From: Methylobacterium sp.
Lineage (GTDB): Bacteria; Pseudomonadota; Alphaproteobacteria; Rhizobiales; Beijerinckiaceae
Direction: 5' to 3'
DNA: 34,733 nt
Assembly: GCA_020252645.1 (NCBI GenBank)
Contig: JADCCN010000023.1
Coordinates: forward strand, 1-34,733
Below are positions 1 to 34,733 of this stretch, one piece after another. Position 1 is the stretch's first letter; each line of letters begins with the position of its first letter. A model generated the notes under the pieces. It saw nothing but the letters and a program-made list of their open reading frames with translations. It ran no database searches and was not told where the DNA came from. A program made the translations under genes and the position numbers.

Positions 1-76
1 ATCGACAGCGAGATCCCTCTGCTATGGAGCGAACAGCGGCGCCTCTTTGGGATGACGGGGTGAGACCTCTCAACGT

Positions 77-281
77 CCCTGTTATTCCAAACGCATTCCC
101 TGTTTCGGGGCGGCAAACTCCCTGATCGGCGGGAGCGAATTCCCTGTTATGGCCGAAACAGGGAATTACCGATATTTGCGCATCCAACCTACTGAAATCA
201 CTGCATATCTGATCAGGCCCGACTGATGGAATCGCGCGCAAGCCGCCAAAAGCGATGGCGTTTCCCTGTAAATTCCCTGTT
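77..281. repeat. Inverted and direct repeats of AATTCCCTGTT
   Basis: The 11-mer AATTCCCTGTT at 138-148 and its exact reverse complement AACAGGGAATT at 157-167 form a perfect dyad with an 8-nt loop. Further copies of the plus-strand motif lie at 271-281 (full), 95-104 (ATTCCCTGTT) and 77-83 and 261-269 (partial). Read on the minus strand the motif can encode Asn-Arg-Glu-Phe. I recall similar AACAGGGAATT-rich stretches in other Hyphomicrobiales, but cannot assign a function. No credible gene is seen in 1-467; a frame open from base 1 to a TGA at 61-63 may be the tail of something upstream. Confidence 0.6.
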
Positions 282-467
282 CTCGTGAAAACGCACCGAA
301 ACCGACCGTCCTCGCCGACAGCCCGAGACCGCGCGTCAGACCAGCCGGAAACCGCCCCGGGAAAGCGCGCATATTCTCAGCCAGGAAACGGAATCGCCAC
401 CGAAAGCCGCGTCATTCCCGCAGCTTGTCGCGCGGGCCCGCGAACAGAGAATTCTTGAGGGGGTGAG

Positions 468-559
468 TGGCGGAGACGATGGGATTCGAACCCATGATAC
501 CCCTTTCGAGGTATGCTCATTTAGCAAACGAGTGCCTTCAGCCTCTCGGCCACGTCTCC
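468..559 (-). tRNA. tRNA-Ser (anticodon GCT)
   Basis: On the minus strand the acceptor stem GGAGACG pairs with CGTCTCC, followed by discriminator G and an encoded CCA at 470-468. The D-arm (TGGCCGAGAGG), the anticodon loop TTGCTAA giving GCT, a long class II variable arm (TACCTCGAAAGGGGTA) and the TTCGAAT loop are all visible. The long variable arm and G73 are serine identity features. It reads AGC/AGT codons. Confidence 0.97.
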
Positions 560-692
560 GGCGCCGATGAACCGGCGTGAGCCGTCTATGCCCGAGCGAC
601 GCCACGGTTTCAAGCCCCGAAGGAAGCGCTTTTCCGGTCGGGCTGCGCCATGCCCGGGCCGGGAAGGCAGAGCCCGAGGCCGAGGGCCGCGC

Positions 693-938
693 TTAATGCG
701 TTGAAATCCACTCCCGGGCGAGCCGCAAAGCCCGGGCAACCTCGCCCGGCGCCATTTCCGCCGCGAGTTCCTGCCGGCGGCGCGCTGCCTCGGCATCCCC
801 GCGCATCGCCGCGAGATTGAACCACTTGTGCGCCTCGATGAAATCGAGAGCGCCGGAGCGCCCGGTTGCGAAATCCACCGCCTTTTCGAAGAAGCCGGCG
901 ACCGGTTCGCCCGATCCGTTCATGCCCATCGTCGCCAT
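693..938 (-). CDS. Small Sel1-like repeat protein
   Basis: This is an 81-residue protein starting MATMGMNGSGEPV. Its centre, with the motif AHKWFNLAAMRGDAEA, is one Sel1-like (TPR-type) helical hairpin, and the C-terminal half is a charged amphipathic helix. Short single-repeat proteins of this sort are common in Hyphomicrobiales and are thought to be protein-interaction modules, but their partners are unknown. The frame is open further upstream to 1043, but the ATG at 938 is preceded by an AAGGGAAC ribosome-binding site and matches the family N-terminus as I recall it. It stands alone, between tRNA-Ser and a divergent DUF2147 gene. No signal peptide is seen, so it is probably cytoplasmic. 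Confidence 0.75.
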   Translation of the reverse strand: MATMGMNGSGEPVAGFFEKAVDFATGRSGALDFIEAHKWFNLAAMRGDAEAARRRQELAAEMAPGEVARALRLAREWISTH

Positions 939-1287
939 GTTCTGTTCCCTTGCCTGAACCCTGTCTTCCCCCGGTGGCACGTTGCTATGGCCCCGATCGG
1001 ATGGCTCGAATTTGAGGAAACTTCTCGAAAAACCGCTGAACAAGCGTCGTTACCAGACTCTGCCGCTTTGGAGGCAATTGAAGCTCCTTTGAGATTGAAA
1101 CGTCGATTTTCACAATCATTTCAGCGGCATTCAAGCGCCGCGCACAGGGTGAACAGAAGCTTCCCGAAACCATCCCGACCAAAAGGCCGCAGGCTCCACA
1201 TCCGGCTGGACATTGTTTAGAACTGAACTATTCTGTCCTCACCAAAGGCGACCCGACCGCGAAAAACCCGGCAGGGGGGAGGAAACC

Positions 1288-1680
1288 ATGGCTCGCGTCA
1301 AGACAACCATTCTCGCGCTCGGCGCGGTCCTTGCCGGCGCACTCGCCCTGCCGGGCATGGCGTCCGCGCAGGAGGTTCTGGGCACATGGCTGCGTGAAAA
1401 TGGCGAATCGCGTGTCCGCTTCGCCAAATGCGGCGAGGCGATTTGCGGCACGGTGGTATGGCTGAGGAACCCGGCCGAATCGAAATCCAGCGTCGGCCAG
1501 CGCGTGTTCTATGACATGAAGCCGAATGGCGCGAACAGCTGGGCCGGACAGGCCTTCAACCCGGAAGACGGCAAGACCTATTCCGGCAAGATGACACTCT
1601 CGGGCAATGCACTCACCACGGCGGGCTGTATTGCCGGCGGCTGGATCTGCCGCTCGGTGAGCTGGTCGCGCGCGAATTGA
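1288..1680 (+). CDS. Exported DUF2147 family protein
   Basis: The product is 130 residues. It begins with a clear Sec signal peptide (MARVKTT, a hydrophobic stretch, then MASAQ before the likely cleavage site). The mature part has the DUF2147 pattern: GTWLRENGESRVRFAKCGEA near the start, then ICGTVVWLRNP, a central Gly/Asn-rich strand region with GKTYSGKM, and a terminal GCIAGGWICRS. Four cysteines in the mature region probably form two disulfides in the periplasm. The family's biochemical role is unknown; a small beta-barrel fold is expected. The ATG at 1288 follows a strong GGGGAGGAAACC site, so the 25 residues of open frame upstream are not counted. It is monocistronic as far as can be seen. 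Confidence 0.85.
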   Translation: MARVKTTILALGAVLAGALALPGMASAQEVLGTWLRENGESRVRFAKCGEAICGTVVWLRNPAESKSSVGQRVFYDMKPNGANSWAGQAFNPEDGKTYSGKMTLSGNALTTAGCIAGGWICRSVSWSRAN

Positions 1681-1828
1681 GGCGCGGGCCGCAGAACCGG
1701 GGGCCTGCCATAGATTCGCCCCAGTGAGGGCGCGTTTTGTCCGGAGATCGCGTTATGGCCCGGTTCTCCGGCTCCGGTGCTCCAGTTTTGGCTCTGGTCG
1801 GATGTGACACGGGATGGGAGTTGACCGC

Positions 1829-2071
1829 ATGATCGACGAAGTGGTTGGAGCGGTCATCGAAGCCGCAGTCGAGAGCTCGATCTCGGTCGCTCAGACCGCT
1901 CTCGAAGCCCTTGGGGGATTGACCGATGCTTCTGCTGATCTGGTCTCGTCAAACAGGTCCATTCTCGGAAACACGATGATCGATGCCTTGGCAAATTCGG
2001 TGGTTGCAGAACGGTTGGATGCCAAGACTCAAAAGAGGGAAGCAGGACCATCCGGGCCCGAAATCGGCTAG
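1829..2071 (+). CDS. Hypothetical 80-residue protein
   Basis: I do not recognise this gene. The predicted protein (MIDEVVGAVIEAAVESS...) is largely helical, acidic in its first half, with two Ala/Val-rich amphipathic stretches and no signal peptide, cysteine pair or known motif. The ATG at 1829 is chosen because GGGAG lies 9 nt upstream; an ATG at 1814 is in frame but has no such site. The stop codon TAG (2069-2071) is also the first three bases of the palindromic element that follows, so the natural C-terminus may have been altered by that element. It could be a non-coding open frame; coding evidence is limited to the start signal and plausible residue usage. Confidence 0.4.
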   Translation: MIDEVVGAVIEAAVESSISVAQTALEALGGLTDASADLVSSNRSILGNTMIDALANSVVAERLDAKTQKREAGPSGPEIG

Positions 2072-2171
2072 AGCATCATGTGTTCAGACGGAAGCACATC
2101 GTGCTCTTATCTTATTATTATCGCATGCTTTTTTGTGAAAAACCGGATTCCACTTTTTCACAGCATGCTCT
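2071..2171 (+). repeat. Two-hairpin palindromic element, copy 1
   Basis: Hairpin 1 pairs GAGCA-TC-ATGTG with CACAT-CG-TGCTC. A T-rich linker follows (TTATCTTATTATTATC). Hairpin 2 pairs GCATGC plus GTGAAAAA with TTTTTCAC plus GCATGC around the loop CCGGATTCCAC. A nearly identical copy in the same orientation is at 22434-22535. The first hairpin plus T-rich linker could act as a terminator for the gene ending at 2071. Confidence 0.85.
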
Positions 2172-2214
2172 AGAGCATTTTTCGAAGAAGCGGATACCGG
2201 TTGTTCGAAAAAAG
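2172..2214 (-). repeat. Second-hairpin element, reverse orientation
   Basis: Directly abutting the copy at 2071-2171, TTTTTCGAA pairs with TTCGAAAAA around a loop containing GCGGATACCGGTT. That loop is the reverse complement of the family core (ACCGG-NNN-CC-CTT), so this is the second hairpin inserted the other way round. It is followed by GACGCGGCAAAACA, which resembles the right edge of the elements inside valS. Confidence 0.65.
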
Positions 2215-2232
2215 ACGCGGCAAAACAGGGCG

Positions 2233-2267
2233 CGATTTCCGATCTGGCTCGATCCGTGCGGAAATCG
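2233..2267 (+). terminator. Hairpin between hypothetical gene and gst
   Basis: CGATTTCCG (2233-2241) pairs perfectly with CGGAAATCG (2259-2267) around a 17-nt loop. It is followed by GTCTTTCT, a weak T tract. It lies between two convergent genes and may end either transcript. It is not obviously part of the palindromic element family. Confidence 0.4.
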
Positions 2268-2336
2268 GTCTTTCTGCGGGGGAATTGGGCCCGCTTCGCG
2301 CCCAAGGGTGCGAAACTCAGTTGAGCGAAAGCAGCC

Positions 2337-3038
2337 TCACCCCTTGGGCTTGTTGCCGAACAGGATCTCCTGAACCTTCGGGTCCTGCATGCGAGCGCTG
2401 GAGGGGTCGCGCTTCTCGGCGCCGACCGCAAGGCCGCGCTGCACGGCCGGACGGGCCGCGATCGCATCGAGCCAGCGCTTCATGTGCGGAAATTCGTTGA
2501 TATCCTGCCCCTGCCGCTCCCAGAGCTTGGCCCAGCCGTAGCAGGCGATGTCGGCGATGGAGTAATCCCCTGCGAGATATTCGCGATCCTTCAGCCGCTT
2601 GTTCATCACGCCATAAAGGCGCCTGGTCTCGTTGGTGTAGCGATTGATGGCGTATTCGATCTTCTCCGGCGCATAGATGCGGAAATGATGGGTCTGCCCG
2701 GCCATTGGGCCGAGACCGCCGACCTGCCAGAACAGCCACTGATCCACCTCGACACGGTTCCGCTCGTTGACGGGATAGAACTTGCCCGTTTTCCGCGCGA
2801 GATACTGGAGAATGGCACCGCTTTCGAAGACCGAGATCGGCTCGCCCCCCACGGTCTCGTAATCCACGATGGCCGGAATCTTGTTGTTGGGCGACACCGC
2901 GAGGAATTCCGGCTTGAACTGGTCGCCCTTGCCGATATCGATCAGGTGCGTTTCGTAGGGCAGCCCGCATTCCTCGAGCATGATGGAGATTTTCCAGCCG
3001 TTCGGCGTGGGCCAGTAATAGAGATCGATGGGTTTCAT
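2337..3038 (-). CDS. Glutathione S-transferase (YfcG/YghU-like)
   Basis: This is a 233-residue cytoplasmic protein. The N-terminal thioredoxin-fold domain (about 1-85) opens with IDLYYWPTPNGWKI, with the Thr/Asn active-site segment of the nu-class/YfcG group, and carries the glutathione-binding loop NNKIPAIVD and the FESGAIL segment. The helical C-terminal domain (about 95-230) contains PMAGQTHHFRIYAPEKI and YSIADIACYGW, both typical of this group. YfcG-type enzymes are glutathione-dependent disulfide-bond reductases; the exact substrate here is not shown. The start at 3038 has GAAGGACAG upstream; the much longer open frame beyond it is not conserved in character. It is monocistronic on the minus strand, divergent from the small exported protein at 3273. 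Confidence 0.92.
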   Translation of the reverse strand: MKPIDLYYWPTPNGWKISIMLEECGLPYETHLIDIGKGDQFKPEFLAVSPNNKIPAIVDYETVGGEPISVFESGAILQYLARKTGKFYPVNERNRVEVDQWLFWQVGGLGPMAGQTHHFRIYAPEKIEYAINRYTNETRRLYGVMNKRLKDREYLAGDYSIADIACYGWAKLWERQGQDINEFPHMKRWLDAIAARPAVQRGLAVGAEKRDPSSARMQDPKVQEILFGNKPKG

Positions 3039-3272
3039 CGGCGGTTCTGTCCTTCGCGTGAAGACGGCCCTACGGCCTGATCGACTGATCATAAGCGTGG
3101 CGCGCGCCGATGGGCAGGGGGCGCGCGCAGATTCCGCAAGCTGATCGCGCGGTTGTGAGAAAGCGCCGGGCCGGGCCACGAAGCCGCTTATCGGGCTCTG
3201 GCGGGCCTTCGCGGGCAGCGCTAAGCTTTGCCATGCCGGAGCTTCATTCCGGCTCGACGATTGGAATCCGCC

Positions 3273-3605
3273 ATGATGCCTTGCCGCCTTGCCACCCTCG
3301 CCCTCGCCCTGGGCCTGCCTGCCTCCGTTGCGCTGGCCCAGACCGCGCCTGCGCCGCAGAACCCCCTGCGCCCGGCCAATTCCCGCCCCGCGCCGGCGGC
3401 CGCCGCGCCGGCAGCGCAAGCCCCGGCCGCCGAGGCACCCAAGCCCAGGCGCAAGCGTTCGGAAGCCCAGCTTGCGAACGACAACCGCATGCGTGCCTGC
3501 GGGCAGGAATGGCGGCAGAACAAGGCCAAGCTGACGGCCGAGGGCAAGACCTGGCGGGCCTTCAACGTGGAATGCGGCGCGCGCCTCAAGGCGCAGGGCC
3601 GCTGA
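3273..3605 (+). CDS. Small exported protein with PsiF-like segment
   Basis: The product is about 110 residues. A signal peptide (MMPCRLATLALALGLPASVALAQ) is followed by an Ala/Pro-rich linker of about 35 residues, a basic patch (KPRRKRSEAQ) and a C-terminal segment with two cysteines (RACGQEWRQNKAKL ... FNVECGARLKAQGR). The spacing of the two cysteines and the surrounding Lys/Trp residues resemble the PsiF repeat and related short exported proteins of Hyphomicrobiales. PsiF was named for phosphate-starvation induction in E. coli, but no Pho box was identified here. Function is unknown. Either ATG of the ATGATG pair at 3273/3276 could start translation. Confidence 0.65.
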   Translation: MMPCRLATLALALGLPASVALAQTAPAPQNPLRPANSRPAPAAAAPAAQAPAAEAPKPRRKRSEAQLANDNRMRACGQEWRQNKAKLTAEGKTWRAFNVECGARLKAQGR

Positions 3606-3613
3606 GCACCGTC

Positions 3614-3638
3614 AAACCGTTGCATTTGCACAACGGTT
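3614..3638 (+). terminator. Possible terminator hairpin after PsiF-like gene
   Basis: AACCGTTG pairs perfectly with CAACGGTT around an 8-nt loop, 10 nt after the stop codon. There is no long T run afterwards (GAGGCTTTCG), so intrinsic termination is uncertain. Confidence 0.4.
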
Positions 3639-3776
3639 GAGGCTTTCGCGCCCAGCTTCGTGCGATCTCGCCAAGAATCACGGGAAGCGCATCGCCTGCC
3701 CCCGTTGACCGGGCGCGCAACCTCGGGGATTATTCATTCAAGAACAATCAAGATCTAAATCGGGGATGGAACGAAC

Positions 3777-5597
3777 ATGATCAAGGGCAAGGCTTCGGCC
3801 GGGCTTCTCGCACTTGCGACTGTTCTGCTGGCCGGAACGGCGCAGGCTCAGGCGCCGCGCTACGTGACATTTGGCGATTCCCTGTCGGATATCGGCAATC
3901 TCTTCGCCGCCACAGGCATGCCGCCGCCGCCCTATTTCAACGGGCGCTTCTCGAACGGGCGCACCTTCGTCGAGTATCTCTCGCCGGGGCAGGCGGGCTG
4001 GACCGGTGGCCTCACGCCCGCAGGCAGCGTCAATTTCGCCTTCGGTGGCGCCCGGACGGACAACGCTGTGGCGCTGCCGCCAGGTACGGTCACACAGATC
4101 GGCACCTTCCTCGCCGGTGGCGGCACCTTCGGCGCAACTGACATCGTCACCCTCTGGGCCGGTGCCAACAACATCTTCCAGGGCATCGCCGTTCCGGCGA
4201 ACCAGAACACGGCCGCCATGGGCGCGATCGCCTCGGGGGCTGCGAACGATGTCGTGAACCAGGTGAACACCTTGGCCGGCGCCGGCGCGCGCACCATTGT
4301 GGTGTTGAGCCTGCCGGATATCGGACTTGCGCCGAACTTCAACACGAGCCCGGCCTCCCCGCTCGCGAGCTTCTCGACCTCGACTTTCAACGCCACGCTG
4401 AAGAATGGCCTTGCGGCCGTCGTCGCGGCGCGACCGGGCACGCGCGTGCTGCAGGTGAATGTTGCCGGGCTGTTCAGCGCGGCGATCGCCAATCCGGGGG
4501 CTTTCGGCTTCGCGAATGTCACCAACCAGTGCCTGACGACCGTCGCCTGCGTAACCGCGACGCAAGCCGTGCAGAACACCTACCTGTTCTGGGATGGCGT
4601 GCACCCCACCACGGCCGGCCACGCGCTGGTGGCGAATGCGGTGTCGCAATATCTCAACGCTCCGGATCGCGCCCTCTCGGCCGCCGCCATCACCGAGATC
4701 GCCGTGCAGGACCGGCGCATGGCCGCGAGCCGCGCGCTTGATCGCATCAGCGAATACCGGCCGGATGCCGGCAAGACCGATGTCTTCATCTCGATCATTG
4801 GCGAACAGGCGAATGTCGGCGCGCGCGGCGCGATGCGCGGCTATTCGGTTGGTGCAGCCGGCCTCGAATTCGGCTTCATCCGTCATCTCACGGACCAGAC
4901 CAGCATGGGCCTCAGCCTCTCGGCCAAGACGGGCGAAGCGTCGGCCTCGGCCTATGGCAACAAGGTGACGATGCAGCCCACGACCTTCGCCGCGGACGTG
5001 ATGGCGCGCTGGTCGCGCGGCTCCGGCCTCTTCGTGCAGGGAGCCATCGGCGGGAGCATTACCCGCATCGGCGAGTTCGAGCGGCATCTGAACATCGGCA
5101 ACCTGCAGAACAAGGGCTCGACCACCGCGCATGGCTACAGCGCCATTGCGCAGGCGGGCTACGCGATGCCAATGGGAAACATGATCGTGACCCCCTCGGC
5201 GCGGTTCGGATACCTCTTCGGGCAGATGCAGGCCTTTTCCGAAAATGGCGTGATCGCGCCACTGGCCTATTCGAGCCGCTCGGTCTCGACCTTCCTCCTT
5301 GCGGGCGAGGTGAAGACGAAATTTGCGCTCTCGCAGACCCTCGCGGCGCATACCGTGTTCGGTTATGAGGCCTTCCTCGGCCAGACCGGCTCGAGCCTGA
5401 AAGGCTATATCGCGGATAGCCCTGGCTCCAACTTCGCTGCCCGCGCCGGACGGATCGAGAGCCCCGGATTCCTGTTCGGTGCTGGCCTGAGTGGCACGAT
5501 CAACGGCGTGCAGACCTCGTTCGATTACCGCGGCTCTGTGGGCAGCGGCGGCAAGCTGCAGCATCGTGCGAGCCTTTCGGGCAAGATCGGCTTCTGA
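3777..5597 (+). CDS. GDSL-lipase/esterase autotransporter (type Va)
   Basis: This is a 606-residue outer-membrane protein. A signal peptide (1-25, ending TAQAQA) precedes a GDSL hydrolase passenger: block I is FGDSLSDIGN with nucleophile Ser35, block II contains NFAFGGARTDN, block III is WAGANNIF, and block V is WDGVHPTTAGH with Asp273 and His276 completing the catalytic set. About residues 345-606 form the C-terminal autotransporter beta-barrel, with alternating aromatic strands and a terminal Phe after GKIG, as outer-membrane proteins need for assembly. This is the architecture of Pseudomonas EstA and Salmonella ApeE, surface esterases acting on acyl esters; the physiological substrate here is unknown. 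It is followed by a good intrinsic terminator at 5624 and stands alone. Confidence 0.93.
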   Translation: MIKGKASAGLLALATVLLAGTAQAQAPRYVTFGDSLSDIGNLFAATGMPPPPYFNGRFSNGRTFVEYLSPGQAGWTGGLTPAGSVNFAFGGARTDNAVALPPGTVTQIGTFLAGGGTFGATDIVTLWAGANNIFQGIAVPANQNTAAMGAIASGAANDVVNQVNTLAGAGARTIVVLSLPDIGLAPNFNTSPASPLASFSTSTFNATLKNGLAAVVAARPGTRVLQVNVAGLFSAAIANPGAFGFANVTNQCLTTVACVTATQAVQNTYLFWDGVHPTTAGHALVANAVSQYLNAPDRALSAAAITEIAVQDRRMAASRALDRISEYRPDAGKTDVFISIIGEQANVGARGAMRGYSVGAAGLEFGFIRHLTDQTSMGLSLSAKTGEASASAYGNKVTMQPTTFAADVMARWSRGSGLFVQGAIGGSITRIGEFERHLNIGNLQNKGSTTAHGYSAIAQAGYAMPMGNMIVTPSARFGYLFGQMQAFSENGVIAPLAYSSRSVSTFLLAGEVKTKFALSQTLAAHTVFGYEAFLGQTGSSLKGYIADSPGSNFAARAGRIESPGFLFGAGLSGTINGVQTSFDYRGSVGSGGKLQHRASLSGKIGF

Positions 5598-5623
5598 GCG
5601 ATCAACCCGGCGGAAACCAAGGA

Positions 5624-5648
5624 AAGCGGCTTTTCAGAGCCGCTTTTC
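5624..5648 (+). terminator. Intrinsic terminator of autotransporter gene
   Basis: AGCGGCT (5625-5631) pairs exactly with AGCCGCT (5638-5644) around a 6-nt loop and runs into TTTCGCC, 27 nt after the stop codon. Confidence 0.7.
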
Positions 5649-5748
5649 GCCTTGAGAACGCCAGATCACTGGACGAAAGACCGGGTATCCTTTATTCCAC
5701 CTTTGCCTGCCGCTTGCGGCAACGGCGTCCTCGTTCAGTCCGGACCCC

Positions 5749-6327
5749 ATGCCTTTCAATCTTTCGACCGACGACATCCTGAACTTCATCCGGGCGAAAC
5801 AGGATTATGCGCCGCTCATCATCTTTTTGATGGCCCTGGGCGAGACGATCATCGTCGTCTCGATCTTCATTCCGTCGACCTTCCTGCTCATCGCGATCGG
5901 CGGCCTGATGGCTGCGAGCGGCGTGCCGCTGCTGCCCTCGCTTCTGGCCGGTGCGCTGGGGGCGAGCCTCGGTTTCTCGTTAATGTATATCCTAAGCGCC
6001 ACGATGCAGGGGCGCATCCTGACCATGTGGCCGGTGCGGAACTACAGCGACATTGTCGCGCGGGCACAGGATTTCACGCGGCGCTGGGGCGTGGTCGGCG
6101 TGTTTCTCGGGCATTTCATGGGCCCGATCCGCGTGATCATCCCCATCGTCGCCGGGCTCTCGCGCATGCCGCCGTCGGCCTTCATGGCGGCGAACATCGT
6201 GGGCTCCTTCGGCTGGATATGCGTGTTCTTCGCGCCGAGCCACCTGCTCATATCCTCCGAATGGTTCCGAACCCATTTTGCGGAAAGCTACGGCATGATC
6301 CAGGGCCTGTTGCCGCTGCCGAAATGA
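5749..6327 (+). CDS. DedA/VTT-domain inner-membrane protein
   Basis: The 192-residue polytopic membrane protein has the VTT (SNARE-associated/DedA) layout: an amphipathic N-terminus, a re-entrant segment around ALGETIIVVSIFIPSTFLL, a Gly/Ala-rich helix, a cytoplasmic basic loop (QDFTRRWG) and the signature FLGHFMGPIRVIIPIVAG near residues 122-140, then two terminal helices. DedA proteins are proposed lipid scramblases or proton-coupled transporters needed for membrane and envelope homeostasis, including undecaprenyl-phosphate recycling. The usual GRF-x-G motif reads GHF-M-G here, so its first Arg is replaced by His, while the following conserved Arg is retained. The start at 5749 has only a weak purine-rich site (CGGA) upstream. 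No operon partner is seen. Confidence 0.88.
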   Translation: MPFNLSTDDILNFIRAKQDYAPLIIFLMALGETIIVVSIFIPSTFLLIAIGGLMAASGVPLLPSLLAGALGASLGFSLMYILSATMQGRILTMWPVRNYSDIVARAQDFTRRWGVVGVFLGHFMGPIRVIIPIVAGLSRMPPSAFMAANIVGSFGWICVFFAPSHLLISSEWFRTHFAESYGMIQGLLPLPK

Positions 6328-6495
6328 AAAGGCCCTTCCCAAGATCGGGCAGACCCCCCATGCGGATCGGCGCAGCAGCCGGAATATCCGGCGAAGCAGA
6401 TGGGCAGCAGGCCGAAGAGGTCCGCATCGTCGGTATCAACAGCGGGGCGGAGAGAGGGCGATGTTCGTAAATGTCTTTTCGGTGCCGCGCCAGCC

Positions 6496-7029
6496 TCAAT
6501 GCCCCGGCTGGAATAAGGGCAGGAGCCGTTCCATAACGAAAGAGCAAGCAGGATCGCGCTGCCCCTGCTCAATCGCTTCGGGGGCTGTTGCGGCTTCCAC
6601 AAAACCGTGGCGCCGGTAAAAGGCGACCGCCGAAGCATTGCCTGCCACCACCTGCAACTGGGCGCGACGGGCACCGGGAAAATGCCCCAGACAACGTTCC
6701 AGCATCGATTGGCCGAGCCGCTGCCTCTGATGATCCGGCAGAACATAGAGCCGCGTCAGATTCACGGTTTCTGCGTCCAACATAACCGCCGACGCTGTGG
6801 CAACCAGCGCATGCTCCTCCCCCGCGACAAGGAAGATGCGCTTCGCCGGGAAGGCTTCCGCCTCTTCCCATTCGCGCCCGAGATTCTCCTCGGAATGCCA
6901 GGCACGCGTCATGGCGGAGACGCGCTCCGCCCCGAACAGCGCATCATAGGTGGCGTGCCAGGTGGCAGCCAGCAGCGCCCGGATGGCGGACAGATCTTCG
7001 CGCGCGGTCGGGCGAAGCCGCGCGCTCAC
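6496..7029 (-). CDS. GNAT family N-acetyltransferase
   Basis: This is a 177-residue single-domain acetyltransferase. The GNAT fold is seen as [15 protein letters not shown] (strand 1/helix 1), [20 protein letters not shown] (strand 4 and the Q-x-x-G-x acetyl-CoA pyrophosphate loop), [19 protein letters not shown] (strand 5 and the helix with NxxAxxFYxxxGF), and a final strand. The acceptor substrate (small molecule, peptide or protein N-terminus) cannot be predicted. Translation starts at a GTG (7029) that overlaps the gatB stop codon as GTGA, so the two genes are very probably translationally coupled. The pairing with gatB may simply reflect an operon tail. Confidence 0.88.
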
Positions 7030-8510
7030 TCGATCCCCAGCTTCTGCTTCAGCAGGTCGTTCACCGCGCCCGGATTGGCCTTGCCGCCCGAGGCCTTCAT
7101 CACCTGACCTACGAACCAGCCGAGGAGCGTGGGCTTCGCCAGCGCCTGCTGAACCTTTTCGGGGTTTGCGGCGATGATCTCGTCCACGACCTTTTCGATC
7201 GCACCCGTATCCGTCACCTGCTTCATGCCGCGCTGCTCAACGATTATCCTCGGGTCGCCGCCCTCGGTGAAGACGATCTCGAACAGGTCTTTGGCGATCC
7301 TGCCCGAGATGGTGCCCGCCGCGATGAGATCGATGATACCGCCGAGCTGGCTTGCCGAAACCGGTGTCGTCTCGATCGACCTGCCGTCCTTGTTCAGCCG
7401 GCCGAAAAGCTCGTTGATGACCCAGTTCGCGGCAATCTTGCCGTCGCGGCCCTTGGCCACGGCCTCGAAATAATCCGCGCTTTCGCGCTCGGCCACCAGC
7501 ACGCTCGCATCATAGGCCGAGAGGCCATACTGGCGGATGAAGCGCGCCTTCTTGGCGTCCGGCAGTTCCGGCAGGTGCTGGGACAATTCCTCCACGAAGC
7601 CCTCGGGCAGCACGAGCGGCAGCAGGTCCGGATCGGGGAAGTAGCGGTAATCATGCGCCTCTTCCTTCGAGCGCATGGAACGCGTCTCGCGCCGGCCCGG
7701 ATCGTAGAGGCGCGTTTCCTGGTCGATTATGCCGCCATCTTCCAGAATGCCGATCTGCCGGCGGGCTTCCACTTCGATCGCCTGCCCGATGAAGCGGATC
7801 GAATTGACGTTCTTGATCTCGCAGCGCGTGCCGAACTTTTCGCCGGGCTTCCTCACGGAGACATTCACATCCGCGCGCAGGTTACCTTTCTCCATGTCGC
7901 CATCGCAGGTGCCGAGATACCTGAGGATGGTGCGAAGCTTGGTCACGAAAGCCTGCGCCTCTTCCGCCGAGCGCAAGTCCGGCTTCGAGACGATTTCCAT
8001 CAGCGCGACGCCCGCGCGGTTCAAATCAACGAAGGAGTTCAGCGGGTCCTGGTCATGGATGGATTTCCCCGCATCCTGCTCGAGATGCAGCCGCTCGATG
8101 CGCACCATGATGGGCTCGGCCTCGCCGGGCACATCGACGATCACCTCGCCCTCGCCCACGATGGGGTGCGCGAACTGGCTGATCTGGTAGCCCTGCGGCA
8201 GATCGGGGTAGAAATAGTTCTTCCGGTCGAAGCGCGAGGTCCGGTTGATCTCGGCCTTGAGGCCGAGGCCCGTGCGCACGGCCTGCGCCACGCATTCCCT
8301 GTTGATGACGGGCAGCATGCCGGGCATCGCGGCATCGACCAGGCTCACATTGGCATTGGGTTCATTGCCGAAAGCGGTGGAGGCGCCGGAGAACAGCTTC
8401 GCGCTGGAATTCACCTGCGCGTGGATTTCCATGCCGATGATGATTTCCCAATCGGCTTTCGCGCCCCTGATCCACTGCTTGGGATGGGCGGAACGGATAT
8501 CGAGCGACAT
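7026..8510 (-). CDS. gatB: Asp-tRNA(Asn)/Glu-tRNA(Gln) amidotransferase subunit B
   Basis: The 494-residue protein has the full GatB plan. The N-terminal cradle domain carries [20 protein letters not shown] and the [20 protein letters not shown] motif, followed by [13 protein letters not shown] and RCEIKNVNS, which line the kinase/transamidase site. A helical linker and the C-terminal YqeY-like tRNA-binding domain ([22 protein letters not shown]) end the protein. GatB phosphorylates the misacylated Glu- or Asp-tRNA and works with GatA and GatC, whose genes are not in this window. Organisms using this route usually lack a glutaminyl-tRNA synthetase. It is the first gene of a two-gene unit with the GNAT gene. 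Length matches the family. Confidence 0.97.
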
Positions 8511-8606
8511 GAAACCGGCCTCTTTGGCGGATGCGGAATGGTTCGCTTTTCGCTGCGCACCGCCCGGGCGTCAACCCGGTTGATGGGGACCCGCATCTCA
8601 TGTGCT

Positions 8607-8694
8607 CGTCCTTGCGAGGAGGCTGCAGGCCGATATGGCAATCCAGATCAGGCTTACCCGCTTCTGGATTGCTTCGCTCCGCTCGCAATGACGG
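8607..8694. repeat. Dispersed imperfect palindrome (CGTCNTTGCGAG type)
   Basis: The left end CGTCCTTGCGAGGAGG and the right end CTCCGCTCGCAATGACG are imperfect reverse complements. Nested inside, GCAATCCAGA (8639-8648) faces TCTGGATTGC (8663-8672) as a perfect 10-bp stem. I recall this CGTCATTGCGAGCG...GCAATCCAGA class of repeat from many Hyphomicrobiales genomes. It fills most of the gap between gatB and the aminotransferase gene and could form a long hairpin in the read-through transcript. Confidence 0.75.
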
Positions 8695-8705
8695 CGGAGA
8701 AGCCC

Positions 8706-9878
8706 CTACTTCCCGAGCCATCCTTCGAGCCTTTTCACCGCCGTCACGATATCCTTTTCGCTCCCCGCATAGGAGAAACGCACGAAACGGTTGCCCCCCA
8801 CGGGGTCGAAATCGAGCCCCGGCGTGATGGCAAGCCCGGCCTCGCGCAGGGCGCGGCGCGAGAAATCCATGGAATCGTTGGAATATTGCGCGATGTCGCA
8901 ATAGGCGTAGAACGCCCCATCCATCGGCAGGGGCGGCAGGCCCAGGCGGGGCAGGGCTTCCATGAGGATCGCGCGGTTCTTCGCATACCCCGCCTTGATC
9001 GCTTCGAGTTCCTCGGTGGCCTGGAAAGCGGCCACAGCCGCGATCTGGCTGAGATAAGGCACGGAAATCGAGAGGTTCTGCTGCAAGCACTCGATGGGCC
9101 GGATGAGCCTTTCGGGCACCACCAGCCAGCCCACGCGCCAGCCGGTCATGCAGTAATATTTCGAGAACGAGTTCACGATCACCGCGTCATCGGAAGAGGC
9201 GAGTGCCGTCGCCTCCTCCCCCTCATAGGTGAGGCCGTGATAGATCTCGTCCGAGACAAGCCAGATTCCGAGTTCGGCGCAGGCCTCGGCCATTTTCCGC
9301 ACTTCGGAAGCAGGCGTGAGAACGCCCGTGGGGTTCGCCGGGCTCATGAGCAAAACGGCATCGAGCGGCTTCTCGGCATGCGCGGCGCGAATGGAAGCAG
9401 CCGAGAGCGCGAAACGGCTCTGCGGGCCCGTCTCGATCGGCACCGATTCGATGCCCAGCGCATCGAGAATGTTGCGATAGGCCGGATAGCCGGGATTGGG
9501 GATGCCGATCCGCCCGCCATGATCGAGCATCGCGAGGAAGCCGAGAACAAACCCGCCCGAAGAACCCGTGGTCACGATCACGCGGGCGGGATCGACATTC
9601 ACGCCGTATTTCGTGGCGTAGTTCCGGGCGATGGCCTCGCGCAAGGCCGGAATGCCCAGGGCTTCGGTGTAGCTCACGCGACCGCCCGAAAGCGCCGCGA
9701 TCGCCGCCTCCCGCACCAGGCGCGGTGGCGCGGCACCGGGCTCGCCCACTTCGCAATGCACGATTTCCGCGCCGGCCCGCGCGAGCGTCTTGGCCTCGCG
9801 CATCACATCCATCGCGATGAAGGAGGCGATGTTCGAGCGGCGGGAAGCGACAGGCACGGAAAAAGGCGGTCGAGACAT
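8706..9878 (-). CDS. Class I/II PLP-dependent aminotransferase
   Basis: This 390-residue fold-type I aminotransferase resembles the AspC/AlaT/DapC-like group. Visible elements are the substrate lid EVGEPGAAPP, YTEALGIPALREAIA, the cofactor-binding GSSGGF, SPANPTG, the Asp-Glu-Ile-Tyr segment VSDEIYHGL, and the Schiff-base lysine (K240) in NSFSKYYCMTGWRVGW. The C-terminal FVRFSYAG contains the Arg that binds the substrate alpha-carboxylate. It transfers an amino group between an amino acid and a 2-oxo acid in the cytoplasm; the specificity cannot be read from sequence. It lies upstream of gatB on the same strand, separated by a palindromic repeat, and is divergent from the M48 peptidase gene. 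Confidence 0.93.
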   Translation of the reverse strand: MSRPPFSVPVASRRSNIASFIAMDVMREAKTLARAGAEIVHCEVGEPGAAPPRLVREAAIAALSGGRVSYTEALGIPALREAIARNYATKYGVNVDPARVIVTTGSSGGFVLGFLAMLDHGGRIGIPNPGYPAYRNILDALGIESVPIETGPQSRFALSAASIRAAHAEKPLDAVLLMSPANPTGVLTPASEVRKMAEACAELGIWLVSDEIYHGLTYEGEEATALASSDDAVIVNSFSKYYCMTGWRVGWLVVPERLIRPIECLQQNLSISVPYLSQIAAVAAFQATEELEAIKAGYAKNRAILMEALPRLGLPPLPMDGAFYAYCDIAQYSNDSMDFSRRALREAGLAITPGLDFDPVGGNRFVRFSYAGSEKDIVTAVKRLEGWLGK

Positions 9879-9955
9879 GAAAAATCCCTCGAAAAATGGT
9901 CGCCCTCCCTTGATCGCGCCTCACGCGATTGTCAAATGGCGTGATCCGCCCTGAA

Positions 9956-9984
9956 TTGACCGCATTGGCGTGCTGCACTAGTCC
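9956..9984 (+). promoter_or_regulatory. Possible promoter of the M48 peptidase gene
   Basis: TTGACC at 9956-9961 is a good -35 element. With a 17-bp spacer it is followed by TAGTCC at 9979-9984, a poor -10. It lies 35 bp before the chosen start of the M48 gene in the divergent intergenic region. This is weak evidence only. Confidence 0.3.
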
Positions 9985-10018
9985 GATCAGAGACCTTTTT
10001 TGCTTCGGCCGAGCCGCG

Positions 10019-11431
10019 ATGCGCCTTTCCACCCGTCTTTCCCTGCTGAGCCCCCGTGCACGGCCGATGGTGGCCGGATTGGCGGCTCTGGCGCTGCTCG
10101 CCCAGAGCCTCGCGCCGGCCTTCGCGCAGCAGCCGAACCGCCCGCGCATGAGCTTCATCCGCGACGCCGAGATCGAGCAGTTGATGCGCGAATACCTCGA
10201 TCCGCTTCTGGGGGCCGCGGGTCTGCGCAAGGGCTTCATTCGCGTGGTGCTGGTGTCGGATCGCTCCTTCAACGCCTTCGTGGCGGATGGGCGGCGCGTC
10301 TTCGTGAATATCGGCGCCATCATGGAATCGACCACGCCGAACCAGATCATCGGCGTGCTCGCGCATGAGACGGGGCATATCGCCGGCGGGCATCTCGCGC
10401 GCCTGCGGCAGGAACTCGGCAACGCGCAGGCCATTGCCATCATCGGCACCATTCTGGGCGGCGCGGCCCTCATCGGCGGCGCGCGCAGCGGGCAGGTCGG
10501 CAGCGACGGTTATGGCGCGATGGGCGCGCTGACGGGCGGCTCGGAACTCGCGCGGCGCTATCTCCTCGCCTACCAGCGCACGGAGGAAGCCGCGGCCGAT
10601 CGCGCGGCGCTGAAATTGCTGGATGCGACGGGCCAATCGGCGAAAGGCATGCTCGAAACCTTCGAGCGCATGGCGAATGAGCAGCTCTTCGCGGCCACGC
10701 GCATGGATCGCTACCTGCTGAGCCACCCGATGGCGGCGGATCGCGTGGCTTCCCTGCGCGAGATCGCCCCAAAGAGCCCGCATTTCAACCAGAAGGACCC
10801 GCCCGCCCGGCAATTGCGGCACGACATGGTCCGCGCGAAACTCTATGGCTTCACCGGCACCGCGAGCGAGATCTCGCGGCGCTATCCGGCCTATGACAAT
10901 TCCATGCCCGCGCGCTATGCCCGCGCCATCATCGAATACCGCACCGGGCGGCTCGACAATGCCATCCGGCAGATCGATGCGCTCATCCAGGCGCAGCCGG
11001 GAAATCCCTTTTTCTGGGAACTCAAGGGCCAGGCGCTGCTGGAAGGGGGCCGCCCGAACGAGGCGATCGCCCCTCTGCGCAAGGCCGTATCCCTCGCCCC
11101 GGGGCAGGCGCTGATCCGCACGATGCTCGGCCATGCGCTGGTGGCGACGGACAACCCCCGCTTCATGGATGAGGCGATCCGCGAACTTGCCAATGCCACG
11201 GGCCGCGACCCGGACAATTACGAAGGCTTCCGCTATCTCGCGCAGGCCTATGGCCGGAAGGGCGACGAGGGCAATGCGGCGCTCGCCGCGGCCCGGGCCG
11301 CCCTCATTGCCGGGCAGGGCGAGGAAGCCCGCCGGCTGGCGCGGCGCGCCATGGGGCTGCTGCCGCCGGGCACGCCGGGCCATCGTCTTGCAACCGACAT
11401 CTTCGAACAGAAACCCGAACGCAACTCCTGA
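10019..11431 (+). CDS. Periplasmic M48 metallopeptidase with TPR domain (BepA-like)
   Basis: The chosen start gives 470 residues. A signal peptide (basic start, LAALALLAQSLAPAFAQ) is followed by an M48 peptidase domain. The zinc motif HETGH is at residues 116-120 (VLAHETGHIAGGHLAR), and the third ligand is probably the Glu in RTEEAAADRAALKLL near residue 190. From about residue 270 the protein is a TPR array (repeats such as NAIRQIDALIQAQPGNPFFWELKGQALL). This is the layout of BepA/YfgC, which controls outer-membrane protein assembly and degrades stalled LptD or BamA substrates. The frame is open to 9929, but the ATG at 10019 begins the signal peptide. A DsbA-like gene follows 53 bp later, so the two may form an envelope-quality-control unit. 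Confidence 0.9.
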   Translation: MRLSTRLSLLSPRARPMVAGLAALALLAQSLAPAFAQQPNRPRMSFIRDAEIEQLMREYLDPLLGAAGLRKGFIRVVLVSDRSFNAFVADGRRVFVNIGAIMESTTPNQIIGVLAHETGHIAGGHLARLRQELGNAQAIAIIGTILGGAALIGGARSGQVGSDGYGAMGALTGGSELARRYLLAYQRTEEAAADRAALKLLDATGQSAKGMLETFERMANEQLFAATRMDRYLLSHPMAADRVASLREIAPKSPHFNQKDPPARQLRHDMVRAKLYGFTGTASEISRRYPAYDNSMPARYARAIIEYRTGRLDNAIRQIDALIQAQPGNPFFWELKGQALLEGGRPNEAIAPLRKAVSLAPGQALIRTMLGHALVATDNPRFMDEAIRELANATGRDPDNYEGFRYLAQAYGRKGDEGNAALAAARAALIAGQGEEARRLARRAMGLLPPGTPGHRLATDIFEQKPERNS

Positions 11432-11484
11432 CGGGTAAGGCTCGCGCCCTCCCGCCGCCTTTCCCTCGACAAAGGACACGCCTC

Positions 11485-12258
11485 ATGGCTTCCCTCTTCC
11501 CCCGCCTCGCAGCCGCGAGTTTCGCGCTCGCGCTCCTCGCCGCCCCGGCCCTCGCCCAGCAGGGCGGCCCGGCGAAAGCCTTCACGCGGGAGGAGATCGA
11601 GGCGATCATCCGCGAATACATCGTGAAGAACCCGGAGATCCTGCAGGAAGCGGCCGTGGAGCTGGAGCGCCGGCAGGCGGAAGCGCAGGCGGCCTCCATC
11701 CGGCAGGTGACGGCGGACCCGAAAAGCCCGCTCTATTCCTCGCCGCATGACATGGTGGTCGGCAACCCGAACGGGGATGTCACGCTGGTCGAGTTCTTCG
11801 ATTACAATTGCGGCTTCTGCAAGCGCGGCCTCAACGACATCCGGCAGCTCGTCGAGACCGACAAGAATCTCCGCATCATCCTGAAGGATCTGCCGATCCT
11901 CTCCGAAGGCTCGAAGGAAGCCGCAGCCATCGCCTATGCGCTGAAAAAGCAGGTGACACCGGAAACCTACTGGAAATTCCATCTCGCATTGATGGGCCAG
12001 CAGGGCCGCATCGGCCGCGCCGAGGCGCTGGGCGTTGCAAAGGATGTCGGCGCGGACATGAAGCGCCTCGAGGCGGATCTTGCGAAGCCCGGCTTCGAGG
12101 ATGCGGTGGAAGAGACGAAGATGATCGCCGGCGCGCTCGGAATCAACGGCACGCCGTCTTACGTCGTGGCCGAGGATATCGTGGTGGGCGCGCGCGGCTA
12201 CGAGGCGCTGGCGACGCGCATCGCCAATTACCGCAAGTGCAGACGCGCGGATTGCTGA
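11485..12258 (+). CDS. DsbA-family thiol-disulfide oxidoreductase (Com1/ScsC-like)
   Basis: The protein has 257 residues and begins with a signal peptide ending at PALAQ. An N-terminal helical extension (FTREEIEAIIREYIVKNPEI... about 33-75) of the type used for oligomerisation in ScsC and Com1 proteins precedes a thioredoxin/DsbA fold. The active site is Cys109-Gly-Phe-Cys112 in EFFDYNCGFCKRG, and the cis-proline is Pro224 in NGTPSYV. It is expected to oxidise or isomerise disulfides of exported proteins. A final Cys pair (KCRRADC) at the extreme C-terminus is unusual and might add a second redox or disulfide site. It lies just downstream of the periplasmic M48 protease and upstream of aroQ. 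Confidence 0.92.
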   Translation: MASLFPRLAAASFALALLAAPALAQQGGPAKAFTREEIEAIIREYIVKNPEILQEAAVELERRQAEAQAASIRQVTADPKSPLYSSPHDMVVGNPNGDVTLVEFFDYNCGFCKRGLNDIRQLVETDKNLRIILKDLPILSEGSKEAAAIAYALKKQVTPETYWKFHLALMGQQGRIGRAEALGVAKDVGADMKRLEADLAKPGFEDAVEETKMIAGALGINGTPSYVVAEDIVVGARGYEALATRIANYRKCRRADC

Positions 12259-12287
12259 TCGCTTCATGACAGCCTTTTCGGGGGATG

Positions 12288-12318
12288 GAAGGCCGGCATC
12301 GCAACGCCGGCTTTGCAT
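12288..12318 (+). terminator. Intrinsic terminator between dsbA-like gene and aroQ
   Basis: GCCGGC (12292-12297) pairs with GCCGGC (12306-12311) around an 8-nt loop. The stem is flanked by AAG and CTTT, giving A-T extension, and followed by GCATTT. It lies 30 nt after the stop codon and separates the envelope genes from aroQ-acc. Confidence 0.6.
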
Positions 12319-12408
12319 TTCGTTCCGGAACCGACTAGACACGCCGCCAGGGATTTCGGGTCCAAGGGGATTTCGGACCGTCTCTTTCGAGGAGTGTCAC
12401 GTCGCGCC

Positions 12409-12849
12409 ATGCGCCAGATCCACGTTCTCAACGGGCCGAATCTCAACCTGCTCGGCCGTCGCGAGCCCGGCATCTACGGCGCCGCCACTTTGGCCGATAT
12501 CGAGGCCGAGATGCGCGCCTTGGGCGAGAAACTCGGTGTTGCCATCACCTGCCGGCAATCGAACCACGAGGGCGAGCTGGTCACCTGGATTCAGGAGGCG
12601 GGCCTTTCGGGTGCCGATGTCATCCTCAATGCCGGGGCCTACACGCATACTTCGGTGGCCATCCGCGATGCCATCAAGGGCGCGGGCGCACGGGTGATCG
12701 AGGTGCATATCTCGAATGTGCATGCGCGGGAGGAATTCCGCCATCATTCCTACATTTCGCCGGTTGTGGCGGGCATCATCGTGGGCTTCGGCATTGCGGG
12801 TTACCGCCTCGCCGTTCAGGCCCTGCTCGAGATGAAGCCCAACAGCTGA
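12409..12849 (+). CDS. aroQ: Type II 3-dehydroquinate dehydratase
   Basis: This 146-residue cytoplasmic enzyme catalyses the third step of the shikimate pathway, 3-dehydroquinate to 3-dehydroshikimate. The type II signature is clear: [21 protein letters not shown] with the active-site lid Arg and Tyr, [24 protein letters not shown] read as [13 protein letters not shown], and [19 protein letters not shown] with the catalytic His and the lid partner residues. The ATG at 12409 begins the conserved N-terminus; the open frame from 12313 is not conserved. It heads the aroQ-accB-accC-aat series seen in many alphaproteobacteria, with 26 bp to accB. Confidence 0.97.
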
Positions 12850-12875
12850 ACCGGCGCCAAGCGAGTGTTCCGTTC

Positions 12876-13388
12876 ATGAAGGTCAAACTGCCCGTGTCCA
12901 AAGACATGTCGAACAAGAGCCAGCCCATCGATCCCGATTTCGTCCGCGAGATCGCGGCGCTGATTTCACAAACCGATCTCACCGAGATCGAGGTGGAAAA
13001 GGGCGATCTGCGCATCCGCGTCGCCCGGCAGGTGACCGTGCAGGCCGCGCCGATGCAGCAATTCGTTTCCGCGCCGGCCGCGCCCGCGCCTGCGCCCGTG
13101 GCCGTTGCGGCCGCCCCGGCTGCGGCGGCGGCTGCGGTCGATCTCTCCGCCCATCCCGGTGCCGTGCGCTCGCCCATGGTCGGCACGGCCTATCGCCGAC
13201 CCTCGCCGGGCGCGAACCCCTTCATCGAGGTCGGCACCGTGGTGAAGGCCGGCGAGAAGATCCTGCTTGTCGAAGCCATGAAGACCTTCAACGAGATCGT
13301 CGCCCCCCGTGCCGGCACCATCACGCATATCCTGATCGAGGATGGCCAGCCGGTGGAATACGGCGAAACCCTTGTGGTGATCGAATAA
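12876..13388 (+). CDS. accB: Biotin carboxyl carrier protein of acetyl-CoA carboxylase
   Basis: The 170-residue protein carries the biotin of acetyl-CoA carboxylase, the first committed step of fatty acid synthesis. The N-terminal domain ([23 protein letters not shown]) is followed by an Ala/Pro-rich flexible linker (about 55-90) and the biotinyl domain with [16 protein letters not shown], in which Lys136 is biotinylated, and [11 protein letters not shown] at the end. The start is uncertain: the ATG at 12876 gives an extra [10 protein letters not shown], while an ATG at 12906 gives the shorter [12 protein letters not shown] start; neither has a strong ribosome-binding site. It is cotranscribed with accC, 17 bp downstream. 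Confidence 0.96.
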
Positions 13389-13405
13389 CGTCAGGGATTA
13401 CGCGC

Positions 13406-14764
13406 ATGTTCGACAAGGTTCTGATCGCCAATCGCGGCGAGATCGCTTTGCGCATCCTGCGCGCCTGCAAGGAGCTTGGCATCGCGACCGTCGCCGTGCA
13501 TTCCACGGCCGATGCCGATGCGATGCATGTGAAGCTCGCGGATGAGAGCGTCTGCATCGGCCCGCCCGCCCCGCGCGACAGCTATCTCAACATCCCCTCG
13601 ATCATCGCGGCCTGCGAGATCACGGGTGCGGATGCGGTGCATCCCGGCTACGGGTTCCTCTCGGAGAATGCGCGCTTCGCCGAGGTGCTGGAGAAGCACA
13701 AGATCGCCTTCATCGGCCCCACCTCCGAGCATATCCGCACCATGGGCGACAAGATCGAGGCCAAGCGCACCGCGAAGGCCCTTGGCATTCCGGTCGTGCC
13801 GGGCTCGGAGGGCGGCATCACGGATGATGTCGAGGCGAAGCGCATCGCGGCTGGCATCGGCTATCCGGTTCTGGTCAAGGCCGCGGCCGGCGGCGGCGGG
13901 CGCGGCATGAAGGTTGCGCGCAGCGAGGATGATCTCGTGGAAGCACTGCAGACCGCGCGCAGCGAGGCGAAAGCCGCCTTCGGTGACGACGCTGTCTATC
14001 TCGAGAAATATCTCGAAAAGCCTCGCCACATCGAGATCCAGGTGCTCGGCGACGGCCAGGGCGACGCCATCCATCTCGTCGAGCGCGATTGCTCGCTCCA
14101 GCGCCGCCACCAGAAGGTGTGGGAGGAAGGCCCCTCCCCGGCTCTCAATGCGGAAGCGCGCGACAGGATCGGGATGATCGTCGCCAACGCCATGAAGAAG
14201 CTGGGCTATCGCGGCGCGGGCACCATCGAGTTCCTCTACGAGAATGGCGAGTTCTACTTCATCGAGATGAACACCCGGATTCAAGTGGAGCACCCCGTCA
14301 CGGAAATGATCACCGGCATCGACCTTGTGAACGAGCAGATCAAGGTGGCGGCGGGCGCGGGTCTCTCCGTGAAGCAGTCCGACGTGAAGGTGAACGGCCA
14401 TGCCATCGAGTGCCGCGTGAATGCCGAGCATCCCGCGACCTTCCGCCCCTCGCCGGGCGTGGTGAGCTATTTCCACCCGCCGGGGGGGCTCGGCGTGCGC
14501 GTCGATTCGGCTGTCTACCAGGGCTATCGCATTCCACCGAACTATGATTCGCTCGTGGCGAAGCTCATCGTGCATGGCCGCACCCGCAATGAATGCCTGA
14601 TGCGTCTGAGGCGCGCACTCGATGAATTCGTGGTCGATGGCATCGAGACCACCCTGCCGCTCTTCCGCACGCTCGTGCGCAACGCGGAAATCCAGGACGG
14701 GCTCTATGACATCCACTGGCTTGAAAAATTCCTGAAGAATGGCGGGATGGACAACCCGGCCTGA
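13406..14764 (+). CDS. accC: Biotin carboxylase subunit of acetyl-CoA carboxylase
   Basis: This 452-residue ATP-grasp enzyme carboxylates the biotin on AccB with bicarbonate and ATP. It starts [26 protein letters not shown], the typical pre-ATP-grasp domain. It has [10 protein letters not shown], the glycine-rich ATP loop [11 protein letters not shown], the metal/bicarbonate region [17 protein letters not shown], and the C-terminal carboxylase domain with RVNAEHP and RPSPG. All catalytic landmarks are present and the length matches E. coli AccC. It lies directly after accB and 14 bp before aat, so accB, accC and aat very probably form one transcript. Confidence 0.98.
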
Positions 14765-14778
14765 GGCCAACGAGGCTC

Positions 14779-15459
14779 ATGGGCATGAGCGAGGACTTCC
14801 CCGTCACGCCGGAGATCCTGCTGCGGGCCTATGCGGCCGGCATCTTCCCCATGGCGGAGAGCGCGGAGGATCCGGGCCTCCACTGGATCGAGCCGAAGCT
14901 GCGCGGCGTCATCCCGCTCGATGCTTTCCACCTGCCGAGGCGCCTCGCGCGGCTTGTGAGGAACCACGATTATGAAGTCGTGGCGGATCGTGATTTCGAG
15001 GGCGTCATCACCGCCTGCGCCGCCCCGCGCGGACCCGAGCGCGAGACCTGGATCAACCGCCACATCCGCCAGCTCTATGGCGCGCTGTTCGAGAAGGGCT
15101 TCTGTCACACCATCGAGGTGCGGAAAGATTGCCAACTCGTCGGCGGGCTCTATGGCGTCGCGATCGGCGCCGCCTTTTTCGGCGAGAGCATGTTCCACCG
15201 CGAGAGGGATTGCTCGAAGCTCGCGCTGGCGCATCTCGTGGCGCGGTTGCGCGCGGGGGGCTATCGCCTGCTCGATACGCAGTTCGTGACCGATCACTTG
15301 CGCCAGTTCGGCGCGATCGAAATCCCCCGGCTGCGCTATCGCCAGATGCTCGAACGCGCGATCCACCAGCCGGCGGATTTCGCGGTCTGGCCGAAGGATG
15401 TCACGCCGCCGGCCGAAACCGTGCTGGAATGGCTGGAGCCCGCGCCTCACCGCCCCTGA
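14779..15459 (+). CDS. aat: Leucyl/phenylalanyl-tRNA-protein transferase
   Basis: The 226-residue enzyme transfers Leu or Phe from tRNA to proteins with N-terminal Lys or Arg, marking them for ClpS/ClpAP (N-end rule). Family motifs are [71 protein letters not shown] and [19 protein letters not shown]. The ATG at 14779 has GAGGC upstream; an in-frame ATG at 14785 is also possible. The last 13 bp overlap the end of the convergent DUF2155 gene. Its position after accC is conserved in Hyphomicrobiales as I recall. Confidence 0.96.
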
Positions 15460-16121
15460 CCGGCGGGATCACGCAAGCCGCCCATGCCCTGGTTGGTGGG
15501 GAAAAAGCGCTGCTGCGGCGCGGGACGCGGCGGCTGGGCCACATTGCCCGGCGGCAAAACAGCACCCGGAGGCACACCCGGCGCACCCGGCAGGCGCAGC
15601 GGCGCAGAGGTCGCCCCGCCCGGTCCCGGCGGGCGCGTGCCCGGCAGCGGCTGCGCCTGGCGCGGATTGCGGCGCAGTTCGGCCGGAGCCGGTGGCGGCG
15701 GCTCGTCTTCCACCTCGGGCGGCGTCTTGATGATGTCCTTGCCGCCTTTGCACTCGGCGAGCCAGATATCATAAACCGGATGCTCGATGGCGTTCAGGCC
15801 CGGGCTCAAGGCGAACATCCAGCCCGTGAAGAACCGCTTGTAGCTGTTGTCGGAGCCGACCTCATCGACCTCGACGAAACTCGTGGTCTGCGGGTTTTCG
15901 TATGCCGGCCGGGAATAGCATACGCGCGCCGTGAGCTGGAGCGAGCCGAACTGCACGGTCTCGTCCACCGCCGCCTCGAAGGAGATGATGCGGCCGGTGA
16001 TCTTGTCGAGACCGGAGAAAACGGCGGTCGGGTTCTTGATCTTGTCGGCGAGCGCGGGCGCGGCCAGCAGGGGCAGCGCCGCCGCGAGGGCGAAACCGGT
16101 GATGCGGAAGGAAAGGCTCAT
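15447..16121 (-). CDS. Exported DUF2155 family protein with Pro-rich tail
   Basis: The product is 224 residues. A signal peptide (ending ALADK) precedes the DUF2155 domain (about 24-135) with [65 protein letters not shown]. The domain contains two cysteines that may pair. From about residue 145 to the end the chain is low-complexity, rich in Pro, Ala and Gly ([28 protein letters not shown]), which is typical of rhizobial members. The role is unknown; a periplasmic or outer-membrane-associated location is inferred. It follows the NDUFA12-type gene on the same strand and overlaps aat tail to tail by 13 bp. Confidence 0.9.
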
Positions 16122-16224
16122 CTTACGGCATCCGGCCCCGATTAACCTGCGGCATCCGGGCACATTGCCCGGGGCCCGCGCTCTAGCATGCAAATCGTGC
16201 CGGAAAAAGGGCAGTCGCCGGCGC

Positions 16225-16635
16225 TCAGCGCGCCGGGTTCCACGGCTCGTAGTCGCCGGTCGCCGGCGGGCGCTCGCCCGAGCGCAGCACCGAGCCTTCC
16301 GGGCGATAGGCATTGGCCGTGCCGGTGGGATTGGGCTGGTGCGGCATTTCCCATTCGCGCGGGCGGTAATCTTCCTGCGCGGGGGTGGTGTCGAAGCGAT
16401 GGTGCATCCAGCCATACCAACCGGGCGGGATCTTCGAGGCTTCGGCCTCGCCGTTATAGATCACCCAGCGGCGCTCATGGCCGAGGGCCGGGTCCTTCGC
16501 GCCGCCGCGCGTGCGGTAATAGGTGTTGCCGAACTCGTCGGTGCCCACCTTCTCGCCCATGCGCCAGGTGTAGAGCCGCGTGCCGAGCGTCTGCCCGTTC
16601 CACCAGGTGAAGAACTGGAGAAGGAAGTTTTTCAT
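16225..16635 (-). CDS. NADH:ubiquinone oxidoreductase accessory subunit, NDUFA12 type
   Basis: The 136-residue protein belongs to the NDUFA12 (B17.2) family, an accessory subunit of complex I shared by alphaproteobacteria and mitochondria. Characteristic segments are TWWNGQTLGTRLYTWRMGEKVGTDEFGNTYY, ERRWVIYNGEAEASKIPPGWYGWMHHRFD and EWEMPHQPNPTGTANAYRPEGS. It sits on the matrix/cytoplasmic arm near the quinone module and helps assembly or stability; it has no catalytic residues. The gene is away from any nuo cluster, as usual. The ATG at 16635 follows a GAGGC site, and the open frame beyond it to 16851 is not conserved. It is probably cotranscribed with the DUF2155 gene 103 bp downstream. Confidence 0.95.
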   Translation of the reverse strand: MKNFLLQFFTWWNGQTLGTRLYTWRMGEKVGTDEFGNTYYRTRGGAKDPALGHERRWVIYNGEAEASKIPPGWYGWMHHRFDTTPAQEDYRPREWEMPHQPNPTGTANAYRPEGSVLRSGERPPATGDYEPWNPAR

Positions 16636-17068
16636 GGCACGCCTCGAAAGAAGGTCCGGGTGCCCGGCCGTCCCGGGCGCTCTCCGACCGCGCTTCTCGC
16701 AAATTCGCCCGCTTGCGTAAAGCCGCTTCGGGCGCAAGCCATCCACAGCTTGCTCGAAGCTTCGTTGGTCCGGCAGGGCGCCTGTCACGCTTCGGTCATG
16801 GTTCCGGGTGAGTCGTTTACCTCTCATGATTGCCTCGTCGATTCGATGCAATCAGGGCGCGAATTTCTACGCGCAGAAAATCACAAGACGCGGCGAAGCC
16901 TTCCGGATGCGCCTCCGCCGGCACAGCGCAATGGCTGGCGGACAGGGCGGAATCCGTCTTGATTTTTCCGGACGATATGGTCGCCTGAGCAGGCAGAAAC
17001 GAATCCGCGAGAGAATAGAGGGCTTTGGCGGGAATCGCCGACTTGTCCCCAAGATTCACACTTTCTCC
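16636..17068. other. Intergenic region between NDUFA12-type gene and nrdJ
   Basis: No gene is credible here; several short open frames on both strands lack family resemblance and ribosome-binding sites. One dyad is visible: TGATTGC (16827-16833) and GCAATCA (16848-16854), 7 bp perfect with a 14-nt spacer, which could be an operator or a weak hairpin. The divergent promoters of NDUFA12-type gene and nrdJ must lie within this gap. Confidence 0.5.
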
Positions 17069-17113
17069 ACCAGATGTTGCGATCCTGATGTCCGGACATA
17101 ACTAGATGTTGAC
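17069..17113 (+). promoter_or_regulatory. Two candidate NrdR boxes upstream of nrdJ
   Basis: The near-palindromes ACCAGATGTTGC (17069-17080) and ACTAGATGTTGA (17101-17112) share AGATGTTG exactly and are 32 bp apart, about three helical turns. Paired boxes at about this spacing are the usual arrangement for the ribonucleotide reductase repressor NrdR, whose consensus is an AT-rich palindrome of the form C-W-A-K-A-T-M-T-W-G. They lie about 270 bp before the nrdJ start. This is inference from form and position. Confidence 0.5.
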
Positions 17114-17381
17114 GGCCGGCGAGCCGCCGTCCTAGCCTTGGCGAACCAAAGGCAGTCGGGACCGCCGGGAGAAATCGTGCTCCGGGCGGATATCAACGAC
17201 CAGGCTGAAGAGAGTGCCGGGGCGCCCTCTCTGAGGCCGGAAAGGTCGGGCCGTCCGCCGGCGGAGGGGCGTTCAACAAGCGACATTTTTGCAAACGGGG
17301 GCGCACGCGGTTCGCGTGGGTCGGCGGGATTTTCATCCCGCGCATCGAGACGGGCCGAGCGCCCGCAGGGGACTGACAGAG

Positions 17382-20300
17382 ATGAAATTCGAACGGATTC
17401 ACACCAAGGCAGGCCAGTCTCCTTATGCGGGGATCGCCTTCCAGACGACCAGATCGGAGATCAAGAACCCCGACGGGTCGATCGTGTTCCGGCTCGAAGG
17501 GCTCGAGGTCCCCGAATTCTGGAGCCAGGTTGCGGCCGACGTGCTGGCGCAGAAATATTTCCGCAAGGCCGGCGTTCCGGCGAAGCTGAAGCGCGTGGAA
17601 GAGAACGATGTCCCCTCGTTCCTCTGGCGCTCCGCGCCGGATGAGGCTGCCCTTGCGGCCCTGCCCGAGAATGAGCGCTACGGCTCGGAAACCTCCGCGA
17701 AGCAGGTCTTCAACCGCCTCGCCGGCTGCTGGACCTACTGGGGCTGGAAGGGCGGCTACTTCACCGCGGAGGCCGACGCCGAGGCCTTCTATGACGAGAT
17801 GTGCTTCATGCTGGCTACCCAGCGCGTGGCGCCGAATTCCCCGCAATGGTTCAATACCGGCCTGCATTGGGCCTATGGCATCGACGGGCCGGGACAGGGT
17901 CATTTCTACATCGATTACAAGTCTGGCAAGCTTACAAAGTCGAAATCGTCCTACGAGCATCCCCAGCCGCATGCCTGCTTCATCCAGGCCGTGAAGGACG
18001 ACCTCGTGAACGAGGGCGGCATCATGGACCTTTGGGTGCGTGAAGCCCGCCTTTTCAAATATGGATCGGGCACGGGTTCGAACTTCTCGGCCCTGCGCGG
18101 CGAGGGCGAGAAGCTCTCGGGCGGCGGGCGTTCCTCGGGCCTGATGAGCTTCCTCAAGATCGGCGACCGTGCCGCCGGCGCGATCAAGTCCGGCGGCACC
18201 ACGCGCCGTGCGGCGAAGATGGTCGTGGTCGATGCCGACCACCCGGATATCGAGACCTATATCGACTGGAAGGTGAAGGAGGAGCAGAAGGTCGCGGCGC
18301 TCGTGACCGGCTCCAGGATCGTCCAGAAGCACCTCAAGGCGATCATCCGATCCTGCGTGAACTGCGACGGCCCGGGCGATGCCTGCTTCGACCCCGAGCA
18401 GAACCCCGTCCTCAAGCGCGAGATCAAGGCCGCGCGCAAGATGATGGTGCCGGATAACTACATCAAGCGTGTCATCCAGTTCGCGAAGCAGGGCTACACC
18501 GACATCGCCTTCGACACCTACGACACCGATTGGGACAGCGAGGCCTATCTGACGGTCGCCGGCCAGAACTCGAATAATTCGGTCTCGCTGAAGGATGATT
18601 TCCTGCGCGCCGTGGAAACCGATGGCGAGTGGAAGCTGATCCGCCGCACGGATGGCAAGGTGGCCAGAACGCTCAAGGCCCGCGACCTCTGGGAAAAGAT
18701 CGGCTACGCCGCCTGGGCCTCGGCCGATCCGGGCCTGCACTTCAACACCACGATGAATGACTGGCATACCTGCCCGGCCTCGGGGCGCATCAACGCCTCG
18801 AATCCGTGCTCGGAATACATGTTCCTCGACGACACGGCCTGCAACCTCGCCTCCATGAACCTGCTGCGGTTCTACGATGCGGAAGCCCGCGTCTTCGACA
18901 TCAAGGCCTATGAGCACACGATCCGCCTCTGGACGCTCGTGCTCGAAATCTCGGTGCTGATGGCGCAGTTCCCCTCGAAGGAGATCGCGGAACTCTCCTA
19001 CGAATTCCGCACCCTCGGCCTCGGCTACGCCAATATCGGCGGGCTGCTGATGACCATGGGCCTCTCTTACGATTCGGAGGAGGGGCGCTCGCTCTGCGGC
19101 GCGCTGACCGCGGTGATGACCGGCATTTCCTACAAGACCTCGGCCGAGATCGCCTCGGAAGTCGGCCCCTTCCCGGGCTACAGGAAGAACGCGGGCCACA
19201 TGCTGCGCGTCATCCGCAACCACGCCCGTGCGGCTCATGGCGAGGCCACGGGTTATGAGGGTCTCTCGGTCAACCCGGTGCCGCTCGACCACAGGAACTG
19301 CCCGATCCCCGATCTCCTCCCCCGCGCCACGCTCGCCTGGGATGAGGCGCTGGCGCTGGGCGAGAAGCACGGCTACCGCAACGCGCAGGTCTCGGTGATC
19401 GCACCCACGGGCACGATCGGCCTGGTGATGGATTGCGACACCACCGGCATCGAGCCCGATTTCGCGCTGGTGAAGTTCAAGAAGCTCGCCGGCGGCGGCT
19501 ATTTCAAGATCATCAACCAGGCGGTTCTGCCGGCCCTGCGCACGCTCGGCTATTCCGAGAGCCAGATCGGCGAGATCGAGGCCTATGCGGTGGGTCATGG
19601 CTCGCTGCGCCAGGCGCCGGGCATCAACCACTCTTCGCTCGCCGCGAAGGGCTTCACGGCCGAGACGCTGGAGAAGCTCGAAAAGGCCCTGCCCTCGGCT
19701 TTCGACATCAAGTTCGTCTTCAACCGCTGGACCCTCGGCGACGGGCAGATGAAGACGCTCGGCGTCACCGACGAGCAGTTGGGCGATATGGCCTTCGAGC
19801 TTCTGCCCTTCCTCGGCTTTACAAAAAAGGAGGTCGAGGCCGCGAACATCCATGTCTGCGGCGCGATGACCCTCGAAGGCGCCCCGCATCTGCGCAAGGA
19901 ACACTACCCGGTCTTCGATTGCGCGAACCCCTGCGGTCGCCTCGGCAAGCGTTATCTCTCGGTCGAGAGCCACATCCGCATGATGGCGGCGGCGCAGCCC
20001 TTCATCTCGGGCGCGATCTCGAAGACCATCAACATGCCCAACGAGGCGACCGTCGAGGATTGCAAATCGGCCTACCTGCTCTCCTGGAAGCTCGCGCTGA
20101 AGGCGAACGCCCTTTATCGGGATGGCTCCAAGCTCAGCCAGCCGCTGAACGCCGCCTTGATCGAGGACGAGGCCGAGGAGGCCGATGAGGCGGTGGAGGC
20201 CCTGCTCGCCCAGCCGGCCGTGGCCCGCACGGTGCAGGTGACCGAGAAGATCATCGAGCGCGTGATCGAGCGCATCGAGAAGGTGCGCGAGCGCGAGAAG

Positions 20301-21095
20301 CTTCCGAACCGCCGCAAGGGCTACACCCAGAAGGCGATCGTGGGTGGCCACAAGGTCTATGTCCGCACGGGCGAATTCGATGATGGCCGCCTGGGCGAGA
20401 TCTTCATCGACATGCACAAGGAAGGGGCGGCCTTCCGCGCGATGATGAACAACTTCGCCATCGCCATCTCGCTCGGCCTGCAATATGGCGTGCCGCTCGA
20501 GGAATATGTCGATGCCTTCACCTTCACCCGCTTCGAGCCGGCGGGCATGGTGCAGGGCAATGACGCGATCAAGAACGCCACTTCCATCCTCGATTACGTG
20601 TTCCGCGAACTCGCCGTTTCCTATCTCGGGCGCGGAGACCTCGCCCATGTCACGCCGGAGGATCTCGGCTCCACGACCATCGGCCGGGGTGACGAGGCCG
20701 AGGGCCTGCCGGATGAGGACGCGCCCCCGCCCGCGGCGCGGCACATCTCCACCGGCCTCGTGCGCGGCCGCTCCACCAACCTCCTCGCGGTGGCGGGCGG
20801 CGCGGCAACCGCTCAGGCCTCCTCCACGGTCTATGCGCTCCACACCTCGGGTGCCACCGCGCTGAAGGCCGATGCGGAAATCGCCGCAGCGATCGAGAGC
20901 CTCGGCTTCGCGGAAGCGGCGGCGGCCAGGCCGACCCCGGCCAGGGCCGCCGATGATGTCGCCACCAAGCGCTCGATTGCCAAGATGAAGGGCTATGTGG
21001 GCGATGCCTGCGGCGAATGCGGCAACTTCACGCTCGTGCGCAACGGCACGTGTTTGAAGTGCGATACGTGTGGTTCCACGACGGGTTGTTCGTGA
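17382..21095 (+). CDS. nrdJ: Vitamin B12-dependent ribonucleotide reductase, class II
   Basis: The 1237-residue enzyme makes deoxyribonucleotides using adenosylcobalamin as radical source, so it works with or without oxygen. It starts [20 protein letters not shown]. Key residues: Cys199 in PHACFIQAV (one of the redox pair), the NPCSEY motif with radical Cys476 and Glu478, [35 protein letters not shown] in the barrel, and the C-terminal [18 protein letters not shown] region with several Cys pairs that rereduce the active site or bind zinc. A variable linker with charged repeats ([19 protein letters not shown]) lies at about 950-975. The start at 17382 has AGGGGA upstream; an open frame to 17289 is discounted. 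No cobalamin riboswitch was recognised, but NrdR-like boxes are upstream. Confidence 0.97.
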
Positions 21096-21115
21096 GGAAC
21101 TGATGGAGAGAGACG

Positions 21116-21361
21116 ATGCCGACCGTTCTAAGAACGCAAGGCTATCGCCTCTTCTTCTATTCTAACGAGGGCGATCCTCGCGAACCCAGCCATGTGCACA
21201 TCATGCGGGCGGGTGCTGAAGCCAAGATCTGGCTCGGCCCGCCCGTTTCGCTTGCCGAGAGCCAAGGCTTCAATGCAGGCGAACTTCGTGACATGATCCA
21301 GCTCGTGGAGCAGCATCGCGACAGCATCGAAAGGGCCTGGCATGACCATTTCAGCAACTGA
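21116..21361 (+). CDS. DUF4160 domain protein
   Basis: The 81-residue protein has the DUF4160 pattern: MPTVLRTQGYRLFFYSNEG, then REPSHVHIMRAGAEAKIWLGPPV, and a helical end AGELRDMIQLVEQHRDSIERAWHDHF. The conserved HVH in the SHVHI motif and the terminal HDHF suggest a nucleic-acid or metal-binding site, but no activity is established as far as I know. GGAGAG lies just before the ATG. The end overlaps the DUF2442 gene by 20 bp. DUF4160 and DUF2442 genes are often found as a pair, and the arrangement resembles toxin-antitoxin or small mobile modules; that reading is inference. It follows nrdJ by 20 bp and could be read through from it. Confidence 0.88.
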   Translation: MPTVLRTQGYRLFFYSNEGDPREPSHVHIMRAGAEAKIWLGPPVSLAESQGFNAGELRDMIQLVEQHRDSIERAWHDHFSN

Positions 21362-21590
21362 CATTCGTTTCGACGATGCGCAGATGTGGGTCACGCTGGA
21401 GGATGGCCGCACGCTCGGCGTGCCCCTCGCCTGGTTCCCGCGCCTTGCACGCGCCAGTGCCGCCGAGCGCAAGGCCGTCACCATCAGCCCCATGGGCCTG
21501 CATTGGGAAGCCCTCGACGAGGATATCTCGATCGCCGGCCTTCTCGCCGGCCGTGGCGATGCCACAGGGCACAAGGGCCGGGCGGCGTAA
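21342..21590 (+). CDS. DUF2442 domain protein
   Basis: The 82-residue protein shows the DUF2442 signature: an N-terminal strand pair IRFDDAQMWVTLEDGRTLGVPLAWFPRL, then the Pro-Met/Leu-His-Trp segment ISPMGLHWEALDEDISIAGLLAGRG. Its ATG lies inside the last codons of the DUF4160 gene, giving a 20-bp overlap and probable translational coupling. In other genomes this domain occurs with DUF4160 or fused to DNA-binding domains, so it may be a partner or regulator of the upstream protein. No toxin activity can be claimed from sequence. Confidence 0.88.
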   Translation: MTISATDIRFDDAQMWVTLEDGRTLGVPLAWFPRLARASAAERKAVTISPMGLHWEALDEDISIAGLLAGRGDATGHKGRAA

Positions 21591-21617
21591 GGATTTGCGG
21601 CAAGCGGCGGAGGCGGC

Positions 21618-22280
21618 GTGACCAAAAAATCAAACGCAACATCTTGGCCCAAAAATTTGAGCGCCGATCAACGAATTGATCTAGCGATCAAAGCGTTATT
21701 AGAAATAGGCAATAATCTAACTCGCTCTCTATTAACGCGAGAAACAAATTTTTATCTTAGAGAAAGTCAATTAATCAAATCACAAATCCAGAAGTCAGTT
21801 GCCGCTCACACTTACAATCACCTTATAAGCATAACATATGACTATGAAGTTCTAAAACTGTGTGCGATCTGGGATAATCCATCTGCGGATAGAAATAGTC
21901 TGCCCACGGTCGCATGCTTGATAAATGATCACAGCGTGATCGCAAATTTGTCGACAATCGACATTCATATTAAAAGAAAACTTCTTCAATCAATCAAAAT
22001 TATTGAAAAAATCTGCCGAAATAAAAAACATCAACGTGTACAAAATACTCGCCATCAGTGGATAGCGCACCACCTAAACGATGAGACAAAGGTCAATCGG
22101 CTTAATCCAGCACTTCGCTATGGAGATGAAACGTTTTTACTAAGAGAAAGTCTTGTTATTGTTAAAAATCTGGAGATTTATGTCAGGAAAACGGATTTTG
22201 ACTGGGTTCATTCAATGAAGTTAGCAAAAGAACGTACGGCGGCATTCTGGGAAGGTGTGACCGTTAAAGTCAGGAAATAA
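21618..22280 (+). CDS. HEPN/AbiU2-like protein, AT-rich
   Basis: This 220-residue protein is almost all helical. The layout resembles HEPN_AbiU2 proteins (abortive infection family): an N-terminal helical pair, a central segment ISITYDYEVLKLCAIWDN followed by a short Ser/Leu loop, then NTRHQWIAHHLNDET, in which Arg145 and His151 fit the R-x(4-6)-H RNase motif of HEPN domains. Such proteins are typically RNases or RNase-like toxins of antiphage or toxin-antitoxin systems. The gene is markedly AT-rich, with codon use (AAA, AAT, ATA, TTA) unlike every neighbour, a sign of recent acquisition. It starts at a GTG after GGAGGC, 27 bp past the DUF2442 gene. No antitoxin-like partner other than the DUF pair is adjacent. 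Family assignment is by eye only. Confidence 0.6.
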   Translation: MTKKSNATSWPKNLSADQRIDLAIKALLEIGNNLTRSLLTRETNFYLRESQLIKSQIQKSVAAHTYNHLISITYDYEVLKLCAIWDNPSADRNSLPTVACLINDHSVIANLSTIDIHIKRKLLQSIKIIEKICRNKKHQRVQNTRHQWIAHHLNDETKVNRLNPALRYGDETFLLRESLVIVKNLEIYVRKTDFDWVHSMKLAKERTAAFWEGVTVKVRK

Positions 22281-22337
22281 CTTAAAACTCCTCACTTATC
22301 CCCGCCCCTCCCCTCACCGCGCCTAATCTCCCCGCAT

Positions 22338-22359
22338 CCCCGGGTTCATGAGCCCGGGG
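22338..22359 (+). terminator. Hairpin after AbiU2-like gene
   Basis: CCCCGGG (22338-22344) pairs with CCCGGGG (22353-22359) around an 8-nt loop. There is no T run, so Rho-independent termination is doubtful. It sits 57 bp after the stop codon, in the 22281-22650 gap that otherwise holds palindromic elements. Confidence 0.35.
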
Positions 22360-22404
22360 AAGGTGGCGGGCGGGCGAGAGCCGCGCAAGGGACGGCAGCA
22401 GCCC

Positions 22405-22434
22405 GGCATCCACTTCTTCGGAAAAATGTTCTCG
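22405..22434 (+). repeat. Fragment of second-hairpin element
   Basis: CGGCATCCACTTC, then TTCGGAAAAATGTTCTCG, matches the right half of the second hairpin as seen at 23520-23545 (CGGCATCCACT ... CGGAAAATGCTCG). The left arm is missing, so it looks like a truncated copy abutting the complete copy at 22434. Confidence 0.55.
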
Positions 22435-22535
22435 GGCATGATGTGTTCAGACGGAAGCACATCATGCTCTTATCTTATTATTATCGCATGCTTTTTTTGT
22501 GAAAAACCGGATTCCACTTTTTCACAGCATGCTCT
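22434..22535 (+). repeat. Two-hairpin palindromic element, copy 2
   Basis: Nearly identical to 2071-2171: about three substitutions and one extra T in the T run. Both hairpins and the TTATCTTATTATTATC linker are kept. It lies upstream of xthA, in the same orientation as copy 1, about 20.4 kb away. Confidence 0.85.
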
Positions 22536-22650
22536 GGGGCGCTCGCCATAGGCCGCGAAGAAGGATCGATCGGCTTGAAACATGCGGCTATCCCAAAGGC
22601 AATGCACACGCACTCTGCCCTTTGGCCGCAGGGGCTGCTACAGGAAGGCC

Positions 22651-23445
22651 ATGCTGATCGCGACCTTCAACGTCAACTCCATCCGCCAGCGGCTTGCGCA
22701 CCTCATGCGCTGGCTGAAATCCCGCGAGCCGGATGTCGTCTGCCTGCAGGAATTGAAATGCCTCGACGAGGCCTTCCCGCGCGAGGAGATCGAGGCCCTG
22801 GGCTACCGGGTCGAGACCTTCGGCCAGAAGACCTTCAACGGCGTGGCCATCCTCTCGCGCCATGGCGTGGAGATCGAGCATCGCGGTTTGCCGGGCTTCC
22901 CGGATGAACAGGCGCGCTACATCGAGGGCGTGGTGAGCCTGCCGCAAGGGCACCGATCCGGTGCGGTATTGCGCATTGCGGGTGTCTATTTCCCCAACGG
23001 CAACCCCGTGGGCAGCCCGAAATTCGAGTATAAGCGCGCCTTCATGGCCGCGCTCACGCGCCATGCCGAAGGCTTGCTCGCGCTCGAGGAGCCGCTGATC
23101 ATCGCGGGCGATTTCAACGTCATCCCCCAGCCGCAGGATGCGCGCTTTCCCGAGAACTGGCGCGGCGACGCGCTGTTCCAATCCGAATCGCGCGCCGATT
23201 TCCGCCGCCTCTGCGCTTTGGGCTTCACCGATGCCATCCGCGCGACCAGCGACGATGCCCGGCTCTATTCGTTCTGGGATTATCAGGCCGGCGCCTGGCC
23301 ACGCGACAACGGCATCCGCATCGATCACCTGCTGCTCTCGCCGCTGGCGGCCGACCGGCTTATGGAAGCGGGAATCGATCGGGAATTGCGCGCGGAGGAA
23401 AAACCCTCGGATCACGTGCCGGTCTGGTGCCGGCTCAGGGGTTAG
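22651..23445 (+). CDS. xthA: Exodeoxyribonuclease III (AP endonuclease)
   Basis: The 264-residue enzyme belongs to the Xth/ExoIII family of the endonuclease/exonuclease/phosphatase fold. It cleaves at abasic sites in base-excision repair and has 3'-5' exonuclease activity. Motifs: ATFNVNSIRQRL (substrate Asn), VVCLQELKC (metal-binding Glu), GVYFPNGNPVGSPKFEYK (active-site Tyr region), IIAGDFNVIPQPQD (catalytic Asp/Asn), and the C-terminal EKPSDHVPVWC with the catalytic Asp-His. The ATG at 22651 follows AGGAAGG; an open frame to 22582 is discounted. The stop TAG at 23443-23445 is at the edge of a palindromic element that begins TAGAGC, so the final residues may have been set by that element. 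Confidence 0.95.
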   Translation: MLIATFNVNSIRQRLAHLMRWLKSREPDVVCLQELKCLDEAFPREEIEALGYRVETFGQKTFNGVAILSRHGVEIEHRGLPGFPDEQARYIEGVVSLPQGHRSGAVLRIAGVYFPNGNPVGSPKFEYKRAFMAALTRHAEGLLALEEPLIIAGDFNVIPQPQDARFPENWRGDALFQSESRADFRRLCALGFTDAIRATSDDARLYSFWDYQAGAWPRDNGIRIDHLLLSPLAADRLMEAGIDRELRAEEKPSDHVPVWCRLRG

Positions 23446-23544
23446 AGCGGTCGATCTGATCCAATCCGATCGACCGCTCTCTTTTTTGTTATGGATCGCA
23501 GTTTCTTCGATCAACCGGCATCCACTGGATCGGAAAATGCTCGA
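23445..23544 (+). repeat. Two-hairpin palindromic element, tandem copy 3
   Basis: Hairpin 1 is the perfect 12-bp stem GAGCGGTCGATC / GATCGACCGCTC. The linker TCTTTTTTGTTAT gives it the form of an intrinsic terminator for xthA. Hairpin 2 pairs GCAGTTTC with GAAAATGC (one mismatch) and CGATC with GATCG around AACCGGCATCCACT. The next copy follows directly with a 100-bp period. Confidence 0.88.
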
Positions 23545-23644
23545 GAGCGGTCGATCTGATCCAATCCGATCGACCGCTCTCTTTTTTGTTATTGATCGCA
23601 TTTTCTTCGATCAACCGGTATCCACTGGATCGGAAAATGCTCTC
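23545..23644 (+). repeat. Two-hairpin palindromic element, tandem copy 4
   Basis: This repeats 23445-23544 with only a few substitutions (ATTGATCGCATTTTC for ATGGATCGCAGTTTC; CCGGTATCC for CCGGCATCC). The second hairpin is a perfect GCATTTTC / GAAAATGC stem here, restoring the pair that mismatches in copy 3. The tandem lies between the convergent xthA and exoR genes. Confidence 0.88.
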
Positions 23645-23651
23645 ATCGGCC

Positions 23652-24494
23652 TTACCGACCGGAACGCTCGTGTTTTCGCAGGTAGGCATCCGCCAGGCGG
23701 CGCTCATCTTCCGTGGCCAGCGAACGGGCGCGAGTGTTGAGTTCCACCACCCAGTCATCGCGGCCGGGGAAGGCCTTGTTCGCGGCCGCCTGCATCCACA
23801 TCAGCCCGCGCGGGCCCTGCCGGGGCACGCCATCGCCGTTGAAGAGCATCTGGCCCAAACGCGCCTGCGCCGGCACATGGCCCTTCTCGGCCGCGAGGTT
23901 GAACCAGCGCGCCGCCTGATGCAGATCGCGCGGCCCCGCCGCCCCTTCGGAGAAGATGCGTCCCAGGTGATATTGCGCATCCGCATCATCGAAATAGGCG
24001 GCGGCGTAATGGAACATCTCGGTGGCGCGGGTCGGATCGCGCTTCACGCGGGTATTGGGGATGCCCGCGAGATGATAGCCGCCGAGCGCCACGAAAGCCT
24101 GTGCGACCACGCGGGCATGCGGCGAATCCGGGCTCACATCCGCATGGCGGTTCGCGATCTGGGAGAAATGCTGGTAGGCCTTGAGATCATCTCGGCGAAC
24201 GCCCTCGCCATCCTGATACATCCGGCCGAGCTTCCATTGCGCGGCGACATTGCCTTCGCGCGCGGCATAGCCCAGCGCCTGCACGGCCATTTCGGAATTG
24301 CCGCTGGAGAGGGCGTTGAGGCCCTCCCGCAGCGAGTCACCGACGGACTTGAACAGCATGCCCTTGGGCGGATTGGCCGGGGCCGGCCCTTCCTTCACGT
24401 CGAAAGCCAGCGCGCCCCCCTGCAGAGCAAGGGCGACGAAAAGCGCCAATGGCGCCGCTGACGGTCGGAACGTGTCAGATATCCGCATAGACAT
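23652..24494 (-). CDS. exoR: ExoR-like periplasmic Sel1-repeat regulator
   Basis: The 280-residue protein has a signal peptide (ending GGALAFD) and a chain of Sel1-like repeats: GYAAREGNVAAQWKLGRMYQDGEGV, VALGGYHLAGIP, MFHYAAAYFDDADAQYHLGRIF, RWFNLAAEKGHVPAQARLGQML and GLMWMQAAA. Order, length (S. meliloti ExoR is 268) and segments such as the FD start, the central GIPNT/VKRDPTRA and the SLA-x-E-x-x-R end match ExoR, which in rhizobia binds the sensor ExoS/ChvG in the periplasm and holds down the ChvI response controlling exopolysaccharide, motility and acid response. The ATG at 24494 overlaps ilvD by 20 bp and has GAGAAG upstream, so it is coupled to ilvD. ExoS/ChvI genes are not in the window. 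Confidence 0.75.
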   Translation of the reverse strand: MSMRISDTFRPSAAPLALFVALALQGGALAFDVKEGPAPANPPKGMLFKSVGDSLREGLNALSSGNSEMAVQALGYAAREGNVAAQWKLGRMYQDGEGVRRDDLKAYQHFSQIANRHADVSPDSPHARVVAQAFVALGGYHLAGIPNTRVKRDPTRATEMFHYAAAYFDDADAQYHLGRIFSEGAAGPRDLHQAARWFNLAAEKGHVPAQARLGQMLFNGDGVPRQGPRGLMWMQAAANKAFPGRDDWVVELNTRARSLATEDERRLADAYLRKHERSGR

Positions 24495-26205
24495 GCTTCT
24501 CGGCCTTGCCGCCCGGATGGGTCACGGCGCCATCGCGCGCGGAGCCAACCTGCTGGGCGTATTTCCAGAGCGCGCCGGATTGATAATCCGTCTCGCGCGG
24601 TTTCCAGTCCTTACGACGCGCTTCCAATTCGGCTTCCGTAAGGCGAACGTCGAGCGCACCTGTGACCGCATTGAGCTCAATGATGTCACCGTCGCGGATC
24701 AGGGCAATCGGACCGCAAATGGCGGCTTCCGGGCCGACATGGCCCACGCAGAAACCGCGCGTCGCGCCGGAGAAGCGACCATCGGTGATGAGCGCAACCT
24801 TGTCGCCCATGCCCTGGCCATAGAGGGCCGCCGTGGTCGCGAGCATCTCGCGCATGCCGGGCCCGCCGCGCGGCCCCTCGTAACGGATGACGAGAACCTC
24901 GCCTTCCTTGTACTGCCTGTTCTTCACGGCCTCGAAGCAGAGTTCCTCGCTGTCGAAGCAGCGCGCCGGGCCGGTGAAGGCGAGCTTGTCCTGCGCCATG
25001 CCGGCGATCTTCACGATGGCACCCTCGGGCGCGAGGTTGCCCTTCAGGCCGACCACGCCACCGGTGACGGTGATCGGGTTATCGGCCGGGCGCACCACGT
25101 CCTGGTTGGGGTTCCATTTCACGCTCTCGAGGTTCTCGGCCATGGTGCGGCCGGTGACGGTCAGGCAGTCGCCATGCATGTAGCCATGGTCGAGCAGGGT
25201 CTTCATCAGCAGCGGGATGCCGCCGACCTCGAACATGTCCTTGGCGACATATTTGCCCCCCGGCTTCAGGTCCGCGATATACGGGGTCTTGCGGAAGATT
25301 TCCGCAACGTCGAACAGGTCGAACTCAATGCCGCATTCATGCGCGATGGCCGGAAGATGCAAGGCCGCATTGGTGGAGCCGCCCGAGGCCGCGACCACCA
25401 CGGCCGCGTTCTCCAGCGCCTTGCGGGTCACGATGTCGCGCGGGCGGATGTTCTTGGCGATGAGTTCCATCACCATCTCGCCGGCGGTCATGCAGAAGCT
25501 GTCACGGATTTCATAAGGCGCCGGTGCGCCCGCCGAATAGGGCAGCGCGAGGCCGATGGCCTCGGATACGGTCGCCATGGTGTTGGCGGTGAATTGCGCG
25601 CCGCAGGCCCCGGCCGAGGGGCAGGCCGCCTGCTCGATTTCCTCGAGGCTCTGGTCGTCAAGCGCACCCACGGAGTGCTTGCCGACGGCCTCGAACACAT
25701 CCTGCACGGTGATCTGCTGGCCGCGCCAGGTGCCCGGCAGGATCGAACCGCCATAGATGAAGACCGACGGCACGTTGAGGCGCACCATCGCCATCATCAT
25801 GCCCGGCAGGGATTTGTCGCAGCCCGCGAGGCCCACCAGCGCATCATAGGAATGGCCGCGCATGGTGAGCTCGACCGAATCGGCGATCACCTCGCGCGAA
25901 GCGAGCGAGGACTTCATGCCCTGATGGCCCATCGCGATGCCATCGGTGACGGTGATCGTGCAGAATTCGCGCGGCGTGCCGCCGGCGGCCGAGACGCCTT
26001 TCTTCACGGCCTGCGCCTGGCGCATCAGCGAGATGTTGCAGGGTGCCGCCTCGTTCCAGCACGAGGCGACGCCCACCAGCGGCTGGTGGATCTGGGTCTT
26101 CGTGAGGCCCATCGCATAGAGATAGGAACGGTGCGGCGCGCGCTCCGGTCCTTCCGTCACGTGGCGGCTCGGGAGCTTCGCCTTGTTATAAGTGAATTCA
26201 GTCAT
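24475..26205 (-). CDS. ilvD: Dihydroxy-acid dehydratase
   Basis: The 576-residue Fe-S enzyme dehydrates 2,3-dihydroxy-isovalerate and -3-methylvalerate in valine, leucine and isoleucine synthesis. Signature segments: RSYLYAMGL, VGVASCWNEAAPCNISLM (cluster Cys), TVTDGIAMGHQGMKSSL, GLAGCDKSLPGMMMAM (cluster Cys), CPSAGACGAQFTANTM (cluster Cys), KGNLAPEGAIVKIAG, RYEGPRGGPGMREML and TDGRFSGATRGFCVGHVGPEA. The length matches the short alphaproteobacterial IlvD form. The ATG at 26205 has AAAGGAAC upstream; open frame to 26274 is discounted. exoR overlaps its 3' end. Confidence 0.97.
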   Translation of the reverse strand: MTEFTYNKAKLPSRHVTEGPERAPHRSYLYAMGLTKTQIHQPLVGVASCWNEAAPCNISLMRQAQAVKKGVSAAGGTPREFCTITVTDGIAMGHQGMKSSLASREVIADSVELTMRGHSYDALVGLAGCDKSLPGMMMAMVRLNVPSVFIYGGSILPGTWRGQQITVQDVFEAVGKHSVGALDDQSLEEIEQAACPSAGACGAQFTANTMATVSEAIGLALPYSAGAPAPYEIRDSFCMTAGEMVMELIAKNIRPRDIVTRKALENAAVVVAASGGSTNAALHLPAIAHECGIEFDLFDVAEIFRKTPYIADLKPGGKYVAKDMFEVGGIPLLMKTLLDHGYMHGDCLTVTGRTMAENLESVKWNPNQDVVRPADNPITVTGGVVGLKGNLAPEGAIVKIAGMAQDKLAFTGPARCFDSEELCFEAVKNRQYKEGEVLVIRYEGPRGGPGMREMLATTAALYGQGMGDKVALITDGRFSGATRGFCVGHVGPEAAICGPIALIRDGDIIELNAVTGALDVRLTEAELEARRKDWKPRETDYQSGALWKYAQQVGSARDGAVTHPGGKAEKHVYADI

Positions 26206-26566
26206 CGCCCGTTCCTTTTCGTCCCTGAAAACGCATCTCTTTTGCCGGTTTCCACCCAGCCTTGCGATTGCCACAGGAGCGCGCCTGTCTCAATTGCCGG
26301 GCTTGGACGAAAGAACGGTTCGGTTAACCGTCCGAACCCGTTTCCTGGCGGGAAAACGCGAATGTTCCAAGGCCGTTAGCGGAACTATGGATGGCGCGTG
26401 CTTTGTGGCGCAAAAGCGGCGGAGATGGTGCCGCCCGCAGGCGAATTTCGAATTGGATCAGCCTGTGGCGGAAACATCACAAATCCAATGGACCATTTCG
26501 TCCATCGGCGGTGAAAAGCGGCGCGGGAAGCGCCTCGCAGGCCTCCGGCCCCCTCGCCCTCACCGG
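26206..26566. other. Intergenic region upstream of ilvD
   Basis: No gene is supported. Two dyads are visible: CGGTTAACCG at 26321-26330, extended by GTTCGG (26318-26323) and CCGAAC (26332-26337); and ATGGAC / GTCCAT with a 6-nt loop around 26490-26510, just past the DUF2459 stop, which might end that transcript although no T run follows. The ilvD promoter must lie here, but I could not identify it with confidence, and I saw no clear leader-peptide attenuator. Confidence 0.45.
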
Positions 26567-27265
26567 TCACCCCGGCGGCCAGCGGGTCGCGCCGGCGCGC
26601 CACCGCAGGTCGAGGAACAGCCCCGCCGGCAGCAGCGCCAGCAGGCGATTGTTACGCAGCCCGGAGGATCGCACGAGCCCCGCCACCCAATGATTGCAGA
26701 CCTGCAGGATGGAGAACGTGCCGCCTGCACGGAAGAAACGGCTCGGCCCGTAAAGACCCGCCCCGAGATCGACGAGGTCGCCATCGGCCGCGCGCGAGGC
26801 GGTCGCGTCGATCCCCAGCGCCATCCGCGCGAGGCCTCCGGCCGGGAGCATTACGCGCAGGAAATCGCCCTGCGGAAACGCGACCTCAGGGGAGACCGAG
26901 AAGCCCACGACATGCAGCACGGCCGTGTTCCCGGGCAGGAACAGCGCCCGGAGCGCGTGGGGAACGGTCGCAAGCTCGAGCTGCGCGACGTTGCGGTAGA
27001 AATTCTCGTCGCCCCAGCCAATCTCCAGCCAGTCATGGCCGGCGAACCGTCCGGTCAGTGCGGCCAGGGCCGGCAGGTTCTCGGTTGCGGCGATCTCGGC
27101 GAGCCGGGCGCGGGGCAGAACGACGCTGCTGTGATAGCCATGCGAGAGCAGCAGCACGGCTTCCGCCTCGCCTGAAGGTCTTCCGCCTCCGCCCGGCGCA
27201 TCGGCGAGCACCAGCAGCAGCGCGAGGCCTGCGAGAACAGTGCCGAGCCAGTGCCATGCCCGCAT
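26567..27265 (-). CDS. DUF2459 (TIGR02117 type) membrane-anchored protein
   Basis: The 232-residue protein has an N-terminal membrane anchor or signal (WHWLGTVLAGLALLLVLA) and then the DUF2459 domain: LLLSHGYHSSVVLPRA, HDWLEIGWGDENFYRN, VLHVVGFSVSP and FSILQVCNHWVAGLVRSSGL. The conserved His, Asp/Glu and Cys-Asn-His-Trp residues suggest a papain-like or NlpC-like peptidase or amidase fold, but no activity is known to me. Its start lies 4 bp after the valS stop, so it is translated from the valS transcript. Proteins of this family were first noticed near urease genes; none are here. Confidence 0.85.
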   Translation of the reverse strand: MRAWHWLGTVLAGLALLLVLADAPGGGGRPSGEAEAVLLLSHGYHSSVVLPRARLAEIAATENLPALAALTGRFAGHDWLEIGWGDENFYRNVAQLELATVPHALRALFLPGNTAVLHVVGFSVSPEVAFPQGDFLRVMLPAGGLARMALGIDATASRAADGDLVDLGAGLYGPSRFFRAGGTFSILQVCNHWVAGLVRSSGLRNNRLLALLPAGLFLDLRWRAGATRWPPG

Positions 27266-27269
27266 CGCC

Positions 27270-30212
27270 TCACCCCAGCCGCTTCAGCGCCTCGTCGATG
27301 CGCGCGATGCGGTTCTCGGCCTCGGCGAGGCGCTCGCGGTTCTCCTCGATCACCTCTTCGGGCGCGCGGGCCACGAAATCGGGGTTGTCGAGCTTGCGGC
27401 GCGTTCCGTCCATGTCCTTCATGAGCTTCTCGCGCTCGCCCGTCAGGCGCTTCTTCTCGGCGGCGAAATCGATGATCCCCGCGAGCGGCAGGCAGGCGAC
27501 CTGCCCCTGCACCACGATCTGCACGCTCTGCGCCGGCGCTTCATGCATGAACCGGATTTCCGAAACGCGCGCCATGCGGCGGAGCGCATCCTCGGCCGCC
27601 TTCGCGCGCGTCACGCCGGCCGCATCGGCCCCCACGAACACCAGCGGCGCCAATGTTGCGACCGGGACGTTCATCTCGGCGCGCGCGGAGCGGATTTCCG
27701 AGATGAGATCGACCATAAAGCCGATTTCCGCCTCGGCGGACGCATCCGCGAGGCCGATGGGCTGCGGCCACTGGCCGGTGCAGAGTTGCCCCCTCTTGTT
27801 TCCTGACGCGTTTTCTTCACGCGAACCGGTGCCCACTTCGCTTGAAAACGCTGTTGTCTCTCCAGCGAATTCACCATAGGCCGCGTTCAGCTCCTCGGTG
27901 ATGAAGGGCATGAACGGGTGAAGCATCGTCACCGTGCGATCCAGCACGAGGGCTACGGCCGCGCGCGTTTCATCCTTCGCATTCCATTGTTTGGACGCGT
28001 TTTCTTCACGCGAACCGGTGCCCACTTCGCTTGAAAACGCTATGTCGCTGTCCTCACCTTGCAGCACGGGCTTGGCGAGTTCGAGATACCAGTCGCAGAC
28101 GATGTTCCAGGTGAAGCGATAGGCCGAAAGCGCCGCTTCATTGAACTTGTAGCCCTCTATCCCTGCCTCGATTTCAGCGAGCGCACGATCCGCCTCGCCC
28201 ATGATCCAGCGATTGAGCGGCAGCTTCACGGCCTTGGGATCAAAGCCGGAAACCGCGCGGCACTCGTTCATTTCCGCGAAACGCGAGGCGTTCCAGAGCT
28301 TGGTGCAGAAGTTGCGATAGCCCTCGGCGGTCTTCACGCCCAACTTCGGGTCGCGCCCCTGCGCCGCGAGGCTCGCGAGCGTGAAGCGCAGGGCATCGGC
28401 CCCCAAAGCCTCGATCACCACCAGCGGATCGATCACATTGCCCACGGATTTGCTCATCTTCCGGCCCTTCTCGTCGCGCACGAGGCCGTGGAGATAGACG
28501 GTATGAAAGGGGGGCGCCTGATCGGTGGCGGCGGAGGCCATCATCATGCGCGCCACCCAGAAGAACAGGATGTCAAAGCCGGTGACCAGAGCCGAGCCGG
28601 GATAGTAGCGCGCGAGTTCGGGTGTCTCATCCGGCCAGCCCATGGTGGAGAACGGCCAGAGGGCGGAGGAGAACCAGGTATCGAGCACGTCGGGATCGCG
28701 CCAGATATAGATGTTATTGTCTGAAGTGTTCTGAGAAAGCTCTATTGCTGTATCCAAGCTTGAAGTGATTTTGACATCGCAGCCGTAAAACTCTTGGGCC
28801 TTTGATATTGCCTCCGGCTCACCAAGACAAATGAACCTGCCTTCACGGCGCATCGCCAACTTATCGGTGTTACCGACCTCGTATGCCAATCGCCCGTCCG
28901 CCAGGATATCCGGCCCATACCAGGCCGGGATCTGGTGCCCCCACCACAATTGCCGCGAGACGCACCAGGGCTCGATATTCTCCATCCAGCGGAAGAAATC
29001 CGCCTCGCGATTGGCGGGATGGATGCGAATTTGGCCCTTGCGCACCCATGCCATGGCCTTTTCGGCCAGGGGCTTCACATCGACATACCATTGATCGGTG
29101 AGCAGCGGCTCGATCACCACGCCGGAGCGATCACCATGCGGCACCATATGCGTATGCGGCTCGATTTTCGCGAGAAGCTGCAAGGCATCGAGATCGGCCA
29201 CGACGCGCTTGCGGCATTCATAGCGGTCGAGCCCGCGATAGGCCTCGGGCATATGCGGCTCATCCACCATATGCGCGGTTGGCGTCATCAGGTTGATGAG
29301 CGGCACATTGTGGCGTTTGGCGACCTGATAATCGTTGAAATCATGCGCGGCGGTGATTTTCACCGCGCCGGTGCCCTTTTCCGGGTCGGCATATTCATCC
29401 GCGATCACCGGAATGAGGCGATTGACCAGGGGCAGCATCACCTGTTTCCCAATCATCCAGCCGAGGCGCTCATTTTCCGGGTGAACCGCCACGGCGCCAT
29501 CTCCCAGCATGGTTTCGGGGCGCGTGGTGGCAATGGTGATGAAGCTGCGCTCATCCTCGGGGTTGAATTCCACACCCGCGAGCGGATAGCGGAAATACCA
29601 CATATGCCCCTTCACTTCCCGCTGCTCGACCTCGAGATCGGAGATCGCGGTCAGGAGCTTGGGGTCCCAGTTCACGAGGCGCTTCGCCTTGTAGAGCAAA
29701 TCCTTCTCACGCAGGGTCACGAAGAATTGCAGCACGGCGCGCTGCATCTGGCCTTTCTCGCCCTCCTCGCGGTTGCCCATCGTGAAGCGCTCGCGGCTCC
29801 AATCGCAGGAGGCCCCGAGGCGCTTCAACTGGTGGATGATGGTGCCGCCGCTCTCTTCCTTCCACGACCAGACTTCATCCAGGAACCGGTCGCGGCCCAT
29901 GCTGCGGCGATCGGGTTTGCCCTCGGCTGCCAGCTTGCGCTCCACCACCATCTGGGTAGCGATGCCGGCATGGTCGGTGCCCGGCTGCCAGAGCACGTCT
30001 CGGCCCTTCATGCGCCAGTAGCGGCAGAGGATATCCTGCAAGGTGTTGTTGAGCGCGTGCCCCATATGCAGCGAGCCGGTGACGTTCGGCGGCGGAATGA
30101 CGATGGTATAGGGCTCGGCCTCGATGCGACCGGCCTTGAAGGCTCCGGCCATTTCCCATGCGGCGCTCCAGCGGGCCTCGATGCGCGCGGGGTCGAAGGT
30201 CTTGTCCATCAT
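27270..30212 (-). CDS. valS: Valyl-tRNA synthetase with two in-frame palindromic-element insertions
   Basis: The class Ia synthetase charges tRNA-Val. Taking MMDKTFDP as start gives 980 residues (ATG at 30209 or GTG at 30230 are alternatives; no strong ribosome-binding site). Motifs: PPPNVTGSLHMGHALNN (HIGH box), the CP1 editing domain (TTRPETMLGD, GTGAVKITAAHDFNDY), VLDTWFSSALWPFSTMGW, GRKMSKSVGN (KMSKS box), the anticodon-binding helical domain and a C-terminal coiled coil (KKRLTGEREKLMK ... RIARIDEALKRL). Odd features: residues 725-740 and 788-803 are the identical peptide AFSSEVGTGSREENAS, encoded by two identical 48-bp palindromic elements that relatives should lack; and residues about 448-502 are encoded by an AT-richer stretch. 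The frame stays open throughout, so the enzyme is probably functional. Confidence 0.97.
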   Translation of the reverse strand: MMDKTFDPARIEARWSAAWEMAGAFKAGRIEAEPYTIVIPPPNVTGSLHMGHALNNTLQDILCRYWRMKGRDVLWQPGTDHAGIATQMVVERKLAAEGKPDRRSMGRDRFLDEVWSWKEESGGTIIHQLKRLGASCDWSRERFTMGNREEGEKGQMQRAVLQFFVTLREKDLLYKAKRLVNWDPKLLTAISDLEVEQREVKGHMWYFRYPLAGVEFNPEDERSFITIATTRPETMLGDGAVAVHPENERLGWMIGKQVMLPLVNRLIPVIADEYADPEKGTGAVKITAAHDFNDYQVAKRHNVPLINLMTPTAHMVDEPHMPEAYRGLDRYECRKRVVADLDALQLLAKIEPHTHMVPHGDRSGVVIEPLLTDQWYVDVKPLAEKAMAWVRKGQIRIHPANREADFFRWMENIEPWCVSRQLWWGHQIPAWYGPDILADGRLAYEVGNTDKLAMRREGRFICLGEPEAISKAQEFYGCDVKITSSLDTAIELSQNTSDNNIYIWRDPDVLDTWFSSALWPFSTMGWPDETPELARYYPGSALVTGFDILFFWVARMMMASAATDQAPPFHTVYLHGLVRDEKGRKMSKSVGNVIDPLVVIEALGADALRFTLASLAAQGRDPKLGVKTAEGYRNFCTKLWNASRFAEMNECRAVSGFDPKAVKLPLNRWIMGEADRALAEIEAGIEGYKFNEAALSAYRFTWNIVCDWYLELAKPVLQGEDSDIAFSSEVGTGSREENASKQWNAKDETRAAVALVLDRTVTMLHPFMPFITEELNAAYGEFAGETTAFSSEVGTGSREENASGNKRGQLCTGQWPQPIGLADASAEAEIGFMVDLISEIRSARAEMNVPVATLAPLVFVGADAAGVTRAKAAEDALRRMARVSEIRFMHEAPAQSVQIVVQGQVACLPLAGIIDFAAEKKRLTGEREKLMKDMDGTRRKLDNPDFVARAPEEVIEENRERLAEAENRIARIDEALKRLG
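27805..27852 (-). repeat. In-frame palindromic element in valS, copy A
   Basis: This 48-bp element is identical to 27994-28041. Arms GCGTTTTC / GAAAACGC and GCGAA / TTCGC enclose ACCGGTGCCCAC, the family's conserved second-hairpin core. It encodes residues 788-803 of ValS, in the anticodon-binding domain. On the minus strand it is followed by AGGAAACAAG. Confidence 0.9.
27994..28041 (-). repeat. In-frame palindromic element in valS, copy B
   Basis: Identical 48-bp copy, 189 bp (63 codons) from copy A, in the same orientation and frame. It encodes residues 725-740 of ValS between the LQGED segment and the KDETRAAV helix. On the minus strand it is followed by CAAACAATGG; the shared AAACAA after both copies suggests the element is slightly longer than 48 bp. 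Confidence 0.9.
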
Positions 30213-30257
30213 TTCAGCGAAATCCGTCACTCACTCGAACGGGAGAGTCCCGCACGA

Positions 30258-30285
30258 CAAAAAAGGGCGCCCCGGTGGGACGCCC
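30258..30285 (-). terminator. Intrinsic terminator between popZ and valS
   Basis: On the minus strand GGGCGTCCC, loop ACC, GGGGCGCCC (one bulge) is followed by TTTTTT. It would end a popZ transcript that has crossed the 79-bp tandem array, and leaves about 45 bp for the valS leader or promoter. Confidence 0.75.
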
Positions 30286-30340
30286 GAACCGTATCTTTGG
30301 CATTAACGCGATGTATCCATGCGTCAAGCGCCAGGAATGA

Positions 30341-30656
30341 GTTGCCGCGCCATGCGCGGCTTTCGTCCCCTGGCTGATCGCTGGCCCGAAAACCGGCAAC
30401 CGCTTTTCGGCAGCAATCAGTTGCCGTGCCATGCGCGGCTTTCGTCCCGTGGCTGATCGCTGGCCCGAAAACCGGCAACCACTTTTCGGCAGCAATCAGT
30501 TGCCGTGCCATGCGCGGCTTTCGTCCCCTGGCTGATCGCTGGCCCGAAAACCGGCAACCACTTTTCGGCAGCAATCAGTTGCCGTGCCATGCGCGGCTTT
30601 CGTCCCCTGGCTGATCGCTGGCCCGAAAACCGGCAACCGCTTTTCGGCGGCAATCA
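30341..30656. repeat. Four tandem 79-bp repeats after popZ
   Basis: Units begin at 30341, 30420, 30499 and 30578, exactly 79 bp apart, with only a few substitutions. Each holds GTTGCCG-GCCATGCGCGGC at its start and the hairpin CCGAAAA / TTTTCGG around CCGGCAACC(A/G)C, a relative of the element family core. The array stops at the popZ stop codon; the next bases (30657 on, GTTGCCGCGCG) are the last popZ codons and match the beginning of the unit. The rest of 30213-30653 has no gene. Confidence 0.92.
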
Positions 30657-31259
30657 GTTGCCGCGCGCCGCGCGCTCGATCTCGGCCTTCACCAGGCGCT
30701 CGACAATGTCCGGCAGATGGCTGTCCATCCACTCGCGAAGCAAGGGGCGCAGCATTTCGACGACCAGGTCCTCGAGGCTGCGGCCCGGCGCCGGCATGGG
30801 CGTGCCGCGCGAGAGTTGCGCGAAGGCATTGGCCACAAGGCCGCTCGTTTCGCGACCAAGGATATGCCCCTCCATCGCCGCCGGCGTCGCCAAGGGCACC
30901 GGGGCTGGCGGCGGCGCGACCATCACGGGCGCGGGCTGCGGCTGGCCGGAGAAATCTTGCCGCTCGACCATGGCATCCTCGGCCTCGCCGACCATCATCT
31001 CATCCTCATGCGGCTCATCGGCAAGAGCCGAGACCCCGGCAAGATCAAGCACGTCGGCATCCAGATCCTCATCGGGCTCAATGATGACAGGTTCGGGCGC
31101 CGGGAGCGGTGGAAGCGGAGCAGCCGCAGGGGTGGTGTCCTTCTTCCTGCCGAGGCTGTCATCCGCGATGATGCGCCGGATGGAGGCAAGGATTTCCTCC
31201 ATGGACGGCTCGGAACCCGGCTGCTGTGGCTGGAAGGCGGCGGCGGCATTATTGGCCAT
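30654..31259 (-). CDS. popZ: PopZ family (DUF2497) polar organising protein
   Basis: The 201-residue acidic, mostly disordered protein has the PopZ family plan. The N-terminal short helix SMEEILASIRRIIADD binds client proteins. A long Pro/Glu/Asp-rich spacer follows (about 40-140). The C-terminal oligomerisation region is SLEDLVVEMLRPLLREWMDSHLPDIVERLVKAEIERAAR. PopZ forms a condensate at the cell pole that tethers ParB-parS and cell-cycle regulators in alphaproteobacteria. It lies between tolC and valS, the order I recall in Hyphomicrobiales. Its stop codon coincides with the edge of a 79-bp tandem array, and its last four codons are similar to the repeat unit. Confidence 0.88.
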   Translation of the reverse strand: MANNAAAAFQPQQPGSEPSMEEILASIRRIIADDSLGRKKDTTPAAAPLPPLPAPEPVIIEPDEDLDADVLDLAGVSALADEPHEDEMMVGEAEDAMVERQDFSGQPQPAPVMVAPPPAPVPLATPAAMEGHILGRETSGLVANAFAQLSRGTPMPAPGRSLEDLVVEMLRPLLREWMDSHLPDIVERLVKAEIERAARGN

Positions 31260-31432
31260 AGATCACTCCGTTACGGTCAGGTGTCCCGAGCGACACCCTC
31301 GCGATTCGAAAAGCCGTCTGCGGACAACACCTCCACAACACGTTCAGAATCACCTGAAAAGAATCGCGGCTCTCGCGCCATCGATCAAGAGCCCCGCCAA
31401 TGCGAAGCATTACAAGGCTGGGGAAAGTTCGA

Positions 31433-32809
31433 TTATTCCCCCGAGGGCGTGCGCAGACCGAACCACTTGTCCTGCACCTGCTCGGTATGCACCTTCGGAT
31501 CATAGATCGAGACCTTCAGGCCGAGGGAACGCGCCGAAAGCTGGCCGATGGAGGAAAGCACGGAATAGCTCGCCACCACGCGGTCGCGCTGCGCAGTCAC
31601 CTGTGCCACGCGGGCATTCAGCAGTTCCTGCTGGGCATTGAGCACATCGAGAGTGGTGCGCTGGCCGACCTTGTATTCCTCGCGGACGCCGTTGAGCGCG
31701 ATTTCGGCCGCCTGCACCTGCGCGGCAGCACCTTCGATCTGGAACTTGGTCGCTTCCATCAGCGCCCAGGAGGCGATCACCGCAGCGACGACGCGATCGC
31801 GCGCCGAATCGACCTGCAACCGCCGCTCGCCGAGTGTTTCCTTTGCCTGCCGCGTGCGGGCATAGGCCGAGCCGCCATCATAGAACGGGATCGACACAGC
31901 GCCGACCACCGAAGCGGAATTGCGCCGGTCATCCGGAACCTGCGAATCAAACCGCCGTGCCAGCGAACCCGTGAGCGTGATGGTGGGCAGCAATTCGCCT
32001 TCCACCACCTTTACCTGCAATTGCTGCGCATCCACGCCATGCAGCGCCGCGGCGATGGCCGGGTGATCGCGCAAGGCGCGGTTGACGGCCTCGCCCTGCG
32101 AATTCGGCAGGCGAGCCGCCGTAACCGGCTGAACCGGTGAAAGCTTCTTCGGCTCCATACCCGTCACCTGCTTGAAGCGGGCGACCGAGCCGCGCAGGTT
32201 GGACTGGCTGATGGCAAGTTCCGACCGCGAACCGGCGAGCCGGGCCTCGGCCTGGGCCACGTCGGTGCGGGTCACCTCCCCGACCGCGAACCGGTCCTTC
32301 GTCTGCCGAACCTGCTCGGCGAGCACGTTCACGTTGTTCTGGCGAAGACTGAGAATGGCCGTGTCGCGCAGCACATTCATATAGGCGGTCACGGCATCGA
32401 GCAGCGTGTTCTGCTCGGAATTGCGCAATGTTTCCCGCGAACCGAGGACACCCGATTCGGCCGCGCGCACGGAATTGCCGGTGCGGCCGCCATTGTAAAG
32501 TGTCTGCGAAACCGAGAGCCCAAGCCCAGCCGGGTTGAGATTGGTCGTGTTCTGCCGGCCGGGGGAACGCGAATCGGTGACCGAAATTCCGTAATCCGCC
32601 GAACCGGTGACGCGCGGCCGGTAGCCCGACATCGCGCTCGCGATGTTCTCGTTCACCGAACGGAGGTTGGCCCGCGTCGCATTGAGATCCGGGTTCGACC
32701 GATATGCGCTCGAAAGCGCCGCTTCCAGCGATTGCGCGGAGGCAGACGACAGAGCCAGCGGAGAAACCGCCAACATCAATCCAAAAGCCAAAACCGATGC
32801 ACGCCGCAT
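31433..32809 (-). CDS. tolC: TolC family outer-membrane efflux protein
   Basis: The 458-residue protein begins with a signal peptide (MRRASVLAFGLML ... SSASAQ). Two structural halves each repeat the TolC pattern of two strands and two long helices: half one with AALSSAYRSNPDLNATRANLRSVNENI and the strand GLGLSVSQTLYNGG; half two with DHPAIAAALHGVDAQQLQVKVVEGELLP, VVGAVSIPFYDGG, and the final helix YKVGQRTTLDVLNAQQELLNARV. As a trimer it forms the outer-membrane channel for type I secretion and drug efflux, with inner-membrane partners encoded elsewhere. The ATG at 32809 begins the signal peptide; the open frame to 32929 is discounted. It follows the pcm-like gene across a 550-bp gap with repeats. 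Confidence 0.95.
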   Translation of the reverse strand: MRRASVLAFGLMLAVSPLALSSASAQSLEAALSSAYRSNPDLNATRANLRSVNENIASAMSGYRPRVTGSADYGISVTDSRSPGRQNTTNLNPAGLGLSVSQTLYNGGRTGNSVRAAESGVLGSRETLRNSEQNTLLDAVTAYMNVLRDTAILSLRQNNVNVLAEQVRQTKDRFAVGEVTRTDVAQAEARLAGSRSELAISQSNLRGSVARFKQVTGMEPKKLSPVQPVTAARLPNSQGEAVNRALRDHPAIAAALHGVDAQQLQVKVVEGELLPTITLTGSLARRFDSQVPDDRRNSASVVGAVSIPFYDGGSAYARTRQAKETLGERRLQVDSARDRVVAAVIASWALMEATKFQIEGAAAQVQAAEIALNGVREEYKVGQRTTLDVLNAQQELLNARVAQVTAQRDRVVASYSVLSSIGQLSARSLGLKVSIYDPKVHTEQVQDKWFGLRTPSGE

Positions 32810-33027
32810 GAAAACTCCCCGAGAAATCTGCGCCGGCTCGACGAAACCGGAAGGTTCGATGGCAAACGGCAATGGGCGGAATCCAAGCTCAAACCATCGA
32901 GTAACTGCAGTTTTAGCCTGCAATTCCACGCTGTAAACATCTTCTTAGGGCTTTGATGAATGCAGGGGCGGTGATTCGCCTGCACCTGTTTCCCAAAAGG
33001 CACAGGTCGCGCGACAGCGTGTCAAAC

Positions 33028-33130
33028 TAGAGCACGTCTCGTTTTGATGGAGTCAAAACCGTGCTCTATCTTATTGTTTTGTCGTATATTGTTACGCAAA
33101 ACCGGTATCCACTTTTGCAAGAGCATGCTC
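33028..33130 (+). repeat. Two-hairpin palindromic element, copy 5
   Basis: It begins TAGAGCAC. Hairpin 1 pairs GAGCAC with GTGCTC and GTTTTGA with TCAAAAC around TGGAG. The linker is TATCTTATTGTTTTGTC. Hairpin 2 pairs GCAAAA with TTTTGC around CCGGTATCCAC and ends GAGCATGCTC. Arms differ from copies 1-4 while the architecture and loop core are kept. Confidence 0.82.
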
Positions 33131-33318
33131 GAGAGCGAAATTCGATCTGAACCAATCAGATCGATCACTCTCTGTTTTTGTGATTGATCGCATTTTCAAG
33201 CGAAGCATGTCCCTCGCGAAGGCGGGGGTGGATGCCGGTTCGCGTTACGACAATGCGATCAAGCAAGGGAATAGAACATCCGATCTCATTCGGTCAGATC
33301 GGAAAATACTCTCGTGAA
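33131..33318 (+). repeat. Composite two-hairpin element, copy 6
   Basis: Hairpin 1 pairs GAGAG with CTCTC and CGATCTGA with TCAGATCG. The linker is TGTTTTTGTGATT. The second part is longer than usual: GATCGCAT (33185-33192) pairs with ATGCGATC (33253-33260) around 60 bp that include AAGCGAAG and GATGCCGGTTCGCG. The right edge, CAGATCGGAAAATACTCTCG, resembles the right edge of copies 3 and 4. It looks like one element inserted in or recombined with another. Confidence 0.65.
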
Positions 33319-33361
33319 GTCTTTCAGAAAATCAGCCGCAACAAGAGGCCGCAGAATGGCC

Positions 33362-34030
33362 TCAGAAAACGAAGCCCAGCTCTTCCTGGAAGCCCGGCAG
33401 CACGGGCGCCTGCGCATCGAACGCGATGCGGTGCGAAACGGCATGGCCGCTGCGCAGGTAAATGCGGGCCTCAGCCGCTCGCCCCCGCCGGACGATGATT
33501 CCGAGACGGCCACCATCCTTCAGGCGATCCAGCAAGGCAGCCGGCTCACGCTCGGCCGCGCCGTTGATGAGAATCACGTCGTAATTCTCGCCATCCAACA
33601 CCGCAGAATTTGCCGCGATCGGTCGGGCCGGCAGAATCCGAACAGGCTCGGCCGTGCCGGCGAGCGCCTTGGCGGCGCGGCTGCAGAGGCCCGCATCCGT
33701 CTCTGCGAAAGTCGTCCTGAGGCCGATATCGGCCAGAATCGCGGCCGAATAGCCGAGCCCGCCGAAGCAATCGAGCGCGGATTCGCCGGATTTCGGCGCA
33801 AGCGCCTGCACGAGGCGCGCGAGAACCAGCGGCACCAGCAGCGCCCGGCTTTCATTGGCGCCCTTCACGAAAAGCTTCGCATCGGAATAGGCGAGCGGGA
33901 GATCGGCCGGCTCCACGAAACGCTCGCGCGGAACCACATCGAAAGCCGCGAGCACATCACGATCCGTCACATCGAAGGTGCGGATCTGGTTATCGACCAT
34001 CACGCGACGCGATTGCGACAGGTCCGGCAT
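33362..34030 (-). CDS. Protein-L-isoaspartate methyltransferase-like protein
   Basis: This 222-residue SAM-dependent methyltransferase is of the PCM family. It starts MPDLSQSRRVMVDNQIRTFDVTD and VLAAFDVVPRERFV, the family N-terminal helices. Motif I reads ALDCFGGLGYSAAILADIG (usually a Gly-x-Gly-x-Gly-Tyr loop), and motif II/post-II ENYDVILINGAAEREP and GGRLGIIVRR follow. The segment that in true PCM enzymes carries an Ile-Ser-x-Pro for isoaspartyl binding reads ALLVPLVLARLV, without the Ser, so repair of isoaspartate is doubtful. The ATG at 34030 has a strong GGGGGAG site. It lies upstream of tolC, an order I recall in Hyphomicrobiales, and 60 bp after tRNA-Cys on the same strand. Confidence 0.85.
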   Translation of the reverse strand: MPDLSQSRRVMVDNQIRTFDVTDRDVLAAFDVVPRERFVEPADLPLAYSDAKLFVKGANESRALLVPLVLARLVQALAPKSGESALDCFGGLGYSAAILADIGLRTTFAETDAGLCSRAAKALAGTAEPVRILPARPIAANSAVLDGENYDVILINGAAEREPAALLDRLKDGGRLGIIVRRGRAAEARIYLRSGHAVSHRIAFDAQAPVLPGFQEELGFVF

Positions 34031-34089
34031 GATGAACTCCCCCGAGTAAACCGTTCCGGCCCAGGGGCACCGGCCCGGATATGCGATTC

Positions 34090-34163
34090 TGGAGGCCTCG
34101 GAGGGAATCGAACCCCCATACAAGGATTTGCAGTCCTCTGCGTCACCACTCCGCCACGAGGCC
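34090..34163 (-). tRNA. tRNA-Cys (anticodon GCA)
   Basis: On the minus strand acceptor GGCCTCG pairs with CGAGGCC, followed by discriminator T (U73, the cysteine identity base) and an encoded CCA. The anticodon loop CTGCAAA gives GCA. D-arm and T-arm (GGGGGTTCGATTCCCTC) are complete. Confidence 0.97.
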
Positions 34164-34308
34164 ACCATCTGCAATCGGGGGTCCGTATAACAAGCGCGTG
34201 ATCGAAAGCGCAAGCGCCCCGGCGGCCCGATGCCCTCTTTCGCGCCGAATTATCGACGGGCGCGGCCGGCTTCAGGAAATCTTAACGCAACGAAGGTGAT
34301 TTCAGGGA

Positions 34309-34337
34309 TTGCAATCGGCGTCCGATTTTTCTAAATC
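34309..34337 (+). promoter_or_regulatory. Possible promoter of tRNA-Asn
   Basis: TTGCAA (34309-34314) and TAAATC (34332-34337) are 17 bp apart and end 14 bp before the tRNA-Asn gene. Spacing and position fit a housekeeping-sigma promoter; the hexamers are imperfect. Confidence 0.4.
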
Positions 34338-34351
34338 GCCGAATACGGCAT

Positions 34352-34427
34352 TCCTCGATAGCTCAGTTGGTAGAGCGTTCGACTGTTAATCGAATGGTCG
34401 CTGGTTCGAGTCCAGCTCGAGGAGCCA
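34352..34427 (+). tRNA. tRNA-Asn (anticodon GTT)
   Basis: Acceptor TCCTCGA pairs with TCGAGGA, then discriminator G and an encoded CCA. D-arm GCTCAGTTGGTAGAGC, anticodon stem-loop TTCGACTGTTAATCGAA giving GTT, and T-arm GCTGGTTCGAGTCCAGC are all intact. Confidence 0.98.
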
Positions 34428-34575
34428 AATCTGTCCCGTCTGGTTGAGAGCTTCGCCGGTTGACGCTGATCGTTCAGGCAATCGGGCCCGGGCGCCCGGG
34501 ATTTGCCGATATCACAGTTCGGAAACAACGATCTTGCTGCCGGGCAGGCGCCGGGGAGCGACGCCTCGCACCAAG

Positions 34576-34599
34576 AGCATTTTCCGAAGAAGTGGGTGA
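34576..34599 (-). repeat. Truncated second-hairpin element
   Basis: AGAGCATTTTCCGAAGAAGTGGGTG matches the left part of the reverse-oriented second hairpin seen at 2172 (AGAGCATTTTTCGAAGAAGCGG). The matching right arm is not present, so it is a remnant. Confidence 0.5.
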
Positions 34600-34630
34600 C
34601 GTCCCGGGACGTGGTGTAGCTCGACTTTAG

Positions 34631-34682
34631 CCATCGTCCCGGCTGCGCGCCCTCAACAGCGCGGTAGCAGCCGGGATGATGG
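34631..34682. other. Long hairpin at window end
   Basis: CCATCGTCCCGGCTGC (34631-34646) pairs with GCAGCCGGGATGATGG (34667-34682) over 16 positions with one G-T pair; inside, GCGC pairs with GCGC around CCTCAACA. No protein gene was found in 34428-34733. It could be a structured transcript or the end of a mobile unit; the sequence stops too soon to decide. Confidence 0.55.
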
Positions 34683-34733
34683 CGGTGGCCATTGATCGTT
34701 CTTCGGGCGAGGCTTGGGTTTGCGACAACCGTC

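Follow-up and report, generated by a model that had tools for sequence, protein, structure and literature searches.

The valS gene, which encodes valyl-tRNA synthetase (ValRS), lies on the minus strand of the window (the whole stretch of 34,733 nucleotides analysed, from Methylobacterium sp.) and carries two copies of a short palindromic element. The gene, the two inserts and their parts are located as follows:

27270..30230, minus strand: valS, valyl-tRNA synthetase; open reading frame (ORF) of 986 codons with a GTG start, holding both inserts
27994..28041, minus strand: insert 1, 48-bp palindromic element; residues 731-746; common to this genome (G000) and sister species G010
28033..28040, minus strand: insert 1, left outer arm GCGTTTTC, pairing with 27997-28004 (fold and arm covariation)
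27997..28004, minus strand: insert 1, right outer arm GAAAACGC (fold and arm covariation)
28010..28030, minus strand: insert 1, core conserved across the family: inner stem GCGAA / TTCGC, apex GTGGNNNCCGG (column conservation and fold)
27805..27852, minus strand: insert 2, 48-bp palindromic element identical to insert 1; residues 794-809
27844..27851, minus strand: insert 2, left outer arm GCGTTTTC, pairing with 27808-27815 (fold and arm covariation)
27808..27815, minus strand: insert 2, right outer arm GAAAACGC (fold and arm covariation)
27821..27841, minus strand: insert 2, inner stem and apical core (column conservation and fold)

As the original prediction held, the two elements are 100% identical over 48 bp, are spaced by 189 bp (63 codons), and are in frame, each encoding AFSSEVGTGSREENAS. 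Residues are counted here on the GTG-start ORF; the numbers first proposed (725-740 and 788-803) are six lower and fit a downstream ATG start. A 44-base pattern from the insert (up to 3 mismatches) is matched twice in the window and not once in 100 shuffles, and the ACCGG core links both inserts to the window's palindromic family, again as predicted. An Rfam search of 27700-28150, up to E 1, matched no known RNA family. The genome contains a single full-length ValRS; five further, partial matches have identities of 27-39% and E-values of 6.5e-16 or weaker. A damaged valS backed up by an intact one elsewhere is thereby ruled out.

A Pfam search of valS finds tRNA-synt_1, Anticodon_1, and Val_tRNA-synt_C, with the anticodon-binding domain (PF08264) at residues 673-858. 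In the AlphaFold model, segments 730-737, 744-747, and 794-811 are of low confidence and lie between long helices. Domain and model together agree with the proposal that both inserts sit in loops of the anticodon-binding domain, a position that is a modelled one.

Distribution and age of the valS inserts

Among 110 aligned ValRS proteins, insert 1 occurs in two (this genome and G010) and insert 2 in this genome only; the corresponding columns are empty in 107 and 109 proteins, respectively, which rules out a conserved ValRS feature. The third protein with residues at site 1, L136 of sister species G008, has an unrelated extension of seven residues. Within the named collection, the closest ValRS is that of a Beijerinckiaceae MAG (61% identity). 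Thus, the absence of the inserts from nearly all relatives, which the original prediction had expected, was found, and the alignment contains no unrelated genus with the same peptide at both sites. Relative to empty sites, the net gain is 63 nt for insert 1 and 60 nt for insert 2, slightly more than the 48-bp unit.

The suggestion that both inserts are recent is borne out in part. Insert 2 looks recent, and G010 has a cleanly empty site at its position; insert 1, however, is common to the sister species, whose ValRS is 89% identical to that of this genome. Insert 2 is probably the younger. Between the two genomes, none of the 51 nt of insert 1 has changed, against 39 of 315 in the flanking codons. 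This is no general rule, because the cysS insert (1/51 nt) and its flanks (4/360) diverge to a similar extent.

The borders of the two inserts bear on the origin of insert 2. On one side, ACAT/AGCG at one insert corresponds to ACAAC/AGCG at the other; on the opposite side, GCGTC/CAAACAATGG corresponds to GCGTC/AGGAAACAAG. The two are alike only within the element borders, so adjoining valS sequence was not duplicated with them, and the unlike flanks rule out a segmental duplication within valS. It is possible, though doubtful, that only insert 1 was transposed and that insert 2 arose from it by local duplication, slippage, or gene conversion. Such an origin would fit the identity and closeness of the copies; moreover, their exact 44-mer occurs in none of the other loci examined that hold copies in this genome, and their left arm recurs among those copies in L159 alone. 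The differing flanks, the cleanly empty site 2 of G010, and the presence of the same arm pair in G008 argue against it. It is scarcely credible that misassembly of a repeat created insert 2: the genome is a draft of 25 contigs and the copies are identical, but the junctions are unique on both sides, the frame is kept, the net length is unlike that of insert 1, and several other assemblies show the same phenomenon.

Architecture, genomic copies, and reading frame

The RNA of the copy at 27805-27852 is predicted to fold (-20.7 kcal/mol, z -3.1) into an 8-bp outer and a 5-bp inner stem nested around an 11-nt apical region. The unit measures 48 bp, or approx. 57 nt with tails, and its apical core is conserved by column across 120 copies. 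As in MITEs, there are terminal inverted repeats: the outer arms, whose common type in the family is GCATTTTC, covary and are Watson-Crick complementary at 87.5% of positions, compared with 72.4% for permuted arms (maximum of 2000 permutations, 75.6%).

Allowing up to 3 mismatches, a scan of the 3.05-Mb genome with the 22-nt core gives 57 matches, against none for the reversed control. Copies are not peculiar to valS: 5 of 59 in this genome lie in called genes (valS twice, cysS, serS, and pgi), all in the frame that reads SSEV. In G008, 12 of 61 lie in called genes, 11 in the SSEV frame and one in reverse. The cysS, serS, and pgi inserts are present in 2/17, 3/16, and 3/17 genomes, the other genomes having empty sites, and each adds 20 or 21 residues; such a pattern, in which close relatives differ in whether a site in a conserved gene is occupied, is what marks protein-coding palindromic repeats. 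A Pfam domain spans the element in this genome's valS (both inserts), cysS, and pgi, as well as in hemH, a PALP enzyme, a TPP enzyme, argC, ampD, and topA of G008. For the reverse-read copy, in an xdhC-like gene of G008 (L302), an NCBIfam match spans the element. An SSEV-frame peptide search of sister genomes added glyS (in G014 and G009), SDR, gcvPB, rsmB, thyA, uvrB, and queG; because that search is frame-biased, its cases were excluded from the frame statistic.

Several genic cases are weaker. The copy in soxD (L308) falls within the last 20 residues, past the domain; the Y-polymerase-like case (L325) has only weak matches, flanking the element on either side; the element precedes the matched region in rsmB (L275) and queG (L257) and follows it in uvrB (L258). 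The start of a livM-like gene (L278) may lie downstream of the element, and miaA is a host by our reading only. The 41 distinct ORFs across intergenic copies in this genome were dropped, as Pfam domains were absent or only downstream of the element; 35 such ORFs in G008 were judged on the same grounds, topA being retained and xdhC forming the exception. The ORF across a tandem array of five copies (period 60) in G008 has no Pfam match. Of ten large-frame matches fetched from outside the genus, two (L333 and L334, ABC-ATPase-like by our reading) have the peptide at the ORF start, and the other eight, judged by eye, look intergenic or doubtful.

In a frame-blind census of this genome and G008, 15 of 16 distinct genic sites share one orientation and frame (SSEV..GSRE; p about 1e-8, with approx. 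four frames open). Over the 48 nt, the SSEV frame is open in 116 of 120 copies, and three others in 118, 114, and 105. The reverse-read xdhC copy shows that the preference for one frame has an exception. A strand bias is also seen in copies that lie between co-directional genes (34 vs 14, p 0.0055), so selection at the protein level is not required for the strand bias; the genic ratio of 15:1 is not clearly stronger (p 0.089). It is very improbable that the element is cut from the mRNA or skipped by the ribosome, leaving a protein without the peptide and a merely incidental reading frame. The strong predicted hairpin and its conserved structure would suit such removal, but it would need neither a multiple of three nor a single frame, whereas valS has gained 60 or 63 nt net per insert, cysS, serS, and pgi have gained 20 or 21 residues, the SSEV frame is used at 15/16 sites, and adjacent copies outside called genes (L149, L009) are spaced by 61 or 62 nt.

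Origin and persistence of the element

A profile search for the Y1 transposase (PF01797) found it in none of 17 genomes of the genus and in 5 of 14 control genomes, which rules out a REP mobilised by a RAYT. A target-site duplication of 6 nt is suggested at pgi only (AL...AL codons), and none is visible by eye in valS.

We consider it likely (probability roughly 80%) that a mobile, non-autonomous palindrome has multiplied in the genus and that selection retains harmless in-frame copies. The short element, a nested hairpin of approx. 57 nt with the GTGGNNNCCGG apex, would multiply in several species, most copies ending up intergenic; copies in genes would persist if the frame is kept and the protein tolerates the site. 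The persisting orientation and frame, shared by all but one of the 16 sites, would encode A-x-S-S-E-V-x-x-G-S-R-E-x-x-A, a mild, hydrophilic peptide. Insert 1 would have entered valS before the split from G010, or have been exchanged with G010, and insert 2 probably after that split. Because the full element sequence is common to these two alone among 59 copies, insert 2 probably derives from insert 1, either by conversion or by local transposition. The synthetase made in the cell presumably contains both peptides and is functional.

Recruitment of the peptide for a function, such as synthetase regulation or binding, with retention by positive selection, is improbable. Synthetases do recur as hosts (valS twice, cysS, serS, and glyS), an apparent enrichment noted post hoc, and insert 1 is unchanged between this genome and G010. 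However, the hosts are otherwise unrelated (pgi, hemH, thyA, argC, topA, ampD), the inserts are patchy in close relatives, the pgi insert differs at 5/17 residues between this genome and G007, and the insert segments are of low confidence in the ValRS model.

A tentative extension of the preferred reading, that of a mobile palindrome with tolerated in-frame copies, is that the hairpin is so built that one strand and frame yields a benign peptide, and that a subfamily with arms other than GCATTTTC favours genes. The two ends of the added peptide would then co-evolve (F..EN, K..DF, N..EF, T..DV), because the arms must stay complementary; if so, selection on DNA structure writes paired amino-acid changes into essential enzymes.

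Relation to known palindromic repeats

Elements of this kind are already known, both as Rickettsia RPEs and as intragenic REPs (PMC3733652); what is new is the element family, the near-single coding frame, and the record of filled and empty sites. With these findings, an alphaproteobacterial genus whose genomes measure 2.4-4.2 Mb joins those known to carry protein-coding palindromic repeats. The work also provides a frame-blind census in two genomes and sites that are filled in one sister species but empty in another, and reveals one gene, valS, hit twice, apparently at different times. The movement of such elements without a known transposase thereby becomes testable, as does the question of whether the peptides are merely tolerated; synthetases, thymidylate synthase, ferrochelatase, and topoisomerase supply natural insertion experiments.

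The RPEs (RPE-1 etc., Ogata et al. 2000), named at the outset as the precedent, are palindromes found between genes and in frame within conserved protein genes. According to the available text of the sources (PMC2229807, PMC3767692), they measure 105-146 bp, were described from Rickettsia with counterparts in Wolbachia, and occupy solvent-exposed positions; one tested host protein, Gmk, was translated and active with altered substrate affinity. The present element resembles them in its in-frame insertion into conserved genes (valS twice, cysS, serS, pgi) at sites that are empty in relatives, but its 48-bp unit (approx. 57 nt with tails), net gain of 60-63 nt, and different core set it apart by description. 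The precedent is also broader than RPEs: GTAG and CGTC REPs (Di Nocera et al. 2013) are reported inside ORFs of many, also free-living, bacteria, some ORFs being hit twice, and in tRNA synthetases of X. oryzae, E. lithoralis, and S. alaskensis (PMC3733652). CGTC REPs, predominant in alphaproteobacteria and, in the available text, without a known transposase, have an 8-9 bp stem, a 4-5 nt loop, and a CGTC end (PMC3733652); in contrast to this single stem, the stems of the present element are nested around a conserved GTGGNNNCCGG apex, and GTC follows its right arm in 15 of the 24 genic cases listed and in 2 of 54 other copies of this genome. It differs from GTAG REPs with a RAYT in that none of the 17 genus genomes has the RAYT (Y1) gene. 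ERIC/RU-1, YPAL/RU-2, RU-3, and Correia 107 (Delihas) are mobile hairpins fused in frame to ORFs; as described, these enterobacterial and Neisseria MITEs are 103-168 bp long, use more than one frame, and lie mainly in loci other than well-conserved proteins (PMC2229807, PMC2759123), whereas the present element is mostly internal in conserved enzymes and uses nearly one frame. Finally, Br-REP1 and Br-REP2 are likewise palindromic repeats of a related alphaproteobacterial genus, Bradyrhizobium, where intergenic regions and 3'-UTRs are their described locations (PMC5082802); their consensus sequences as printed distinguish them from the present family.

Two copies of one palindromic element in valS

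The valS ORF (27270-30230, minus strand) holds the same 48-bp sequence twice, with 100% identity and 189 bp between the copies, in agreement with the original prediction of two identical in-frame elements in this gene:

27994-28041, minus strand, insert 1, ValRS residues 731-746, reads AFSSEVGTGSREENAS
27805-27852, minus strand, insert 2, ValRS residues 794-809, reads AFSSEVGTGSREENAS

No chance match to the element pattern arose in 100 shuffles. The ORF carries the expected Pfam domains and encodes the genome's only full-length ValRS; it is thus not a broken copy with an intact one elsewhere. The Anticodon_1 match (residues 673-858) encloses both inserts, which had been placed in loops of the anticodon-binding domain by reading alone. 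An AlphaFold model built from 61 aligned ValRS (mean pLDDT 86, pTM 0.83) positions the insert 1 segment between helices 696-724 and 751-770 and the insert 2 segment between helices 775-788 and 830-852. Residues 741-745 and 804-807 form short helical turns, and the model supports loop insertions in the anticodon-binding helix bundle. Residues with pLDDT below 50 (1-6, 453-458, 730-737, 744-747, and 794-811) mostly belong to the inserts, whose disorder is a prediction; low confidence is expected at positions that no more than one or two of the aligned sequences occupy.

A separate hypervariable block (residues 439-511, window approx. 28698-28916) adjoins the catalytic core, lying between PAWY and DxDVLDTWF. 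In 10 genus members this segment is GC-rich and spans 31 residues; in the own genome (G000), the sister species G010, and the genus relatives G004, G005, G006, and G007 it spans 68-101. The long segments are AT-richer (GC 0.47-0.52 vs 0.63-0.66 in the remainder) and, by eye, show little similarity.

In an alignment of 110 ValRS (the own sequence, 80 from the named genome collection, and 29 further relatives), both segments appear as insertions: two sequences have insert 1, those of G010 and the own genome, and the latter alone has insert 2. At the nucleotide level, site 1 is cleanly empty in four of five close relatives (net +63 nt), the fifth, G010, being filled, and site 2 is cleanly empty in all five (net +60 nt). 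As the G010 ValRS, 89% identical to the own protein, has site 1 filled and site 2 empty, insert 1 predates the split of the two species, unless it was exchanged between them, and insert 2 is probably younger than the split, unless G010 lost it. The identity of the copies had been taken to suggest recent insertion, duplication, or conversion, which suits insert 2 but not insert 1, common to G010. Among the own copies examined, the sequence of insert 2 recurs in insert 1 only, so that it was likely copied locally, or converted, from insert 1. A plain segmental duplication of the insert 1 region is argued against by the flanks of the two inserts, which differ beyond the element borders.

Between G000 and G010, insert 1 has 0/51 nt changed, as against 39/315 aligned nt in its flanks (60 codons either side; Fisher p 0.003). 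This contrast is inconsistent over three other host genes: 1/51 vs 4/360 in cysS, 2/51 vs 38/351 in serS, and 0/51 vs 2/360 in pgi. The cysS insert is found in 2 of 17 genomes (G000 and G010), other relatives being empty, and the pgi insert in 3 of 17 (G000, G010, and an altered copy in G007). The serS insert (loci L195, L196, and L293) occurs at the same site in 3 of 16 genomes, namely G000, G010, and the more distant sister species G008; it is absent from G007, G006, G003, and G005, and G004 has no match. The serS pattern could reflect loss, a transferred segment, or a hot spot.

Host genes and reading frame

The planned whole-genome search returned 57 matches to the element core (up to 3 mismatches) and none to a reversed control. 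The own working set comprises 59 copies in fetched loci, which match a somewhat looser core with at most 3 mismatches, including two beyond that list (L016 and L027), of which the L027 copy may be a chance match. Six-frame inspection of these copies and Pfam identified cysS, serS, and pgi as further housekeeping hosts. Searching 17 genus genomes with a 20-residue probe, together with fetched loci, gave further hosts in other species, among them glyS, hemH, thyA, argC, ampD, an SDR, a PALP enzyme, and a TPP enzyme; the topA case of G008 stems from the loci collected by DNA pattern. A Pfam domain spans the element in hemH, the PALP and TPP enzymes, argC, ampD, topA, thyA, and the SDR; NCBIfam models span it in glcE and (LdhH model) the lutB gene, both below cut-off, and in glyS it sits between two domains. 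The hemH ORFs of G016 (a genus relative) and G008 share 87% identity as well as the insertion site. In thyA of G010 and G007 (L282, L283), the insert lies inside the Pfam match 13-301, shortly past what we take to be the PCHC motif of thymidylate synthase. A copy also forms the last residues of a presumably MiaA-like protein (L015, own genome) and of a G007 ORF (L277) with a similar end. Host names follow Pfam or NCBIfam where given, otherwise our reading of the sequence; the genomes are drafts.

Gene calls for a census of frames came from a small codon-model caller, for which four genes of each genome served as training set. Of the own copies (up to 3 mismatches), 5 lie inside genes, all read in the frame giving the SSEV..GSRE-type peptide, 50 are intergenic, and 4 are at edges. 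For G008 (up to 2 mismatches; 61 copies in fetched loci of 65 places), the counts are 12 inside genes (11 SSEV, 1 opposite), 48 intergenic, and 1 at an edge; among the 11, the soxD element (L308) lies in the C-terminal tail, and a Y-polymerase-like ORF (L325) has weak matches only. The opposite case, the xdhC-like ORF L302, reads ASREPVPTSLA within an NCBIfam match spanning the element and is a genuine exception; the same ORF also ends in a second copy, in the SSEV frame. As the peptide probe is frame-specific, its cases count in the frame statistic only where the G008 collection by DNA pattern had picked up the copy as well. Five tandem SSEV-open copies (period 60) lie at G008:C21:106106-106367 (L269, L298), in an ORF with no Pfam match.

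With serS common to both genomes, the distinct genic sites number 16, and 15 use the SSEV frame. Of the 120 copies, 116, 118, 114, and 105 are open in the respective four frames, whose equal use would give 15/16 with p about 1e-8. Pfam scans of other ORFs spanning the element detected no domain on both sides of it in another frame. However, intergenic copies between co-directional genes are strand-biased too (34 vs 14, p 0.0055), and the genic bias of 15:1 is not clearly stronger (p 0.089); strand bias may therefore be an effect of insertion or of the transcript level. Where the same strand offers two open frames, SSEV is the one used in 15/15 cases (p 3e-5), a preference better explained by protein-level selection.

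Hairpin structure and element family

The valS transcript strand of the element folds at -20.7 kcal/mol (z -3.1) into an 8-bp outer and a 5-bp inner stem. In the combined set of 120 copies, 59 of them own and 61 of G008, the outer arms differ in sequence yet remain complementary, with 87.5% Watson-Crick pairs vs 72.4% for permuted arms (maximum of 2000: 75.6%). In the 53 copies whose left arm is other than GCATTTTC, the values are 78.5% and 53.5% (maximum 61.3%), and 36 of them form at least 7 of the 8 possible pairs. The permutation ignores common descent of copies; many different complementary arm pairs are present. The apex AAGTGGNNNCCGGTT is almost constant, partly since it belongs to the search pattern. 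The commonest arm, GCATTTTC, occurs in 0/5 genic vs 38/54 other own copies (p 0.004) and, in G008, in 1/9 genic vs 28/52 other copies (p 0.028; nine genes, with soxD, L325, and xdhC counted as other).

Directly upstream of valS, a 79-bp unit is repeated in 4.2 tandem copies (30332-30663); it includes CCCGAAAACCGGCAACCACTTTTCGG, with the same AACCGGNNNCCACTT core and other arms. Palindromic repeats with the predicted shared ACCGG core and different inner arms lie at 23444-23642, 2061-2213, 22424-22540, and 33089-33136, one being a 100-bp tandem pair. From these sequences, the valS element looks like one member of a broader ACCGG-core superfamily.

The element is probably a non-autonomous palindrome copied around the genome, whose harmless copies are retained, mostly between genes and occasionally in proteins if frame and peptide are tolerable. 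No Y1 transposase was found in the 17 genus genomes. The only hint of target duplication comes from pgi, where comparison of filled and empty sites suggests that the unit is 57 nt long and that 6 nt were duplicated.

Distribution and relation to known elements

At E up to 1, the probe matched 4 of 44 relatives outside the genus; at E up to 0.05, it matched 40 of 298 family genomes, from 11 of 43 genera. Conserved proteins with an internal copy came from the genus alone, with 10 loci sampled from other genera. One genome of another genus (G233) gave 256 first-look candidates, those listed mostly in short open frames, and is perhaps very rich in the repeat.

Among the matches listed, searches with the element's DNA and peptide strings gave no publication on the element, one short DNA string occurring only in unrelated papers. 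Likewise, the literature matches listed, drawn from papers open without subscription and without their supplements, describe no in-frame palindromes in this order. In-frame palindromes in proteins are known from the RPE of Rickettsia, as had been stated (PMC2229807, PMC3767692), and from open-frame MITEs of enterobacteria and Neisseria (PMC2229807, PMC2759123); a small repeat family, Cod-2, lies inside genes and is read in different frames (PMC2267715). The valS element differs from RPE in length, from the CGTC REP in anatomy, and from RAYT-linked REPs in having no RAYT link in the 17 genus genomes. According to PMC3733652, intragenic GTAG/CGTC REPs occur in tRNA synthetases, and some genes are hit twice; in biology, these are the closest to the valS element.
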